Positions 1 through 64,000 of a DNA stretch of 64,000 nucleotides are shown here, in pieces. This stretch comes from Bacteroidia bacterium (GTDB lineage Bacteria; Bacteroidota; Bacteroidia; Cytophagales; Cyclobacteriaceae): contig JAUILA010000001.1 of assembly GCA_030432655.1 (NCBI GenBank), forward strand, positions 186,001-250,000, in the 5' to 3' direction. Both the position numbers and the translations under genes were made by a program. Under the pieces are notes generated by a model. It was not told the origin of the DNA. It made no database searches and saw only the letters and a list, made by a program, of their open reading frames with translations. Each line of letters starts with the position of its first letter. Within the stretch, counting starts at the first letter, position 1.

Positions 1-325
1 CTGGGCGATTGCATGGGTAGCTGATGAAGATTATAAGAAAGCGGGTTTTAAGTTACTGCCTTCAGGCGGACAAAAAGATTTACGTACCGCGGTGCAGATC
101 ATGATTTACACCCTTTTTCTTATTCCGCTGGGGTTACTGCCGGCCAAATTCGGTATGACCGGAATTGATTCGGCGATTGTAGTAACTATTTGCGGTGTAT
201 TATTCCTTAGCCAGACATTCAGCCTGATGATCCGCGGAACACGATCTTCTGCTATGAGGATCATGTTCGGATCGTTTTTATATCTGCCGATTGTGCAGAT
301 TGCGTTTTTACTGGACAAATTGTAA
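1..325 (+). CDS. ctaB: Protoheme IX farnesyltransferase (heme O synthase), C-terminal end
   Basis: Partial gene, cut by the window start; the frame opens at base 2 and closes with TAA at 323-325. The visible 107 residues begin with WAIAWVADEDYKKAGFKLLP and GGQKDLRTAVQIM, which I recognise as the late cytoplasmic loop of heme O synthases of the UbiA prenyltransferase family, followed by hydrophobic membrane segments. The enzyme attaches a farnesyl group to heme b to give heme O, needed by heme-copper oxidases. The cytochrome oxidase subunits directly downstream fit this role. The next frame overlaps its stop codon, so the genes are probably co-transcribed. Confidence 0.9.
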   Translation, partial: WAIAWVADEDYKKAGFKLLPSGGQKDLRTAVQIMIYTLFLIPLGLLPAKFGMTGIDSAIVVTICGVLFLSQTFSLMIRGTRSSAMRIMFGSFLYLPIVQIAFLLDKL

Positions 326-342
326 TGAAGGAGGAAGATGAT

Positions 343-924
343 ATGATGTCTGATATTAAACTTGTAGAACAACCGAAACGACCACTGGCTATGAATGCGA
401 AACTATTCGCAATGTGGCTGTTTATTGTTTCGGTATCCATGATATTTATGGCTCTGACCAGTGCATATATTGTACGGCAGGCCGAGGGAAACTGGCTGGA
501 ATTTAACCTTCCGGTGGAAATGTATGTGACTACCGCGATCATTTTGCTAAGCAGTGTGACCATGCACTGGGCATTTATTGCGGCCAAAAAGGATGAATTG
601 GGACAGGTTAAACTGGCCATATCAATGACGACCCTGCTTGGTATTGCCTTCCTTGTAGGGCAGGTGATGGTGTGGGGGGTACTGGTGGATATGAAGGTTT
701 TTCTGGTTGGTAATCCTTCCGGATCGTTCCTCTATATTCTTTCAGGACTTCACGGCCTGCATATTGTCAGTGGTGTGATATTCCTGCTGATCGTCCTGGT
801 ATCGACGTTCAGGTATAAAGTTCATTCTAAAAACCTTAATCAAATCCGGATGTGTACGACTTACTGGCATTTCCTGGATGTTCTTTGGGTTTATTTGTTT
901 TTGTTTTTATTATTCTATCGCTAG
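343..924 (+). CDS. Cytochrome c oxidase subunit III (first copy)
   Basis: Membrane protein of about 194 residues with five hydrophobic segments. Family marks are ALTSAYIVRQAEGNWLEF near the N-terminus, SGLHGLHIVSG in the middle and TTYWHFLDVLWVYLFLFL at the C-terminus, typical of heme-copper oxidase subunit III. It would stabilise the oxidase core in the cytoplasmic membrane. An in-frame ATG at 325 overlaps the ctaB stop, but an AAGGAGG sequence at 328-334 lies 8 bases before the ATG at 343, so I place the start at 343 (346 is also possible). It is followed by a second subunit III gene, a pairing common in Bacteroidota oxidase clusters. Confidence 0.9.
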   Translation: MMSDIKLVEQPKRPLAMNAKLFAMWLFIVSVSMIFMALTSAYIVRQAEGNWLEFNLPVEMYVTTAIILLSSVTMHWAFIAAKKDELGQVKLAISMTTLLGIAFLVGQVMVWGVLVDMKVFLVGNPSGSFLYILSGLHGLHIVSGVIFLLIVLVSTFRYKVHSKNLNQIRMCTTYWHFLDVLWVYLFLFLLFYR

Positions 925-945
925 TTAAATAACCAAACGGATCTT

Positions 946-1665
946 ATGTCTACGACCGCACAATCGATCGAAAAGCCCGGAAGAAGTATCTGGGACGGCG
1001 GACAATCACCGCTGAAGGCAAGTTACGGAAAGCTGATGATGTGGTTTTTCCTCTTGTCGGATGCTTTCACCTTTTCGGCATTGCTAATTACCTACGGCCT
1101 GATCAGAACCGCACATCCCGCGTACGAGGGAGCTGCAGATGACTTTGTGTTCTCCCAGGAATACTGGCCAATCCCGGAAAAAGTTTATGAAGCTGTTCCA
1201 TTCCTCCATGGAGTGGAACTACCACTGGTCTTTGTGGGTATTATGACATTTATCCTGATCATGAGCTCCGTTACGATGGTGCTTGCCGTTGAGGCAGGTC
1301 ACCGGATGGACAGGAAAGACGTCGAGAAATGGATGCTCTGGACAATTATTGGTGGATTGACCTTCCTTGGTTGCCAGGCCTGGGAATGGAGCCACTTTAT
1401 CTCAGGAACCGGAGGAGGAGGTGCCGGCCTTTCCTATAATGAATACGGTCCGCCGGATTTTGCCGCTTTCTTTTTCTTTATTACCGGCTTCCATGGAACC
1501 CACGTATTCAGCGGGGTTGTACTTAACTTCATTGTTTATTATAATACAGTAACCGGGGTATATGACCGAAGGGGTCATTACGAAATGGTGGAAAAAGTCG
1601 GACTGTACTGGCACTTTGTAGATCTGGTATGGGTATTCGTCTTCACCTTCTTTTACCTAGTTTAA
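946..1665 (+). CDS. Cytochrome c oxidase subunit III (second copy)
   Basis: 239 residues. It has the subunit III fold with WFFLLSDAFTFSALLITYG near the N-terminus, the family motif FITGFHGTHVFSG, and a C-terminal GLYWHFVDLVWVFVFTFFYL. It is longer than the preceding paralogue because of a loop between the first two membrane helices. It sits 21 bases after the first subunit III gene and 25 bases before subunit IV, so the three are likely one transcript. The two subunit III proteins may both belong to one complex or serve alternative complexes; the sequence does not decide this. Confidence 0.9.
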   Translation: MSTTAQSIEKPGRSIWDGGQSPLKASYGKLMMWFFLLSDAFTFSALLITYGLIRTAHPAYEGAADDFVFSQEYWPIPEKVYEAVPFLHGVELPLVFVGIMTFILIMSSVTMVLAVEAGHRMDRKDVEKWMLWTIIGGLTFLGCQAWEWSHFISGTGGGGAGLSYNEYGPPDFAAFFFFITGFHGTHVFSGVVLNFIVYYNTVTGVYDRRGHYEMVEKVGLYWHFVDLVWVFVFTFFYLV

Positions 1666-1690
1666 CACGACCAACACAACATCAAACATC

Positions 1691-2020
1691 ATGCATTCTG
1701 AAGAAACTACAGTACAGGCTCAACCGGTAGATAAGGCCAAGGTTCGAAAGATCTGGAAAACCGCCGGTATACTTGCCATTATTACGGCCCTGGAATTCCT
1801 TATTGCCTTTACGGTTCCCCTGGAAATGGCAACCTTACGGATAGTGGTCTTTGTGGCCATGACCATTGTAAAAGCTGCTTACATTGTTGGTGAGTTTATG
1901 CACCTGAAATATGAAGTAAAGGTATTGATCTGGTCAATCCTGATCCCGATGATCTTTGTGGTATGGATGCTGGTGGCCTTTATTTATGAAGGAGACGCGA
2001 TATATCAGCTCCGGTTCTGA
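1691..2020 (+). CDS. Cytochrome c oxidase subunit IV (prokaryotic type)
   Basis: 109 residues with three hydrophobic helices. Features are a short polar N-terminus, ALEFLIAFTVPLE in helix one, VGEFMHLKYEVK between helices two and three, and a C-terminal membrane helix. This matches the small prokaryotic cytochrome c oxidase subunit IV (CtaF/COX4 type), an accessory membrane subunit. It is the last oxidase subunit gene of the cluster and is followed by an intrinsic terminator. Confidence 0.88.
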   Translation: MHSEETTVQAQPVDKAKVRKIWKTAGILAIITALEFLIAFTVPLEMATLRIVVFVAMTIVKAAYIVGEFMHLKYEVKVLIWSILIPMIFVVWMLVAFIYEGDAIYQLRF

Positions 2021-2039
2021 GAAATAAAAGATTGAATTC

Positions 2040-2074
2040 AGGGCTACAGGGAAACTTGTAGCCCTCTTTTTTTA
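2040..2074 (+). terminator. Intrinsic terminator after the oxidase subunit IV gene
   Basis: A 9-bp perfect stem (AGGGCTACA at 2040-2048 with TGTAGCCCT at 2057-2065), an 8-base loop and a run of T residues at 2067-2074. The T-run ends 2 bases before the ATG of the next gene, so that gene can be reached only by readthrough, by antitermination or by a promoter within the terminator region. Confidence 0.8.
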
Positions 2075-2076
2075 CT

Positions 2077-2607
2077 ATGAACAAGTCCAGAAAATTTCTA
2101 TTCCTGATTCTGATCCTCACCGTTCCGGTGATTATTTTCTTGTTTCTCAGGCTTTTCGGCACCAACGAATTTACCGTTCCGGTTTATTACGAAAGCGGGG
2201 CTCCGGCCGATACACTGGGCTGCTCTTATACTGATACTGCCCCTTACCGGGTGCCCATGCCTGATAATTCCAATGGCAACACCGTGATACTGCTTGACGG
2301 AGGATCCGAGTTAATGGCGCAGTCGGACAGGAATAATCTGCTCAGGAGAATTAAGCAAAATACTTACGAAGGTCTCCGGGTTATCGTGTTCTTCGATAAA
2401 GAGCTTGGCGCACCCATTCCGATGGAGAATATCAGGTATATTCCTAAAAGTACGGCCGCCTGGGGAAACTTACTGTGTCAATTTGTTACATCTGAAGAAC
2501 GTCAACTAATCCTGGTGGATGACGAGCGACGCATTCGCGGGTATTACGGACTCGATCTTGAGGAGGTTGACCGGTTATTGGTTGAAATAGAAATTCTGGC
2601 ATTATGA
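2077..2607 (+). CDS. SCO-like thioredoxin-fold protein lacking the copper motif
   Basis: 176 residues with one N-terminal membrane anchor (residues 7-25). The C-terminal part, QLILVDDERRIRGYYG followed by LEEVDRLLVEIEIL, matches the end of SCO1/SenC copper chaperones, and genes of that family usually sit here between oxidase subunits and DUF420. The central region lacks the CxxxC copper-binding pair and its partner histidine: the only cysteines are Cys49 and one near residue 133. It may be a degenerate SCO relative that no longer binds copper. Its stop overlaps the next start by 4 bases. The family assignment is inferred from the tail and the neighbourhood. Confidence 0.6.
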   Translation: MNKSRKFLFLILILTVPVIIFLFLRLFGTNEFTVPVYYESGAPADTLGCSYTDTAPYRVPMPDNSNGNTVILLDGGSELMAQSDRNNLLRRIKQNTYEGLRVIVFFDKELGAPIPMENIRYIPKSTAAWGNLLCQFVTSEERQLILVDDERRIRGYYGLDLEEVDRLLVEIEILAL

Positions 2608-3140
2608 CAAACTCTACACTTAGTTCAAAAGAAAAGAAGCTGAGCAGATTGATCATAGCCCTTTCAGTGGTGATTCCGCTGGCGGTAGCCATTCTGTTCG
2701 GTGTCCGGATCGAAGGAGTTGATCTTTCGTTTCTTCCCCCGGTCTACGCGGGCATCAATGGACTCACAGCCGTTATACTGATCTTTGCCTTGATTGCGAT
2801 TAAGAATAAGAAAATTCAACTGCATCAAAACCTGATGACTGCTTGTCTTGGCCTTTCAGCAGCATTTCTTGTCATGTACGTCCTTTACCATATGACAAGC
2901 GATTCAACGTCATACGGTGGCGAAGGAGCAATTCGATATATCTATTATTTCATATTGATCAGCCACATCATTTTGTCCATAGCCGTTGTACCCCTGGTTC
3001 TCTTTACTTACCTGCGGGCCAGCCTGGGCCAGTTTGATCGGCACAGGAAGCTGGCACGTATCACCTTTCCGGTTTGGCTTTATGTGGCTGTAACCGGCGT
3101 AATCGTATATTTTATGATCAGTCCGTATTACGGGTCATAA
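2604..3140 (+). CDS. DUF420 domain membrane protein
   Basis: 178 residues with five predicted membrane helices. The central segment HQNLMTACLGLSAAFLVMYV and the later YYFILISHIILSIAVVPLVL match the DUF420 family of small heme-oxidase-associated membrane proteins. The biochemical role is unknown; members occur beside cytochrome oxidase and SCO genes, which suggests assembly or electron transfer. The start codon overlaps the preceding stop (ATGA), indicating translational coupling. Confidence 0.8.
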   Translation: MTNSTLSSKEKKLSRLIIALSVVIPLAVAILFGVRIEGVDLSFLPPVYAGINGLTAVILIFALIAIKNKKIQLHQNLMTACLGLSAAFLVMYVLYHMTSDSTSYGGEGAIRYIYYFILISHIILSIAVVPLVLFTYLRASLGQFDRHRKLARITFPVWLYVAVTGVIVYFMISPYYGS

Positions 3141-3178
3141 GGGAAACCATTATATTTACATCGCTGTTATTTAAGCTG

Positions 3179-3445
3179 ATGAACATCAAGAGATCACTCA
3201 TTCTTACCTTTGGCTTCCTGTTGATACAGGCTCCTTCGTTGCTTGCGCAGTGCGCCATGTGTCGTGCAACCGTTGAAAACAACGTCAGCAATGGCGAGAT
3301 CGGGATCGGGGCCGGACTTAATTTCGGAATCCTTTACCTGTTTGCCGCCCCCTACATTGCGATTATGGTAATCGGTTATTTTTGGTATAAAAACAGCAAG
3401 GCAAATGCCCGGAAGAAGTCGTTCAGCCGCTATAGCAGCAGGTAA
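3179..3445 (+). CDS. Small exported membrane protein with a CAMC motif, unknown function
   Basis: 88 residues: a signal peptide (MNIKRSLILTFGFLLIQAPS to LLAQ), then CAMCRATVENN right after the cleavage region, then one membrane helix and a basic tail. I do not know a named family. The CxxC pair at the mature N-terminus could bind metal or heme, or form a disulfide. I chose the ATG at 3179 because it begins a good signal peptide; longer upstream reading is polar and overlaps the DUF420 gene. The C-terminal 41 bases overlap the DUF983 gene in another frame. Confidence 0.65.
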   Translation: MNIKRSLILTFGFLLIQAPSLLAQCAMCRATVENNVSNGEIGIGAGLNFGILYLFAAPYIAIMVIGYFWYKNSKANARKKSFSRYSSR

Positions 3446-3785
3446 GTGCCCCCGTTGCAGGCAAGGTGAAATGTTTCCTTACTCTCTGTATAACCTGACC
3501 AGATTTACGGTTATGCACAAATTTTGCCCGGTATGCGGATTGCAGTATGAGCGGGAGCCGGGATTCTTTTTTGGTGCCATGTATATCAGTTATGCTTTTT
3601 CCGTTGCGATTTTTGTCGCGGTGGGGGTGGCCCTGTCTGTTCTTGGTGATTATCCATTGTACTACTATCTTATCGGTGTAACGATCACGATCATTCTACT
3701 CTTTCCCATTATGTTCCGCTATTCCAGAATCCTGTTCCTTCATTTCTTTGGTGGCGTGGATTTTGATGCACGATATAGCAATTGA
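3405..3785 (+). CDS. DUF983 family membrane protein with zinc-ribbon-like cysteines
   Basis: 126 residues. The N-terminus has two CxxC pairs, CPRC at about residues 15-18 and CPVC at about 41-44, likely a metal site. FFFGAMYISYAFSV and two hydrophobic helices follow. This is the DUF983 pattern, found in many Bacteroidota and alphaproteobacteria near oxidase genes; function unknown. The start lies inside the preceding gene, an overlap of 41 bases. Position at the end of the cluster suggests a part in oxidase biogenesis, which is inference. Confidence 0.8.
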   Translation: MPGRSRSAAIAAGKCPRCRQGEMFPYSLYNLTRFTVMHKFCPVCGLQYEREPGFFFGAMYISYAFSVAIFVAVGVALSVLGDYPLYYYLIGVTITIILLFPIMFRYSRILFLHFFGGVDFDARYSN

Positions 3786-3826
3786 GGTAAATACCTTATA
3801 TTTATTCTTTATCCGGTCGACAAGTT

Positions 3827-6800
3827 GTGGTGAACAGATCTAATCGTTCAAGATATTTTTTGCTGACGGGCGCCGTTGTGTTTTTAGCAACCGGCCTGAT
3901 ATGTTATTTGCTTTCTTACAGGCCAATCACAGAATATCCGTCACGCATTGAAGACAATCTTACCAGGGTAGTCAGGGACATGGATCGGCTGATCGATTCG
4001 CTGAGCCTGGATCCGGATACCAATGAACTATCCTTCAATCAGTTACCGGTTCCTGACGAACAATTCTCCTACTATATTTTTAACGCAGGGGAATTGGAAT
4101 ATTGGTCTGATTACCGGTTTGTCCCTGAATATAAAGAGGTTCGAGGTGATTATGAGCTGGAATACCGGGAAACCCTGCGTCATGATTTCCTGGTAAAAAA
4201 ATATGACGTACCTGACTCCGACAGGGAAATATATGGTGTTATCCTTCTTTATTCCCGGTATAAAATTGATAATAACTACCTGGAAAGCGGCTGGAATGAT
4301 CATTTTTTCAGAAGTGATCTGTTGGAAGACGTCGTTTCTCCCGACCGGGCAACACCCGTCTGCATAAATGGAGAATGCCTGTTCAGCGTTACGCTGGTTG
4401 ATCAGCCTGATTATGAACGGCAATTGTATTCCTGGTTGTCCGCGGGATTCGTATTCCTGGCTTTTGCCTTTCTTGTCATTATGGTATTCCTTCATGCCCT
4501 CCGTTTGCATGCTCCCAGAGGCCTTCTGTTACTCGCGGGTAGTTTTATAATACTCAGGGGGGTAATGCTGTTAACTGATTTTCCTGCACAAATCAGTACT
4601 TTCGAATTGTTTGATCCCAAGAATTTTGCCTCCTCCGTTCTCAATCCATCCCTCGGCGATTTACTGATTAACCTGTTGCTGACTATGCTGCTGGTGCTTT
4701 ACATATTCCGGCGATATGAACAAATGGGCTGGAAGGTATGGGCAGGGAAGCACAAAGGCTCCTGGCTGGCCGGTATTCTCATAGCCGGACTCATGGCCGT
4801 GGCATGTCACTTTCAGTACCTCTTTCTGCAGACGATTTACAATAATTCGCAGATCAGTTACGATATCAACCAGTCTCTGCAGTTCGGCATTCTCCGCACA
4901 ACAGGCATTGCCATATTCGTAATCAACGCAGTAACGTTCTTTCTGGGGTTTCATGTGTTGTACAACCTCCTGATCCTGTTGTTTCCGGGGAAGAAAATCT
5001 ATTTGGTTTTTGGCATCGCCATGGTTCTGTTTACCGGTATCAACCTCGTGGTCGGCCAGCCGTTTATGATAGCACTGGGCGTGACAGCGGCTTATTTTTT
5101 GTTTATTCATATTACCAGCCTGCCGGACAGTATCGACCGGATAAGTTACGGAACATTCATGTACGTGTTTACGGCAATTTTTGCTACAGCAATGCTGGGT
5201 TCACTGACCACCCATCATTTTGAACATCTTGATGAAAGAGACAAGAAAGCACGTTTTGCCAGCCAGTTTCTTATTGAGAATGATTTATTGGGGGAATACC
5301 TGCTTGCTGAGGCACGGGAGAATATACATGACGATATATTCATCCAGACACGGATGTCAAGTCCGTTTATCGTAAAAGATGCTGTTAAGACTAAAATACG
5401 ACTTGTTTACCTGAGTAATTATTTTGACAAATACGACATACGTATTTACCTGTTTAATGCCAACGGCGTGCCATACGGATCTGACATCAGCCCGTTCGGC
5501 CTGAATGAAATCGAGGCGTGGAAAGACTCGGATTTTGCCACGAGCTACGAGGATGTCTACTTTATTAATCAGCTGCAAGGGGATATTTCAAAGCGATATA
5601 TTTCAATAGTAAAGATTGAGCGCCGGAATATGACAACAGGGTATATCGTGATGGACCTTCAATTGAAAAAATTCATCCCGGATAACGTGTATCCCGAATT
5701 ACTGGTGGACAACCGGTTTCTTACGCCCTATGAACATACCGCTTACAGTTATGCCGTTCTGGATAACCGAAGAATTACGTATTCATCCGGGGATTTCAAC
5801 TATTTCAGCGATTTTCCTCCGTCCCTGCTGAACCAGGAAAACCTTTACGAGGAAGGTCTTTCCGTATCGGGCTATGACCATCTTGCCCTCAGGGACAGGA
5901 AAGGGCGAACGGTGCTTATCAGCAGCCAGGAGCACCCTGAAATACATCAGGTGTCTAATTTCTCATTCCTCTTCCTGATACAGGTGATGATCGTGTTACT
6001 GCTGGTGGTAATCTATGCCTTGTCAATCTGGTCCAGGAAAGTCGAGCTTAATTACTCCACACGGATCCAGCTTTACCTGAACGGAGCTTTTTTTCTGCCC
6101 CTCTTCGCGGTGTCCATAACCACACTGAGCGTGATCAATTCTTCGTTCAGGAAAGAGCTTACAACTGAATACTACAATACCGCGGAGAATATCAGTGAAA
6201 ACCTCAGTGAAGATCTGAATAATTATGTGCGGAACCTTACGGTCGAACTGGAAGATCTTCGTGATCGCCTGGATGAGGTATCAAAATTTTCCGGCGTTGA
6301 TATAAATCTTTTCAGTACCCGGGGAAGACTTCTGGCTTCAACTCAGCCCATGATTTATGAGAACGGCTTCCTGGCGGAATACATTAATACAGAAGCATAT
6401 GAAGAGATCACGGAGAACAATGAGAATTTTTACGTCAAACAGGAATCGGTAGGTGAATTGGTTTTTAATTCGACCTTCTTTGGCATAAAATCCTTTGAAA
6501 CAGGTTCATTGATCGGGATCATCAGTATTCCTTTTTTCCAGTCGGCCTACGAACTGGAGCAGAACCAGATCGATGTCCTGACCAATGTCATGAATATTTT
6601 TACCGTGATATTTATAGTTTTCCTGTTGATATCAAGTTTTGTTTCACAGTGGCTGACCTTTCCCCTGAAATTCATCACACAAAAATTGAAGAAAACAACC
6701 CTGACCGGTTTCAATGAGCCGCTTTCCTGGAATGCGGATGATGAGATCGGCCTTATGGTCCGGGAGTACAACCGGATGCTAGTCAACCTGGAAGAAAGTA

Positions 6801-7486
6801 AGAAAGCACTTGCCCGGAGCGAAAAGGAAACTGCCTGGCGCGAGATTGCGCAGCAGGTGGCCCATGAGATTAAAAATCCCCTCACACCCATGAAACTTAC
6901 CCTGCAGCATCTCAGCCGGAAAATAAGTGGCAGTGGTAAGAACGGGGAGGAATACCAGAAACCGATTTTTTCACTCCTGAATCAGGTAGATATCCTGAAT
7001 GACATCGCCAGCTCCTTCAGTTCGTTCGCCAAACTTCCAATACCGGAACATGAACGGTACGAACTCACCAAGGTAATCAGGGACACGGTAACACTGTTCA
7101 GGTCTGACCGGCGGGCAGATATATCACTTACCATCCCGCAGAAAGAGTTATACACCATGGGTGACGAACAACTCATGGGGCGTATTCTCTCAAATATTCT
7201 CCTAAATGCCATTCAGTCAAAAGAATCCGCAGTGAAGATTCAGGTTATCCTGCAGGAAATAGGGGAAAATCGTCTGGTGGTCGAGGTCAGGGACAACGGA
7301 AGCGGAATTGAGGAAAGCATCCACGGAAAAGTTTTCATGCCCAATTTCACCACGAAGGAAACGGGGTCCGGGATCGGACTGGCGGTTGCCAAACACGGCA
7401 TTGAACATGCCGGGGGCAAGATCTGGTTTGAGACCGAAGATCACAGTGGAACTTCCTTTTTTATCGAATTGCCCAAAGTGCCCTGA
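3827..7486 (+). CDS. Large NtrY-like membrane sensor histidine kinase
   Basis: 1219 residues from a GTG start. It has many N-terminal membrane helices (first at about residues 10-29, a bundle at about 200-450), extracytoplasmic regions between them, another helix pair near residues 720 and 770, then a HAMP linker (SQWLTFPLKFITQKL, ADDEIGLMVREYNRML). The kinase core has the H-box EIAQQVAHEIKNPLTPMKL with His about residue 1013, the N-box NILLNAIQSK, and the ATP-lid motifs DNGSGI and GSGIGLAVAKHGI. The PMKL after the H-box is typical of NtrY-type kinases. No response regulator gene is adjacent. The next gene starts one base after its stop, so the two are probably translated together. Confidence 0.9.
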   Translation: MVNRSNRSRYFLLTGAVVFLATGLICYLLSYRPITEYPSRIEDNLTRVVRDMDRLIDSLSLDPDTNELSFNQLPVPDEQFSYYIFNAGELEYWSDYRFVPEYKEVRGDYELEYRETLRHDFLVKKYDVPDSDREIYGVILLYSRYKIDNNYLESGWNDHFFRSDLLEDVVSPDRATPVCINGECLFSVTLVDQPDYERQLYSWLSAGFVFLAFAFLVIMVFLHALRLHAPRGLLLLAGSFIILRGVMLLTDFPAQISTFELFDPKNFASSVLNPSLGDLLINLLLTMLLVLYIFRRYEQMGWKVWAGKHKGSWLAGILIAGLMAVACHFQYLFLQTIYNNSQISYDINQSLQFGILRTTGIAIFVINAVTFFLGFHVLYNLLILLFPGKKIYLVFGIAMVLFTGINLVVGQPFMIALGVTAAYFLFIHITSLPDSIDRISYGTFMYVFTAIFATAMLGSLTTHHFEHLDERDKKARFASQFLIENDLLGEYLLAEARENIHDDIFIQTRMSSPFIVKDAVKTKIRLVYLSNYFDKYDIRIYLFNANGVPYGSDISPFGLNEIEAWKDSDFATSYEDVYFINQLQGDISKRYISIVKIERRNMTTGYIVMDLQLKKFIPDNVYPELLVDNRFLTPYEHTAYSYAVLDNRRITYSSGDFNYFSDFPPSLLNQENLYEEGLSVSGYDHLALRDRKGRTVLISSQEHPEIHQVSNFSFLFLIQVMIVLLLVVIYALSIWSRKVELNYSTRIQLYLNGAFFLPLFAVSITTLSVINSSFRKELTTEYYNTAENISENLSEDLNNYVRNLTVELEDLRDRLDEVSKFSGVDINLFSTRGRLLASTQPMIYENGFLAEYINTEAYEEITENNENFYVKQESVGELVFNSTFFGIKSFETGSLIGIISIPFFQSAYELEQNQIDVLTNVMNIFTVIFIVFLLISSFVSQWLTFPLKFITQKLKKTTLTGFNEPLSWNADDEIGLMVREYNRMLVNLEESKKALARSEKETAWREIAQQVAHEIKNPLTPMKLTLQHLSRKISGSGKNGEEYQKPIFSLLNQVDILNDIASSFSSFAKLPIPEHERYELTKVIRDTVTLFRSDRRADISLTIPQKELYTMGDEQLMGRILSNILLNAIQSKESAVKIQVILQEIGENRLVVEVRDNGSGIEESIHGKVFMPNFTTKETGSGIGLAVAKHGIEHAGGKIWFETEDHSGTSFFIELPKVP

Positions 7487-7487
7487 T

Positions 7488-10400
7488 ATGCGGCACCTTT
7501 TCGGCGTTATATTGATAAGCCTGCTGCCTGTGACCCTGATGGCACAACAGTCAAATGACCGCTGCAAATGGATATCCCAATTTAACACACCACTTTACCT
7601 GGACTCACTCAGTGTCATACCCGGCAGTGTCAGGCCGGAGGCAGAAGAAGCATCTGTTGTCCGGCTGGAAATAAGCGGTAAGTATATTCTGAGGTACAAC
7701 GGAGCGCTTGATTCGGTTCGCTTATGCTATAAGGTTTTTCCAATCGATTTTACCCGAAAATACGGGAGAAGGTCCATGGATATTTATGATTCGGCCGCTT
7801 TGTTTACTGCAAACAGCCGAGCTAAATCACCCGCGCTCATGGTTCATGAAGAGCTTTTTCCTACCGAAGGCATCAGAAAAAGCGGCACCATCAGCCGGGG
7901 TATTTCTTTTGGAAACAACCAGGATGTTTTTGTCAACTCCACCCTTAACCTTAACCTGGACGGGAAACTGACGGATAACCTGAATATACGGGCGTCCATT
8001 ACTGATCAGAATATCCCCTTCCAGCCGGAAGGGAACACACAGCAACTACAGGATTTTGATAATGTATTTATCGAGATATATAATGAAAAAGTCTCCCTGA
8101 CCGCGGGGGATGTAGTCCTCAGAAATCAACCCGGGCATTTTCTTCGGTATTATAAGAATGTCCAGGGGGGGCGGGCATCACTGCGCCATAATCCGTGGGG
8201 CGGTGAAGCCGAATCTTCACTGGGCATTTCGGTGGCAAAGGGCCAGTTTGAATCAGTGTTCATAACACCCCGGGAAGGGGTGCTCGGCCCGTACCGCATA
8301 CCCGGTCCGCCAGGCCAGACTTATGTCATCGTTCTTGCTAATTCAGAACGTGTCTACCTGGATGGAGAATTACTTCAGCGCGGGTTTAACCAGGACTACG
8401 TGATCGATTATAATGCCGCCCAGATCACCTTTACCAACCGGGTCCTGATTACGGAATTTTCCAGGGTACGGGTAGACTATGAATACTCCGATCAGAATTA
8501 CAGCCGTTCCATTCTTGCCGGAAGCCATGAGCAGACCGCCGGGAAATGGTTTATCCGTGCCCAGGCATACAGTGAGTCGGATAACCGGAATCAGCCGCTA
8601 CTCGTGGATCTGGATGATGAGGATAAACAACGGCTTAGCGATGCCGGGGATAATCTTCGCCAGGCCTTTACTTCCGGGGCAGACAGTGTGGGTTTCAGCA
8701 ATGAAGAAGTTCTGTACGCAAAGAAAGATACAGTGACCAGTTCAGGTGAACCTGTCACTGTCTATCAATACAGCACGAATCCGGATAGTGCGTTTTACCG
8801 GGTGCGTTTTTCCCAGACGCAGGCAAACGGGGGGGATTATGTTGTCGACAGGGCGGTGGCTAACGGCCGGATATATAAATGGGTCTCACCGGTCAATGGC
8901 ATATCCCAAGGAACGTATACACCAGAGATTCTCCTGCCCGCCCCAAATCAGCGGCAGATGGCCACCGTTCGCGCAGAATTCTCACCAAATGAATATGAAA
9001 AAGTGTTCACCGAGACTGCGTTCAGTAAATATGATAAGAACCTGTACAGTGAAAAGGATTCAGACGATGACAACGGGATGGCGGTGCTAGCCGGCATTAG
9101 TTCTGAAGGAAGACCACTTGGCAAAGAATATATGCTTGAGGCGTTTACCGATGTGGAATGGGACCACCGTAATTTTTCACGAATCGACCGTTTCCGTGCT
9201 GTGGAGTTTAACCGCGACTGGAATTTTTCACCGGTCAACGACACTACTACAGCTACTGACCGCATTGTCAATGCGGGAGTGGGGGCTGTTAAGAATGAGG
9301 ATCAGTTGCTGCGCTACAGGATCACCTACCGTAATCGTGAGTCATACGTGGATGGCTTTCAGCATAGTGCTGAAGTACGGCAGAAGTGGAAGAAGGTATA
9401 TTTTAACGGAAACCTGTTTCAAATGAACAACGAAGTGGAGGACATGTCAGCAGCATGGACACGGCTTCATACGGATATTTCCTATCGCACACCCCACATC
9501 GTGCCAGGATACCAGTTCCGCCTCGATCATAATGAAATAATGCTGGGGGAAAAAGACAGTTCCTATATGTACTTTGATGAACATGTGGGATATCTCAGGA
9601 GCGGTGAGGATAGTCCGCTGAGTTTTGATGTCCGTTACAGCTACCGGGAAGACAAACGTCCGGTGAATGGCGTCCTGATTGATTATTCTACATCCAATAC
9701 CTCACGAATGCTTCTATCCCGGCAATGGGAACACCAGCGTCTTCAGTTTACCGGTACATACCGGCAGCTCCATCTTATGCAACAGCAAGTGGATGAGGAG
9801 ACTATATCAGGGAGGCTGGACTGGCAGGGAAGTTTCTGGGAGAATGCCTTGCGGGCCGATGTAACCTATTCGGTATCTAACAGCCAGGAATTGCGCAGGG
9901 AATATGTGTTTATCAGCGTTCCGCCTGGTGAAGGAACTCATACGTGGCGTGATCTGAATGAGGATAATGTCCAGGATCTGAATGAGTTTTTTATAGCCAG
10001 AAATCCGGACGAACGAAACTATGCCAAGATATTTGTTCCCACTGATGAATTCATTACTGCGTTTCAGAATTTGTTGGTTGCCCAGGTTCAGCTGAATGCA
10101 CCTCGCGGCTGGCGTCAGGCCGGGGGATTGAAACAATTACTTGGCAAGTTTTCTAACAACAGCTCATGGACTTCAGATAACAAGACCACGAGCGATGAAC
10201 TGGCGGATAAACTTTTTGCTTTCGCCCGACCGGTAGATGAAAGTCTTATTCTTGCAGAACGATCGGTTTTCCGGTCCACCACTTTTTTTAACCGGAGCCA
10301 TGCCGTTTACGGAGCCGAATTCTCGGTGTTTGATGCGAGGAACAAGCAGTTGCTGACCAACGGATTTGAATCACAGGCAAGCAAGTCCTATCAACTAATT

Positions 10401-10907
10401 ATACGCTATAACCCTGTTCGAATGATAAATTTCAAGCTGGCAACATCCACCGGCTCCAGCGAGGTGGCATCTGATTTCCTGGAAAACCGCAATTACCTGA
10501 TCAGTGAATACGGGCTATCACCGGAAGCAGCCTGGCAGCCTGGCAATACCACGCGATTTACCTTCAGGTATGATTATGAGTATAAAGAAAATTTGTCAGA
10601 GGAAACCGATGATGCCTGGTCCCGGACGCATGAATACCTGATGGAATTCCGTTATGCAAAGGCGGTAAACAGCACCCTTAATGCCCGTATCAGCCTGATC
10701 AACATCGAATTTGAAGGGGATGCCAATACGCCGTTGGGATATGATCTTCTGAACGCACTGAACCCGGGCAGAAATATTACCTGGTCGCTGAACTGGCAGC
10801 AGCGAGTAGCCAAAGGATTACAATTAAATCTCATTTATGACGGGCGAACTTCCAAGGATACCCGGGTAATTCATACCGGAAGGGTACAGGTCAGTGCCTT
10901 GTTCTGA
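7488..10907 (+). CDS. Large exported protein, predicted outer-membrane beta-rich protein
   Basis: 1139 residues from the ATG at 7488, which opens a clear signal peptide (MRHLFGVILISLLPVTLMAQ). An in-frame ATG at 7308 would put 60 polar residues, overlapping the kinase, before the signal peptide and is rejected. The mature protein has an early segment ISRGISFGNNQDVFVNSTLN and GKLTDNLNIRASITDQNI, then long runs of alternating polar/aromatic beta-strands (YSYREDKR, FRYDYEYKE, SLNWQQRVAK) up to the end, as in outer-membrane barrels. The N-terminal pattern faintly recalls SprA-like cell-surface proteins, but I do not recognise the family. It starts one base after the kinase stop. Confidence 0.75.
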   Translation: MRHLFGVILISLLPVTLMAQQSNDRCKWISQFNTPLYLDSLSVIPGSVRPEAEEASVVRLEISGKYILRYNGALDSVRLCYKVFPIDFTRKYGRRSMDIYDSAALFTANSRAKSPALMVHEELFPTEGIRKSGTISRGISFGNNQDVFVNSTLNLNLDGKLTDNLNIRASITDQNIPFQPEGNTQQLQDFDNVFIEIYNEKVSLTAGDVVLRNQPGHFLRYYKNVQGGRASLRHNPWGGEAESSLGISVAKGQFESVFITPREGVLGPYRIPGPPGQTYVIVLANSERVYLDGELLQRGFNQDYVIDYNAAQITFTNRVLITEFSRVRVDYEYSDQNYSRSILAGSHEQTAGKWFIRAQAYSESDNRNQPLLVDLDDEDKQRLSDAGDNLRQAFTSGADSVGFSNEEVLYAKKDTVTSSGEPVTVYQYSTNPDSAFYRVRFSQTQANGGDYVVDRAVANGRIYKWVSPVNGISQGTYTPEILLPAPNQRQMATVRAEFSPNEYEKVFTETAFSKYDKNLYSEKDSDDDNGMAVLAGISSEGRPLGKEYMLEAFTDVEWDHRNFSRIDRFRAVEFNRDWNFSPVNDTTTATDRIVNAGVGAVKNEDQLLRYRITYRNRESYVDGFQHSAEVRQKWKKVYFNGNLFQMNNEVEDMSAAWTRLHTDISYRTPHIVPGYQFRLDHNEIMLGEKDSSYMYFDEHVGYLRSGEDSPLSFDVRYSYREDKRPVNGVLIDYSTSNTSRMLLSRQWEHQRLQFTGTYRQLHLMQQQVDEETISGRLDWQGSFWENALRADVTYSVSNSQELRREYVFISVPPGEGTHTWRDLNEDNVQDLNEFFIARNPDERNYAKIFVPTDEFITAFQNLLVAQVQLNAPRGWRQAGGLKQLLGKFSNNSSWTSDNKTTSDELADKLFAFARPVDESLILAERSVFRSTTFFNRSHAVYGAEFSVFDARNKQLLTNGFESQASKSYQLIIRYNPVRMINFKLATSTGSSEVASDFLENRNYLISEYGLSPEAAWQPGNTTRFTFRYDYEYKENLSEETDDAWSRTHEYLMEFRYAKAVNSTLNARISLINIEFEGDANTPLGYDLLNALNPGRNITWSLNWQQRVAKGLQLNLIYDGRTSKDTRVIHTGRVQVSALF

Positions 10908-11657
10908 TCAGCGATTCTTTAGTTTCTGCATTACCTTATTGGCAAATACAAAATCATCAAATTCCTTGATCCCCGAATGCATGATCTCATTTTTGTTTCC
11001 TTCCCAGACTTTATGACCCTGGTACAGGAAAATGATATTCTCCCCGATACCAAGCACGGAATTCATATCATGAGTTACCACAATGGTGGTAATATCGTAC
11101 TCTTCGGTGATTTCCATAATAAGGTCATCGATCAGGATAGACGTCTGCGGATCAAGACCGGAATTCGGTTCATCACAGAAGAGGTAATTACTGTTGTTAA
11201 CGATAGCACGGGCAATCCCCACCCGCTTTTTCATACCTCCTGATATTTCCGAAGGCATCTTTTTGTTCTGGCCTTCCAGTCCGACCCTTTCCAGGCAAAA
11301 ATTAACCCGGTCAATCTTTTCGGAAGAGGACATTTTAGTAAGTACATTCAGCGGAAACATCACATTCTCCTCCACTGTTTTGGAGTCAAACAACGCCCCG
11401 CCCTGAAAGAGCATCCCAATCTGCCGTCTGACCTCTGTTTTCTGATCCCGGTTGGCATGGGTAAAGTCAAGTCCGTCGTATTTTACCGTTCCTGTATCAG
11501 GGGGTATCAGGCCGACAATACATTTCAAAAGAACACTTTTCCCGGTACCACTGGAGCCAATGATCAGGTTAGGCATTCCCTTTTTAAAGGTGGCACTGAT
11601 CCCCTCAAGGACATTCTTGTCGCCAAATGACTTCGATATGTTCTCAATTTCGATCAT
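10908..11657 (-). CDS. MlaF-type ABC transporter ATP-binding protein
   Basis: 249 residues. Walker A is GSSGTGKSVLLK, the signature is EISGGMKKRVGIARA, Walker B is LFCDEPNSGLDP, and the H-loop is VVTHD. The ISGGMKKR signature and the adjacent MlaE permease place it in the Mla/Ttg2/TGD3 group, which moves phospholipids between the two membranes. It is the second gene of the pair and overlaps the permease by 4 bases. Its stop abuts the stop of the convergent envelope-protein gene. No MlaD substrate-binding gene is seen beside it. Confidence 0.88.
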   Translation of the reverse strand: MIEIENISKSFGDKNVLEGISATFKKGMPNLIIGSSGTGKSVLLKCIVGLIPPDTGTVKYDGLDFTHANRDQKTEVRRQIGMLFQGGALFDSKTVEENVMFPLNVLTKMSSSEKIDRVNFCLERVGLEGQNKKMPSEISGGMKKRVGIARAIVNNSNYLFCDEPNSGLDPQTSILIDDLIMEITEEYDITTIVVTHDMNSVLGIGENIIFLYQGHKVWEGNKNEIMHSGIKEFDDFVFANKVMQKLKNR

Positions 11658-12382
11658 AGTAATAATTGAGCAAGCAAATAATCCGCCGTTAGCACAGCAA
11701 TTACACTTTGTGTTACGGCAGCCGTACTTGCCTGGCCCACTTCCAGCGCTCCCCCGCGGGTATAGAAACCTTTAAAACAGGAAATTGAGGCCACAAGAAA
11801 GGCAAAAGCAAATGATTTTATAAGAGCGAAAGTGACGGTAAATTCATTGAATTCGAAACGTATTCCGTAGATGTATTCATAAGGAGTAATTACTCCCGTC
11901 AGTGTACCGGCCAGGTACCCGCCAAACAGGGAAAGCAAGGCTGACAATATCACCAGTAGCGGGTACATCATCAGGGATGCCAGAATTTTCGGGAGTACCA
12001 GGTAGGAAGCGGAGTTGATCCCCATCACCTCCAGGGCATCGATCTGCTCGGAAATACGCATGGTGCCCAGTCCGCTCGACAGACTGGAACCCACTTTTCC
12101 TGCAAAGATCACGGCAATAATGGTTGGTGATAATTCAAGAAGGGTCATGTCGCGAACTACGAGGGATATGACGTAGTCAGGGATAAGCGGACTTACCAGG
12201 TTATATGCTGTCTGGATGGTGGTCACCGCACCTATAAAAAAGGATACGAGTGAAACCAGGAAGATAGAATTAATGCCAATCTTGACACATTCCTCCATGG
12301 TCAGGTTGAAGTAGGTCTTAAAAGATTCCCGGTTGACTAATAATGTCCCTAAAAAAATAAAATACTTTCCGAGAGTTTCCAT
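11654..12382 (-). CDS. MlaE family ABC transporter permease
   Basis: 242 residues with five or six membrane helices. Family marks are FFIGAVTTIQTAYNLVS, RDMTLLELSPTIIAVIFAGKVGSSLSSGLGTM and EQIDALEVMGINSASYLVLP, the classic MlaE core. It forms the membrane channel for the ATPase encoded directly downstream with a 4-base overlap. Together they would support retrograde or anterograde lipid transport across the envelope. The upstream gene on the plus strand is divergent, so the promoter lies in 12383-12499. Confidence 0.9.
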   Translation of the reverse strand: METLGKYFIFLGTLLVNRESFKTYFNLTMEECVKIGINSIFLVSLVSFFIGAVTTIQTAYNLVSPLIPDYVISLVVRDMTLLELSPTIIAVIFAGKVGSSLSSGLGTMRISEQIDALEVMGINSASYLVLPKILASLMMYPLLVILSALLSLFGGYLAGTLTGVITPYEYIYGIRFEFNEFTVTFALIKSFAFAFLVASISCFKGFYTRGGALEVGQASTAAVTQSVIAVLTADYLLAQLLL

Positions 12383-12499
12383 TTAAACCGTTAACTTATG
12401 CCATCTGCAGGCCGTTCCCGGTCTCTGCATATCAGCGTGAAAGATAAGAAGAATCTGAGAAACTTCACGGCCGATGCAGGCAAACTGACAAATCAAGTT

Positions 12500-13204
12500 A
12501 TGAAACATACAGCGGTAATCACCGGAGGCACCAAAGGAATCGGAAAAGCCCTGATTGAAAAGGCTGCCTTAAACGGATATGATATTATTACCTGTGCCCG
12601 GGGAGAAGAATTCCTGGAGGCACTTCAGGAAGAAATTGAGGAGAAGTTCGATTGTACCCTGCTTTATCAGCGGACTGACCTTTCCGTCACCTCCGAGGTG
12701 AAAGCATTCGGAGAATTTGTACTCCATAATACGGAAAAGGTAGATCTGCTGATCAATAATGCAGGTCTTTTTATCCCGGGCTCAGTACACAGCGAAGCCG
12801 AAGGGGCACTGGAAGAGATGATCCATACCAATCTGTATTCGGCCTATCACCTCACACGCATTCTCCTGCCCCGCATGATGAAGCGTAAAAAAGGTCATAT
12901 TTTCAATATGTGTTCCACTGCTTCGATCATACCTTATGTTAATGGCGGGTCTTATTGCATATCCAAGTTTGCCTTACTGGGCATGTCGAAGGTACTGCGT
13001 GAGGAAATGAAAGAACATGGCATCAGGGTGACCTCGGTAATGCCCGGTGCGACGCTGACCGCGAGCTGGGAAGGGACCGAACTGCCGGAATCGCGGTTTA
13101 TGAAGGCGGGTGATGTGGCCGAAGCCGTTTGGACAGCCTATGAATTATCGAAACATACCGTAATGGAAGAGCTGATCCTCCGTCCGCAGCTTGGCGATAT
13201 CTGA
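12500..13204 (+). CDS. Short-chain dehydrogenase/reductase (SDR)
   Basis: 234 residues. The nucleotide-binding motif is TGGTKGIGKA at the N-terminus (TGxxxGIG), NNAG follows at about residue 90, and the catalytic Ser and YCISK are in MCSTASIIPYVNGGSYCISK. This is a classical SDR, using NAD(P)H to reduce or oxidise an unknown carbonyl or alcohol. The frame is open back to 12398, but the ATG at 12500 puts the Rossmann strand at the N-terminus as in the family. It is followed 4 bases later by an alpha/beta hydrolase. Confidence 0.85.
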   Translation: MKHTAVITGGTKGIGKALIEKAALNGYDIITCARGEEFLEALQEEIEEKFDCTLLYQRTDLSVTSEVKAFGEFVLHNTEKVDLLINNAGLFIPGSVHSEAEGALEEMIHTNLYSAYHLTRILLPRMMKRKKGHIFNMCSTASIIPYVNGGSYCISKFALLGMSKVLREEMKEHGIRVTSVMPGATLTASWEGTELPESRFMKAGDVAEAVWTAYELSKHTVMEELILRPQLGDI

Positions 13205-13208
13205 GCTG

Positions 13209-13907
13209 ATGAATACTAATTTATTATTACTTCATGGCGCACTGGGGAGCAGACGTCAGCTGGATGAACTGGCCGGTCTTGTTGGTACGACCTGGAATAT
13301 CGAAAGCCACAATTTACCCGGACACGGAGGCCGGCCATTGCCGCAGAAGTATATGATTGACCATTTCGTTGAGGATACTGCCGAATTTATCAGAAACAAG
13401 TCAGGCGGACAAACAAGTATTTTTGGATTTTCCATGGGAGGGTATGTGGCACTGGAACTTGCCAGGAAGTACCCGGAGCTGGTAGGAAAAGTGGCAACGC
13501 TTGGAACAAAGTTTGACTGGACACCGGAAAGTGCCGATCGTGAGTCACTGCTGCTGGATACCGACAAGATGATTGAAAAAGTCCCCGCATTCACTGAATT
13601 GCTCAGGCACCGGCATGCACCGCAGGATTGGAAGAAAGTAGTATTCAAAACTAAAGATTTGCTTATGCGGTTAGGCAATGGTGAAGCGCGTATTATGTCG
13701 TCGTTTGCTTTGCTGCATCCGGTAAGGATTTTCAGGGGCGGATTGGATCAGATGGTTGGCCGGGATGAATCGGTCTATATTGCAGATCGCCTGGAAAACG
13801 GCAGATACGTTGAAATTCCGGGACTCAGGCATCCGATAGAGCAGGCTGATTCAGAAACGCTGGCCCGATACCTGCGGGATTTTTTACTTGACATGGATAA
13901 CGCGTGA
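13209..13907 (+). CDS. Alpha/beta fold hydrolase
   Basis: 232 residues. LLLLHGALGS holds the oxyanion-hole HG, GFSMGGYVALELA is the nucleophile elbow with the catalytic Ser, FRGGLDQMV probably supplies the acid, and LRHPIEQ the catalytic His. This is a MenH/BioH-like small hydrolase; the substrate is unknown. I chose the ATG at 13209, just after the SDR stop at 13204, because the six extra residues from 13191 overlap the SDR gene. The two genes are very likely an operon. Confidence 0.83.
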   Translation: MNTNLLLLHGALGSRRQLDELAGLVGTTWNIESHNLPGHGGRPLPQKYMIDHFVEDTAEFIRNKSGGQTSIFGFSMGGYVALELARKYPELVGKVATLGTKFDWTPESADRESLLLDTDKMIEKVPAFTELLRHRHAPQDWKKVVFKTKDLLMRLGNGEARIMSSFALLHPVRIFRGGLDQMVGRDESVYIADRLENGRYVEIPGLRHPIEQADSETLARYLRDFLLDMDNA

Positions 13908-13978
13908 AATCCCTCTTTTTTAAAGAACATTTCACGAACTTTGAAGTTTAACTATCGAAACCGGCAATAATTTAAAAC

Positions 13979-15961
13979 GTGGATACAGCACAAAAGGAAA
14001 CCAGAAAATACTGTCCCAGTCTGACTCACTATGAAAGGCGAAAAACCCGGGAAGTATTTATTGGAGATGTTCCGGTGGGTGGCGAAAACCCTATCCGGGT
14101 TCAGTCTATGACTACCATTGATACGATGGATACAGCAGGATCTGTGGAACAGACTATCCGTATGGTTGAATCAGGCTGCGAATACGTCAGGATCACCGCG
14201 CCAAGTATTAAGGAGGCGCAAAACCTGGAAGCAATCAAAAAAGAGCTGCGTTCACGTGGATACCAGGTCCCCCTTATTGCGGATATCCATTTTACACCGA
14301 ATGCGGCCGAACTGGCGGCACGGATTGTCGAAAAAGTTCGGGTTAATCCTGGAAACTACGCCGACAAAAAGCGGTTCGAGCAAATAGAATATACCGATGA
14401 ATCCTACCAGGCCGAACTGGAAAGGATCAGGGAAAAATTCACACCATTGGTGAAGATCTGCAAAGAACATGGGACCGCCATGCGCATAGGCACTAATCAT
14501 GGATCCCTTTCCGACCGCATCATGAGCCGGTATGGAGATACTCCGTTGGGCATGGTGGAATCAGCCCTTGAGTTTCTGCGCATCTGTGAGGATCTGAATT
14601 ACTACGACATTGTTTTGTCCATGAAGGCCAGCAATACCCAGGTAATGGTTCAGGCTTACCGGCTGCTTGTGGAAAAACTGGATGAGGAGGGACTGCAGCC
14701 TTACCCATTGCACCTCGGGGTTACCGAGGCGGGGGAAGGAGAGGACGGACGAATAAAAAGTGCCGTGGGTATCGGGACCCTCCTGGAAGACGGGCTGGGT
14801 GACACCGTCCGGGTGTCCCTGACCGAGGAACCCGAATTTGAAGCACCGGTTGCGCGGGCGTTAGTGGACAGGTACCTTAACCGGCCCGGTCACGAAAGTA
14901 TCCCGCCCCTTGAGTATATCCCGAAAGATCTCTACAGCTACGCACGAAGAGAAACATTCGAAGTAGAGAATTTTGGAGACGGAAATGTGCCCCGCGTAAT
15001 CGCCGATGTTTCCCGGCTCAAGGCGGGCCATTATAATGACCTTAAAGCGGTAGGCCATTTCTATCTCCCTGAACCTGATAAATGGAAAATGAATGACCTT
15101 GGAGCGGATTATCTTTATGCCGGCTCATCACCCGTTCCGTTTATGCTGCCAAACGGCCTGAAGCAGATTGTACACTACCAGGCCTGGAAGGAATCGGATG
15201 ATAAAGTCCATTGCCTTCCGTTATATTCTCCCGCTGAATATAAGGAACGTGACATGTCACATGAAACCCTGAATTTTCTGCGACTGAATACAAATGAGTG
15301 TGATGAGACTGTATTTCAGGCCATAGAGAATGACCAGACTCTTGTGCTGTGGCTGTACACATCGAATGAACACGCCATGCCGGCGATCCGCCGCGTCTTT
15401 TTCGAGTTACTCAGGCGGGGCTTAAAACACCCGGTTGTCATTGAACGGGCGTTTGCAGATCTGCCTGAAGACAAATTGCAGTTATATGCCGCCACGGATA
15501 TGGGCGGATTGCTGATCGACGGACTGGGAGACGGGGTAATGCTGGGTGTGGAGAATACCTCATCATCAGAACATGATGAACATATTACTTTGGTGGAAAA
15601 TTATAATAAGACGGCCTTTGGCATTCTTCAGGCGGCCCGGACCAGGATGACGAAAACGGAGTACATCAGTTGTCCGTCCTGCGGACGAACCCTTTTCGAC
15701 CTTCAGGAAACGACGGCCATGATCAGAAAGAGAACCGATCATCTTAAAGGCGTCAAGATCGGAATTATGGGATGTATCGTAAACGGACCGGGAGAGATGG
15801 CGGATGCGGATTACGGGTATGTTGGATCTGGCAAAGGAAAGATTACCTTGTACAAGGGCCAGGATGTTGTGAAACGGGGGGTGCCGTCTGAGCAGGCGGT
15901 AGACGAACTAATTGAAATAATCCGGGAAGACGGGAACTGGACCGAACCGGAACGGAGTTAA
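13979..15961 (+). CDS. ispG: 4-hydroxy-3-methylbut-2-enyl-diphosphate synthase, long form
   Basis: 660 residues from a GTG start. It catalyses the penultimate step of the MEP isoprenoid pathway using a 4Fe-4S cluster. The N-terminal barrel is marked by NPIRVQSMTTIDTMDT, PLIADIHFTP and VRVNPGNYADKKRFEQIEYT. The C-terminal cluster domain has SCPSCGRTLFDLQ and GIMGCIVNGPGEMADADYGY with the cysteine ligands intact. Its length is nearly double the E. coli type because of an inserted domain (roughly residues 300-520), the arrangement found in Bacteroidota, Chlamydiae and plants. The next small gene overlaps its stop codon by one base. Confidence 0.96.
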   Translation: MDTAQKETRKYCPSLTHYERRKTREVFIGDVPVGGENPIRVQSMTTIDTMDTAGSVEQTIRMVESGCEYVRITAPSIKEAQNLEAIKKELRSRGYQVPLIADIHFTPNAAELAARIVEKVRVNPGNYADKKRFEQIEYTDESYQAELERIREKFTPLVKICKEHGTAMRIGTNHGSLSDRIMSRYGDTPLGMVESALEFLRICEDLNYYDIVLSMKASNTQVMVQAYRLLVEKLDEEGLQPYPLHLGVTEAGEGEDGRIKSAVGIGTLLEDGLGDTVRVSLTEEPEFEAPVARALVDRYLNRPGHESIPPLEYIPKDLYSYARRETFEVENFGDGNVPRVIADVSRLKAGHYNDLKAVGHFYLPEPDKWKMNDLGADYLYAGSSPVPFMLPNGLKQIVHYQAWKESDDKVHCLPLYSPAEYKERDMSHETLNFLRLNTNECDETVFQAIENDQTLVLWLYTSNEHAMPAIRRVFFELLRRGLKHPVVIERAFADLPEDKLQLYAATDMGGLLIDGLGDGVMLGVENTSSSEHDEHITLVENYNKTAFGILQAARTRMTKTEYISCPSCGRTLFDLQETTAMIRKRTDHLKGVKIGIMGCIVNGPGEMADADYGYVGSGKGKITLYKGQDVVKRGVPSEQAVDELIEIIREDGNWTEPERS

Positions 15962-16197
15962 TGAAAAAAACAGGACACATGAGCGAAATGAATCAAAAGG
16001 CAGAAGAGAAAGTTTCTCAACGGCCAACGCTGAAAGAATATCTTGATCTCGGACCGATGTGGGGTTATTTTTTCAGAAAGAAAGATCCGAACAGACCATC
16101 GAATTTCAATATTCGCATGATGCATGGGATCAACAAGATATCCATTCTAATTTTTCTTGCCGGTATCATATACCTTGTCATCAAGAATGTCTTCTGA
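15961..16197 (+). CDS. Small membrane protein, DUF6728-like
   Basis: 78 residues. The centre YLDLGPMWGYFFRKKDPNRP and NFNIRMMHGINKISILIF is followed by one C-terminal membrane helix. I recall this pattern from a small Bacteroidota family (DUF6728), function unknown. The ATG overlaps the ispG stop (TAATG), but ATGs at 15979 and 15988 are also possible starts. It is probably in the ispG operon. Confidence 0.65.
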   Translation: MKKTGHMSEMNQKAEEKVSQRPTLKEYLDLGPMWGYFFRKKDPNRPSNFNIRMMHGINKISILIFLAGIIYLVIKNVF

Positions 16198-16199
16198 GT

Positions 16200-16556
16200 A
16201 TGCACATTGAATCTTTCCGTGATCTTTGCCTCAGCAAACCCGGTACAACGGAGGAAATGCCATTCGGTAATGACACCCTGGTATTCAAGGTGCTGGGCAA
16301 AATTTATGCCCTCACGGATATTAATGAATTCAGCCGGATAAGCCTTAAATGTGATCCTGAACGGGCAGTTCGTCTTAGGGAACAGTATGATTCAGTTATT
16401 CCCGGGTACCACCTGAACAAGAAGCACTGGAATACCATTCTGATCGACGGCCACCTGTCCGACCCGCAACTGGTGGAGCTCATTGATCACAGCTATGATC
16501 TGGTGCGTGCAAGTCTTCCAGCCGGGAAAAAGGAGCAGCTGAAAAATATGACCTGA
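16200..16556 (+). CDS. MmcQ/YjbR family protein
   Basis: 118 residues. Family marks are FRDLCLSKPGTTEEMPFGNDTLVFKV, then GYHLNKKHWNTILIDG and the C-terminal HSYDLVRASLP. MmcQ/YjbR proteins have a CyaY-like double-wing fold and may bind DNA; their role is unsettled. I chose the ATG at 16200, which begins at the family's usual N-terminus and lies 2 bases after the preceding stop. The longer open frame from 16059 overlaps the DUF6728-like gene. Confidence 0.85.
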   Translation: MHIESFRDLCLSKPGTTEEMPFGNDTLVFKVLGKIYALTDINEFSRISLKCDPERAVRLREQYDSVIPGYHLNKKHWNTILIDGHLSDPQLVELIDHSYDLVRASLPAGKKEQLKNMT

Positions 16557-16752
16557 CCGGCCGTTTATTCCCTCCAAAGTATCAAAATTCTTTCCGCGTA
16601 AGGTTATCCTCTGGTTTTAAATCGTATTTTATTATTTTTACCTTAACTTGGAATAATTACGGTATACCAATTATTTTTTTAGTGATCATGACGCTAAAAC
16701 AGTCGGGTGGAACGTTCTTATTCATACGTTGCAAACGGGCTGTATTTTTTTA

Positions 16753-17499
16753 ATGAAGAATTTTTTACACTTTTTACCGGTGATCGTGGCCATTATTTTC
16801 GTACAGGCTTGTACGGAACGAATGATCTGTCCGGCCTATCAAAGTGCCTTTATTCACGATAAGAAGGCTTTAGAGCAGCGTTTCAGCTACTTTGGCGAGG
16901 ATTCTATGCCGAAAGTTCTGGAGGCCAGCAAGGACAGGTTCCTTATCGTTGAACCGGTTTCTTACAGACAAAAACTTCGCAGCCTTCAAACAGTTCCTAT
17001 GACGGATGTGTACCCGGAGGTGGAAGATTCAATTGCACTTGACGATGACTTTTACCTGGCCGAAAGAGACCTGAATGAGGTTGGGCAGGAAGACAGCACC
17101 GCGGTATCTCCGGAAGACAGCGTGTATGTTATATCCCTGAAAAAGGAGAAATTCAATATAGATCAGGAATTATACCTTTGGTACTTGAAGGATTTCCTGG
17201 TATATCCTGATGTTCGAATCATGGAGGAAAATGCCATGGAGGCATCACGTCCCGAGCAAGAAAAGAAAAAGGGTTTCTTCAGGAGATTATTTGGCAAGAA
17301 GGACCGTGATAAGGCCGAGACAGAGATAGATTCTCTGGACGACCTTTCGGAAGAGCCGGAAAAAGAAAAGAAGGGATTCTTTAATTTCCTTAAGAAAAAG
17401 AAGAAGGATGATGAAAACCTGACCGCACCGGAGGAAGAGGTTCCGGAGGAGGAAAACACGGATCCGAATACCGATCCGTCGACCGTCCCGGGCAGTTAG
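16753..17499 (+). CDS. Predicted lipoprotein with two KKGFF repeats, unknown function
   Basis: 248 residues from the ATG at 16753. The N-terminus is a lipoprotein signal with the cysteine in IFVQACTERM, so it is probably anchored to a membrane. A conserved-looking part follows (CPAYQSAFIHDKKALEQRF; LYLWYLKDFLVYPDVR). The C-terminal third is highly charged and contains two copies of a basic-aromatic motif, KKKGFFRRLFGKKDRD and EKKGFFNFLKKKKKDD, separated by an acidic spacer, and ends in a Pro/Thr/Asp-rich tail. I do not recognise a named family. The 196 bases before it (16557-16752) are AT-rich, and I could not assign a clear promoter there. Confidence 0.7.
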   Translation: MKNFLHFLPVIVAIIFVQACTERMICPAYQSAFIHDKKALEQRFSYFGEDSMPKVLEASKDRFLIVEPVSYRQKLRSLQTVPMTDVYPEVEDSIALDDDFYLAERDLNEVGQEDSTAVSPEDSVYVISLKKEKFNIDQELYLWYLKDFLVYPDVRIMEENAMEASRPEQEKKKGFFRRLFGKKDRDKAETEIDSLDDLSEEPEKEKKGFFNFLKKKKKDDENLTAPEEEVPEEENTDPNTDPSTVPGS

Positions 17500-18695
17500 C
17501 GACAGGCTCTTTTTAATCGTTTATCTTTTATGTCTTCTTCTTCAAAACCCTGGTCCAGGGCATTTTCAAGATCGCTGCAGGCTGCCGATTTGTTTTTTAA
17601 CCGAAGATTTGTCAGGGCCCTGAGGTAAAAACCAAGGGGATACTCATCCAGCTGCTCCAGCCCGTGGTTAAGGTCAGCCAGTGCCAGCTCGTATTCACGC
17701 ATCAGGTAGTAGGTATAGCCACGGTTAATATAGGTATAAGGTTCATCCGGGTCTGCTTCCACCGCTTTATTGAAATCACTTAGTGCGTTTTCATATTCTC
17801 CCAGCTGAAAATAGGCGAGGCCACGATTTCGCCAGGCTTCACCATCTTCCTGATCTATATTCAGTACTTTGTTCCAATCGGCAATCGCATTGTCCCAGTC
17901 GCGCGTTTCAGAATACAGCACAGCCCTCCTGAAATATGCTTCTTCGGACAAGCTGTCAAGCAAGAGGTAATCGCTGTAGTAACTGATGGCCTCGTCATAC
18001 GCCTGATTCGTTGTGGATATATTACCCAGATACATCAATGGCCATTTCAGGTCCGGATAGATTCTGTGCGTCTCGGCATAATAATATTGAGCACTGTCGT
18101 ATTCCTTCAGCGAATAGAACAGGTTTCCAAGATTGAACAGGGCTCCTTTATTCTGCTTATCTATGCCGAGGGATGCATGAAATGCTTCACTTGCTGCCTC
18201 AAAATCGCCAAGGGCTATCTGGGCGAGGCCGAGGTCAATGTATACATCCTCGGGCTGGTCGGAATGCTGAAGTGACAGGTTTAACTCGTGCATGGCATCA
18301 ACGGGGCGGTTTTGTTTCAGCCGGATTTTACCTTTGAGCATTCTGATATCCGCAAGGTCCCGTTCATACCGTCTGGCTCGCAATATATCCTCTTCGGTAA
18401 CATTCTCCTGCAAGCGTAACGAATCAACATACCGGTTCAGGATGTCTTCTGTTATAAAACTATACTGCACGGCCTGCCTGTATTCTTCCTGCAGATAATA
18501 AATTTCGGTAAGACGGAGAGCGGCCGGATAACTGTCCGGATACTGGTTAAGAATGTCCTGAAACACACGGACCGCCCCGGTGGTGTCCATACGTGACAAC
18601 ATACTTTCGGCACGGGCAAGCCGGGATACCTGGGCGTCTTGGGCAAAAGTGTGCCCGCCGGTAACCAGCAGGAAAAAAATCAATATCGTCCGCAT
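17496..18695 (-). CDS. Exported tetratricopeptide-repeat protein
   Basis: 399 residues. A signal peptide (MRTILIFFLLVTGGHTFAQ) is followed by about ten TPR units with the usual W/L-G-Y-A-F-A-P spacing, for example AWRNRGLAYFQLGEYENALS and DFNKAVEADPDEPYTYINRG. It is probably a periplasmic scaffold for protein-protein contacts; the partner is unknown. It overlaps the SRAP-like gene by one base (stop/start), so the two are in one operon, and its end overlaps the convergent lipoprotein gene by 4 bases. Confidence 0.88.
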   Translation of the reverse strand: MRTILIFFLLVTGGHTFAQDAQVSRLARAESMLSRMDTTGAVRVFQDILNQYPDSYPAALRLTEIYYLQEEYRQAVQYSFITEDILNRYVDSLRLQENVTEEDILRARRYERDLADIRMLKGKIRLKQNRPVDAMHELNLSLQHSDQPEDVYIDLGLAQIALGDFEAASEAFHASLGIDKQNKGALFNLGNLFYSLKEYDSAQYYYAETHRIYPDLKWPLMYLGNISTTNQAYDEAISYYSDYLLLDSLSEEAYFRRAVLYSETRDWDNAIADWNKVLNIDQEDGEAWRNRGLAYFQLGEYENALSDFNKAVEADPDEPYTYINRGYTYYLMREYELALADLNHGLEQLDEYPLGFYLRALTNLRLKNKSAACSDLENALDQGFEEEDIKDKRLKRACR

Positions 18696-19390
18696 CAGTC
18701 GAATAATGAGTAATTGCCAAACTGATCAGCAGGCGAAAATGGTTTTATCAGGGAGGGCTTATCGCATGAAGGGTCCGTCACCCGGGGTGAAACAGTGTAC
18801 ATATGAAATTCATCGCTTTCAAAAGTCTTCAGCATACCTTCAATTTCGTCAAGTGATTTATCCGGATCCAGCCAGTCATGTTCGGATGTCTTCGGTACGA
18901 TAAGCGGCATCTGGTTGTCGAGGTCAGATAAATAGTTGTTGGCCGGGGTGGTCAGGATTCTGAAGGTATGGACGATCTTGCCTTCGTCGTCCTCAAATTC
19001 TTCCCAGGTTCCTCCAATGGAAAAGATCCGTCCGTCTCGCCAGGTTATCCGGTGAGGGATCCTGCCTTTTTTACTTACCTGTTTCCAGTCATAATACCCA
19101 TCTGCCGGAATAATGCACCTGCGATGCGAAAGTGCCTGTTTGCCGGTGGCGCGCTGTACCATCTTTTCAGCCTCCCCGAGGATCAGTTTGGCTGAAATGG
19201 ATTTATTGTTAGACCATTCCGGTATCTGGCCCCAGTAGAAATAGGAAAAACCACCGCTTCCCTGGGTAATTACAGGCAGAATCTGAGTGGGAGCTGCATT
19301 GTAACGTGGTTTATATCGTTCCGGCACCTCCAGGGCATACCGGGCAGCCAGTGTGTCCGAATCTGCAGTTATGGTATATCTGTCTCCCAT
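18695..19390 (-). CDS. SRAP (YedK/HMCES) family protein with substituted active site
   Basis: 231 residues. The fold is recognisable from RYNAAPTQILPV, SHRRCIIPADGYYDWKQ, FSIGGTWEEFEDDEG, TFRILTTPANNYLSDL and MPLIV, in the order of SRAP proteins, which crosslink to abasic sites in single-stranded DNA. In active members Cys2 forms the adduct, with Asn, Glu and His helping. Here residue 2 is Gly (MGDRY instead of MCGRY), the Asn/Arg motif is replaced by ISAKLILGE, the Glu of YEW is Asp101, and the His of HDRMP is Asp158. No in-frame upstream Met-Cys exists. It is likely a non-crosslinking relative. Confidence 0.8.
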   Translation of the reverse strand: MGDRYTITADSDTLAARYALEVPERYKPRYNAAPTQILPVITQGSGGFSYFYWGQIPEWSNNKSISAKLILGEAEKMVQRATGKQALSHRRCIIPADGYYDWKQVSKKGRIPHRITWRDGRIFSIGGTWEEFEDDEGKIVHTFRILTTPANNYLSDLDNQMPLIVPKTSEHDWLDPDKSLDEIEGMLKTFESDEFHMYTVSPRVTDPSCDKPSLIKPFSPADQFGNYSLFD

Positions 19391-19418
19391 ACCTACGAAT
19401 GTAGGAAAATTTTATCGT

Positions 19419-20390
19419 TTAGTCACCGCGGTTGATGAATCGGAGGGACCGTATTTCCGACCAGTATCGCTTCTCTTGGTTGAATGTTACAAATCCAACG
19501 TGGCCACCATATTCAGGAATTTCAAAGTTGACGAATGCATGATCTTCAAATTCTTCCGACGGATAACATCGCGGAGAAAGAAACGGGTCATTAGCGGCAT
19601 TCAGAATAAGGGTTGGTACTTTAATTTTGTCCAGCACATATAACGCACTGCACTGTTCGTAATAATCAACCGCATCCCTGAATCCGTGAATGGGTGCCGT
19701 ATAGGTATCATCAAATTCAATCAGGGAGTTTATCCGGCCCAGGGGCCGTGTATCCAGTTTGTCAGGCATCACCCTGGCCTTGCGCCTGATTTTATCGCAT
19801 AGATTGCGCAGAAACCGTCTTGAATAAATAAAATTACCAGGCTGTGAAATCTGAAGGCAGCTGCTGTGCAGGTGAAGAGGCACTGAAATGGCCACTGCCC
19901 GCGTGATTCCAGGATTATTTGTAAGCTCCCCGAGGTACCTCAGTGTCATATTGCCTCCAAGACTAAAGCCGATCAAACTGATTTCTTTGTAGCCCGTCTC
20001 CAGGGCATGATTGATTACGAGTGACAGATCATCGGTCGCGCCGCTATGATAAAAGCGCAATTGCCGGTTAATTTCTCCGCTGCACCCCCTGAAATTCCAG
20101 GCGAGAACATCATAGCCTTCGGCGGAGAATGTTCGCGCCATTCCCCTGACATAGGGCCGCTGGCTGTCACCTTCCAGGCCGTGGCTGATAATCACGAGCT
20201 TCTTTTGGTCATTCCTGATCCAGTCAAGGTCAAGGAAATCGTTATCCGGTGTCGAAATACGTTCTCGATCATAGTGAACATCAGGCACCCGCCTGAACAG
20301 GGCAGGGTAGATGGTTTCGAGATGAGGCGAAACAAACAGTCGCGGACGCTGATAATCATTCACCGTACCAATATAACGCTTAGAAACCAT
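19419..20390 (-). CDS. YheT-family alpha/beta hydrolase
   Basis: 323 residues. HLETIYPALFR near the N-terminus, DFLDLDW, ISHGLEGDSQRPYVRGMA, the Arg-Gly-Cys segment WNFRGCSGE, and the nucleophile elbow GFSLGGNMTLRYLGE are typical of YheT/ABHD1-3 hydrolases. The catalytic acid is likely in NAANDPFLS and the His in YGGHVGF. Substrates are probably esters or lipids; none is proven. The TonB receptor upstream is divergent; 20391-20494 must hold both promoters, where I see no convincing element. Confidence 0.88.
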   Translation of the reverse strand: MVSKRYIGTVNDYQRPRLFVSPHLETIYPALFRRVPDVHYDRERISTPDNDFLDLDWIRNDQKKLVIISHGLEGDSQRPYVRGMARTFSAEGYDVLAWNFRGCSGEINRQLRFYHSGATDDLSLVINHALETGYKEISLIGFSLGGNMTLRYLGELTNNPGITRAVAISVPLHLHSSCLQISQPGNFIYSRRFLRNLCDKIRRKARVMPDKLDTRPLGRINSLIEFDDTYTAPIHGFRDAVDYYEQCSALYVLDKIKVPTLILNAANDPFLSPRCYPSEEFEDHAFVNFEIPEYGGHVGFVTFNQEKRYWSEIRSLRFINRGD

Positions 20391-20494
20391 TACCGGTAAT
20401 TTATCCGCCTAAAGAACCGCAGCACATTTTTAAACTGATTTCTTAAACTATTTTACGAGTTTTGCGTCTTTAACACGGAAGCAATTTACCCCGG

Positions 20495-22858
20495 ATGAGA
20501 TACAGGTTTATTTTTTTGCTCGCGTTAGTGAGTTACATGGCAACTGGTCAGGAAAAGGTTACTCTAAACGGATATGTAAAGGATGCATCAAATGGAGAAG
20601 AGCTTATTGGCGCCACCATTTTTATTCCTGAAACCGGTGATGGTTCGGCTACAAATGTTTACGGATTTTATTCACTGACCGTAGTGCCCGGTACCTATGA
20701 AGTGGAGTTCAGTTTCATAGGATATGAAAAACTGAAGCGAACGGTAGATCTTCAGGAGAATACACGCCTGGATATCGAACTGGCATCTGAGGGTACGCAA
20801 TTACAGGAGGTGGTCATTACCGGGGATGCCGAGGACGATGTGCTGTCTTCCACGGAAATGAGTACCGAACAGCTTACCATTTCCACTATTCAGAAAATCC
20901 CTGCCCTGTTTGGGGAAGTAGATGTGCTTAAGGGACTTCAGTTGCTTCCCGGGGTTAGTACGGTAGGCGAAGGTGCCGCCGGGTTTAATGTCAGGGGAGG
21001 TAGTGTCGGTCAGAATCTGGTACTCCTTGACGAGTCCCCGGTTTATAATTCAAGTCACCTCTTCGGTTTCTTCTCTGTATTCAATCCGGATGCTGTGAAA
21101 GACGTTAAACTGATTAAAGGTGCGATGCCGGCTAGTTACGGTGGAAGGATCTCTTCCATCCTGGATGTTCGCATGAAAGAAGGAAACAGCAAGCGCCTGG
21201 AGGTGTCAGGGGGTATCGGCCTGCCGGTATTCAGCAGGCTTGCCATCCAGGGGCCGCTGGTAAAAGATAAGGCATCGTTTATCGTGGCAGGGCGCAGGTC
21301 CTATGTTGATCTTTTTGCCAAACCCTTTACCGACGGGGCCACGCTTTATTTCTATGACCTGACCACTAAGGTGAACTATAATATTGATCCCAATAACCGC
21401 ATTTTTCTATCCGGGTATTTCGGCAGGGACGTATTTAAATTTGACGAGCAGCAGGGATTTGACTGGGGAAATATCACAGGAACGCTCCGCTGGAACCACC
21501 TGTTTAATGATCGCCTGTTTTCCAATGTGTCATTTTATGTCAGCAACTTTGACTATGGGTTCAGCTTCGGGGAGAATGCCCAGGACAAATTTGACTGGAG
21601 TTCGAGAATCCTTACCTACTCCCTGAAGCCGCAGTTCACTTACTTTATTAATCCGCAGAATGAAGTTTCATTCGGAGGGGAAGTTACGTACTACCGCTTC
21701 AAGCCTGCCGAGGCTGTGGCGGTCTCTGACGGAATTACGCAGGATATCAGCCTGGATGATAAATACGCCCTGGAAAGTGCGATATACATTGATAACGAAC
21801 AAGAGCTGACCGATCGGCTGACTGTACGGTACGGTCTAAGGGTTTCTTCCTTTCAGTACCTGGGACCGGCGACCGTCTACACCTTCCTTGATGCAGAACC
21901 AGGCGAGCGCCGGCTGCCTGACCTGGAAAACAGCTACGAAGCCGGAAAGGGTGCCGTAATTGAAAGTTATACCTTTCCGGAACCCAGGGCTTCCCTGAAT
22001 TACCGGATTGGAGACAACTCTTTTAAAGCCAGCTATGCCAGGACCAATCAGTTTATTCACCTGATTTCAAATACGGCGGCGCCGACCCCGATTGATCTAT
22101 GGACCCCGAGTACAAATAACATCAGGCCGCAACAGGGTGATCAATATGCTATTGGATACGTGCGCCGGCTGAATACCTCCATTGAGCTTTCGGCTGAAGC
22201 GTATTACCGGGATACGCGTGAACAAGTGGAGTATGTGAAAGGTGCGGAAATATTTGTCAATGAATTTCTGGAAGGAGATGTCGTTCAGGGTGACGGGCGA
22301 GCTTACGGACTTGAGCTGAATGTGCAAAAAAAGGAAGGACGATTGAACGGGTGGGTCAGCTATACCCTGGGGCGTTCTGAATTGCAGGTTGACGGGATCA
22401 ATGCGGGAGAATGGTATCCTACACGGTATGATCAGACCCATAATTTAAAAGTATTTGCCAATTATGAACTGGGTGAGCGGACGACCTTTTCGGCGAACTT
22501 TTCCTTTACTTCCGGAACTCCCATTACGGCCCCGACCTCGCGGTTTACCCAGCAGGGCTACGTAATTCCGTTTAATTATTACGATACAAGAAATAATTAC
22601 CGGATACCCGCATCACACAGGCTGGACCTGTCACTGACGTGGCAAATGAAGCGTATGAAAAACGGAAAAGAGCGTAAAAACCAGGATTACATGGTATTCT
22701 CCCTGTACAATGTATACGCAAGGAAGAATCCGTTCTCCATTTTCTTCGCACAGGGAAGTGAAAGACCCATGCCAGGAAATCCTATTGAAACACTGGCGTA
22801 TAAATTTTCAATCATCGGCAGCATTGTGCCGGCAGTTTCATATAATTTCAGATTTTGA
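20495..22858 (+). CDS. TonB-dependent outer membrane receptor with carboxypeptidase-like N-domain
   Basis: 787 residues. A signal peptide is followed by a CarboxypepD_reg-like domain (VTLNGYVKDASNGEELIGAT, VYGFYSLTVVPGTYEVEFS), then a plug (VLKGLQLLPGVSTVGEGAAG, FNVRGGSVGQNLVLLDESPV) and a beta-barrel ending in the aromatic terminus VSYNFRF. It would import a substrate across the outer membrane with TonB energy. The DUF4249 lipoprotein begins 2 bases after its stop, the usual two-gene pairing in Bacteroidota. The substrate is not evident; there are no SusD-like or glycan genes nearby. Confidence 0.92.
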   Translation: MRYRFIFLLALVSYMATGQEKVTLNGYVKDASNGEELIGATIFIPETGDGSATNVYGFYSLTVVPGTYEVEFSFIGYEKLKRTVDLQENTRLDIELASEGTQLQEVVITGDAEDDVLSSTEMSTEQLTISTIQKIPALFGEVDVLKGLQLLPGVSTVGEGAAGFNVRGGSVGQNLVLLDESPVYNSSHLFGFFSVFNPDAVKDVKLIKGAMPASYGGRISSILDVRMKEGNSKRLEVSGGIGLPVFSRLAIQGPLVKDKASFIVAGRRSYVDLFAKPFTDGATLYFYDLTTKVNYNIDPNNRIFLSGYFGRDVFKFDEQQGFDWGNITGTLRWNHLFNDRLFSNVSFYVSNFDYGFSFGENAQDKFDWSSRILTYSLKPQFTYFINPQNEVSFGGEVTYYRFKPAEAVAVSDGITQDISLDDKYALESAIYIDNEQELTDRLTVRYGLRVSSFQYLGPATVYTFLDAEPGERRLPDLENSYEAGKGAVIESYTFPEPRASLNYRIGDNSFKASYARTNQFIHLISNTAAPTPIDLWTPSTNNIRPQQGDQYAIGYVRRLNTSIELSAEAYYRDTREQVEYVKGAEIFVNEFLEGDVVQGDGRAYGLELNVQKKEGRLNGWVSYTLGRSELQVDGINAGEWYPTRYDQTHNLKVFANYELGERTTFSANFSFTSGTPITAPTSRFTQQGYVIPFNYYDTRNNYRIPASHRLDLSLTWQMKRMKNGKERKNQDYMVFSLYNVYARKNPFSIFFAQGSERPMPGNPIETLAYKFSIIGSIVPAVSYNFRF

Positions 22859-22860
22859 AT

Positions 22861-23763
22861 ATGCTCAGAAAAGGAAATATACTGTTTTTACTGGCTGTTA
22901 CCTGCTTGTTTGCCTGCGAGGAAGAGGTACAGCTGACCCTTGAGGATGCACCTCCGGTGCTGGTTGTGGATGCCTGGATCAATGATAAGCCCGAAGATCA
23001 GGTCATTCGCCTGACGATGACCCAGCCCTATTTTGAAAGCAGTGAGCCGCAGGGCGTGACCGGGGCGGTTGTTGAGGTTACGGATAACCAGGGAACCAAC
23101 TATGCGTTTAGTGAGACCGCTCCGGGTGTGTACACCTGGGAGTATACCGGCGATGTGCTGGGAGAAACCGGCAGGGAATATACGTTGTCCATTGTAAGTG
23201 GCGAACAGGAATACCTGGCATCCTCACAGATGAACCGGGTTCCGGAGGTTGATTCGGTGGTATTTACCTACAGGGAAGACGGGGACGCGTTCCGGGAGCA
23301 GGGCTATTACGGAGAATTCTTCGCGACCGATCCTGTTGGCCCCGGGGATGCTTACTGGATCAAATCCTATAAGAATGGTGTTCCCTTGCAGCGCCCGTTT
23401 GAGATAAATATTGCGGTGGATGCAGGATTCAGCACAGGAGGAAATATTGACGGCGTAGTGTTTATTCAGCCCATTCAGGATGGGGTAAATCCACTAAATG
23501 ATGACCTGGACCAAATTATACCCTATGTCCCGGGTGATTCGCTGTACGTTGAAATCCATTCGATAACCCTGGATGCCTTTGATTTTCTGGACCAGATGGC
23601 GATTCAAACCCAGCGTGACGGCGGGTTTGATGAAATTTTTGCCGAACCCCTGGAAAACCTGCCTTCCAATATTGAGCAAATCAGCGGAAATACGGACGAA
23701 ACTATCGTGGGGTTCTTTTGCGTATCAGCCGTTAAAGGAAACGGGAAGACCCTGGAAGACTGA
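22861..23763 (+). CDS. DUF4249 domain lipoprotein
   Basis: 300 residues. The lipoprotein signal ends in CLFACEEE, and the body contains PPVLVVDAWINDKP, GAVVEVTDNQGTNYAFSE and the YTLSIVSGEQEYLASS strand, matching DUF4249 proteins that accompany TonB receptors. The C-terminus FFCVSAV is also typical. Its role is presumed to be a surface or periplasmic partner in uptake. I place the start at ATG 22861; a TTG at 22855 overlapping the receptor stop is less likely. Confidence 0.85.
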   Translation: MLRKGNILFLLAVTCLFACEEEVQLTLEDAPPVLVVDAWINDKPEDQVIRLTMTQPYFESSEPQGVTGAVVEVTDNQGTNYAFSETAPGVYTWEYTGDVLGETGREYTLSIVSGEQEYLASSQMNRVPEVDSVVFTYREDGDAFREQGYYGEFFATDPVGPGDAYWIKSYKNGVPLQRPFEINIAVDAGFSTGGNIDGVVFIQPIQDGVNPLNDDLDQIIPYVPGDSLYVEIHSITLDAFDFLDQMAIQTQRDGGFDEIFAEPLENLPSNIEQISGNTDETIVGFFCVSAVKGNGKTLED

Positions 23764-24159
23764 TCACTTTTGAAGGCGATAAATGTTGTAATTCTGAGGC
23801 GACAGCTCCTGGATAAGCACGGTTTCGTTCTGCTCCTCACGGATGGTATAGGTGCCACTCAGGATGAACGTCCAGTCAAAATTGGCGGTCCAGTAACAAG
23901 AATCAGTAAAGCTGATGGTGTTCCCTTTGATTTTATAGGACCCCTTACAAATTGCCGGATAATACAGTGAATCTGCGACCCCGGTGAAGGTGCCATTGGA
24001 TAAAGTGAGGGCTACAGGAGATTCTACAGAATTCGATCCGGACTGAAGCCGTAAAAAGACCCCGTTGTATTCTGCCTCCTCAAAGCTGATCATGGGTTCG
24101 TCTTCCTGACAGCCCGCCATAACCAGGGCCATTACTGTTAACACCACAATATTTCTCAT
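23764..24159 (-). CDS. Small predicted lipoprotein, unknown function
   Basis: 131 residues from ATG at 24159 (24171 would add four residues). The signal MRNIVVLTVMALVMAGC has a lipobox ending in Cys. The mature part is beta-rich (YNGVFLRLQSGSNSVESPVA, TLSNGTFTGVADSLYYPAIC, GTYTIREEQNETVLIQEL), reminiscent of small lipocalin-like or calycin lipoproteins, but I cannot name the family. Its stop abuts that of the convergent DUF4249 gene. Confidence 0.7.
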   Translation of the reverse strand: MRNIVVLTVMALVMAGCQEDEPMISFEEAEYNGVFLRLQSGSNSVESPVALTLSNGTFTGVADSLYYPAICKGSYKIKGNTISFTDSCYWTANFDWTFILSGTYTIREEQNETVLIQELSPQNYNIYRLQK

Positions 24160-24266
24160 AGTTAATCGCATTCATCAAAAGGACACCGGTTGGTGATCGT
24201 TGGTTGGAATACGGATTATTTCGCATGGATCAGGAGACCAAAGGGATAGTAAATTTATGGAATGAT

Positions 24267-24292
24267 GACCGCCGGATCGGATTCCGGCAGTC
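24267..24292. other. Strong inverted repeat between lepB and the small lipoprotein gene
   Basis: GACCGCCGGA at 24267-24276 pairs with TCCGGCAGTC at 24283-24292 over 10 bp (one G-T wobble), with a 6-base loop. No T-run follows on either strand, so it is not a standard intrinsic terminator. It lies 14-39 bases downstream of the lepB stop and could stabilise the 3' end of the lepB transcript. Confidence 0.45.
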
Positions 24293-24305
24293 AGTAATGA
24301 TTTGT

Positions 24306-25469
24306 TTACCTGATCAGCTTAAAGAAACGTGACCACCTGATTTTACTGAAGAAACTTTCAGCAGGATCAAGTGACAACCAGATGAAGAAACCCTTTCCGA
24401 CGATATGGTTGGCCGGAACAAATCCCCAGAAACGCGAATCAAGCGAATTATGGCGGTTATCGCCCATCATAAAATAATAGTCCTGGTTAAATGTATATTC
24501 AGCAACTTCCTGTCCGTTGATCAGCAGTTTCCCATTTTCAATACGCGCATCGTCGTTCAGGTCAAATTCCACGATAGTCTTCCCATAAAGAGCGAGGGTC
24601 TGCTTGTTAACCGGAATAGTAGCCCCTTCAGCAGGAATCCACAGCGGTCCAAACCAGTCCTGGTTCCATGAATAAAGGTCGGGAGAATGCGGGAAGATGC
24701 CTGGTTGCGATTCATTCTCCGAAAACTGGTAGTACGGATCAATACTTCGGATGAATGTCTGTGCTTCCAGGGCTTCTTTTTCTGTATCCGTCAGGTTCCA
24801 TTCGTAGATGGCCTTATTACCATCCATCCGCATACCGGAGGGGGGTGATACCCCGAGGTTATCAAATGCCCGCGGGTTCAGTTGCTGGTCCGAGGCGACC
24901 CTGTAGTCAAATTGCATGTCCTCAGGCCGGTCGAGCGGTGTTCCATTCACAACCACCTGTCGGTCATTTATTTCCAGTGTATCGCCGGGCAAGGCCACAC
25001 ATCGTTTTATATAGTTGGTTTTCAAATCAACCGGATAATCGATCCACTGATTCTCTGGTTTGAGGTACCCGCTCTCTGTAATATTATTTTCAGCAATTCC
25101 CGGTACATTAAAAACCACCACGTCACTTCGTTTTATGGATGTAAAACCAGGCAACCGGTACTGGGGAAGCTGAATAGCATCCGAGTAGGAGGGGATGTTA
25201 GTAAACCATATTTTTTGGTGGGTCAGGGGCACCTGCAATGGTGTTGCCGGAGTCCTGGCACCATAATGGAATTTACTTACAAACAGGAAATCTCCCACCA
25301 ATAACGATTTCTCCATGGAAGGAGTAGGGATGGTAAAGGCTTCCATAATGAAGAAACGGATCAGGGTTGCGGCTATAACCGCAAACAAAATGGCGTCTCC
25401 CCATTCCCTTACTTTGGACTTCGGTTTCCTGTCCTCCTTATTTTTCTTTTTCCAGAATTTCAGATTCAT
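24306..25469 (-). CDS. lepB: Signal peptidase I
   Basis: 387 residues, long for the family because of an insertion between boxes C and E, usual in Bacteroidota. An N-terminal membrane helix (residues 25-45) is followed by the catalytic serine in TIPTPSMEKSLLVGD, the general-base lysine in NYIKRCVALPGDTLEI, and MMGDNRHNSLDSRFWGFVP. It cleaves signal peptides on the outer face of the cytoplasmic membrane. It is the last gene of the parA-parB-DUF5683-dapB-lepB run, but the 67-base gap to dapB holds its own -7 element. Confidence 0.95.
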   Translation of the reverse strand: MNLKFWKKKNKEDRKPKSKVREWGDAILFAVIAATLIRFFIMEAFTIPTPSMEKSLLVGDFLFVSKFHYGARTPATPLQVPLTHQKIWFTNIPSYSDAIQLPQYRLPGFTSIKRSDVVVFNVPGIAENNITESGYLKPENQWIDYPVDLKTNYIKRCVALPGDTLEINDRQVVVNGTPLDRPEDMQFDYRVASDQQLNPRAFDNLGVSPPSGMRMDGNKAIYEWNLTDTEKEALEAQTFIRSIDPYYQFSENESQPGIFPHSPDLYSWNQDWFGPLWIPAEGATIPVNKQTLALYGKTIVEFDLNDDARIENGKLLINGQEVAEYTFNQDYYFMMGDNRHNSLDSRFWGFVPANHIVGKGFFIWLSLDPAESFFSKIRWSRFFKLIR

Positions 25470-25522
25470 GAATGATTGTTTTCTTATATAGTGTCTGTCA
25501 CTATGGTTTTCTTACAAGCGCA

Positions 25523-25530
25523 CAAAGTTA
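25523..25530 (-). promoter_or_regulatory. Bacteroidota -7 promoter element before lepB
   Basis: On the minus strand this reads TAACTTTG, matching the TAnnTTTG consensus for the Bacteroidota primary sigma factor. It lies about 54 bases before the lepB ATG, in the dapB-lepB gap. I see no good TTTG -33 box upstream, so the call is tentative. Confidence 0.45.
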
Positions 25531-25536
25531 TTTTTC

Positions 25537-26247
25537 TTAGCGGAGAAAATCATCCATTGTCAGGATTCCTTTTTGATGGACCACCCATTCGGCCACTTTC
25601 ACGGCTCCCAGGGCAAATCCTTTTCTCGAACGGGCAGTATGCTTGATCTCAATCTGGTCTTCGGGACTTTCGTATTTAATCACATGCGTTCCAGGTACAT
25701 CCTCTTCCCTGAAAGACCGGATACCCACATCGGCATCAGTTACTTTCGTTCCCTCCACATACTGCTTAATCCGCTCCATTTTTTCCACGACGCCCTCCGC
25801 CAGGGTGATTGCCGTTCCGCTTGGCGCATCTTTTTTTTCCGTATGATGGGTTTCCTCAATGGCCACTGAATACATGTCATAGGCATCCATGATTTCAGCC
25901 AGGTACTTATTCAGCTTGAAGAACAGGTTGACCCCAATGCTGTAATTGGAGGCATAGAAAAAAGTACCGTCCATTTTTTTGCAATATTCATCGATACTGT
26001 CTTTTTCATTCAGCCATCCCGTAGTTCCGCTTACCACAGGAATCCCGTTTTTCAGACACCATCTGATATTGTCTTTAGCCGCGTCCGGCTGACTGAATTC
26101 AATAGCGACATCGGTATTTTCATTTGTAAAGGGGTCGCGTGGTTCGTTTGTATTATCGATCCGGCCGATGACTTCATGTCCTCTTTCAGTGGCAAGTTCT
26201 TCAATGGTGCGGCCCATTTTTCCGTATCCTAGTAATAAAATTTTCAT
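25537..26247 (-). CDS. dapB: 4-hydroxy-tetrahydrodipicolinate reductase
   Basis: 236 residues. The NAD(P)-binding motif is LLGYGKMGRTIEELA, with VVSGTTGWL, YASNYSIGVNLFF and the signature EETHHTEKKDAPSGTAITLAEG carrying the catalytic His and Lys. It reduces the dihydrodipicolinate precursor in lysine and diaminopimelate synthesis. It begins 2 bases after the DUF5683 stop, within the parAB-DUF5683-dapB operon. Confidence 0.96.
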   Translation of the reverse strand: MKILLLGYGKMGRTIEELATERGHEVIGRIDNTNEPRDPFTNENTDVAIEFSQPDAAKDNIRWCLKNGIPVVSGTTGWLNEKDSIDEYCKKMDGTFFYASNYSIGVNLFFKLNKYLAEIMDAYDMYSVAIEETHHTEKKDAPSGTAITLAEGVVEKMERIKQYVEGTKVTDADVGIRSFREEDVPGTHVIKYESPEDQIEIKHTARSRKGFALGAVKVAEWVVHQKGILTMDDFLR

Positions 26248-26249
26248 GA

Positions 26250-26858
26250 TTAGAAGTGTATGGTCAGCGTTAACCCTGACTGATAGGCCCCTCCCGGAAG
26301 GGAGCGCTCCATCATTGGTTCCAGGGAAACGCGAAGTTCGGGATTAAGTTCGAATTCTTTCAAATGTGCATCAATATGTGCATCTGCAATTTGCAACAGG
26401 TAGAATACCCCTGTCATGATCATCCAGAAGTCACGTTCTCTCCTGGCATCATCGATGGCGTTGCGCAGCTGGGTTTCTGACGCCCCGGAAGGTGGCTGGT
26501 AGGTTGGATCTTCCAGCAGATTAAACAGCTGGGAACGATAATCATTATACAGGTCGCTGTAAAAATCAACCGTAAGTCCGAGTGCTACGAAACCTCCGTA
26601 TACCAGCGGCAGTTTCCAGTATTTCCGGTTATAAATCTGGCCTGCTCCCGGGAGAATTGCCGCGTAAAGCGAGGCCCGCCGGGGAACAAACCTTGACGCG
26701 TACATATCAATTTCCTCAATATCCTCTTCATTATCCACCGTATCCACCTCCGCCAAACCAACCGGCGGGGCATTATTGGTCTCGGGGATCGTATCATTCT
26801 GAGCTCCTGCCTGAAAGAAGAAGCCCGTCAGAATAATACCGAGAAATAAATACTTCAT
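26250..26858 (-). CDS. DUF5683 domain protein
   Basis: 202 residues: a signal peptide (MKYLFLGIILTGFFFQAGAQ), an acidic linker, then RRASLYAAILPGAGQIYNRKYWKLPLVYGG, which is the DUF5683 core, with hydrophobic helices and FYLLQIADAHIDAHL. The family is restricted largely to Bacteroidota and lies between parB and dapB as here. Function unknown; probably membrane-associated. Its start overlaps the parB stop by one base. Confidence 0.85.
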   Translation of the reverse strand: MKYLFLGIILTGFFFQAGAQNDTIPETNNAPPVGLAEVDTVDNEEDIEEIDMYASRFVPRRASLYAAILPGAGQIYNRKYWKLPLVYGGFVALGLTVDFYSDLYNDYRSQLFNLLEDPTYQPPSGASETQLRNAIDDARRERDFWMIMTGVFYLLQIADAHIDAHLKEFELNPELRVSLEPMMERSLPGGAYQSGLTLTIHF

Positions 26859-27772
26859 CAGAGGTCCAGAATATCTAATATGCGGTTCAGGTCATCAACG
26901 GAGACGAAAGGTATTTTTATTTCCCCTTTTGCACCGTCCTGACTATTGACCCTGACGCGCGTTCCAAAGTGCGACGCCAGTCGTGACTGAAGCTTCTCAA
27001 TTTCCTTGCCAGATCCGCTTTCATTTGGCTTTGCAGGCGGGGATTGTTTTTTGCCGGACAGGTATTGCCTTACGAGTGCCTCCACCTTGCGAACGGAAAG
27101 ATCTTCCTTTACCGTTTTGCGAAAGATCTCCAGCTGTGCTGAAATATCATCCATGGTGATCAGGGCCCTGGCATGCCCCATAGTAATCTTTTTATCCCTG
27201 AGGCCAGCCTGAATATCCGGGGGCAGTTTCAGGAGACGGAGGTAATTGTTGACCGTACTGCGGTCTTTTCCTACCCGGTCTCCCAGCTCATCCTGTTTCA
27301 GGTCACATTCGGAAAGAAGTCTCTGATAACTCAGTGCGACTTCAATGGCATTCAGGTTTTCCCGCTGTATATTTTCGATAAGTGCCATTTCCAGCATTTG
27401 CTGATCGTCAGCCACCCGGATATAGGCAGGGATGGTTTCCAGACCGGCAATCCTGGAAGCCTGATAACGGCGTTCGCCGGATATCAGCTGATACTTTTTG
27501 TCGGAAAGTTTTCGGACTGTGATCGGCTGAATGATGCCCTGGACTCTGATTGAATCGGCCAGTTCATTGAGGGAGACTTCATCAAAATCCGTCCGTGGCT
27601 GATACGGGTTCGTTTCAATCCGGCTTAACGGAATTTCATTGATCTGCCCGGCCGATGCTTCGGCTTCCTTTTTGCTGATCTCGATCTTATCATCCATCGA
27701 TGGCGAATCATCGAGCAGGGCGCCTAATCCTCTGCCCAGGGCATTTCTCTTTTTTATAGGTTTTTTTGCCAT
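26858..27772 (-). CDS. parB: Chromosome partitioning protein ParB
   Basis: 304 residues. LGRGLGALLDD near the N-terminus, the ParB/Noc domain with IPLSRIETNPYQPRTDFDE and the CTP-binding GERRYQASRIAG, then a helix-turn-helix (LKQDELGDRVGKDRSTVNNY, LRLLKLP) and a C-terminal dimer domain. It binds parS sites near the origin and slides as a CTP-dependent clamp. No parS-like palindrome was recognised in this window. It follows parA by 12 bases. Confidence 0.95.
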   Translation of the reverse strand: MAKKPIKKRNALGRGLGALLDDSPSMDDKIEISKKEAEASAGQINEIPLSRIETNPYQPRTDFDEVSLNELADSIRVQGIIQPITVRKLSDKKYQLISGERRYQASRIAGLETIPAYIRVADDQQMLEMALIENIQRENLNAIEVALSYQRLLSECDLKQDELGDRVGKDRSTVNNYLRLLKLPPDIQAGLRDKKITMGHARALITMDDISAQLEIFRKTVKEDLSVRKVEALVRQYLSGKKQSPPAKPNESGSGKEIEKLQSRLASHFGTRVRVNSQDGAKGEIKIPFVSVDDLNRILDILDL

Positions 27773-27784
27773 AGCTGTGGCCGT

Positions 27785-28558
27785 TTATGCTTTTACACCG
27801 TTCTTCTCCAAAATCTCCCTGGCAAGGTTCAGGTAGCTCACCGCTCCCTTGCTTTCCGCGTCATGTGCAATGGCCGGGATCCCGAATCCGGGTGATTCAC
27901 TCAGTTTTATATTTCTCGGTATTATGGTATCAAAAACGATCCGCTTAAAATGGGTTCGAACCTCATCCACCACCTGGTTGGAAAGCCTGAGCCTGACATC
28001 GTACATGGTCAGAAGAATGCCTTCGATCTCCAGGTTTTTATTTAATCGTTTCTGTATGATCTTTATTGTATTCAGCAATTTACCCAAACCTTCAAGTGCG
28101 AAATATTCACACTGCACAGGAATCAATACGGAATTGGCAGCCGTCAGGGCATTAATGGTTATCAATCCAAGGGATGGGGAGCAATCAATAATGATGAAAT
28201 CATAATCATTGCGGATATCCTCCAGTGCTTCCTTCATCTTTTCTTCCCGGTGTTCGATGTTCACCATTTCGACCTCAGCTCCCACAAGGTTAATATGGGA
28301 AGGCAATACATGGAGAAAATCTATATTCGTTTCGGTCACGGCTTCCTTCACCGTAACACCGTCTACCATGCACTCATAAATACTATAGTCCACTTCCTTG
28401 GGGTTTACACCAAGTCCGGAGGTGGAATTCGCCTGCGGATCAGCATCGACCACAAGGGTTTTGAATTCGAGTGCTGCAAGACTGGCAGCGAGATTGATAG
28501 CGGTGGTGGTTTTACCGACTCCACCTTTCTGGTTTGCAATCGCAATTACTTTGCTCAT
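27785..28558 (-). CDS. parA: Chromosome partitioning ATPase ParA (Soj)
   Basis: 257 residues. The deviant Walker A is KGGVGKTTTAINLAASLA, with VVDADPQANSTSGLG (A') and IIIDCSPSLGLITINAL (Walker B). It is a DNA-associated ATPase that works with ParB in moving the origin region. It starts 9 bases after the stop of the upstream metallo-hydrolase and may share its promoter. Confidence 0.95.
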   Translation of the reverse strand: MSKVIAIANQKGGVGKTTTAINLAASLAALEFKTLVVDADPQANSTSGLGVNPKEVDYSIYECMVDGVTVKEAVTETNIDFLHVLPSHINLVGAEVEMVNIEHREEKMKEALEDIRNDYDFIIIDCSPSLGLITINALTAANSVLIPVQCEYFALEGLGKLLNTIKIIQKRLNKNLEIEGILLTMYDVRLRLSNQVVDEVRTHFKRIVFDTIIPRNIKLSESPGFGIPAIAHDAESKGAVSYLNLAREILEKNGVKA

Positions 28559-28567
28559 TCAAAAAAA

Positions 28568-29248
28568 TTATAAATTAACAGACTGACCAACGGACAACAG
28601 GATCAGCTCCACACCATGTTCGCTGAAAATAGCCTTTGCCTCTTCGTGATCTATTTCAATGTAGGGAAAAGTATCAAAGTGCATTCCAACCACTTTTTCC
28701 ACACCCACCATCCGGGCAGCTTTTGCTGCATCTTCTGGTCCCATGGTGAAATTATCTCCCACCGGAAGAAATGCGAAATCGAGTGTAAATTCTTCCCTGA
28801 TCAACTGCATGTCCATATGCAGGGCCGTATCCCCGGCATAGTAAAAAATTTTATTGCCACCTTCAATGACAAATCCGGATGGATTACCTCCGTAACTTCC
28901 GTCCGGCAAACTGCTCGAATGCACGGCATTTACCATTTTCAGTTTCCCAAAATCAAATTTTTTGGATCCGCCGTGATTCATCGGATGTGCATTCTCCAGC
29001 CCTTTGTTCTGGAACCACTGGACCACTTCAAAGGTCGATACTAACGTGGCTTCGGATTGCTTATATATGGCTTCCACATCCGCTACATGATCCCCGTGTC
29101 CGTGTGTCAGGAGAATAAAATCCGCCGTGATCTCTGAAACATCAATATGGGAAGCCTTTTCGTTCGGACTGATAAAAGGGTCAAAAATTACTTTTTTGCC
29201 ATCAATATCCGCCAGAAAGCAGGAATGTCCTAGATATGTAAATTTCAT
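28568..29248 (-). CDS. UPF0173-type metal-dependent hydrolase (metallo-beta-lactamase fold)
   Basis: 226 residues. YLGHSCFLAD at the N-terminus, LLTHGHGDHVADVEAI with the HxHxDH metal motif, MNHGG, and YAGDTALHMDMQLI are marks of the UPF0173 (YtkL-like) branch of the beta-lactamase-fold hydrolases. FLPVGDNFTMGPEDAAKAA and GMHFDTFP complete the site. Substrate unknown. A good -7 element lies upstream, so this may be the first gene of the parAB operon. Confidence 0.9.
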   Translation of the reverse strand: MKFTYLGHSCFLADIDGKKVIFDPFISPNEKASHIDVSEITADFILLTHGHGDHVADVEAIYKQSEATLVSTFEVVQWFQNKGLENAHPMNHGGSKKFDFGKLKMVNAVHSSSLPDGSYGGNPSGFVIEGGNKIFYYAGDTALHMDMQLIREEFTLDFAFLPVGDNFTMGPEDAAKAARMVGVEKVVGMHFDTFPYIEIDHEEAKAIFSEHGVELILLSVGQSVNL

Positions 29249-29279
29249 ATTCGCAGCTTATTTTTAGTTCGGTGGCATA

Positions 29280-29287
29280 CAAAGATA
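29280..29287 (-). promoter_or_regulatory. -7 promoter element before the UPF0173 hydrolase gene
   Basis: The minus strand reads TATCTTTG, a full match to TAnnTTTG, about 32 bases before the hydrolase ATG. The -33 region lacks a clear TTTG. The intergenic stretch 29249-29390 also receives the 3' end of yidC; I see only a weak GAGC/GCTC hairpin there. Confidence 0.5.
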
Positions 29288-29390
29288 TAAAGTTAATTGG
29301 ATTATGATAAGTGCATGCCGAAACAAATCCGCCACTATATGAACACGGTCCCGAACCCGTTCTCCCCGGGGTTGAAAGAGCCTCTTTGCT

Positions 29391-31205
29391 CTATTTTTTC
29401 TTTTTCTTTTTGTTTTGCTGTTGCTGCGTTTCCTGTTGTGCTTTCATGGCGTCTTCCAGGCGCTGAACAAACTTTGATTTTTTCCGGGTACCTGCGGTCT
29501 TTTTATTTTCCTCCAGGATCTTCTCAATCTTTGAGTCATCCACAAATCTTCTGATGACCATTTGCTGACCGAAGGTCACGAGGTTAGACACAAAATAGTA
29601 GAAGCTCAGTGCTGCCGGATACGAGTTCAGAACGAACATAAAAATAACCGGCATGAAATAGGAAATGTAGCGCATAGGGCCTGTGACGCTGCTGACCTGC
29701 TGATTTGACCAGGTGTAGAGAATGGTTGAAATCGTCATCAGCAACACAAACAAACTCACATGATCACCATATCCCGGGATGTAAAACGGCAGGTTGATAA
29801 TTGAGTCATAGGTACTCAGGTCTTCCGCCCACAGGAAGGACTCCCCGCGCAATTCAATCGACTGGGGAAAGAAGTAGAACATCGCAAACAGGATCGGCAT
29901 CTGCAGGAGCATCGGAATACATCCGCTTACCGGGTTTACACCCACCTGCTGGTACAGTTTCATCTGTTCCTGCTGGGCCTTCGCCATATCTTCCGGATGC
30001 CTTTCCTTGATTTCATCCAGCTGCGGCTTCAGCACTTTCATTTTTGCCATACTCAGGTATGACTTGTATGATAAAGGAGAAAGGACCAGCTTGATGATCA
30101 GCACCATGATGATAATGATCAGGCCGTAATTACCGATGAAGTTATTCAGCAGGTCAAAAAGCGGAATAATAATCCACTTGTTCACCCAGATCATGGGAGG
30201 CCATCCCAGGTACAGGTTTTTAGAAAAATCCTCGGTTACTTCTTTGGTAATATGATAGTCATTCGGCCCGAAATAGAAGGTAAATTCTCCTGTATTTCTC
30301 ACATTCTCTGACGGAATCGCTATCTGCACGTCTGCTGCCTTGACGACAGATGAATCATTCGGGTCCACAGATGTCGCCACTATGCCATTGCTGAATGATT
30401 CTTTCGCTATGATAGCCGAAAGGAAAAACCGTTGTTTAATCGAAACCCACTTCAGCGGCTGATCAAGGGCTTCCCGTTCCGTATCGGAGCTGCGCTCTGT
30501 AAGTCCGTCAAAATCCCCGTCTGCTGTATAATAATTGATCGTGGTATTCGTCCGGCTAAGCGTAATATCCTTTTCCTGAAGTTTCAGCTTATTTTTCCAG
30601 TCCAGGACGACATCGCTGTCAATACCCGTTCCGCTGACCTGAAGTGCGTATCCAACCTCGTAACCGGAACTGGGGAGTGTGTAACGTTGCATCACCTTTC
30701 CGCCATCGGAAAGCGGCAGCGTAAAGGTAAGTACGGTACTGTCCCCGATGGTTTCCTGGCTGCTCTGGTAATAGAGTTCCGAAAGATCGATAGAACGGTT
30801 CGCCGCTTCCAGCTTCAGCTGCATCGTACTGGTTTCAGGAGTAATCAGGTATAGCCGGTCACCGCTGTAGGTCGTGAAATCCTTGAGCTCAACTCGTGCG
30901 GGTACACCTCCTTTGCTGGAGAATGTAATGGCGACCAGGTCATTCTCCAGGACAATGTCTTTTTCCTCTCCCCGGGCACCTGTGGCAAACGCCCCGTACC
31001 GGGAAACATTCTGCTGATCAATCAGCGAATCCGGCATTGCCTGTGATTCCTGCGCCTGTATTGATTCGGTTACCTCAGGTTGCTCGGTCTGCGTGGTGGC
31101 AGCCGGGTTCTCATCCACTTCCTGCGGATCAGGTGCAAAAAACTGGAAATAAAGGAGTACCAGTAATGCGATCAGTAATAATCCAGTTGCCTGATTCCTG
31201 TCCAT
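29391..31205 (-). CDS. yidC: Membrane protein insertase YidC
   Basis: 604 residues. An N-terminal membrane anchor (NQATGLLLIALLVLLYFQFF) precedes a large periplasmic domain (to about residue 340), then the conserved insertase core: YKSYLSMAKMKVLKPQLDEI, NPVSGCIPMLLQMPILFAMF, SFLWAEDLSTYDSI and later helices. The tail is Gln/Lys-rich and ends in a run of lysines, as in many YidC proteins where it contacts the ribosome. It inserts membrane proteins with or without SecYEG. It follows pyrG by 17 bases, probably in one operon. Confidence 0.96.
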   Translation of the reverse strand: MDRNQATGLLLIALLVLLYFQFFAPDPQEVDENPAATTQTEQPEVTESIQAQESQAMPDSLIDQQNVSRYGAFATGARGEEKDIVLENDLVAITFSSKGGVPARVELKDFTTYSGDRLYLITPETSTMQLKLEAANRSIDLSELYYQSSQETIGDSTVLTFTLPLSDGGKVMQRYTLPSSGYEVGYALQVSGTGIDSDVVLDWKNKLKLQEKDITLSRTNTTINYYTADGDFDGLTERSSDTEREALDQPLKWVSIKQRFFLSAIIAKESFSNGIVATSVDPNDSSVVKAADVQIAIPSENVRNTGEFTFYFGPNDYHITKEVTEDFSKNLYLGWPPMIWVNKWIIIPLFDLLNNFIGNYGLIIIIMVLIIKLVLSPLSYKSYLSMAKMKVLKPQLDEIKERHPEDMAKAQQEQMKLYQQVGVNPVSGCIPMLLQMPILFAMFYFFPQSIELRGESFLWAEDLSTYDSIINLPFYIPGYGDHVSLFVLLMTISTILYTWSNQQVSSVTGPMRYISYFMPVIFMFVLNSYPAALSFYYFVSNLVTFGQQMVIRRFVDDSKIEKILEENKKTAGTRKKSKFVQRLEDAMKAQQETQQQQNKKKKKK

Positions 31206-31222
31206 ACCTTCCTATCTATCGG

Positions 31223-32848
31223 TTAATTTTTATTCTTTGATTTCTTGTACGCATTCGTTGCGCGCACAAACTTAACAAATAATGGGTGGGGATTCAGCAC
31301 GGTGCTCTTTAATTCCGGGTGAAATTGTGTTCCCACGAACCACGGATGATCTTCCAGTTCGACTACTTCCACCAGCCCTGTACCCGGGTTGATCCCGGTG
31401 GCTTTCAGCCCGGCGGCTTCCATTTTTTTCAGGTATTTATTATTGAATTCATACCGGTGGCGGTGACGCTCACTGATTTTTGTCTTTCCGTACGCCGCGC
31501 TTGATTTGCTGCCTTTCTGCAGTTCACAGGGATAGGCACCCAATCGCATGGTTCCGCCTTTATCCGTGATTTTTTTCTGCTCTTCCATCAGGTCTATAAC
31601 GGGATCCGGGGTCTTCTCGTTGAGTTCCGTACTTGAGGCTTTCTTCAGTCCCAATACGTTTCTGGCAAATTCGATAACCGCGCATTGCATGCCCAGGCAT
31701 ATTCCGAAAAACGGGATGTTATTCTCCCGAACAAACCGGACGGCCTCGATCTTTCCTTCGACACCCCGTTCCCCAAACCCGGGTGCCACAAGTATTCCAT
31801 CCATTTTGCCCAGAATACTGTTTACATTTTCTTTCGTGATTGTTTCGGAAGAGATCCACTTGATATTCACCTTGCACTCATTCACAGCTCCTGCGTGGAT
31901 AAAGGCTTCCGCAATAGACTTATAGGCATCCGGTAATTCCACGTATTTACCTACGAGCCCGATCCGCACTTCTTCAGACGGGTTTTTGAGTTTACCCAAG
32001 AAATCCTTCCACTGATCCAGTTCCGGTTCTGACTTATTCGGAATCCGCAGTTTAGCGAGTACACGTTCGTCGAGCTTTTCCTTCTTCATAAGCAACGGCA
32101 CATCATAAATAGTGTCCGCATCCAGGGCCTCAATCACCGAGTTGATATGCACGTTGCAAAACAAGGCCAGTTTTTTCCGGATATCCATGGGAAGCCTGTG
32201 CTCTGACCGGCAAACCAGGATATCAGGCTGGATCCCTGCTTCCAGCAGTTGCTTCACGGAATGCTGGGTAGGCTTGGTTTTTAGCTCCTTGGCCGCTTTC
32301 AGATAGGGGATAAGCGTCAGATGAATGACCAGGAAATTGTTGGGTCCGACATCCCAGCGAACCTGCCGGACCGCTTCAATGAACGGCAGCGATTCAATAT
32401 CGCCCACGCATCCGCCGATTTCTGTGATCACAAAATCATAATCACCGCTTTCACCAAGGGCATATACATTTCGCTTGATCTCATCGGTAATATGGGGGAC
32501 GATCTGAACAGTCTTGCCAAGATATTCCCCCTTCCGTTCTTTGGTGATGACATTATTATATATACGCCCGGTGGTAATATTATTGGCCTGCGAAGTAGAG
32601 GTATTCAGAAAACGCTCGTAGTGCCCGAGATCAAGATCAGTTTCCGCACCATCATCGGTCACGTAACATTCGCCATGTTCGTACGGGTTCAAAGTGCCCG
32701 GGTCAATATTGACGTAGGGATCGAATTTCTGAATGGTTACTTTAAAACCCCGGGCCTGTAGTAATTTACCCAGTGAGGCGGAAATAATTCCTTTTCCGAG
32801 AGAGGATGTCACTCCACCAGTGACAAAAATATACTTAGCAGTGGCCAT
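31223..32848 (-). CDS. pyrG: CTP synthase
   Basis: 541 residues. The synthetase domain begins [20 protein letters not shown], with [20 protein letters not shown] and [13 protein letters not shown]. The glutaminase domain has [16 protein letters not shown] with the nucleophilic Cys, and FHPELKS with His-Glu of the triad. It makes CTP from UTP, ATP and glutamine. Length is normal. A -7 element lies 36-43 bases upstream of the start. Confidence 0.97.
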
Positions 32849-32883
32849 AAGTTGTTATTCGTTGCAGCTTAACTTATGGGACA

Positions 32884-32891
32884 CAAAGGTA
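32884..32891 (-). promoter_or_regulatory. -7 promoter element before pyrG
   Basis: The minus strand reads TACCTTTG, a full match to TAnnTTTG. It predicts an RNA start about 30 bases before the pyrG ATG. A TTTTG lies 24 bases upstream, longer than the usual -33 spacing. Confidence 0.5.
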
Positions 32892-33119
32892 CATCAATAA
32901 AAATAATATGATAATCAAAAGAACAAAAATGTGTTTCGGCATTATTGGATCACCGGCAGCCCGTCTCATACCTGACATCCCCATGAAAAAGCTGACAAGC
33001 CATGCGTTTAACTTGCCTCACTATGATATCTCAATGCTGATATTGCCCAAATGTTAGTCAAAACCTTACGCGTGGCACTTTCGGACTGGTTTCCAAAAAA
33101 TAAATAGACGTATTAAAAC

Positions 33120-33127
33120 TAAGTTTG
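33120..33127 (+). promoter_or_regulatory. -7 promoter element before the PKD/T9SS protein gene
   Basis: TAAGTTTG matches TAnnTTTG and lies 39 bases before the ATG at 33167. No clear -33 box is present at the usual distance. Confidence 0.4.
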
Positions 33128-33166
33128 GCTTTAGGATCATGGAGAACCGGGATAATTTTTTAACCT

Positions 33167-36100
33167 ATGGGGAAATTGCTACGATATGTTATCGTGTGTT
33201 TTTTGGTTGGCTGTACTTTCAAACTTCATGCACAATGTGATCAGTTAGCAAATAACTATTTTGTAAACTTTGAGGCGCCAGACTTGTGCGCCCCCACGAA
33301 CGTGCAATACTTTACCGTTCGTTACTCCTTTCTGGTTTCTGTTGATCCCAGCCGGATACAGATTATGTATCGCTGGAATGATCCTGCAAATACCATTTCC
33401 ATTGTGGATGCTTCCGGTCTTATTGTGACCAACAGCAACCGTTCGTTTGAAGCAACATCCAGCTTTACCTATCCTGAAAGTGATGAATGCGGTTTTTATC
33501 CCGAAGCCTTTATCGTTGTTGACGGGGTGGTATGTTCCTCTTCCCGGCAAGTTCAGTTTGCCAGTGCCTGGGCACCCGATAACCAGTTTGGGGCTAATCT
33601 GAGTATAACACCTTCAAGCTGGGACGTATGTTATGAGGATGCAGTTGTTAATGCGCAGTTTACCGATAACTCGTTTTTTAACTGTAATATCAATATTGAA
33701 CCAGACAATCCCAACCAGCAGGAGCGTCATGTACAATTTGTTTACGGGAATGTGGCGACCCATGATCCGGCCAACACAATCCTGAATTTATCCCTTGAAG
33801 ACGGAGGCACCCAATCCCTGACAGACGGTGCAGGTAATATTGCCTCACCCGTTACACGGGGGATCGTCACTGCGGCTTATTTCGGCCCGATTGAAACCAT
33901 TCCGTTTCCGGCTGACGGGCCGATCTCCGTTTCACTGCCCATGAACGCACCGGCCGACGCGGCCAATTTAGTGGGTAACGAATTTGAAGTAACCTTATTC
34001 AACTGGAACATCTGTAACCCCTACAATGGTAATCCGATGAATCCAAATTACGAGGATGCTATCTCCACAACCGCCGTGATCCGCATTGTGGATGAACCTG
34101 TAACAAATTTTGAAACCCACAAGGACAGCTTTACCGGGGAAGTGCCTCCCGGAAGGGAATTCTGTATCGGTCAGGACATCTATTTTGAAAACCTGACCAC
34201 GGGTGCGTTTGAACATCACTGGCAGATGTTTGATGGTCCGGATGATTCCTATCCGGTTGCCAACGATACGTATGAACCAATGCCTATTTACGCGTTTGAC
34301 ACTCCGGGCCAGAAGCTGATCCGACTTACTTCAGCCAATACCACGGCACAAAGCAGTTGTGAGCGTGTATTCGAACTGGTGGTAAATATTACTCCATCAC
34401 GCCTCGCCCAACTGGATATTACCGACTTGTCTGACAACCCTATACCAGGGATATTCTGCCAGTCTCCGGGCAACGGGGATAGTTTTGACGTTCGCTTTCA
34501 TGACGTTTCAACGGGTCCGATCAATGCTCAAACACAATGGAGGTGGAGATTCTATGATGAAAATGGTAATAACTACCGAAACGAACCTTCATCTGGTTAC
34601 AGTAATTCCGAGTTGGGTCCCTTTGAGGAAACATTTACCACACCGGGAATTTACAGGGTGAGACTGTTTACCAGGAACAGTGTGACGGGATGTACCAGTT
34701 ATGATGAGATCGAGATAAAAGTTTACCCGGCCCCGGACCTTGATTTTACCACTTCAGCGGGTTGTGAGGGACAGCCCGTTCAAATCACCGATAATTCAAC
34801 CCTCCCGGTTTCATTGGAAGGGGAGCAGATTTCATTGAGAGAATGGGATTTTAATTATGATGGAACCAATTTCAATCCGGATCCGGCGTATAAAGATTCC
34901 ACTGATTACCAGCGTCCTTTTCCCGGCGCCGGTGATTATGATGTCGCTTTAAGGGTAACTACCGATACGGGCTGTGATTTTATAACTGTTAATACCGTAT
35001 CGATTTCTCCCGGCCCGGTGGCAGACATCAGCACTTCTGATACCATGGGTTGCAGTCCTTACTCCGCCCGTCTGACCAATAATTCGGCAGGTTCACAACC
35101 AACTGCCATCCAGGAATACATCTGGGAGACGAACGATGGCAGTGGGTGGACGGTCCATGACACCCAGGATCCGGCGGATACCTCCTTTTCCGCTCAGTAT
35201 GATATTGTACTGACTAATACAGGTACATCCAATATTGATTATGGCGTGCGCCTTCGTGCTGTGGCGACTAATGGTTGTGAAGCAGTGAGTCCGCCCGTGA
35301 CAATTACCGTGTTGCCGCAGCCGATGGCTGACTTTGTGGCGACGAATTATTCTCCGTTTAATGATAATTGCAGTCCGGTTGATGTCGACTTCCAGGTTTC
35401 TGCTGAAACACAGGCACTCTCGCCCATGTCGTATGACTGGAGAATTATCTACGAAACGGATACGATTTATGAAGAAAATACGGGTACCACCCCGACATTC
35501 TCCTATTCCTTTATAAATAATACCCAGATGGTGCGGGATTATACCGTTAGCATGGCGGCCAACTATGGTGCCGGATGTCCTGCTGAGAATTCAATGATCA
35601 TCCGAGTGAACCCGGTACCTGTATCCACTTTCCAGGTAGATACCGTATTGCTGGACTGTGACCGGATGCGTATGCGTTTCACTGCTGACCAGCAGGGGCT
35701 CGGGGAATACGAATGGACCATAAGGGAGAATGGCATCGTAACCTTTACCAGTACGGTTGTGGGCGGGGAGTTTGAGCATGAATTTAACCGCAGCGCCACC
35801 CTCCGGAATGTGGAGGTGAGCATGCATGCCACCAATTTTGCCAATTGCCCTAGTAATGTTTCGTCTGAGACGTTTGATGTACCGGCAACCGACCCTGTCA
35901 ACGCGTCATTCACGGCCACACCTCCCGTACAAATGCTGCCAAACAGCACGGTTACCCTTACCAACAACAGCACCGGGAATAACCTGAGCTACGAATGGGA
36001 TTTCGGAGATGGCACCACCACTGATGTGGCGAACCCTGCACCAAAGACCTATGATGATTTTGGAACCTATATCATCAGCCTGGTAGTGGAGAATAACTAC

Positions 36101-36958
36101 GGGTGTCGTGATTCTGTAGTGCAGAGTGTTCAGATTGACCCGATACCCCCGATTGTTGATTTTACCTACGCGCCGGATGAAGGTTGTGCACCACTCACCG
36201 TAGAGTTTACCAACCTGTCACAGTATGCTGATGAAAACAGCTATTTCTGGGATTTCGGGGACGGCCAGGGTACCTCCCGTGCCGTGCACCCCACCTATAC
36301 TTACACCCAGGCGGGGGTCTATTCCGTGTCGCTTTCGGCAACAAACATAGTCGGCGATACCATCAGGGAGATCAAGAATGATATTATTGAAGTGTATCCT
36401 AATCCGATAGCTGCCTTTATTGTAAAATCTCCCGTGGTATACATACCGGATGATCCGGTTTATTTCCGGAATGACAGCCGGAACGCTTCGTCGTTCTTCT
36501 GGGATTTTGGGGACGGCACGACGTCTACCGAGGCTCAGCCGGTCCATATGTATGAGGAAGAAGGCATTTACACCATCTCACTGGTGGCTACCAACACCTA
36601 TGGCTGTAGTGATACAGTACGTGAGGATGGTATAATCCAGGCCAAATTGGGAGGAAGGCTGCTGGTGCCGAATGCATTTTCCCCTAACCTTTATGGTCCG
36701 ACCGGCGGAGGACTGGGCGAAGATCCGAACAGTAATGATATTTTCCGGCCGAAGGTTCAGGGTGTGGTGGATTATGAGTTGCTCATTTTCAACCGGTGGG
36801 GCGAACTCATCTTTGAGAGCCGGGATAAGAATATTGGCTGGGACGGCTATTACAAAGGAGAGCTGAGTCCGCAGGATGTTTATGTTTATCAGATCAAGGC
36901 CACCTTTATCAATGGGGAACGGGTCTTGCGAACGGGTGATGTTAACTTAATAAGGTAG
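33167..36958 (+). CDS. PKD-domain surface protein with type B T9SS sorting domain
   Basis: 1263 residues. A signal peptide (LLRYVIVCFLVGCTFKLHAQ) is followed by immunoglobulin-like PKD domains; clear copies carry YEWDFGDGTTTDVANP, YFWDFGDGQGTSRAVHP and FFWDFGDGTTSTEAQP in the C-terminal third, with more diverged ones before (YDWRI, LREWDFNYDG). The end is a gliding-motility-associated C-terminal domain: LLVPNAFSPN, ELLIFNRWGELIFES, NIGWDGYYKGE, VYVYQIKATF. This domain directs export by the type IX secretion system. The PorP/SprF gene 8 bases downstream is its probable dedicated partner. Likely an adhesin or surface fibre. Confidence 0.93.
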   Translation: MGKLLRYVIVCFLVGCTFKLHAQCDQLANNYFVNFEAPDLCAPTNVQYFTVRYSFLVSVDPSRIQIMYRWNDPANTISIVDASGLIVTNSNRSFEATSSFTYPESDECGFYPEAFIVVDGVVCSSSRQVQFASAWAPDNQFGANLSITPSSWDVCYEDAVVNAQFTDNSFFNCNINIEPDNPNQQERHVQFVYGNVATHDPANTILNLSLEDGGTQSLTDGAGNIASPVTRGIVTAAYFGPIETIPFPADGPISVSLPMNAPADAANLVGNEFEVTLFNWNICNPYNGNPMNPNYEDAISTTAVIRIVDEPVTNFETHKDSFTGEVPPGREFCIGQDIYFENLTTGAFEHHWQMFDGPDDSYPVANDTYEPMPIYAFDTPGQKLIRLTSANTTAQSSCERVFELVVNITPSRLAQLDITDLSDNPIPGIFCQSPGNGDSFDVRFHDVSTGPINAQTQWRWRFYDENGNNYRNEPSSGYSNSELGPFEETFTTPGIYRVRLFTRNSVTGCTSYDEIEIKVYPAPDLDFTTSAGCEGQPVQITDNSTLPVSLEGEQISLREWDFNYDGTNFNPDPAYKDSTDYQRPFPGAGDYDVALRVTTDTGCDFITVNTVSISPGPVADISTSDTMGCSPYSARLTNNSAGSQPTAIQEYIWETNDGSGWTVHDTQDPADTSFSAQYDIVLTNTGTSNIDYGVRLRAVATNGCEAVSPPVTITVLPQPMADFVATNYSPFNDNCSPVDVDFQVSAETQALSPMSYDWRIIYETDTIYEENTGTTPTFSYSFINNTQMVRDYTVSMAANYGAGCPAENSMIIRVNPVPVSTFQVDTVLLDCDRMRMRFTADQQGLGEYEWTIRENGIVTFTSTVVGGEFEHEFNRSATLRNVEVSMHATNFANCPSNVSSETFDVPATDPVNASFTATPPVQMLPNSTVTLTNNSTGNNLSYEWDFGDGTTTDVANPAPKTYDDFGTYIISLVVENNYGCRDSVVQSVQIDPIPPIVDFTYAPDEGCAPLTVEFTNLSQYADENSYFWDFGDGQGTSRAVHPTYTYTQAGVYSVSLSATNIVGDTIREIKNDIIEVYPNPIAAFIVKSPVVYIPDDPVYFRNDSRNASSFFWDFGDGTTSTEAQPVHMYEEEGIYTISLVATNTYGCSDTVREDGIIQAKLGGRLLVPNAFSPNLYGPTGGGLGEDPNSNDIFRPKVQGVVDYELLIFNRWGELIFESRDKNIGWDGYYKGELSPQDVYVYQIKATFINGERVLRTGDVNLIR

Positions 36959-36966
36959 GAGTGGAG

Positions 36967-38001
36967 ATGAGACGATTATATTTTTTCATACTGAGTCTAT
37001 TTTTAGCTTTTGTGTCGGTGACCAATTCCGGGGCACAGGATGCGCAGTTCTCTCAATACTACGCGGCACCCCTATACCTTAATCCTGCATTTGCCGGAAC
37101 CGGTATGGGCCACCGTTTTATTGCGAATTACAGGAACCAGTGGCCGAGTATTGCCAATGGGTATGTGACCTATGCATTCTCCTACGATTATCACCTGCAG
37201 GACCTGAAAAGCGGGATTGGTCTCCTGATGATGGCGGATGAGGCGGGTTCGGCCGGCCTGAAATCCACCTCTGTCGGATTTGTTTATTCCTATAAAGTAC
37301 AGCTGGCGAGCAACTGGGTACTCACACCCGGATTGTATTTCGGGTACGGATACCGGGATATTGATCTGAACAAGCTGGTATTTGGTGATCAGCTTGCCTT
37401 TACCAATGACGGACAGGTGCCTACCAGTGATGCCAGCTTTGGCAGTCTGGGAAGTTCGGCTTATTTTGATTTCGGCACAGGTATACTCCTTTATAATAAG
37501 AAATTCTGGGCAGGATTCTCCGTATACCATCTGAATGAGCCAAACCGGTCTTTGCTGGAGGATGACAGCAAAATACCTGTAAAATCCTCTTTTCACGCCG
37601 GCGCCAAATTACCGCTGAATGCCGGGATGCTGAAACGGGACCGCCTTTCCTACATCGCTCCTTCGTTTATTTATAAGAGCCAGGGACGATTTGATCAGCT
37701 CGACGTTGGTCTGCATTTTCTGTACGAACCGGTTATGGTCGGTGTTTGGTACAGAGGTATCCCGGTCAAGCAGAATGTGAAAGACAATATGAGCCAGGAC
37801 GCTGTGGCGCTGATTTTGGGACTGCAATTCAGCCACCTGGAATTCGGATACAGTTATGATTTTACCATTTCCGAACTGGGGGCGTCCTCAGGTGGAGCAC
37901 ATGAATTATCCCTGAAATATGATCTTCAGATCATTTCTGCTTCAAAACAGAAGAAATACGATAAAATAATTCCTTGTCCGACTTTCATTCGCAGTCGCTG
38001 A
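36967..38001 (+). CDS. PorP/SprF family type IX secretion membrane protein
   Basis: 344 residues from the ATG at 36967; a GTG at 36961 would add two residues. Signal peptide, then AQFSQYYAAPLYLNPAFAGT, the hallmark of PorP/SprF, with YRNQWPSI, and a beta-barrel pattern to the end including ILGLQFSHLEFGYSYDFT. These outer membrane proteins help type B T9SS cargo reach or stay on the surface and are typically encoded directly after their cargo, as here. Confidence 0.93.
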   Translation: MRRLYFFILSLFLAFVSVTNSGAQDAQFSQYYAAPLYLNPAFAGTGMGHRFIANYRNQWPSIANGYVTYAFSYDYHLQDLKSGIGLLMMADEAGSAGLKSTSVGFVYSYKVQLASNWVLTPGLYFGYGYRDIDLNKLVFGDQLAFTNDGQVPTSDASFGSLGSSAYFDFGTGILLYNKKFWAGFSVYHLNEPNRSLLEDDSKIPVKSSFHAGAKLPLNAGMLKRDRLSYIAPSFIYKSQGRFDQLDVGLHFLYEPVMVGVWYRGIPVKQNVKDNMSQDAVALILGLQFSHLEFGYSYDFTISELGASSGGAHELSLKYDLQIISASKQKKYDKIIPCPTFIRSR

Positions 38002-38045
38002 TCATTGAATCTCAGATTCGGGTTACGATTTGCCGTGGTATTGCC

Positions 38046-38053
38046 TACCTTTG
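38046..38053 (+). promoter_or_regulatory. -7 promoter element before cca
   Basis: TACCTTTG matches TAnnTTTG and lies 17 bases before the cca ATG, predicting a very short 5' leader. A TTTG lies 13 bases upstream, closer than the usual spacing. Confidence 0.45.
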
Positions 38054-38070
38054 CGCAATACTGACAGGCG

Positions 38071-39498
38071 ATGAATTTCAAAGACCATCTTGATACAAAT
38101 CCTGTATTCAGCAGGATCGGTGAGGTAGCTGATGAACTGGCACTTGAAACCTACATTGTAGGCGGATACGTCCGCGATATTCTCCTGAAAAGACCCTCGA
38201 AAGACATAGATTTTGTATGTGTGGGTGATGGCATTAAACTGGCAAAATCAGTGGCTGTGAAGCTGGGAAAGGCTGGTAAAGTGACCATTTTCAAGAATTT
38301 CGGGACGGCATCCCTTCGCTATAAAGATTTTGAACTTGAATTTGTCGGAGCCAGAAAGGAATCATACCAACACAACAGCCGGAACCCCGAAGTAACCCCG
38401 GGAACCCTTAAGGATGACCAGCTTCGCAGGGATTTCACGATCAATGCCCTTGCCATTTCCCTGAATAAGCAAACATTTGGTGACCTGATTGAACCGTTTG
38501 ACGGGATACGGGATCTTAAAAGAAAAATGGTCAGAACACCGGCCGATCCGGGTATAACCTTTTCCGATGATCCGTTACGCATGATGCGGGCGATCCGTTT
38601 CGCCTCCCAGCTGTCTTTTGACATTGCCCCGGATACCTTCCAGGGAATCATTGACAATAAGGAACGCATCCGTATTGTTTCCCAGGAACGAATTACGGAC
38701 GAATTGAACAAGATCATCATGTCTGACCCTCCTTCCTACGGGTTTAAGTTACTGTATCATGCAGGATTGTTGAATATTATTTTTCCTGAGCTGGAGAATT
38801 TACAGGGAGTGGATACGATCAACGGGCAGACCCATAAGGATAATTTTTACCACACTCTTCAGGTGCTGGATAATACGGCGGAGCGATCAAATGACCTGTG
38901 GTTACGGTGGGCGGCTATTCTCCATGATATTGCCAAGCCGGCTACCAAGCGATTTGATGAGAAAGCCGGGTGGACGTTCCATGGTCACGAGGACAAAGGC
39001 GCCCGGATGGTACCTGGTTTGTTCCGCCGGATGAAGCTGCCAATGGATGAGCGAATGCACTATGTGAAAAAGCTTGTAAGACTGCATCTCAGGCCAATTG
39101 CGCTGGTAAAGGATCATGTGACCGATACCGCTATACGACGTCTGTTATATGAGGCAGGGGATGATGTTGAGGATCTGATGACCCTGTGCAAGGCTGATGT
39201 GACCTCCAAAAATGACAACCGGGTTCGCAGGTACCTGAATAATTTCGAGAAAGTGGAGCGTAAGATGTTGAAGGTGGAACAAAAGGACCACATCCGGAAT
39301 TTTCAGCCACCCATATCCGGAGAGGATATTATGGAGGCATTTGGTATTCCACCCGGACGGATGGTGGGCGAAATTAAGGAAACCATTAAAGAGGCCATAC
39401 TGGAGGGGGAAATAGAGAACGACCGCGACCAGGCCTGGGCATTTATGCTGAAACAGGGGATTAAGAAAGGATTGAGGAAAGTGGAAGAAAATAATTAG
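38071..39498 (+). CDS. cca: CCA tRNA nucleotidyltransferase with HD domain
   Basis: 475 residues. The nucleotidyltransferase head has YIVGGYVRDILLKRPSKDIDFV with the metal-binding DxD, followed by RRDFTINALAISL and FSDDPLRMMRAIRFASQL. An HD domain follows, with HTLQVLDNT and RWAAILHDIAKP, then a helical C-terminus. The enzyme adds or repairs the CCA end of tRNAs; the HD domain can add phosphohydrolase activity. Some members are poly(A) polymerases, but the GGYVRD and RRDFTINA pattern favours CCA addition. Confidence 0.9.
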   Translation: MNFKDHLDTNPVFSRIGEVADELALETYIVGGYVRDILLKRPSKDIDFVCVGDGIKLAKSVAVKLGKAGKVTIFKNFGTASLRYKDFELEFVGARKESYQHNSRNPEVTPGTLKDDQLRRDFTINALAISLNKQTFGDLIEPFDGIRDLKRKMVRTPADPGITFSDDPLRMMRAIRFASQLSFDIAPDTFQGIIDNKERIRIVSQERITDELNKIIMSDPPSYGFKLLYHAGLLNIIFPELENLQGVDTINGQTHKDNFYHTLQVLDNTAERSNDLWLRWAAILHDIAKPATKRFDEKAGWTFHGHEDKGARMVPGLFRRMKLPMDERMHYVKKLVRLHLRPIALVKDHVTDTAIRRLLYEAGDDVEDLMTLCKADVTSKNDNRVRRYLNNFEKVERKMLKVEQKDHIRNFQPPISGEDIMEAFGIPPGRMVGEIKETIKEAILEGEIENDRDQAWAFMLKQGIKKGLRKVEENN

Positions 39499-39514
39499 TT
39501 TTGCCGGCAGAAGT

Positions 39515-40252
39515 ATGAAAATTATGAGAAAGAGTTTATTGATTTTGGTGTTCCTGTTAGTGGCAGGAGGGAGTTTTGCGCAGGATGAGCCTGCAGAGGA
39601 GAATGCTGGTGGCGAATCACAACGGCCACTGACGGCAGGACAGGTTTTGTCGTTGCACGCGGCTAGGACATATCAGCTGGCACTGCGCTACAATGATGTG
39701 ATCGGTGCCCGGATGGCCCTGTATGATATACTCGCGGAGAACCAGGCAAGCGACTCTTTGCTTTATACCTTGTCTGTGATGTTTATGGAAAGTGGTCAGT
39801 ATGCTTCTGCCGCACTGGCAGCTACTGATTTGGGAAAAATAAATCCCGATCACCTGGGAGGGATAGAACTGCGCGCCGTGGCGTTTGAAAACCTGGGAGT
39901 TGCTGAAAAAGCGGTTGACAACTACGAAGATCTCTATTTCAAAACAGGAGACTTTCAGAGTCTGTACAAAGTCGCGTTCCTGCAATATCAGCTGAAACGA
40001 TATAACGAAAGCAATACCAACATCGATGTCCTGCTTGCCAAACAGGAGGCCAAGGAGGTGATGGCGATTTTTGATTCAACAGACGGGACAGAAAAGGAAT
40101 ATCCGCTGGAGGTAGCCCTCTACAATCTCCAGGGAATGAATGCGATCGGTTTGGGAGATACAGCCAAGGCCCGGGAGAAATTTGAAAAAGCCCTGGAAAT
40201 AGCTCCTGATTTCAAGCTGGCCATTGACGGGCTGGCTTCCCTGAAAAATTAA
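39515..40252 (+). CDS. Exported tetratricopeptide-repeat protein
   Basis: 245 residues. A signal peptide (KSLLILVFLLVAGGSFAQ) and an acidic linker are followed by helical TPR-like repeats: SASLAATDLGKINPDHLGG-type units, VEKAVDNYEDLYFKTGDFQS-like segments, and a canonical end (GMNAIGLGDTAKAREKFEKA, LEIAPDFKLAIDGLASL). Probably periplasmic; partner unknown. It starts 17 bases after cca. A possible TAGTTTTG -7 element at 39496-39503 overlaps the cca stop. Confidence 0.82.
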   Translation: MKIMRKSLLILVFLLVAGGSFAQDEPAEENAGGESQRPLTAGQVLSLHAARTYQLALRYNDVIGARMALYDILAENQASDSLLYTLSVMFMESGQYASAALAATDLGKINPDHLGGIELRAVAFENLGVAEKAVDNYEDLYFKTGDFQSLYKVAFLQYQLKRYNESNTNIDVLLAKQEAKEVMAIFDSTDGTEKEYPLEVALYNLQGMNAIGLGDTAKAREKFEKALEIAPDFKLAIDGLASLKN

Positions 40253-40310
40253 TCCGTCCGGATGCAACTTCCGGCGGATCCTGTTGTCTTTAAGATAAGT
40301 TAATCAGGAT

Positions 40311-40865
40311 TTGGATCCGGAAACCTATAATATTCACGCAGAGATCGTTGAGCGCTGCCTAAGGGGAGAGCGGAAAGCGTATGAAGAAATTTACGCGCTT
40401 TACTCCAAGGCTATGTTTAACGTGGCATTGCGGCTGGTGAAGGATCGGGATGAGGCGGAGGATATACTGCAGGAGTCTTTCATCAGCGCCTTTACCCACC
40501 TGGCTTCCTGGCACGGCACCGCCTCATTCGGGGCCTGGCTTAAAAGGATCGTCATCAACAAATCCCTTAACTTATTGAACAAACGTAAACCGGACCCGCT
40601 TCCCGAATCGCTGGATGTGCAGGATGAGGATGCGACAGGATTCGCTGAAGATTCGGACGACTTGTCTGTAGGCAGGATCAAGCGGGCAATGATGGATTTA
40701 CCAGATGGTTACAGAACCGTTTTATCATTATATCTGATGGAAGGGTACGATCACCAGGAGATTGCTGAAATAATGGATATTTCAGTGGGTACGTCCAAAT
40801 CACAATACAACCGCGCTAAAAAGCGGTTAAAGGAGTCCTTAACTACGCTGAGCTATGAAAGATAG
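40311..40865 (+). CDS. ECF-type RNA polymerase sigma factor
   Basis: 184 residues from a TTG start (MDPETYNIHAEIVERCLRG). Region 2 includes YSKAMFNVALRLVKDRDEAE and DILQESFISAFTHLASWHG; region 4 includes LPDGYRTVLSLYLMEGYDHQ and EIAEIMDISVGTSKSQYNRA. This is an extracytoplasmic-function sigma factor. The last 11 bases overlap the next gene, a membrane protein that may be its anti-sigma factor. Target promoters cannot be read from this window. Confidence 0.92.
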   Translation: MDPETYNIHAEIVERCLRGERKAYEEIYALYSKAMFNVALRLVKDRDEAEDILQESFISAFTHLASWHGTASFGAWLKRIVINKSLNLLNKRKPDPLPESLDVQDEDATGFAEDSDDLSVGRIKRAMMDLPDGYRTVLSLYLMEGYDHQEIAEIMDISVGTSKSQYNRAKKRLKESLTTLSYER

Positions 40866-41367
40866 ACTTGAAGAATTTGTAAAGGCCAACCGCGGGTCCT
40901 TTGATGAGGAAACGCCGGGAACCCATGTATGGAAGGGCATTAATCAGAATTTGCCCGGGAAAAGAAATAATTACTCCTGGTTGTGGCAGGCAGCAGCCGT
41001 ATTCTTTTTTGCCACATCGGTGTATTTGTTTGTGAACAGGTTACAGCCTGTGGAAAAGCAAGTGGCTTCGGGGGATAATTTCTCCCAGGTGGAGGATTTC
41101 TATTTTCGTGAAATAAATCAAAAAAGAGCGCTGATCCACGACCTGTCTGAGTCAGGGGTATCGGCCGAAGCGGAGTTGCAAAAGCTGGATGCGATGTACC
41201 TGGTGCTTAAGGAGCAATTCAGGGAAAATCCGAGTAAGGAAGTGACCGAGGCTCTGACACTTAACCTGATAGTGCGACTTGATTTACTTAATCAGGTGGT
41301 GGCTGATCTGGAGCAGGAAGAAGAAGTGGATGAAGAAAATGCGTCAGGGACGCAGATTGAGATTTAA
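40855..41367 (+). CDS. Single-pass membrane protein, putative anti-sigma factor
   Basis: 170 residues. An N-terminal cytoplasmic part (MKDRLEEFVKANRGSFDEET, HVWKGI) is followed by one membrane helix (WLWQAAAVFFFATSVYLFVN) and a charged, coiled-coil-like extracytoplasmic region. The N-terminal layout resembles membrane anti-sigma factors, and the gene overlaps the sigma gene by 11 bases. No named anti-sigma domain is recognised, so the function is inferred from context. Confidence 0.75.
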   Translation: MKDRLEEFVKANRGSFDEETPGTHVWKGINQNLPGKRNNYSWLWQAAAVFFFATSVYLFVNRLQPVEKQVASGDNFSQVEDFYFREINQKRALIHDLSESGVSAEAELQKLDAMYLVLKEQFRENPSKEVTEALTLNLIVRLDLLNQVVADLEQEEEVDEENASGTQIEI

Positions 41368-42077
41368 TAAATACTGGTACTAAGGTCGAAATCTTCTTTC
41401 GCAGAATCCAGTAATTCCCGATTCTCACATTTCAGGATCCTCGCAGGATTATTTTTAACCAGCTCATGATCGTGAGTAGCCATGAGAACGGTGGTGCCAC
41501 TGCGGTTAATTTCCTGGAAGAGTTTGAATATCCCTCTGGATACTTCCGGATCAAGGTTACCTGTTGGTTCGTCGGCGACCAGCAAGGCCGGTTCATTAAG
41601 CAAAGCCCTGGCGATAACCACGCGCTGCTGCTCTCCTCCGGATAGCTGGTACGGCATTTTCAATGCTGCGCTACCGAGCCCGACCCTGATTAACACTTCG
41701 GTCAGCCGGGTTTTCATTTTTGATTTTTCTTTCCAGCCGGTGGCTTTCATCACGAACATGAGGTTATCCGTTACATTCCTGTCCGGGAAAAGCTGAAAAT
41801 CCTGAAAGACAATGCCGATTTTCCTGCGCAGGATGGGGACCTCTTTCCGCTTAATGGAATGAATAGCATGCCCGGCGACATACATTTGTCCCATTTGCAG
41901 GGGTAAGTCTGCGTAAATGGTTTTTAAAAGAGAGGATTTGCCCCCGCCGGTACGTCCGATCAGAAAGACAAATTCTCCCTTTTCAATAGAGAAACTGATA
42001 TTATCCAGGATCGTTTGTCCGCTCTGAAAGATAGAAACCTCACTGGCGGAAACAACCTTATCAGGATCTGCACTCAT
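41364..42077 (-). CDS. ftsE: FtsE-like ABC transporter ATP-binding protein
   Basis: 237 residues from the ATG at 42077; an upstream ATG at 42125 lies inside the neighbouring gene. Walker A is GRTGGGKSSLLK, the Q-loop FQDFQLFPDRNVTDNL, the signature LSGGEQQRVVIARALL, Walker B LLVADEPTGNLDPE and the H-loop ATHDHEL. The DRNV and short length match FtsE, which works with FtsX in division and wall hydrolase control. No ftsX is adjacent; in Bacteroidota it is often elsewhere. It begins one base after the fsa stop. Confidence 0.82.
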   Translation of the reverse strand: MSADPDKVVSASEVSIFQSGQTILDNISFSIEKGEFVFLIGRTGGGKSSLLKTIYADLPLQMGQMYVAGHAIHSIKRKEVPILRRKIGIVFQDFQLFPDRNVTDNLMFVMKATGWKEKSKMKTRLTEVLIRVGLGSAALKMPYQLSGGEQQRVVIARALLNEPALLVADEPTGNLDPEVSRGIFKLFQEINRSGTTVLMATHDHELVKNNPARILKCENRELLDSAKEDFDLSTSIY

Positions 42078-42078
42078 A

Positions 42079-42735
42079 TCAGCTGTTTGCTTTTTTATGG
42101 TCTGCCAGGAATTTCTCCAGACCAATATCAGTCAGCGGGTGCTTCAGCAATCCGGTGATTACATTCAGCGGACAGGTGGCGACATCTGCCCCGATCTCAG
42201 CACACTGAATAAGGTGCATTGTATGCCTTACGCTAGCTGCCAGCACTTCGGTTTCATACCCGTAATTCTGATAAATACCCACGATCTGCTCAATAAGGGC
42301 CAGTCCGTCGGTAGCAATGTCGTCCAGGCGTCCGATAAAGGGAGAAACGTAGCTCGCCCCGGCTTTGGCCGCCAGAATAGCCTGTCCGGCACTGAAAATA
42401 AGTGTGCAATTGATGCGGATGCCTTCACTGCTCAGTGCCTTGATGGCCTTTACACCGTCACGGATCATCGGAATTTTCACCACGATCTTATCATCAATTT
42501 TGGCAAGTTCGCGGCCTTCGCTCACGATATTATCAAAATCAGTGGCAATCACCTCGGCGCTCACGTTGTTATCCACAATGTCACAAATCGCCTTGTAGTG
42601 ATTTCGTACGTTATCTTCTCCTGTTATACCTTCTTTTGCCATCAGGGAAGGGTTGGTCGTTACCCCGTCAAGTACCCCAAGGTCAAAGGCTTCCTGTATT
42701 TCGTCCAGGTTGGCTGTGTCTATAAAGAACTTCAT
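42079..42735 (-). CDS. fsa: Small transaldolase / fructose-6-phosphate aldolase (TalC/FSA type)
   Basis: 218 residues. [34 protein letters not shown], the Schiff-base lysine in [26 protein letters not shown] and [14 protein letters not shown] are typical of the short (about 22 kDa) transaldolase family. Members are either true transaldolases of the pentose phosphate pathway or fructose-6-phosphate aldolases; the sequence alone does not tell which. ftsE follows one base after its stop. Confidence 0.92.
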
Positions 42736-42800
42736 ATTGTCGTTGAGTTGAATTTGTGTCTAAAGATAAGGATTCCTTTGCGAACAGCCAGCAAATAAAA

Positions 42801-42896
42801 AAGGCAAATCAAGTATCGCACCGCTACAACCGCCTACCCTTGCTACCTTCCGGTCCTGGGGGAGTTCAGCAGGAGCTGGTCGTACTGATTTGCCCA
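42801..42896 (-). ncRNA. ffs: Signal recognition particle RNA, small bacterial (4.5S) type
   Basis: On the minus strand the conserved SRP domain IV apex reads AGGACCGGAAGGTAGCA, close to the canonical GGTCCGGAAGGAAGCAGC loop with its GGAA tetraloop. The ends pair: GGCAAATC at the 5' side (42894-42887) with GATTTGCC at the 3' side (42810-42803). The stem is followed by a T-run toward 42797, which would act as the terminator. A promoter element sits immediately upstream. The RNA binds Ffh for co-translational targeting. Confidence 0.93.
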
Positions 42897-42898
42897 TG

Positions 42899-42930
42899 CA
42901 AAGGTACGAACAATTGAGGAACTCAAAAAA
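42899..42930 (-). promoter_or_regulatory. Promoter of the SRP RNA gene
   Basis: The minus strand has TTTTTTG at 42930-42924 and TACCTTTG at 42906-42899, 17 bases apart, matching the Bacteroidota -33 and -7 boxes. The -7 element ends 3 bases before the paired 5' end of the SRP RNA, which fits the expected RNA start. Confidence 0.65.
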
Positions 42931-42949
42931 CCTTGTGTCGATATAATTA

Positions 42950-43189
42950 TTATTTACCGGGGCCGGTCAGACCTTTCAAATAGAGGTTGAATTCCAGGGG
43001 TCCGGTTTCTGCGAATCCGTCATGGCGCAGATCTTCCTCAATATCCTGATCAAAGACCATCTTGCGACGTGTCATTCCTTCCGGACCCACCATGATTTCC
43101 ATCCCGCGCAGGGATTCCGGATCAAGCTGCACAAGAATAAGGACATCATCCATGCGGCACTTGAAATATTTATGAATCACAGTGTGCAA
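42950..43189 (-). CDS. Small protein of unknown function
   Basis: 79 residues if the TTG at 43189 is used; an ATG at 43153 gives 67 residues. The sequence is mixed alpha/beta and soluble (DDVLILVQLDPESLRGMEIM, VGPEGMTRRKMVFDQDIEED). No family recognised. It lies 11 bases after the stop of the next upstream gene on the same strand, so the two are probably co-transcribed. The start is uncertain. Confidence 0.6.
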   Translation of the reverse strand: MHTVIHKYFKCRMDDVLILVQLDPESLRGMEIMVGPEGMTRRKMVFDQDIEEDLRHDGFAETGPLEFNLYLKGLTGPGK

Positions 43190-43200
43190 TGCGGTCCTGT

Positions 43201-43671
43201 TTACCGGGTTAATTCGGCTGGTGCACTTTCCAGGGAAGGAAGTTTAATATTCTCCGACAACTTGTCTTCCAGCAGGGAAGCCCATGCCTTCATATATCGA
43301 ACAACATCCGATTTTACATTATGATGCAGTCCCTTTTCATACCCGGGAATGGTTCGCAGGACTTCCTGGTCGGAAAGACGTTCCAGGTGCGCCAGGTCGC
43401 GTGTATCCAGTCCGCACTCAAGCATTGCTGAGATAAGATCATCCATGAGCAGCCCGCTGTCCGGACAATAATCATTAAGTTGTTCCGACCAGTCGCCATG
43501 TTTTTCCATCGCTCTTGTATGGATTTCCTTTCCTGAAAGGCGGGTAAGTTGCTGCGCCAGGTGACCGCAATTACAGCTGCCCATATGTCCCCATTGGTAG
43601 GAGTCATTAAGCTCCAGGTTACGGGCTGTCTGGCGGATGGCCTCGATCAGTGTAACAGTAGGTTTTGCCAT
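43201..43671 (-). CDS. Conserved-looking soluble protein with CNCGH motif, unknown function
   Basis: 156 residues from the ATG at 43671; 43701 would add ten residues. Notable parts are TLIEAIRQTARNLELNDSYQ, GHMGSCNCGHLAQQLTRLSG, and a C-terminal YMKAWASLLEDKLSENIKLP. The CNCGH segment could bind a metal. I do not recognise a family. The gene is followed by a small gene 11 bases downstream. Confidence 0.7.
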   Translation of the reverse strand: MAKPTVTLIEAIRQTARNLELNDSYQWGHMGSCNCGHLAQQLTRLSGKEIHTRAMEKHGDWSEQLNDYCPDSGLLMDDLISAMLECGLDTRDLAHLERLSDQEVLRTIPGYEKGLHHNVKSDVVRYMKAWASLLEDKLSENIKLPSLESAPAELTR

Positions 43672-43732
43672 AAATCTCTTTTTCAGATATAACTGCTGCA
43701 TGATAGGAAAAGTTTAGGAATAACCAGCTGGG

Positions 43733-43764
43733 TTTGCTAAAAAAGGCACATTTGCCTATCATTG
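43733..43764 (+). promoter_or_regulatory. Probable promoter of the bTHX gene
   Basis: TTTG at 43733-43736 and TATCATTG at 43757-43764 are separated by 20 bases; the second differs from TAnnTTTG at one position. The expected RNA start is about 30 bases before the bTHX ATG. Confidence 0.45.
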
Positions 43765-43798
43765 TCTGGTATCAATGAACCATTAAAGCCTTCAAGTT

Positions 43799-43957
43799 AT
43801 GGGAAAAGGAGACAGGAAAACAAGAAAAGGTAAAATCGTTAAAGGAACATACGGTGTCTCGAGACCGCGACCGTCAAACACCGCCAACAAGCCCGGGGAA
43901 AGCAAGAAAAAGACCTCCGGTAAAAAATCCGCGAAAGAAAAGAGCGCAAAAAAATAA
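43799..43957 (+). CDS. 30S ribosomal protein bTHX
   Basis: 52 residues. The start MGKGDRKTRKGKIVKGTYGV followed by SRPRPSN is the bTHX (Thx) signature, a small basic protein that binds the top of the 16S rRNA head in Thermus and Bacteroidota. Here the usual core of about 26 residues is extended by a Lys/Ser-rich tail (KKKTSGKKSAKEKSAKK). The gene lies immediately before the trp leader with no visible terminator between them, so some readthrough into the trp leader is possible. Confidence 0.9.
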   Translation: MGKGDRKTRKGKIVKGTYGVSRPRPSNTANKPGESKKKTSGKKSAKEKSAKK

Positions 43958-43966
43958 TTAAGGAAG

Positions 43967-43999
43967 TTGTAGCATATTTAGAATTCTTTAATACTTTTG
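43967..43999 (+). promoter_or_regulatory. Promoter of the trp operon leader
   Basis: TACTTTTG at 43992-43999 is a full match to TAnnTTTG. A TTG at 43967-43969 lies 22 bases upstream, slightly longer than the usual spacing. The expected RNA start is only a few bases before the leader-peptide ATG at 44010. Confidence 0.6.
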
Positions 44000-44009
44000 A
44001 GATCAGGAT

Positions 44010-44066
44010 ATGAATACAAAGCATTTTTATAGCGTCTGGCACTGGTACTTTACTTCATCGGAGTAA
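44010..44066 (+). CDS. trpL: trp operon leader peptide
   Basis: 18 codons: MNTKHFYSVWHWYFTSSE. Trp codons are at 44037-44039 and 44043-44045 in a Trp-His-Trp pair, flanked by Tyr and Phe. It lies between a promoter and a transcription terminator directly upstream of trpE and overlaps the 5' arm of a pause hairpin. These are the marks of a ribosome-sensed attenuator: slow decoding of Trp codons would stall the ribosome over the first arm. It is not a functional protein by itself. Confidence 0.88.
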   Translation: MNTKHFYSVWHWYFTSSE

Positions 44067-44145
44067 GGAACAGCGCTATATGAATGCCTAAGAAAAATAT
44101 AAAATCACAAAAGCCTGCTGTTCACCTACAGCGGGCTTTTTTTTT
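44028..44145 (+). promoter_or_regulatory. trp attenuator: pause hairpin, antiterminator and terminator
   Basis: Arm 1 TATAGCG (44028-44034) pairs with arm 2 CGCTATA (44074-44080), 7 bp. Arm 2 as GAACAGCG (44068-44075) pairs instead with arm 3 TGCTGTTC (44116-44123), 8 bp with one wobble. Arm 3 as AGCCTGCTGT (44112-44121) pairs with arm 4 ACAGCGGGCT (44128-44137), 10 bp with one wobble and a 6-base loop, before a T-run to 44145. The three pairings exclude one another. Stalling at the Trp codons covers arm 1, which frees arm 2 for the antiterminator. This is the classic amino acid attenuator design. Confidence 0.88.
44112..44145 (+). terminator. Attenuator terminator upstream of trpE
   Basis: A 10-bp stem (44112-44121 with 44128-44137), a 6-base loop and nine T residues (44137-44145). 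The T-run ends 5 bases before the trpE ATG, leaving no room for a separate ribosome-binding site, which is common in this phylum. Confidence 0.9.
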
Positions 44146-44150
44146 GACCC

Positions 44151-45557
44151 ATGGATAAAATTGTTTTTACCACCAAGAAGAAGAAATTACTGGCAGATAC
44201 GATCACCCCGGTCAGTATTTACCTGCGATTACGCGATCAGTTTGCCGAAAGCATTATGCTGGAAAGCTCTGATTACCATGGCAACGAGAATAGCTTTTCC
44301 TACGTTTGCTGTGATCCGATTGCCAGTTTTGAAGTAACGAAAGACCTGCTGACCTTGCGATACCCGGGTAAGAAAGACATCAGCCGTCAGGTGGGACGGG
44401 ACAATTTACTGGACGAACTCAATTCTTTTGTGTCGTCCTTTTCTTATGAAGAGGAAGAGCAAAAGTTTGTCACAAACGGTTTGTTTGGCTATATGACCTA
44501 CGATGCTGTCCGGTTCTTTGAAGACATTGAACTGAAAAATATCCAGCAGGAAATGCCGGATATCATTTACCGGGTATACAGGTACGTGGTGGTCATTGAT
44601 CATTTCAAAAATGAGATGTACCTGTATGAGCACCTGACCGACCCGGACGCCGGCAGCAGCCTGGAGCATCTTGCCTCCCTTATCAAACGCAACAGTGATC
44701 CGGCGTATAATTTCAGACCGGCCGGAGAAGAGGTATCAAATTATACCGACGGCGAATTTCTGGAGATTATTCAGAAAGGCAAGGATCACTGCCTGCGCGG
44801 TGATGTATTCCAGATTGTGCTGAGCAGGCGTTTTCACAGTGCATTTACGGGGGATGAATTCAATGTTTACCGGGCGCTGCGGTCAGTAAACCCTTCGCCA
44901 TACCTGTTTTACTTTGATTATGGGGATTTTCGGATTTTCGGGTCGTCTCCCGAATCTCAAATTGTTGTCCGGGATGGTCAGGCCAGTATATGGCCGATTG
45001 CGGGTACCTTTCGGCGGACAGGCAATGATGAGGCAGACGCAGAACTTGCCCGATCACTTTCCGAAGATGAAAAGGAGAATTCTGAGCATGTGATGCTGGT
45101 CGACCTGGCCAGGAATGACCTCAGCCGTAATTCAAGTCAGGTCGAGGTCGAGGTATTCAAGGAGGTACAATATTACAGCCACGTGATTCACCTGGTTTCG
45201 AAAGTAACCGGACGACTGGATAGAAATGTCAGCCCGCTGCAGCTTGTGGCTGATACCTTTCCTGCGGGGACGCTTTCGGGGGCTCCGAAACACATGGCCA
45301 TGCAGCTGATTGATACCTATGAATCCACCAGTCGCAATTATTACGGCGGGGCGATCGGGTTCATGGGATTCAACGGGGACTTTAATCATGCAATTATGAT
45401 CCGGTCGTTTGTGAGCCGGGAGAATAATCTCTATTACCAGGCAGGGGCCGGGGTGGTCGCCAAATCGGTGCCGGAGAAGGAATTGAATGAAGTGAATAAT
45501 AAGCTGGCCGCATTGCGTCAGGCATTGGTCCGGGCTAAAGAATTGAATGAGCAATGA
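44151..45557 (+). CDS. trpE: Anthranilate synthase component I
   Basis: 468 residues. The feedback-inhibition site motif appears as IMLESSDYHGNENSFSY. The chorismate-binding core has GDVFQIVLSRRF, NPSPYLFYFDYGDFRIFGSS, MLVDLARNDLSR, FPAGTLSGAPKHMAM and YYGGAIGFMGFNGDFNHAIM. With TrpG it makes anthranilate from chorismate and glutamine. It is the first structural gene after the attenuator and overlaps trpG by 4 bases. Confidence 0.96.
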   Translation: MDKIVFTTKKKKLLADTITPVSIYLRLRDQFAESIMLESSDYHGNENSFSYVCCDPIASFEVTKDLLTLRYPGKKDISRQVGRDNLLDELNSFVSSFSYEEEEQKFVTNGLFGYMTYDAVRFFEDIELKNIQQEMPDIIYRVYRYVVVIDHFKNEMYLYEHLTDPDAGSSLEHLASLIKRNSDPAYNFRPAGEEVSNYTDGEFLEIIQKGKDHCLRGDVFQIVLSRRFHSAFTGDEFNVYRALRSVNPSPYLFYFDYGDFRIFGSSPESQIVVRDGQASIWPIAGTFRRTGNDEADAELARSLSEDEKENSEHVMLVDLARNDLSRNSSQVEVEVFKEVQYYSHVIHLVSKVTGRLDRNVSPLQLVADTFPAGTLSGAPKHMAMQLIDTYESTSRNYYGGAIGFMGFNGDFNHAIMIRSFVSRENNLYYQAGAGVVAKSVPEKELNEVNNKLAALRQALVRAKELNEQ

Positions 45558-46132
45558 AAGTACTGGTGCTGGATAACTATGATTCATTCACCTATAACCT
45601 GGTGCACATCATCAGGAGGCTGAAAATCCATTCGGAGCTCGATATCTTCCGGAATGACCAGATTGAAGTGGACCGCGTGGAGGAATATGATAAAATCCTG
45701 TTGTCTCCCGGGCCAGGTATTCCTGACGAGGCGGGCATCATGAAAGAGGTAATCCGGAAATATGGTCCGGAAAAGAGTATGCTGGGAGTCTGTCTTGGCC
45801 ACCAGGGAATAGGAGAGGTCCTCGGGGGAGAATTGTTTAATATGCCTGTTGTACGGCATGGTGTAACGACCCGGATCAGGCTGCTGGCCGATGATGATTA
45901 TTTGTTTAAAGACCTGGAGAATGAGTTTCAGGCTTGTTTATATCATTCATGGGCAATTGTTCCCGGGTCTGTTAATGGTGCACTCGAAGTGACCGCACGG
46001 GATGAGTACGATACGATTATGGCGGTGAGGCACAAGGAATGGGACCTTCGCGGTGTGCAGTTTCACCCAGAATCCATTCTCACTCAAAATGGAGAAACGA
46101 TTATTAAAAACTGGTTAGAGCATGGACATTAA
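45554..46132 (+). CDS. trpG: Anthranilate synthase component II (glutamine amidotransferase)
   Basis: 192 residues. VLDNYDSFTYNLVHII at the N-terminus, LLSPGPGIPDEAG, the nucleophile in GVCLGHQGIGEVLGG, YHSWAI and the C-terminal FHPESILTQNGE complete the class I amidotransferase triad. It releases ammonia from glutamine for TrpE. In some bacteria this subunit also serves p-aminobenzoate synthesis. It overlaps both neighbours (4 and 11 bases), showing tight translational coupling. Confidence 0.96.
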   Translation: MKVLVLDNYDSFTYNLVHIIRRLKIHSELDIFRNDQIEVDRVEEYDKILLSPGPGIPDEAGIMKEVIRKYGPEKSMLGVCLGHQGIGEVLGGELFNMPVVRHGVTTRIRLLADDDYLFKDLENEFQACLYHSWAIVPGSVNGALEVTARDEYDTIMAVRHKEWDLRGVQFHPESILTQNGETIIKNWLEHGH

Positions 46133-47135
46133 GGAAGTTTTAAACAGACTAATTGAGCATAAAAGCCTCGACAGGGAAGAAGCCAGGGAAGTCCTGATCA
46201 ACCTGGCGCAGGGAAGCTACAATGAACACCAGGTGGCCGCCTTTCTGACGGTTTATATGATGCGGAGCATCACGGTAGACGAACTGGAAGGCTTCCGGGA
46301 TGCTATGCTGGAATTATGCCTGGCGCTGGATCTGTCAGATTTTGACACCATAGACCTGTGTGGCACGGGCGGAGACGGAAAAAACACATTTAATATCAGT
46401 ACCCTTTCCTCTTTCATTGTGGCCGGAGCCGGACAGGCGGTAGCTAAACATGGTAATAACGGGGTGTCTTCGGTCTGTGGATCGTCTAACCTGCTGGCCC
46501 ATTTCGGCTATGAGTTTACGAATGATCCGGATCAGCTCCGCCGGGACCTGGAAAAGGCCAATATCTGCTTTCTTCATGCCCCGCTTTTTCATCCTGCCAT
46601 GAAAAACGTTGCGCCGATCCGTCGCAACCTTGGGGTCAAAACATTCTTCAATATGCTCGGGCCCATGGTCAACCCAGCCTCACCCGCCCGACAGCTGGTG
46701 GGTGTATTCAGCCTGGAACTTGCCCGGTTGTACGGTTATCTATACCAGCAAACAGACAAGGAATTTCTCATCATTCATGCGCTTGACGGATATGATGAAG
46801 TCTCCCTTACCGGTAACGCGAAAGTGATCACCCGCCATGGAGATAAGATCATTGAGCCGAAAGACCTGGGGCTGGGCATTCATCCGGCCAATGCAATACG
46901 GGGCGGGAATGATATCCGGGAAACTGCGGAAATATTTGAAAAGATCATTTCAGGAAATGGCGCGGAAGCCCAGGAAGAAGTGGTGCTGGCGAATGCCGGC
47001 CTGGCGCTCTACTGCGGTGATCCATCACTTGGCTATGAAGGGGCCGTTGACAAGGCACGTGAATCCCTGAAAAGCGGAAAAGCCCTCGAAACATTTAAAA
47101 AGCTTATTAACAAATCAACTACCTATGCATCATGA
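46122..47135 (+). CDS. trpD: Anthranilate phosphoribosyltransferase
   Basis: 337 residues. DLCGTGGDGKNTFNISTLSS binds PRPP, with AKHGNNGVSSVCGSSNLLAH, FLHAPLFHPAMKNVAPIRRN and LGVKTFFNMLGPMVNPA following in the family order. It transfers phosphoribose to anthranilate, the second committed step of Trp synthesis. It overlaps trpG by 11 bases and trpC by 4. Confidence 0.97.
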   Translation: MDIKEVLNRLIEHKSLDREEAREVLINLAQGSYNEHQVAAFLTVYMMRSITVDELEGFRDAMLELCLALDLSDFDTIDLCGTGGDGKNTFNISTLSSFIVAGAGQAVAKHGNNGVSSVCGSSNLLAHFGYEFTNDPDQLRRDLEKANICFLHAPLFHPAMKNVAPIRRNLGVKTFFNMLGPMVNPASPARQLVGVFSLELARLYGYLYQQTDKEFLIIHALDGYDEVSLTGNAKVITRHGDKIIEPKDLGLGIHPANAIRGGNDIRETAEIFEKIISGNGAEAQEEVVLANAGLALYCGDPSLGYEGAVDKARESLKSGKALETFKKLINKSTTYAS

Positions 47136-47947
47136 ACATTCTTGAGAAAATAATCGCGAGAAAAGAGGAGGAAGTCCGTGAGAAGAAAGCACTTTATTCT
47201 CAGAAACTGCTGGAACAAAAAATCTATTTTGAAACAAAAACAGTTTCCCTGAAGAAGTACCTGCTGAGGAAGGACAAGTCAGGGATCATTGCTGAGATCA
47301 AACGAAAATCTCCATCCAGGGGGGTGCTGAATCCGGCGGTTTCAGTCGAACGAACCTCCATCGGGTATATGCAGGCAGGCGCATCAGCGCTGTCCATTCT
47401 GACCGATAAGGAGTTTTTCGGCGGATCCAACGAAGACCTGACCACGGCGCGCAAGTTCAATTATTGCCCGATCCTGCGCAAAGATTTCATTATTGATGAA
47501 TACCAGATCATTGAAGCCAAATCGATCGGTGCGGATGCGATTCTTCTCATTGCCGCGGCGCTGGAGCCATCTGAATTGAAAAAGCTGGCTGGTTTTGCCA
47601 AATCCCTCGGACTGGAAACACTGATGGAAGTGCACAACCGCGAAGAGCTGGATAATGGCCTGAATGAGCACATTGACCTGGTGGGGGTGAACAACCGGGA
47701 TCTTACCACCTTTGAGGTTGACCTTGAAACTTCGGCCACACTCGGACAGTTGATCCCTTCGGATTTTATAAAAGTGTCGGAAAGCGGCATTCATTCTCCG
47801 GAGCAGGTGGTCGAATTAAAATCCCAGGGGTATGAAGGATTTCTGATCGGCGAGCAGTTTATGAAGGAAAGCAGGCCGGAAAAAGCCTGTGCCAGGTTTA
47901 TTGAGAAGCTCAGTCAGTTGGAAAAAACGGCTTACGCCAAACAATAG
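47132..47947 (+). CDS. trpC: Indole-3-glycerol-phosphate synthase
   Basis: 271 residues. MNILEKIIARKEEEVREKK, IIAEIKRKSPSRGVL, LSILTDKEFFGGS, LRKDFIIDEYQIIEAKSIGA, MEVHNREEL, GVNNRDLTTFEVDL and SESGIHSPEQV are the standard barrel motifs with the catalytic Lys and Glu residues. It closes the indole ring. trpF follows one base after its stop. Confidence 0.97.
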   Translation: MNILEKIIARKEEEVREKKALYSQKLLEQKIYFETKTVSLKKYLLRKDKSGIIAEIKRKSPSRGVLNPAVSVERTSIGYMQAGASALSILTDKEFFGGSNEDLTTARKFNYCPILRKDFIIDEYQIIEAKSIGADAILLIAAALEPSELKKLAGFAKSLGLETLMEVHNREELDNGLNEHIDLVGVNNRDLTTFEVDLETSATLGQLIPSDFIKVSESGIHSPEQVVELKSQGYEGFLIGEQFMKESRPEKACARFIEKLSQLEKTAYAKQ

Positions 47948-47948
47948 A

Positions 47949-48569
47949 ATGCTTTGGAAAGTATGCGGAATGAAGGAAGAATCAAATATCCGGCAGGTGG
48001 CCATGCTGCGGCCGGATTTTATGGGATTTATTTTTTACCCGCATTCGCCCCGGTACGTCGGGGATGATTTTCCTAAAGATCGACTGGATAATATTGCAGG
48101 GATCTCAAAGGTAGGGGTTTTTGTTGATCAGGAAACGAGTGAGATTGTCGAAAAGGTAAAGTATTACGATCTGGATTATGTACAGTTGCACGGTTCGGAA
48201 CCGGTCAGCCAGGTGGAAGAAGTGAGCAAAGTGGCGGGTGTAATCAACGTAGTGAGTGGAAACAAGCTGCCGGATACCGAGGAGCTGCGGGCGTACGAAC
48301 CATTTATTGATTACTGGCTGATGGATACCAGGCTGGCAGGAATGCACGGAGGAACGGGTCAGCGCTTTGACTGGCAGGTACTGGATGACCTTGAACTTGA
48401 AAAAGGGATTATCCTCAGTGGTGGCATCGGGCCGGCAGCGGCTGGTGAAGCGAGGCGACACAACCCACGGGGCGTGGTGGGTGTCGATGTAAACAGCAAG
48501 GCGGAAATGGAGCCAGGAGTGAAAGATGTTACAATATTAAAGCAAATCTATAATGAGTTATTTGGTTGA
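47949..48569 (+). CDS. trpF: Phosphoribosylanthranilate isomerase
   Basis: 206 residues from the ATG at 47949. [13 protein letters not shown] carries the catalytic Cys, [19 protein letters not shown] follows, then [31 protein letters not shown] with the catalytic Asp region, and [10 protein letters not shown]. It performs the Amadori rearrangement between TrpD and TrpC steps. The open frame reaches back to 47889 inside trpC; the chosen start matches the family N-terminus. It overlaps trpB by 17 bases. Confidence 0.95.
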
Positions 48570-49734
48570 CGAGAAAGGATATTACGGCGCATTCGGTGGA
48601 GCATATATACCCGAAATGCTGTATCCCAACGTAGAGGAGCTGCGGCAGAATTATTTATCCATCATGGAATCGGAAGAATTCCAGGAGGAGTTTCGTCAGT
48701 TATTACGCGATTATGTCGGCAGACCAACACCTCTTTTTGAAGCACAGCGACTTTCGGAGAAATACGGTGCGCGGATATTTCTGAAACGGGAAGATCTTTG
48801 TCATACAGGTGCTCATAAGGTAAATAATACGGTCGGACAGATCCTTATGGCGCAGCGACTTGGAAAGAAAAAGATCATTGCTGAGACCGGAGCCGGCCAG
48901 CATGGGGTTGCCACCGCAACAGTTTGCGCGCTGATGGGCATGGAGTGTATTGTTTACATGGGTGAGATTGACATGGAGCGGCAGCGTCCGAATGTTGAGC
49001 GAATGAAAATCCTTGGTGCGCAAGTGGTTCCGGCAACCAGCGGTAGTAAAACACTTAAGGACGCTACCAATGAAGCCATGCGGCACTGGATTAATAACCC
49101 TTCGGATACCCACTATATAATCGGATCGGTGGTCGGACCACATCCATACCCGGATATGGTGGCCCGTTTTCAGGCTGTGATCAGCGAAGAGATCCGCTGG
49201 CAGCTGGAGAAGCAAACCGGAAGCCAGGCCCCTGACTATGTGGTGGCCTGTGTGGGTGGCGGAAGCAATGCCGCCGGGGCCTATTATCATTACCTGGAGG
49301 ATCCCGAAGTGAAACTTATTGCTGTGGAGGCCGGCGGTTTAGGTGTTGACTCCGGTAAGTCGGCAGCAACCACCCGGCTGGGAAGGTCCGGGGTCCTGCA
49401 CGGGAGCAAGACACTTTTGATGCAGACGGAGGATGGCCAGGTAACGGAGCCATACAGCATATCGGCCGGACTGGATTATCCGGGGATTGGTCCGATGCAT
49501 GCGCATTTGTTTACATCCGGCAGGGGAGAATTCCTGGATGTGACGGACGAGGATGCCATGAAGGCCGGCATTGAACTCAGCCGGCTTGAAGGGATTATAC
49601 CTGCTATTGAATCAGCCCATGCCTTTGCTGTTCTTGACAGGCTGTCCCTTGAACGGGATGATGTGGTGGTCATTAACCTTTCAGGCAGGGGAGACAAGGA
49701 TCTTGAAACCTATATTAAATGGGGTAAATACTAA
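48553..49734 (+). CDS. trpB: Tryptophan synthase beta chain
   Basis: 393 residues. [40 protein letters not shown], the PLP lysine in [49 protein letters not shown] and [12 protein letters not shown] are all present. It condenses indole with serine. Length is normal. It overlaps trpF, and trpA begins 4 bases after its stop. Confidence 0.97.
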
Positions 49735-49738
49735 TCAA

Positions 49739-50539
49739 ATGGAAACCCAGGAATTAGATAAAAACCGAATTAACCGATTGTTCCGCGAAAAAGGGAACGA
49801 CCTGCTGTCCGTTTATTATACAGCCGGCTTCCCGGGACCGGAAGATACCATGGAAATTGCCAGGTTGCTTGAGGAAGCCGGTGCGGATATCATTGAAATC
49901 GGAATGCCATTTTCAGATCCGGTGGCGGACGGGCCTACAATCCAGGCCAGTAATAATCAGGCGCTGAAGAACGGGATGTCGATCGCCCGACTGCTGAGCG
50001 GGTTACGGAATATGCGGGAGCAGATAAGTTTGCCTGTCATCCTGATGGGATACATCAACCCTGTCCTGCAGTACGGCGTTGAGAAATTCTGTTCGGAATG
50101 TGAGCAGGCCGGTGTTGACGGACTTATTCTCCCGGACCTGCCTATGGCTGAATACCTTCAGGAATACAAACAGATATTTGACAACCACGGTCTGAAGAAT
50201 GTATTTCTGATCACTCCGCAGACCTCAGAAGAGCGGATCCGTCAGATTGATGATAATACGGACGGGTTTATATATATGGTTTCGTCGGCAGCCACGACCG
50301 GAGCAAAGAAGGGGTTCAGTGATGAACAACTGGAATATTTTGAGCGGATCAGATCCATGCAGCTGCAAAATCCGCTGCTTATCGGGTTTGGGATATCGGA
50401 TCATTCGACATATTCGAAAGCGAATGAGTACGCCCGCGGGGCTATTATTGGGAGTGCCTTTATCAGGCTGCTGTCAGAAACAGAAGACAAGGAAAGAGAT
50501 ATTAAAAAATTTATTAAGGAGATAAAAGGAAGATCATGA
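49739..50539 (+). CDS. trpA: Tryptophan synthase alpha chain
   Basis: 266 residues from the ATG at 49739. The catalytic Glu is in IIEIGMPFSDPVADGPTIQ, the Asp in GVDGLILPDLPMAEY, with VFLITPQTSEERI and GFIYMVSSAATTGAKKGFS following. It cleaves indole-3-glycerol phosphate and passes indole to TrpB. The open frame extends to 49571 within trpB, but that extension has no family similarity. It overlaps the DAHP synthase gene by 4 bases. Confidence 0.96.
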   Translation: METQELDKNRINRLFREKGNDLLSVYYTAGFPGPEDTMEIARLLEEAGADIIEIGMPFSDPVADGPTIQASNNQALKNGMSIARLLSGLRNMREQISLPVILMGYINPVLQYGVEKFCSECEQAGVDGLILPDLPMAEYLQEYKQIFDNHGLKNVFLITPQTSEERIRQIDDNTDGFIYMVSSAATTGAKKGFSDEQLEYFERIRSMQLQNPLLIGFGISDHSTYSKANEYARGAIIGSAFIRLLSETEDKERDIKKFIKEIKGRS

Positions 50540-51546
50540 TCATACAATTAGAATCACAGGTTGATGAGGGCCAGAAAAAGGATATCATCAATAAAATCAA
50601 CGAACTGAAGTACAAAACCACGGAAGTAAAGACCCAGAAGGGTGATTACCTGGTGGGCATTGGAAAAAAGGATTTTGATATCCGGAAGATCGGCAATCTG
50701 CCGGGGATTGCAGACATCCACATCGTTTCCGACGATTATAAACTGGTGTCAAGGAAATGGAAAGTAAAGCCTACCGCGATCGACCTGGGCGATGGGGTTG
50801 TCATTGAAGAAGGCAGTATGGCGATCATGGCCGGGCCCTGTTCGATCGAAGGTGAAGAGCAAATTGAGAAAACTATCGAACATCTGGTGGAGAATGGCGT
50901 ACGTATTATGCGCGGAGGGGTATACAAGCCGCGAAGTTCTCCGTATTCCTTCCGGGGTATGGGTATTGACGGATTGAAATTATGGTACGATGCAGCCAGG
51001 AAAGCGGGAATCAAGATCATTACGGAGGTTATGCAGGTGAGCCAGATCGGGGAAATGTATGATTACATTGATATATACCAGGTGGGTGCCCGAAACACAC
51101 AGAATTTTAATTTACTGGATGAATTAGGCAGGGTGGACAAGCCGGTGATGATCAAACGGGGCATTTCCGGGACAATTGATGAGTTGTTATACTCAGCGGA
51201 ATACGTTTTTTCCGCGGGCAATGAGAACCTGCTTCTTTGTGAGCGGGGTATCCGGACCTATGAAAAAGCCACACGAAATACCATGGATATCAATGCGATC
51301 TCCATATTGAAGGAAAAAACGCACCTGCCGGTTATTGCAGACCCGTCTCACGGCATAGGAATTCGGGATCACGTAGATCCGGTTGCACTGGCCTCGGTAA
51401 TGGCAGGAGCTGACGGGGTGATCTTTGAGACACATGAAAAACCGGAAGAGGCCTTTTCTGACGGGCAGCAGACCCTGGACTTCAGCGAGTCGAGCCGCTT
51501 GATCGAAAAGATCCGGAAGGTGCACGATTTGCGTGAAAGCCTTTAA
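50536..51546 (+). CDS. aroF: 3-deoxy-7-phosphoheptulonate (DAHP) synthase with N-terminal regulatory domain
   Basis: 336 residues. An N-terminal ferredoxin-like domain of about 75 residues (MIIQLESQVDEGQKKDIINK, then KDFDIRKIGNLPGIADIHIV) precedes the barrel: IMAGPCSIEGEEQIE, GVYKPRSSPYSFRGMGIDGL, GARNTQNFNLLDELG, LPVIADPSHGIG and FETHEKPEEAFSDGQQ. This is the type I-beta form; the added domain in Thermotoga-type enzymes binds Tyr or Phe for feedback control. It makes the first shikimate pathway intermediate. As last gene of the trp operon it ties precursor supply to Trp attenuation. Confidence 0.94.
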   Translation: MIIQLESQVDEGQKKDIINKINELKYKTTEVKTQKGDYLVGIGKKDFDIRKIGNLPGIADIHIVSDDYKLVSRKWKVKPTAIDLGDGVVIEEGSMAIMAGPCSIEGEEQIEKTIEHLVENGVRIMRGGVYKPRSSPYSFRGMGIDGLKLWYDAARKAGIKIITEVMQVSQIGEMYDYIDIYQVGARNTQNFNLLDELGRVDKPVMIKRGISGTIDELLYSAEYVFSAGNENLLLCERGIRTYEKATRNTMDINAISILKEKTHLPVIADPSHGIGIRDHVDPVALASVMAGADGVIFETHEKPEEAFSDGQQTLDFSESSRLIEKIRKVHDLRESL

Positions 51547-51561
51547 AAATGGTACTTCCCG

Positions 51562-51591
51562 TTGTTTAAATCATTTAAACAGGTATATTTG
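51562..51591 (+). promoter_or_regulatory. Promoter of the phenylalanine hydroxylase leader
   Basis: TTG at 51562-51564 and TATATTTG at 51584-51591 are 19 bases apart, an excellent match to the Bacteroidota -33/-7 promoter. The expected RNA start is a few bases before the leader-peptide ATG at 51600. The spacer holds a perfect inverted repeat (51564-51580). Confidence 0.7.
51564..51580. repeat. Perfect inverted repeat in the promoter spacer
   Basis: GTTTAAATCATTTAAAC: 7-bp arms and a 3-base centre. It lies between the -33 and -7 boxes and 17 bases after the DAHP synthase stop. It could be a protein-binding operator or an AT-rich hairpin at the end of the trp transcript. No T-run follows, so it is not a standard terminator. 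Confidence 0.6.
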
Positions 51592-51599
51592 AAACTCAA

Positions 51600-51680
51600 A
51601 TGAACCGATTTTATAACACATATTACTTTTTTTATTTCGGAACGCGTTCCGGATCAGGTAGTATGTGTCTGAATAAATAG
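51600..51680 (+). CDS. Tyr/Phe-rich leader peptide before phenylalanine hydroxylase
   Basis: 26 codons. Residues 1-13 are MNRFYNTYYFFYF, with four Tyr (codons 5, 8, 9, 12) and four Phe (4, 10, 11, 13); the rest is Gly/Ser-rich and ends at TAG 51678-51680. It starts 8 bases after a strong -7 element and precedes a terminator. Its first half overlaps the 5' arm of a pause structure. The density of Tyr and Phe codons and the hairpin set mark it as an attenuator leader peptide, like pheL but upstream of a hydroxylase. Confidence 0.85.
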   Translation: MNRFYNTYYFFYFGTRSGSGSMCLNK

Positions 51681-51733
51681 AAACAGATAACAAGTGAATA
51701 CAAGCCTGATCCTTCGGATCGGGCTTTTTTTTT
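51616..51733 (+). promoter_or_regulatory. Tyr/Phe attenuator: pause helix, antiterminator and terminator
   Basis: Arm 1 ACACATATTAC (51616-51626, covering two Tyr codons) pairs with GTAGTATGTGT (51658-51668), 11 bp with one wobble, enclosing a small hairpin CGGAACGCGTTCCG (51638-51651). The segment GGATCAGG (51651-51658) pairs perfectly with CCTGATCC (51705-51712), the 5' arm of the terminator. The terminator itself is an AAGCCTGATCC arm (51702-51712) with GGATCGGGCTT (51716-51726). A ribosome stalled at the Tyr/Phe run covers arm 1, favouring the antiterminator; one reaching the stop codon at 51678 masks the second arm, favouring termination. Confidence 0.85.
51702..51733 (+). terminator. 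Attenuator terminator upstream of phenylalanine hydroxylase
   Basis: A stem of 11 bp with one G-T wobble (51702-51712 with 51716-51726), a 3-base loop (TTC) and nine T residues ending at 51733. It lies between the leader-peptide stop (51680) and the hydroxylase ATG (51750). Confidence 0.9.
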
Positions 51734-51749
51734 GGATTAAAGTTTAGCA

Positions 51750-52565
51750 ATGATGAAAAAAAGCAAGATCAGCACATTAAAGAACGGCCGTCAGAATCAT
51801 GCGGCATATACAGATGAGGACCACCTGGTTTGGCGTCTGTTGTTTGATAAACAGATGGAACAGCTTGGTAATCGCGCCTCGCTTCATTTTATGGAAGGGC
51901 TGAAAAAAACAGGATTCACCCGTGAAAATATACCGCATTTTGAAGAGGTCAATCGCCGTCTCATCAAGCTGACCGGCTGGCAGGTGGTGGCGGTGGAGGG
52001 TATTGTGGAGGACCGAGAATTCTTTGAATTGCTTTCGGAACGTAAATTTCCTGCAACCACCTGGTTACGATCACAGGATCAGCTGGAATACCTTGAAGAA
52101 CCTGATATGTTCCATGATGTATTTGCGCATGTTCCGCTTCTTTCCAATCCTGCCTTCGCAGATTTCCTCCAGCAGATAAGCCGGATAGCTTTGCGATATG
52201 CCGGCAACGAAGAAGCAATTGAACTGCTCTCCAGGGTGTACTGGTTCACGGTAGAATTCGGATTGATCCGGGAAAAGGGACAATTACGTATTTACGGAGC
52301 CGGAATCCTGTCATCCGCGGGCGAATCAACTTACTGCCTCGGACTTGATCCAATGCATTTTGAATTCGGCGTGGAGCAGATTCTCAATACCGGATATTGC
52401 AAAAGCGAATTTCAGGACAGGTACTTTATTATTGACAGTTTTGAAAAATTATTTGCCAGTACTGCGGAGATCAGTGAACTGATCGATACGATGATGAGTA
52501 AGCGGAAAATATTCGCCCCGGAAGAAATGAGTAAAAATGGACAGGATTTAGTACCTTCATGGTAG
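51750..52565 (+). CDS. phhA: Phenylalanine 4-monooxygenase (aromatic amino acid hydroxylase)
   Basis: 271 residues, single-domain bacterial type without an ACT domain. Iron ligands are the two His in DMFHDVFAHVPLL and the Glu in VYWFTVEFGLIRE; GAGILSSAGESTYCLG is the substrate/pterin region. It hydroxylates Phe to Tyr using Fe(II), tetrahydropterin and oxygen. It starts 16 bases after an attenuator terminator whose leader peptide is Tyr/Phe-rich, so expression likely responds to charged tRNA-Tyr or tRNA-Phe. In that setting it probably serves Tyr supply. Two ATG codons in tandem are possible starts. Confidence 0.93.
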   Translation: MMKKSKISTLKNGRQNHAAYTDEDHLVWRLLFDKQMEQLGNRASLHFMEGLKKTGFTRENIPHFEEVNRRLIKLTGWQVVAVEGIVEDREFFELLSERKFPATTWLRSQDQLEYLEEPDMFHDVFAHVPLLSNPAFADFLQQISRIALRYAGNEEAIELLSRVYWFTVEFGLIREKGQLRIYGAGILSSAGESTYCLGLDPMHFEFGVEQILNTGYCKSEFQDRYFIIDSFEKLFASTAEISELIDTMMSKRKIFAPEEMSKNGQDLVPSW

Positions 52566-52659
52566 CAGATCACAGATTGGTTTACCATGAAAATCAATCT
52601 CCGGTTGCTGCAACAAGCTGTATTTACACAACACATTACAACAGATTTACCCTGAAATA

Positions 52660-53310
52660 ATGGAGATAAAAGAATCATCGGTGAAGGAGAAAGTCAGGAA
52701 TACGATGAATAACCTGCATTTCGAAGACAGGTTGATCGAAGAGATTCTGACTGTTGGAAGGTTCAGGTCCTACGAAGCGGGCCGCACGGTCATTTCGCCC
52801 GGAGATCCGGTTAAGGAGATTCCGATGGTCATTGAGGGCACGTTGAATGTGATGCGGATCGATGACCAGGGCAACGAATTATTTCTTTATTTCCTGGAGG
52901 GAGGGGATACCTGTGCGATGTCTATCACCTGTTGCCTGGAGCACAAGCGAAGTGGTTTCCAGGTAGTGGCTGAAGAAGACAGCCTGGTTTGGTTTGTCCC
53001 TGTAACGCTTCTTGATCAGTGGGTATGCACCTACGCCTCTTTTCGCAAATTTGTCTTCGGATCATATCAGCAGCGGTTTGATGAAATGATGGATTCTATT
53101 GATAACATCGCCTTTAAACATATGGATGAGCGCCTTTATAGTTATCTTCTTGATAAAAAGCAATCATCCGGATCCTACACTATCCATAAAACCCATGAAG
53201 AAATTGCCCGGGCACTGAATACATCCCGGGTGGTAATTTCCCGCCTGTTAAAAAAACTGGAGCAGGAAGGTAAAATCGAACAACAGAGAAACCGAATTGA
53301 AATCCTCTGA
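52660..53310 (+). CDS. Crp/Fnr family transcription regulator with cysteine cluster
   Basis: 216 residues. A cyclic-nucleotide-binding-like domain (YEAGRTVISPGDPVKEIPMV, LFLYFLEGGDTCAMSITC) is followed by a long helix and a winged helix-turn-helix (THEEIARALNTSRVVISRLL, KKLEQEGKIEQ). Cys85, Cys91 and Cys92 lie in TCAMSITCC at the position where CRP contacts cAMP phosphate, and the usual RS pair for cAMP is absent. It may sense redox or sulfur species. The transporter gene overlaps its end by 14 bases. The next gene after that has a Crp/Fnr-type palindrome before it. Confidence 0.88.
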   Translation: MEIKESSVKEKVRNTMNNLHFEDRLIEEILTVGRFRSYEAGRTVISPGDPVKEIPMVIEGTLNVMRIDDQGNELFLYFLEGGDTCAMSITCCLEHKRSGFQVVAEEDSLVWFVPVTLLDQWVCTYASFRKFVFGSYQQRFDEMMDSIDNIAFKHMDERLYSYLLDKKQSSGSYTIHKTHEEIARALNTSRVVISRLLKKLEQEGKIEQQRNRIEIL

Positions 53311-54820
53311 GACGAAAGCCGGATCGGTCAATTATTTGTGGCTTGCAATCGGACTTCTCGTCAGTCTCAGCCTGGGGATTTTCACCGATCTTGAACCTGG
53401 TAATCCGCAGGTAACCTATACCGCTGCTGTAGCGCTGCTCATGGCTATTTGGTGGGTTTCAGAGGCATTACCTATGGGGATAACCAGCCTTCTCCCGGTA
53501 ATTCTTTTCCCACTGCTTGGAATCCTGGATGGAGGAACCACTTCCTCGGCCTATTTCAACTATATCATTTTCCTGTACGTCGGAGGTTTTATTATGGCGC
53601 TGGCGATGGAGAAGTTTGGTCTTCACCGAAGAATAGCGCTCAAAATCCTTTCGGTAATGGGAGGGAGTCCATTGCGGATCCTAATGGGTTTTATTATTGC
53701 CTCTTCCTTTCTTTCGATGTGGATTTCAAATACGGCTACTGCAATGATGATGCTTCCGATTGCTTTTTCCGTAATCGGTTCACTGGAAGAGGTCTATGGG
53801 GGTAATTCCGTCAGCAAATTTGGGATCGGACTCCTGCTGGCCATGGCGTATGCCTGTTCGATCGGCGGAATATCCACTCCTGTTGGCACGCCTCCCAACC
53901 TATCCTTCATGCGTATCTTTCAGATTATGTACCCGGAGGCACCCACGGTGGCATTCGGAGAATGGCTATTATTTGCCTTCCCGATCACCCTGATCATGCT
54001 GATTGCCGCGCTGTTTGTTATTTATTACCGTTACAGGCCCGGGAGAAGCCTGAAATCACTGCCCCCCGGCTTTTTCAGGCAGGAATATAAGAAACTTGGT
54101 GCCATGAGCCGGGAAGAACGGATTATCCTGGTTTTGTTCCTGGTCCTGGTGACTGCCTGGGTGTTCAGGAAGCCGCTGGCGATTGGCAGCTTTCAGATTC
54201 CCGGATGGAGCAGCTTATTCAATACGCCGGAATATATAAATGACGGCACGGTGGCTATCGCGGTGGCGTTTTTGTTGTTCATCATACCCGCCAGTAACGG
54301 TAAAGCGCTTATGGGGAAAAACGTTTTCATAAAGATCCCCTGGAACATCGTTTTTCTCTTTGGAGGAGGTTTCGCCCTGGCCCACGGTTTTGTTGATAGT
54401 GGTTTGTCGACCTTCATTGGCCGTCAGCTGGCATTTGCCGGCAATCTCAGTGAATTTCAGCTGATCGGGATATCAACATTCTCCATGTCCCTGCTGACTG
54501 AATTCACCTCCAATGCCGCCACCACAGAAATGATGCTGCCAATTGCTTCAGGCCTGGCATCAGAGATCAATGTGCATCCGCTGTTACTGATGGTGCCGGT
54601 GACTCTGGCCGGTTCCATGGCATTTATGTTTCCCATAGCCACCCCGCCAAATGCCATTGTATTCTCCAGTGAGAAAATCCATATGAAAGATATGTTCCTC
54701 ACCGGGATCACCCTGAACATGGTGGCGGTAATCATTATAACCATTTTCATGTTAGTATGGGGGAAGGTGGTATTTGAGATCGGGTCCGTTCTGCCATCCT
54801 GGGCCGCCGTACACCCCTGA
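53297..54820 (+). CDS. SLC13/DASS family anion transporter
   Basis: 507 residues from a TTG start overlapping the regulator gene. About 11-12 membrane helices. Two repeats carry the substrate motifs: SMWISNTATAMMMLPIAFS in the first half and TEFTSNAATTEMMLPIASG in the second, plus GGISTPVGTPPNLSFMRIF and FMFPIATPPNAIVFSS. This is the divalent anion:Na+ symporter family, which carries dicarboxylates, citrate or sulfate. Neighbouring sulfur genes make a sulfur oxyanion conceivable, but the substrate cannot be read from the sequence. Confidence 0.9.
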   Translation: MKSSETKAGSVNYLWLAIGLLVSLSLGIFTDLEPGNPQVTYTAAVALLMAIWWVSEALPMGITSLLPVILFPLLGILDGGTTSSAYFNYIIFLYVGGFIMALAMEKFGLHRRIALKILSVMGGSPLRILMGFIIASSFLSMWISNTATAMMMLPIAFSVIGSLEEVYGGNSVSKFGIGLLLAMAYACSIGGISTPVGTPPNLSFMRIFQIMYPEAPTVAFGEWLLFAFPITLIMLIAALFVIYYRYRPGRSLKSLPPGFFRQEYKKLGAMSREERIILVLFLVLVTAWVFRKPLAIGSFQIPGWSSLFNTPEYINDGTVAIAVAFLLFIIPASNGKALMGKNVFIKIPWNIVFLFGGGFALAHGFVDSGLSTFIGRQLAFAGNLSEFQLIGISTFSMSLLTEFTSNAATTEMMLPIASGLASEINVHPLLLMVPVTLAGSMAFMFPIATPPNAIVFSSEKIHMKDMFLTGITLNMVAVIIITIFMLVWGKVVFEIGSVLPSWAAVHP

Positions 54821-54836
54821 TGTAACATATGTTACA
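54821..54836 (+). promoter_or_regulatory. Perfect 16-bp palindrome, Crp/Fnr-type operator candidate
   Basis: TGTAACATATGTTACA is a perfect palindrome with TGTAA-N6-TTACA half sites, the arrangement expected for Crp/Fnr-family proteins. It begins right after the transporter stop codon. Its centre (54828.5) is about 41-42 bases upstream of the RNA start predicted from the first TAAAATTG at 54858-54865, the position used by class II Crp/Fnr activators. Confidence 0.65.
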
Positions 54837-54857
54837 AACTGACCGCCGCTATACCCG

Positions 54858-54876
54858 TAAAATTGTGGTAAAATTG
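54858..54876 (+). promoter_or_regulatory. Two tandem near-consensus -7 boxes before the persulfide dioxygenase gene
   Basis: TAAAATTG occurs at 54858-54865 and again at 54869-54876; each differs from TAnnTTTG at one position. No TTTG -33 box is present at the usual distance, consistent with an activator-dependent promoter. The choice between the two copies is uncertain. Confidence 0.4.
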
Positions 54877-54897
54877 ACAAAGGAAATCTGTAATAAT

Positions 54898-56247
54898 ATG
54901 GTTGTTAAACAATTCTTCGATGAGACACTGGCGCATAGCAGTTATGCCATTGCCAGTGCTGGTAAAGTTGCTTTGGTGGACCCTGCCCGGGACACCGCCC
55001 CGTATGAGGCTTTTGCCCGTGACAATGACGGCGAGATCGTCGCTGTATTTGAAACCCACCCGCATGCTGATTTTATCAGTTCGCATCGTGAATTTCAGGA
55101 AAAACTGGGTGCAAAGGTGTATATCCACCCGAAAGCAGGTGTGGCTTATGATTATTCTCCCCTGGAACACGGTGAAGAAGTGAAAATCGGGGGTGTGACA
55201 TTCCGTGCGTTGTTCACGCCCGGCCATTCTCCGGATCACAACAGTTACCTCCTGTTGGATGAGAACGGGGTGGAAAAAGCGGTTTTCACCGGTGATTCCC
55301 TGTTTATTGGCGACGTTGGAAGACCAGATCTGCGCGAAGGAGTTGGTAATATCCAGGCCAGCCGCCACGATCTGGCATCTATGATGTATGAGACCATCAC
55401 GAACATTTTTACCAAGCTGCCTGATGACGTTGTTGTTTATCCTGCACACGGGGCCGGGTCCCTTTGCGGGAAAAACCTGAGTGATGACCTGGAAAGCACC
55501 ATCGGCCGTGAAAAGGAAACCAACTGGGCGTTCCAGTTTGATGATGAACAAAAATTCATTGAAAGCTACCTGGAAGGACAAAGCTTTATCCCTAAGTATT
55601 TTCCATACGATGTGGACCTGAACCGTAAGGGTGCAGGCGCACTGGATACCGCGCTGGCCGGGGTCCCCCGACTTCATGGTAAAGCAGATATTAAGGAAGG
55701 TATTCAGATAATTGATGTTCGTCCTTCGGCACAGTTCAAAGCCGGGCATTATGCGGGCGCTATCAATATCCAGGCAGGTGAGAAAGAAAAATTTGAAACC
55801 TGGCTTGGCGCTATTGTAGCTCCGAATGAGTCGTATTACCTGGTTGCGGAGAATGAAACACAGCTGACTGAAGTGATCTTCCGGGCTGCTAAGATCGGAT
55901 ATGAAGCGCAACTGGCGGGCGGATTGGTGTATGACGGAGCAGGTGATGAGAAATCAGAAACGATTGACCTGGCGGAGTTCAAGGCTAATCCGGATGAATA
56001 CACCATTGTGGATATCCGGAACACGAGTGAAGTGAAAGGGAATGAGATTTTTGACGGGGCAATTAATCTTCCTTTGCATGAATTGCGTCAGCGCAGCGGG
56101 GAAGTTCCTGCTGGTAAGCCGGTGGTGGTTCACTGTGCCGGGGGATATCGTTCAGCTGCAGGAAGTTCTATTTTGGAGAATGCACTGCAGGTTCCGGTTT
56201 ATGACCTGAGCGAAGCGGTAAAAGAATTTCAGGAAGTCTCTGCCTAG
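54898..56247 (+). CDS. Persulfide dioxygenase-like metallo-hydrolase fused to two rhodanese domains
   Basis: 449 residues from the ATG at 54898. The metallo-beta-lactamase domain has ETHPHADFISSH (HxHxD), TPGHSPDHNSY, FTGDSLFIGDVGRPDL and VYPAHGAGSLCG, as in ETHE1/CstB-type persulfide dioxygenases. The first rhodanese domain (IIDVRPSAQFKAGHYAGA) lacks a catalytic Cys. The second (IVDIRNTSEVKGNEIFDGAI) keeps it in VVHCAGGYRSAAGSS. The fusion would oxidise sulfane sulfur to sulfite or thiosulfate. An in-frame ATG at 54829 lies inside the upstream palindrome and was not chosen. Confidence 0.9.
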   Translation: MVVKQFFDETLAHSSYAIASAGKVALVDPARDTAPYEAFARDNDGEIVAVFETHPHADFISSHREFQEKLGAKVYIHPKAGVAYDYSPLEHGEEVKIGGVTFRALFTPGHSPDHNSYLLLDENGVEKAVFTGDSLFIGDVGRPDLREGVGNIQASRHDLASMMYETITNIFTKLPDDVVVYPAHGAGSLCGKNLSDDLESTIGREKETNWAFQFDDEQKFIESYLEGQSFIPKYFPYDVDLNRKGAGALDTALAGVPRLHGKADIKEGIQIIDVRPSAQFKAGHYAGAINIQAGEKEKFETWLGAIVAPNESYYLVAENETQLTEVIFRAAKIGYEAQLAGGLVYDGAGDEKSETIDLAEFKANPDEYTIVDIRNTSEVKGNEIFDGAINLPLHELRQRSGEVPAGKPVVVHCAGGYRSAAGSSILENALQVPVYDLSEAVKEFQEVSA

Positions 56248-56933
56248 GAAATTTCCTTCAGGAACTCTTTTATTTTCCGGACGTGGCCAAAGAGCACGAA
56301 ATAATCACCTTCTTCAAGAACGGTTTCGGCATTGGCTACTCCATTTACGAAACTGTCTTTATGGATACCTCCAAGGAAATTGGCCTTGGAGGTTTCTTTT
56401 AAAGTTGTGAGTACCAGAATATTATGTTCCTGGAGAATTTTAATTTCCTTCAGGGATTTACCTGCCAAACCGGCGGGTATCTTTGCTTCCACGATATTGT
56501 AATCCCTCGTTATTTCATATGTGTCACGAACGCCGCCAAAGCTGAGCCTTTTGGCCAGGCGATCGGCTGATTGACGCTCCGGGTGCACAATTTCCTCGAT
56601 GCCCATGGCTTCCAGAACGGTTTCCTGGACGGGTGTTACGGCCCGGCTGATTATTCGTTTAGCGGTGTGCTGCTTGATGACAGCCGTTGACAGGATGGAT
56701 GCCCCTTCGTCTTCCCCGATACAGACTATACTCAGATCCGCTTCTTTGAGGGGGATGTTTTCAACAGCTTCCGTTAAAGTGCAATCAAGCTGGATAGTGA
56801 GGGTGATCTCATCTTTCAATGCATTGACCCGTTCTATATCCTTATCGATCCCAACTACTTCGTGACCCATTTCCGTCAGGCGCAGGGCCAGGGTGGTCCC
56901 GAAATTGCCCAATCCAATTACTATAACTTTCAT
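56244..56933 (-). CDS. Potassium channel/transporter regulatory subunit (KtrA/TrkA type)
   Basis: 229 residues. The RCK_N Rossmann domain has VIGLGNFGTTLALRLTEMGH and VVGIDKD; an RCK_C domain follows (EAKIPAGLAGKSLKEIKILQ, VLEEGDYFVLFGHVRKI). It is a cytoplasmic ring-forming subunit that binds NAD(H) or nucleotides and gates the membrane subunit. It lies 3 bases downstream of the membrane subunit gene and overlaps the convergent gene by 4 bases. Confidence 0.92.
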   Translation of the reverse strand: MKVIVIGLGNFGTTLALRLTEMGHEVVGIDKDIERVNALKDEITLTIQLDCTLTEAVENIPLKEADLSIVCIGEDEGASILSTAVIKQHTAKRIISRAVTPVQETVLEAMGIEEIVHPERQSADRLAKRLSFGGVRDTYEITRDYNIVEAKIPAGLAGKSLKEIKILQEHNILVLTTLKETSKANFLGGIHKDSFVNGVANAETVLEEGDYFVLFGHVRKIKEFLKEIS

Positions 56934-56936
56934 TCT

Positions 56937-58652
56937 TTAATTTATTAAAATGTCCTCTTTGGGATACCTGTATGAATAATTTACAACTTTTCTGAAAAGT
57001 GCCACCAGCAGGGTAAGTGTTCCCACCCGGCCGGTGAACATCATAAATATGATCACCATTTTTGACCCGGTCGACAAACCCGCAGTTATTCCAAGGCTGA
57101 GCCCAACTGTGCTGTAAGCGGAGAAACTTTCAAAAAAAATCTCCTTAAGGGTAAATCCCGGATCAAACATATTTATGAGCCCGGCGCCGGAAAAAATGAC
57201 GCCAAGTGATAATACAATGACAGCAAACGCCCGGCGGACCGATATGGAAGAAATTTCGCGCCGCATAATTTCAATACGTTCTTTTCCTTGTGCGAGGCTT
57301 ATGAAATTGCCAAATGCAACCGCCAGGGTGGTGGTCTTTATCCCGCCTCCAGTGGAGCCGGGCGAAGCGCCAACCCACATCAGAAAAATAGTTAACATAA
57401 TGGCGGGAGTAGTAAGGGTACCGGTATCGATAGTGTTAAAACCGGCCGTTCGCGGTGTTGCTGCCCCGAAAAATGCAGAAACAACCTTTCCGTACCAGGG
57501 CTTACCATCCAGGGTATTGTCCCATTCAAAGGCCAGGAAAAGTAAGGTGCCACTAATCAGCAATATGGCGGTAACGGTGATGATCAGGCGTGAGTTCAGG
57601 TTAATCAACCAGACCTGACGGGGCGTATCACGAATGAAGAGCCGTTTAAGTTTGTGTCTCAGGTATTTGAAAAGGTTGAAAATTAACGGAAAACCAAGGC
57701 CTCCGAGAATGAAAAGAAAGGCAATAAGGAAATGCAGGAAATACAGCTGGTCAAACCCTGGCTGGTTCAGGCTCTGACTTAGCGTGGAGAATCCGGCGTT
57801 GCAGAATGCGGAAATTGAATGAAAAATCGCAAAGAAAATGGTGTTAAAATCGATCAGCTCCCCTTTGGGAAGTAATGAATAAATAAGAACGGCACCGGCA
57901 AGTTCTATGATAAAGGTGACATAGATGATTTTGGTCAGGGTTCCAAGAACCGTTCCTATGTCATCCATATTAGTTATGTCGCGGATCAGGATCTGGTCGG
58001 CAAATGAAGAAGTGCCCTGGAAGAAAAAACTGAAAAAAGTGGTAAACGTCATGATGCCCAGTCCGCCCATCTGAATAAGCGTGATGATGATGACCTGTCC
58101 GAACTGGGTAAAATAGGAGCCGGTATCCACCACGATAAGACCCGTAACACACACTGCGCTGGTGGAAGTAAAGATGGCATCAATGAAAGATATTCCGGAA
58201 TAGGTTGCCTTCGGGAGCATCAGCGCAAATGTTCCAAGCAATATGATCAGCAAAAAACTTATGGCGAAGAGCAACGCGGGGTTGATTTTTCTTTTTGTGA
58301 ACTCGTGGACATTGGTTCCAAGCTCACGGATGAAAATGGCGATGGCACCCAGGTAGAGATAAATCGGGTGTTTGACATAATTGATCCACTCGAGGTTTAG
58401 TAACGTGAAAATTATGTATAACCCTACTAACGCATCAAACAATGTAGTGCGCAGATGCTGCTTTCTGTAGTATCGCGCATAGTATATGATCTTACAGATC
58501 AGAAATAGAAAAACCGTACTGACTTTAATGTATTCGAGAATTCGCAATGAGCGCTCAGAATGAGAATACCCGTATTCGGCAAAAAGCAGAAAGATGAGTA
58601 CAATACTAATCCACAGGGGCAAACGGATGGCAATCCATTTCAGGAATTTCAT
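56937..58652 (-). CDS. Potassium uptake membrane protein (KtrB/TrkH type)
   Basis: 571 residues. Four pore loops are visible: TSTSAVCVTGLIVVDTG, HSISAFCNAGFSTLS, AATPRTAGFNTIDTG and FSAYSTVGLSLGI, each with the single selectivity glycine of Trk/Ktr proteins. Extra N-terminal helices (to about residue 125) precede the channel core. It takes up K+ together with the KtrA-like protein encoded next. Its start overlaps the SRPBCC gene stop by 4 bases. Confidence 0.94.
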   Translation of the reverse strand: MKFLKWIAIRLPLWISIVLIFLLFAEYGYSHSERSLRILEYIKVSTVFLFLICKIIYYARYYRKQHLRTTLFDALVGLYIIFTLLNLEWINYVKHPIYLYLGAIAIFIRELGTNVHEFTKRKINPALLFAISFLLIILLGTFALMLPKATYSGISFIDAIFTSTSAVCVTGLIVVDTGSYFTQFGQVIIITLIQMGGLGIMTFTTFFSFFFQGTSSFADQILIRDITNMDDIGTVLGTLTKIIYVTFIIELAGAVLIYSLLPKGELIDFNTIFFAIFHSISAFCNAGFSTLSQSLNQPGFDQLYFLHFLIAFLFILGGLGFPLIFNLFKYLRHKLKRLFIRDTPRQVWLINLNSRLIITVTAILLISGTLLFLAFEWDNTLDGKPWYGKVVSAFFGAATPRTAGFNTIDTGTLTTPAIMLTIFLMWVGASPGSTGGGIKTTTLAVAFGNFISLAQGKERIEIMRREISSISVRRAFAVIVLSLGVIFSGAGLINMFDPGFTLKEIFFESFSAYSTVGLSLGITAGLSTGSKMVIIFMMFTGRVGTLTLLVALFRKVVNYSYRYPKEDILIN

Positions 58653-59086
58653 CGTTTTTCAAGTGATGATTTTAACCTGTCAAGGTCACCGTCCTGTCTT
58701 TTTTGAAACGGTTTTTTAAGGAGAGGTTTCAATACTTTGAAGCTGAATGCTTTCATACGGACCAGGCTGTCCATTTGTACCAGGGTAGTATTCTCCGCTT
58801 CGGTTCGCAAGCGCGTGGAGATTTGGTAGTCCATTGTCGGGTGCTCCAGCAGTATATCGATCGCATGAGGCGGACGGCTGTCTATGACTGTTTCTTTCAT
58901 TATGAATGGCTTGCCTCTTTCCATGTATGTATGCTTTGCCATGGAGCCTTTTTCAGCCGGTTTCCCTTCGATTACTTCGGTGGAAGTATATCCCTTCTGC
59001 CATTCCTGCATGGTTGAAGTGTCGTTAATAAATTCCCAGACCTCTTGTATCGGCCGGTCAATGATCACGCTGGATGATAATTTCAT
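58649..59086 (-). CDS. SRPBCC (START-like) family protein
   Basis: 145 residues. MKLSSSVIIDRPIQEVWEFI, WQKGYTSTEVIEGKPAEKGS, MVQMDSLVRMKAF-like C-terminal strands and a final basic helix (KPLLKKPFQKRQDGDLDRLK) match the SRPBCC/polyketide-cyclase fold, which binds hydrophobic ligands. The ligand is unknown. It is the first gene of the run with the potassium system; the link may only be transcriptional. Confidence 0.8.
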   Translation of the reverse strand: MKLSSSVIIDRPIQEVWEFINDTSTMQEWQKGYTSTEVIEGKPAEKGSMAKHTYMERGKPFIMKETVIDSRPPHAIDILLEHPTMDYQISTRLRTEAENTTLVQMDSLVRMKAFSFKVLKPLLKKPFQKRQDGDLDRLKSSLEKR

Positions 59087-59234
59087 ACACGTAAGTTAGT
59101 TAAAATGAGCATATCCTTCCCTGTCAGTTACCAGGAGTTGCAGGAAAGCTGTAATCAACAGCCGGAAACTGGAGGAGGATATTGTATTAACAGGATAAAC
59201 ATGAATTTGTATATTTAAAAAAACAGAGTTCTTT

Positions 59235-60731
59235 ATGAAGAAATATGATCTTGTGGTGATCGGGGCCGGACCATCCGGATATGCGGCTGCCATGCGTGCA
59301 CTGGATTTCAGGAAAAATGTGTTATTGGTGGAAAAGGGGCGTATCGGTGGTGCCGGTGTGACAAACGGTGCACTTTCCTCAAAAACGTGGTGGGAAATTT
59401 CCCGTGAGGTCAGACAGTTTAACAACAGCCTGAAACGATTTAATATTCATCAGCCGGAGGTCAATTTCGATGAGGTGCAGGGCGAGGTTCGCCGTGCAGT
59501 AAAAGAACGCGTTCTGCAACTGGAAGATCATCTCGCCCTCGTCAGGTCTTCTGAGAAATTCGGGAAATACCTTGATTACCTCCAGGGCAGTGCCAGGGTG
59601 GTTTCAAAAAATGAGGTGGAGATCACCTCCGAAAAGCGGATTGAAACAGTGCAAGCGGAGAACATCATCCTCGCAACAGGGAGCAAGCCTCGCAGGCTTC
59701 CCGATGTCCCGGTAGATGAAAAAATTATCATGACCAGCGACGGGATTGAGCACATGGATCATTTGCCGAAAAGCATTGTGATTGTGGGTGCTGGAGTTGT
59801 GGGCTGTGAATACGCCACGATCCTTTCGTCCTTTCATGGAACACGGGTTAACCTGATAGATAAGGGGGATCACATTTTACCCTTTGAAGATGAAGACGTG
59901 GTGTCGGTAATTGAGCGGAACCTCGAGCTTGCCGGTGTTCGTATTCATCGAAATTCAACGCTTTCCCGAATGGAGGTCACGGACGGACTGGTCACGTACG
60001 AACTGGCCTATAAAGACGGGTCCAAGGAGATTTTTCATGTAGAGAAAGCACTCATCAGCATCGGCAGGGAGCCTAATTTTAATGATTTGTGGGATGCCTC
60101 ATTAGCCATTGAAACAAACCCCAGGGGTATCAACAATGATGATACCCGTACAGGCGTACCGAACATCTACGCGATCGGTGATCTTACCGCCGATATTGCC
60201 CTGGTGAATGTTGGCGAACTGGAAGGCAGGCATGCCGTGGAGAAGATGTTTGGCAATCCGGAAAAGCGGATGATGTATGAGAATATAAGCACGATCATGT
60301 TCCTTAACCCGGAAGTGGCAGGAGTAGGTCTGAATGAAACGAAAGCGCGCCAGCTGAATTTGTCTTACCGGGTGGCTTCCCTGGATTACAGTGTAATTCC
60401 GCGCGCCATCGCCAAAAGAAACACGGAGGGGTTCATAAAATTACTGGTAACTGATGATGATGAAATGAAAGTGCTGGGAATGCGGGTAGTGGGTAATCAT
60501 GCTTCCAGTGCTATCCAGGCAGTAGCCCTGCTGATAAGTATGGACAAAGGGATTGAGGAACTTGCTGAGTGTGTACATCCGCACCCGTCTATTACAGAAG
60601 GAATCCAGGAATGTGTCAGAATGCTCCTGGGAAAATCAATGATGAAGCCCGATGCGATGGATGCCCGGATCAGCTGCCGGAGGTTCAGGGACGGGGTTTA
60701 TGAAACCCTCGACGTCGATGGGTTTTTTTAA
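59235..60731 (+). CDS. Lipoamide-dehydrogenase-like flavoprotein lacking the redox cysteines
   Basis: 498 residues. The FAD motif is VVIGAGPSGYAAAMRAL, the NAD motif IVIVGAGVVGCEYATILSSF, the second FAD motif NIYAIGDLT, and the C-terminal interface keeps HPHPSITEGIQECVR. The active-site loop reads GGAGVTNGALSSKTWWE where active enzymes have GGTCLNxGCIPSK, so both cysteines (positions 41 and 46) are Gly and Ala. It cannot be a standard dihydrolipoyl or glutathione reductase; a transhydrogenase or quinone reductase role is possible. No partner 2-oxoacid dehydrogenase gene lies nearby. Confidence 0.85.
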   Translation: MKKYDLVVIGAGPSGYAAAMRALDFRKNVLLVEKGRIGGAGVTNGALSSKTWWEISREVRQFNNSLKRFNIHQPEVNFDEVQGEVRRAVKERVLQLEDHLALVRSSEKFGKYLDYLQGSARVVSKNEVEITSEKRIETVQAENIILATGSKPRRLPDVPVDEKIIMTSDGIEHMDHLPKSIVIVGAGVVGCEYATILSSFHGTRVNLIDKGDHILPFEDEDVVSVIERNLELAGVRIHRNSTLSRMEVTDGLVTYELAYKDGSKEIFHVEKALISIGREPNFNDLWDASLAIETNPRGINNDDTRTGVPNIYAIGDLTADIALVNVGELEGRHAVEKMFGNPEKRMMYENISTIMFLNPEVAGVGLNETKARQLNLSYRVASLDYSVIPRAIAKRNTEGFIKLLVTDDDEMKVLGMRVVGNHASSAIQAVALLISMDKGIEELAECVHPHPSITEGIQECVRMLLGKSMMKPDAMDARISCRRFRDGVYETLDVDGFF

Positions 60732-61411
60732 TCATAAAAGACACTGATATCATCAAGGTCCTTGCGTTGTAATTTCGGGACCAGCGCATCATCAGCAGGA
60801 TACCCGACAGGGATAAGCAGGTACGGTCGTTCATTCTCCGGACGGTCAAGAATCTTTGTCAGAAAATTCATGGGGCTCGGCGTGTGTGTGAGCGCAACCA
60901 GTCCCGCTTTGTGAATGGCACTCAGCAGAAAGCCGCAGGCGAGCCCAACCGATTCGTTTACATAATAATTTGTGTGTCGCGTGCCTTTTTCGTCGAGGTC
61001 AAATGCTTTTTTGAAGACAATGATAAGGTAAGGAGCAACTTCGAGAAAAGGCTTTTTCCAGTCCGTTTGTAAACGTTTCAGGTCCTCCAGCCATTCTTCA
61101 CTCATCCGGTTTGTATAGCTTTCCTTTTCCTCTTTTTCGGCTGCCTCACGAATTTTCCTTTTCAGATCTTTATCAGATACCACGCAGAATGTCCATGGTT
61201 GCTTGTGAGCACCTGAAGGCGCTGTGGAGGCTGTTCTTACAAGGTTTTCAATCACTTCCCGTTTTACTGGCCGTGAAGAGAAATCCCTGACTGAACGGCG
61301 TTTGTTCATGAACTCAAGAAACTCACGGCTTTGGTTCAGTGATTCTTCGGGTCCGGGATTCTGCCCGGCGAATGGAACAAACGGATACCCGTTAATCAGC
61401 TTTTCTTCCAT
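60728..61411 (-). CDS. Nitroreductase family protein
   Basis: 227 residues. NKRRSVRDFSSRPVKREVIE and ASTAPSGAHKQPWTFCVV form the FMN-binding start, with VNESVGLACGFLLSAIHKAG and the ending PYLLIPVGYPADDALVP. It is closest in look to the iodotyrosine-deiodinase-like/BluB-like branch of FMN reductases. Substrate unknown. Its end overlaps the convergent flavoprotein gene by 4 bases. Confidence 0.87.
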   Translation of the reverse strand: MEEKLINGYPFVPFAGQNPGPEESLNQSREFLEFMNKRRSVRDFSSRPVKREVIENLVRTASTAPSGAHKQPWTFCVVSDKDLKRKIREAAEKEEKESYTNRMSEEWLEDLKRLQTDWKKPFLEVAPYLIIVFKKAFDLDEKGTRHTNYYVNESVGLACGFLLSAIHKAGLVALTHTPSPMNFLTKILDRPENERPYLLIPVGYPADDALVPKLQRKDLDDISVFYD

Positions 61412-61460
61412 GGCGCTAAATTGAGAATTATAATAGTTTAAAAATGTAGGCGGGCTGACA

Positions 61461-62057
61461 TTACTTATGCCGATCCTTAAGCACCCTGATTACATCGTCC
61501 AGGTTGTGTCCCCTGGCCGCCAGCAGAACCAGGTAATGGTACATAAGGTCTGCCGCTTCATTCAGGAATAAATCAGGGTTGTCATCTTTTGATTCGATGA
61601 CAAGTTCCACGGCCTCTTCACCAACTTTCTGGGCGACTTTATTAATGCCTTTTCTAAGTAATTCGTTGGTATACGAACCTTCCTGCGGATTGCTGATACG
61701 GTCACGGATCGTATTCTCCAGGAAGCCCAGGTCCTGGTGGTCATTTTCATCCCCGAAACAGGTGGCGGCACCGGTGTGGCAGACAGGCCCTTCCGGCCGG
61801 GCCTGGACAAGGATTGTATCCTGATCACAATCCAGCTGAAGACTGGTCACATGTAAATAATTCCCGGAAGTTTCACCTTTGGTCCAGAGAGTTTCCCGGC
61901 TGCGGCTGTGGAAGGTGACTTTACCGGTTTCCAGGGTTTTGATCCATGCTTCCCGGTTCATATAGCCCAGCATAAGGATATTTCTGGAAATGCTGTCCTG
62001 TACAATGGCAGGGATAAGTCCTTTGGAAAAGTCAGGTTCTTTTTCAGGGATTTTCAT
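61461..62057 (-). CDS. hisIE: Bifunctional phosphoribosyl-AMP cyclohydrolase / phosphoribosyl-ATP diphosphatase
   Basis: 198 residues from the ATG at 62057. The HisI part has NILMLGYMNREAWIKTLETG, KVTFHSRSRETLWTKGETSG, LDCDQDTILVQARPEG and PVCHTGAATCFG with the zinc cysteines. The HisE part follows (KVGEEAVELVIESKDDNPDL, NEAADLMYHYLVLLAARG). It performs steps two and three of histidine synthesis. No other his genes adjoin it. The ATG comes 2 bases after the T-run of the tesA terminator. Confidence 0.95.
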   Translation of the reverse strand: MKIPEKEPDFSKGLIPAIVQDSISRNILMLGYMNREAWIKTLETGKVTFHSRSRETLWTKGETSGNYLHVTSLQLDCDQDTILVQARPEGPVCHTGAATCFGDENDHQDLGFLENTIRDRISNPQEGSYTNELLRKGINKVAQKVGEEAVELVIESKDDNPDLFLNEAADLMYHYLVLLAARGHNLDDVIRVLKDRHK

Positions 62058-62059
62058 TC

Positions 62060-62093
62060 TCCAAAAATACAAAAGTCCCGGACAAACGGGACT
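62060..62093 (-). terminator. Intrinsic terminator between tesA and hisIE
   Basis: Minus strand: AGTCCCG (62093-62087) pairs with CGGGACT (62080-62074) over 7 bp with a 6-base loop, followed by TTTTGTATTTTT. It should end the arylesterase transcript. The sequence TATTTTTG (62069-62062) inside the T-rich tract also matches a -7 element for hisIE. Confidence 0.65.
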
Positions 62094-62114
62094 ATTTTAG
62101 CGCAACAGTCTGTA

Positions 62115-62729
62115 TCAGAGAATTGGCTCCAGGGCCTCCATGACATTGTCGGCAACGATCTTATGTCCTTGCTGATTGGGGTGAATACCATCCGGCTGAT
62201 TGAGTGATTTATCTCCGGCAACCCCGTTAAGAAGAAAAGGGATGAGCGTGGCATCGTTGTTTTCAGCGAGTTGAGGAAAGATCCTGCTGAATTTTTCGGA
62301 GTAATCAGGTCCCATGTTAGGAGGGACCATCATCCCTGCAATCACAATTCTAACCTCCGGATTTTTATCCCTGGTCTTGTCAATAATGGCCTGCAGGTTT
62401 TCCCTGGTCTGCTCCAGTGGCAAGCCCCGAAGTCCATCATTCGCGCCTAATTCAAGCACCAGAATGTCTACCGGACGTTTCAGAACCCAATCAATCCGGC
62501 TGTTACCTCCTGCACTGGTTTCCCCACTGACGCCTGCATTGATGACCGTGTAGTTAAGGCCACGTTCCTTTAAGCGCTGTTCGACCAGGGCGGGAAATGC
62601 CTGCTCGCGAGCCAGTCCGAGTCCGGCAGTCAGGCTGTCACCAAAAAAGAGAATCACCTTTTCTTCTTCCTGAAAAGATGTCAGAAAAGGCAGGGATAAC
62701 AGTATCAAAAAGTTAAAAACTCGTCTCAT
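62115..62729 (-). CDS. tesA: SGNH/GDSL arylesterase (TesA-like)
   Basis: 204 residues. A signal peptide (MRRVFNFLILLSLPFLTSFQ) is followed by the four SGNH blocks: VILFFGDSLTAGLGL with the catalytic Ser, NAGVSGETSAGG, LVLELGANDGLRGLP, and PDGIHPNQQGH with Asp and His. It is an exported esterase/lysophospholipase of the E. coli TesA type. It is divergent from ybbA, the same arrangement as in E. coli. Confidence 0.92.
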   Translation of the reverse strand: MRRVFNFLILLSLPFLTSFQEEEKVILFFGDSLTAGLGLAREQAFPALVEQRLKERGLNYTVINAGVSGETSAGGNSRIDWVLKRPVDILVLELGANDGLRGLPLEQTRENLQAIIDKTRDKNPEVRIVIAGMMVPPNMGPDYSEKFSRIFPQLAENNDATLIPFLLNGVAGDKSLNQPDGIHPNQQGHKIVADNVMEALEPIL

Positions 62730-62858
62730 ATTGTTTATTTTACGCAGCTTATATCAAAAATTGATCCGAATATCAGACCTTTCGTATAAATGTTTAAACT
62801 ATTATGTCTTTTTTTCGCTATTAATACAAGAATCAACGCAAAACCCTGACACCTCTGT

Positions 62859-63548
62859 ATGGAAAATATTCTCAGTGTTGAAAACCTGACTAAACGTTTT
62901 ACTTCTGGTGACCGTGAATTAACGGTACTTGACAATATAACTTTCAATTTGCGCAAAGGTTCCTCACTGGCGGTGGTCGGACCATCCGGTAGCGGTAAAA
63001 CGACCTTACTTGGGTTGTGTGCGGGACTGGACGTGCCGACAGAGGGCAGTGTTACCCTGGCGGGGATCAAACTAAACGCACTGGACGAGGACGACCGGGC
63101 GTTTATGCGGAACAAGCATGTCGGATTCATCTTTCAGAATTTCCAATTACTTCCGACGCTGACGGCCGAGGAGAATGTACTGATTCCCCTGGAACTTCGT
63201 GGGGAACGACCCGATTATCAACTGGCGCGTGAGTTGCTGGGAAGAGTTGGCCTTGGCGACCGAAGTTCCCATTATCCTTCCCAGCTTTCCGGCGGGGAAC
63301 AGCAGCGGGTCGCAATGGCACGGGCATTCATCACCCGTCCTGAGATACTTTTTGCGGATGAGCCAACCGGAAATCTGGATGAAAGTACGGCGGAAACGGT
63401 TACAGAGCTTCTTTTTGATTTAAACCGGGAGGCAGGTACCACCCTGGTTCTGGTTACACACAATATGGAACTGGCCTCTTTCACTGAACGAATACTGGAA
63501 TTGAGAGGTGGTCACCTGGTGAAGGATACGGCACATATCCCCGGATAA
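62859..63548 (+). CDS. ybbA: YbbA-like ABC transporter ATP-binding protein
   Basis: 229 residues. Walker A is VVGPSGSGKTTLLGL, the Q-loop FIFQNFQLLPTLTAEENVLI, the signature LSGGEQQRVAMARAFI, Walker B ILFADEPTGNLDEST, and the H-loop VTHNMELA. This is the LolD/MacB/YbbA branch, which drives a FtsX-type permease. The permease gene overlaps its stop by one codon, and the divergent neighbour is the TesA-like esterase. Confidence 0.92.
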   Translation: MENILSVENLTKRFTSGDRELTVLDNITFNLRKGSSLAVVGPSGSGKTTLLGLCAGLDVPTEGSVTLAGIKLNALDEDDRAFMRNKHVGFIFQNFQLLPTLTAEENVLIPLELRGERPDYQLARELLGRVGLGDRSSHYPSQLSGGEQQRVAMARAFITRPEILFADEPTGNLDESTAETVTELLFDLNREAGTTLVLVTHNMELASFTERILELRGGHLVKDTAHIPG

Positions 63549-64000
63549 TGGATTACATCATAAAACTGAAACGTAAAAAGAAGTCCTTCTGGAAGGATGG
63601 ATTTGTATGGAGAATGGCCTGGCGCGATGCCCGTCATAATATGTACCGGCTATTTCTGTTTGTTTCTTCTGTGATCATAGGAATTGCAGCCCTGGTTTCC
63701 ATCAATTCTTTCAACATCAATCTTCAGGCAAATATTGACCGGCAGGCAAAAGAGCTGCTTGGGGCGGATTTCGTGATAAGTGCTTCGGAGGAGTTTCAGG
63801 AGGAACTTGCGGTGGCAATGGATTCGGCCGGTGGGTACCAGGCTTCCGAAGTGACCATGGCATCGATGGCCCGGTTCATGACTTCGACACCAGGTACACG
63901 CCTGATCAGGCTGGTGGCGATGGAAGGTGATTTTCCTTTCTACGGTGTTGTTGAAACGACGCCCGGGGATGCCCTTTCCCGGATGAAGCAGGGCCAGACC
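63548..64000 (+). CDS. ybbP: YbbP-like ABC transporter permease (FtsX fold), N-terminal part
   Basis: Partial; the window ends after 151 codons with no stop. It opens with MDYIIKLKRKKKSFWKDGFV, then WRMAWRDARHNMYRLFLFVS and a first membrane helix (SVIIGIAALVSINSFNINL), then a periplasmic MacB_PCD-like region (LLGADFVISASEEFQEELAV; TPGTRLIRLVAMEGDFPFYG). This matches YbbP-type permeases, usually of about 800 residues. The ATG overlaps the ybbA stop (TAATG). Confidence 0.88.
   Translation, partial: MDYIIKLKRKKKSFWKDGFVWRMAWRDARHNMYRLFLFVSSVIIGIAALVSINSFNINLQANIDRQAKELLGADFVISASEEFQEELAVAMDSAGGYQASEVTMASMARFMTSTPGTRLIRLVAMEGDFPFYGVVETTPGDALSRMKQGQT

Follow-up and report, generated by a model that had tools for sequence, protein, structure and literature searches.

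A predicted tyrosine-sensing attenuator upstream of the phenylalanine hydroxylase gene in Cytophagales

The aroF-phhA Locus and its Leader Region

The window analyzed in this work, a stretch of 64,000 nucleotides from a Bacteroidia bacterium of the family Cyclobacteriaceae (order Cytophagales), contains a trpEGDCFBA-aroF cluster, the final gene of which is aroF, followed by the gene phhA. The end of aroF and the start of phhA are separated by 203 bases, and the leader region that is described here is located in this gap. The genes aroF and phhA were named based upon NCBIfam models, and the names of the trp genes come from reading of the open reading frames (ORFs). The product of phhA was identified by an NCBIfam equivalog match as phenylalanine 4-monooxygenase; its closest named relatives are from Fulvivirga and Flammeovirgaceae assemblies, and the residues H122, H127, and E169, which we take to be the iron ligands, are invariant in alignment A1. 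The features of the locus are as follows.

50536-51546, + strand: aroF (DAHP synthase), NF006421 above cut-off
51562-51564, + strand: TTG, putative -33 element of the leader promoter, from sequence reading, at about -33 from the predicted start 51596
51584-51591, + strand: TATATTTG, -7 box (TAnnTTTG), exact fit to the Bacteroidota -7 box
51600-51680, + strand: leader ORF of 26 codons, MNRFYNTYYFFYFGTRSGSGSMCLNK followed by the stop codon, from sequence reading; Tyr leaders recur in relatives
51616-51628 with 51656-51668, + strand: predicted pause helix (RNAfold), 13 pairs including G-U, the 5' arm lying over Tyr codons 8 and 9
51651-51659 with 51704-51712, + strand: predicted antiterminator (RNAfold with the 5' part masked)
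51702-51733, + strand: predicted intrinsic terminator (folding), arms 51702-51712 and 51716-51726, 11 pairs
51750-52565, + strand: phhA, phenylalanine 4-monooxygenase, 271 aa, NF008877 and TIGR01267 above cut-off, PF00351

The leader ORF begins with MNRFYNTYYFFYF, with the promoter box shortly upstream of it and phhA directly downstream of the unit formed by positions 51584-51733. Upon re-reading of this ORF its first 13 residues were the same as those quoted in an initial annotation of this DNA, which had been made from the sequence alone. Tyr is encoded by codons 5, 8, 9, and 12 (all within 51612-51635) and Phe by codons 4, 10, 11, and 13, and the stop codon is at 51678-51680. The segment NTYYFFYF of this leader corresponds to NTYYYYYF in L091 and to STYYYYYF in L092, both of which are near relatives. 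The occurrence of four Phe codons amid the Tyr codons (51609-51638) sets this leader apart from those of its relatives, and one possibility is that these Phe codons have arisen by drift from Tyr.

According to the accessible portions of the papers cited here, promoters of Bacteroidota carry the sequence TAnnTTTG (PMC7366714), and this -7 box sits at positions -12 to -5 (PMC9723704). When the box at 51584-51591 is placed accordingly, the start of the transcript is predicted at 51596, and the predicted 5' UTR of the leader (start 51596, ORF 51600) is only 4 nt long. The TTG at 51562-51564, taken alone, is a weak motif. The -33/-7 promoter that had been reported here in the initial annotation is borne out by the exact match of TATATTTG to the -7 box with a TTG at about -33, and the predicted start lies far upstream of position 51680, a start downstream of which had been named as evidence against an attenuator. 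A scan of the region 51400-51900 for sigma-70 promoters identified none, which is in keeping with a phylum whose promoters carry TAnnTTTG. Among the 48 leaders from this and related bacteria that are described below, the exact TAnnTTTG sequence was present upstream of 29, in comparison to 2.6% of shuffles, and with at most one mismatch it was found 4-8 nt upstream of the ATG in 32 of the 48, for which 5' UTRs of 0-4 nt are therefore predicted. Leaderless mRNAs are otherwise rare, amounting to 5.5% in Flavobacterium psychrophilum (PMC9723704, seen in part), and the ribosomes of Bacteroidota are described as not recognizing Shine-Dalgarno sequences (PMC9976891, seen in part).

The unmasked leader folds into the pause helix of 13 pairs and the terminator, which has a tract of nine T (51725-51733) and is the only terminator-like site in 51400-51900. 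When the fold was masked up to 51639, which mimics a ribosome stalled at the Tyr codons, 51651-51659 paired with 51704-51712 and the terminator helix was lost; with masking up to 51692, mimicking a ribosome at the stop codon, the terminator alone was formed. The antiterminator consists of eight Watson-Crick pairs (51651-51658 with 51705-51712), to which the pair 51659-51704 adds a G-U, and a Watson-Crick run of 8 nt was seen in 28 of 5000 shuffles, which represents the chance level for this leader. The initial annotation had listed a perfect 8-bp antiterminator and a competing 11-bp terminator with nine T before phhA, and both were found again on folding; the pause helix over the Tyr codons was also recovered, with the count of 11 bp changing to 13 pairs when G-U pairs are included. 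The leader combines clustered Tyr codons, a terminator, an antiterminator that is exclusive with it, and a pause helix, which are the features by which an attenuator is recognized.

Tyr-rich Leaders Upstream of phhA in Related Bacteria

Relatives of PhhA were detected in 38 of 59 near genomes and in 253 of the 390 genomes of the order. Ninety phhA upstream regions were fetched, of which 80 could be oriented, the other 10 having no phhA match in a short stretch. Leaders with at least four Tyr in 10 codons were present in 21 of these 80 regions, as compared to 7 of 800 dinucleotide shuffles, and those with at least five Tyr in 14 of 80 regions and 0 of 800 shuffles; before 59 of the 80 phhA regions of the order no leader was found at the 4-Tyr threshold. 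For the named phhA loci, the corresponding numbers were 29 of 80 versus 26 of 4362 control windows from those loci (at least four Tyr) and, when five or more Tyr were required, 18 of 80 versus 4 of 4362. The named and unnamed sets overlap, and the chance tests were made on each of them separately; eight identical leader pairs were merged across the two sets. This recurrence of Tyr-rich leaders before phhA is the conservation of the leader ORF for which the initial annotation had suggested looking.

The leaders of the relatives contain up to seven consecutive Tyr residues. Examples of them are the phhA leaders of Fulvivirga sediminis (MNSKYYYYYYYRITPFGVGVVCS), Marivirga arenosa (MNFTHNTYYYYYQSPKGIGNGSVMHIL), and Roseivirga spongicola (MNNAYYYHYYHATQVRNGRHMF), and Tyr leaders are also present in Cesiribacter sp. 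SM1, Nafulsella turpanensis, Hymenobacter gummosus, and Rhodocytophaga aerolata. Taken together, the Tyr windows from the 48 distinct units comprise 480 residues, of which 221 are Tyr, 48 are His, and 14 are Phe, and two or more Phe residues are found in the Tyr window of only one of the 48 phhA leaders, namely the window's own. Phe as a conserved signal is ruled out by these residue counts, and of the "Tyr/Phe-sensing" that had been proposed initially the Tyr part is retained and the Phe part is not. The Tyr codons of the phhA leaders include 146 TAT and 83 TAC, and the use of both of them suggests that conservation acts on the peptide and not on a repeat in the DNA.

Another leader, which is strongly conserved and contains both Tyr and His (MNPTPRTYVHHSYHLLR, with variants), was also observed before phhA, mostly in Algoriphagus (L104, L114, L115, L125, L131, L135, L142, L244, and L245). 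The His codons of this leader are conserved at least as well as its Tyr codons, and its terminator was tested in L125, L135, and L142 only.

Pairing and Spacing of the Leader Elements

When three or more Tyr were required, 58 distinct leaders were obtained, and for eight of them the threshold applied yielded no terminator. From the remaining 50, L106 (in which the hairpin precedes the Tyr codons) and L054 (which has a TTG start and a hairpin 62 nt past the stop) were removed by hand, giving the set of 48 units. The terminator is located 19-40 nt past the leader stop in 48 of the 48 units kept, a count in which the terminator was a condition of entry and the two removed units were spacing outliers. 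In 43 of the 48 units, a distance of 8-18 nt (median 12.5) separates the last Tyr codon from the start of the antiterminator arm, and based upon the size of the ribosome, an arm at this distance would be free with the ribosome stalled and covered with the ribosome at the stop.

Of 43 references prepared from the 50 units, 38 were aligned using MAFFT. In the terminator, changes on both sides were seen in 8 of 9 pairs, and all 500 shuffles were exceeded on every measure. The signal for the antiterminator on this alignment was weak, as only its covariation score stands out, with 4 of 500 shuffles scoring as high; the percentage paired was reached by 111, the number of pairs by 437, the number of cells by 112, and the number of pair types by 237 of the 500. 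Due to this weak signal, an alignment-free test in which the partners are swapped among leaders was used for the antiterminator. In the 48 leaders, the antiterminator arms had a mean of -13.55 kcal/mol with their own partners as against -11.0 with swapped ones, and for the pause helix, in 45 leaders (three units, including L125, were too short in sequence), these means were -13.3 and -10.53. In both cases the value for the own partners was reached in 0 of 5000 permutations, and the partner-swap result was also obtained in a non-redundant set of 40 members. When considered singly, 18 of 48 antiterminators and 25 of 48 pause helices had p < 0.05 in comparison to shuffled sequence. The search for covarying arms in relatives, which the initial annotation had named as a check, was thus positive for the terminator in the alignment and for the other two helices in the swaps.

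Leaders of the Same Type Upstream of Other Genes

A covariance model was built from the phhA leader unit and then searched in genomes. In the own genome, the phhA site was found with an E value of 1.2e-10, and the next matches, which include the trp leader of the window, had E values of 0.27 and worse. At an E value of 0.01, the model had matches in 195 of the 390 genomes from the order and 85 of the 296 from the phylum, many of these matches being weak or partial. From the matches listed, 29 loci and 34 regions were picked by hand and read. Among the loci read, a Tyr leader was present before tyrA in L235 and before aminotransferase-tyrA pairs in L232, L233, L236, and L242, which represent three genera; these genes were named by similarity to the tyrA of the own genome and its neighbor. 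In two loci from one genus (L173, which by its leader is Fulvivirga sediminis, and L174), aroF is followed by a Tyr leader and then by phhA, an aminotransferase gene, and tyrA, the last three being separated by no more than 9 nt, and in L175 the aminotransferase, tyrA, and phhA are contiguous. In these three loci the aminotransferase was named from reading, and tyrA was located by a PF02153 search. In the own genome, no Tyr or Phe leader was found in the stretches read before pheA and before aminotransferase-tyrA.

Attenuator-like leaders with a comparable arrangement, but with codons for other amino acids, were also noted before amino acid genes of Bacteroidota (L183-L230), with the genes behind them named from reading or by similarity to proteins of the window. 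Thr/Ile-rich leaders precede aspartokinase-like genes, His-rich leaders hisG- or hisH-like genes, and Phe/Tyr-rich leaders DAHP synthase or pheA-like genes (L185, L191, L211, and others).

Tyrosine Supply in Genomes with and without the Leader

The distribution of tyrA and of 4-hydroxyphenylpyruvate dioxygenase was compared in genomes with and without the leader, where a leader was counted when it had at least three Tyr in 10 codons together with a terminator (G140 and G361 were counted and G075, which has a TTG start, was not). Out of 66 genomes, G132 was excluded, as no terminator passed the threshold for its Tyr leader, and nine others without a leader class were excluded for lack of a good phhA match (tyrA is absent in one of these nine). 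The tyrA gene (PF02153) is absent in 13 of 22 phhA genomes with the leader, whereas it is absent in 5 of 34 without it (Fisher p 0.001, with kinship ignored), and genera with a tyrA-less member number 11 of 16 and 4 of 28, respectively. A 4-hydroxyphenylpyruvate dioxygenase gene adjoins phhA, as read from coordinates, in 0 of 22 genomes with the leader versus 9 of 34 without it (G025, where the two are about 5 kb apart, was excluded). These counts suggest a biosynthetic setting of phhA where the leader is present and a catabolic one where it is not. A tree-based pair test of tyrA loss against the leader did not confirm the association, as only two supported independent pairs were obtained from a quick tree that has few supported branches and in which the PhhA of the window is on a long branch. 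The dioxygenase itself was detected above cut-off in 59 of the 66 genomes, and hence most of the genomes with the leader are probably also able to degrade tyrosine. The own genome contains pheA as well as tyrA with an aminotransferase, and PhhA there would therefore be a second, and not the sole, route to tyrosine. Fitness data for Echinicola vietnamensis, as given in the accessible part of their report, indicate that both tyrosine routes are present and that phenylalanine hydroxylase matters in some defined media (PMC7311316).

Proposed Mechanism and Alternative Explanations

Based upon comparison of sequences, it is very probable that phhA is controlled, as a tyrosine-supply enzyme, by a ribosome-mediated attenuator responding to the level of charged tRNA-Tyr. 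Computation has provided the parts, the way in which they recur, pair, and are spaced in relatives, and the use of this leader type at canonical Tyr genes; the stalling, the read-through, and the direction of the response are inferred. Transcription would begin at about 51596, with immediate translation of the leader ORF. When Tyr-tRNA is plentiful, the ribosome should reach the stop codon at 51678-51680 with the 5' arm of the antiterminator staying covered, and the terminator at 51702-51733 would then end transcription upstream of phhA. When Tyr-tRNA is scarce, the ribosome would stall at the Tyr codons (51612-51635) and open the pause helix, leaving 51651-51659 free to pair with 51704-51712; the terminator would be blocked, phhA transcribed, and Phe converted to Tyr. 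As the arrangement recurs in many related bacteria, PhhA is most likely switched on at tyrosine shortage. The initial annotation had proposed both this stalling scheme and a Tyr-supply role of the enzyme; the comparative checks in relatives favor the former, and the latter is backed by the Tyr leaders at tyrA and aminotransferase-tyrA, by the phhA-aminotransferase-tyrA operons, and by the E. vietnamensis data in the portion of PMC7311316 referred to above. A broader proposal that we regard as likely is that in Cytophagales one Tyr-specific attenuator serves non-homologous enzymes of tyrosine synthesis, namely PhhA in some genomes and TyrA or aminotransferase-TyrA in others (with all of them in a single operon in Fulvivirga sediminis), that PhhA is biosynthetic there, and that the switch operates on an mRNA that is nearly leaderless, its leader ORF mostly having a predicted start 0-4 nt from the transcript start.

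Counting against the Tyr attenuator are the four Phe codons in this leader, at which a stall would raise the level of a Phe-consuming enzyme. Further points against it are the tyrA and aminotransferase genes kept by the own genome, the many phhA genes of the order that lack a leader of this kind, and the weak antiterminator signal on the alignment. With its four Phe codons, the leader could conceivably respond to Phe no less than to Tyr, or even chiefly to Phe, and phhA would then be tied to the general aromatic state; all four are among the first 13 codons, a stall at Phe13 would, by its position in the sequence, also free the antiterminator, and some DAHP synthase or pheA-like genes of Bacteroidota do have mixed Tyr/Phe leaders. 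However, among the 48 phhA leaders only the window's own has two or more Phe in its Tyr window, and making more PhhA during a shortage of Phe would be self-defeating, which renders the sensing of Phe unlikely. The position of the terminator downstream of the trp-aroF cluster, together with the presence of a promoter box, would also fit a plain terminator followed by a constitutive internal promoter between this cluster and phhA, the Tyr-rich ORF being incidental. This arrangement is very improbable, as several genera share the Tyr leaders, the two alternative helices, and the spacing of these parts, this recurrence exceeds that in shuffles, control windows, and partner swaps, and many of the leaders have no aroF in the up to 3 kb upstream that was examined.

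Regulatory terminators often carry riboswitch, T-box, or TRAP-like sensors, and a leader that binds a metabolite or protein could take the place of ribosome stalling here. Tyrosine genes of other species are under T-boxes (PMC1262725, seen in part). For the phhA leader such a sensor is hardly credible, as no Rfam family matched at gathering score at the window site or in the leaders of nine loci, no conserved unpaired aptamer was visible by eye in the alignment, and the parts that recur are the Tyr codons, the terminator, and the terminator's complement. In the Rfam analysis of the window site, Phe_leader (RF01859) scored 19.4 bits against a gathering threshold of 55, neither Bacteroid-trp (RF01692) nor T-box gave a match in 51540-51760 at E values up to 10, and T-box also had none at gathering score in the window. 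In the nine leader loci the sole match was an SRP RNA elsewhere in L181. The top match to the phhA leader site at a lax threshold, MicC (33.2 versus 90 bits, E 0.0017, 221 bases), was rejected as being far below cut-off.

Relationship to Known Regulatory Systems

In the attenuators of enteric bacteria, a leader ORF with many codons for the amino acid under regulation is combined with a pause helix, an antiterminator, and a terminator with its T tract. The phhA leader follows the same scheme as the enteric trp, his, thr, and pheA attenuators (Rfam Trp_leader, His_leader, Thr_leader, and Phe_leader) but differs from them in that Tyr would be sensed, the predicted 5' UTR is about 4 nt, and the gene controlled encodes an oxygenase to which a catabolic role is usually ascribed. 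The T-box RNAs read tRNA directly and have no leader ORF, unlike the phhA leader, and phhA is under T-box control in some Bacillus. Earlier predictions may be contained in the 2010 survey of bacterial attenuators by Lopatovskaya et al.

The following comparisons refer to the accessible parts of the papers cited. Tyr T-box leaders likewise exert an attenuation of Tyr genes that is controlled by Tyr-tRNA, and in the same work phenylalanine is assigned to attenuators and tyrosine to T-boxes (PMC1262725). Bacteroid-trp is from the same phylum and of the same style as the phhA leader but concerns another amino acid and other genes (RF01692; PMC2864571). In F. psychrophilum, clues to leader-peptide attenuation have been noted before amino acid operons, and the 5' elements described there are those of pheA, hisG, ftsY, acsA, alaS, and rimP, with no tyrosine element or phhA among them (PMC9723704). 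Short ORFs reminiscent of leader peptides are reported in Bacteroides (PMC7366714), and leader peptide systems were known in 2010 in Proteobacteria and Actinobacteria, with Firmicutes being added (PMC2965389). The phenylalanine hydroxylase of Pseudomonas aeruginosa (phhABC) is also regulated, by PhhR, which unlike the RNA attenuator proposed here is a protein activator in a catabolic setting; this paper also mentions database-predicted attenuators before the tyrA operons of several bacteria (PMC1173090). Within the literature searched, as far as it was read, neither an attenuator before phhA nor a tyrosine leader peptide was described. The mechanism is classical, and what appears new within these bounds is that Tyr would be sensed and that phenylalanine hydroxylase would be controlled.

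In bacteria, the enzyme is commonly assigned to Phe catabolism, as its initial step. If the proposal made here is correct, a Tyr attenuator before phhA would mark a role in tyrosine supply from sequence alone, providing a simple cue for pathway annotation, and it could explain the synthesis of tyrosine in tyrA-less aerobic Bacteroidota. Tyrosine would also be added to the list of amino acids for which leader peptides act as sensors, and one regulatory element would serve two unrelated enzymes with a common product.

Other Features of the Window

A second attenuator, identified by sequence reading, is located at 44010-44145 before trpE, with the leader ORF MNTKHFYSVWHWYFTSSE at 44010-44066 and a terminator at 44110-44145. 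The highest-scoring Rfam family by bits for this trp leader was Bacteroid-trp (27 bits, E 0.3), below the cut-off of 49. Shortly upstream of it, at 43799-43957, there is a basic ORF of 52 codons (MGKGDRKTRKGKIVKGTYGVSRPRPS...), which presumably resembles ribosomal protein THX, and a Bacteroidales small SRP RNA (RF04183, 83.5 bits) is present on the minus strand at 42798-42902.
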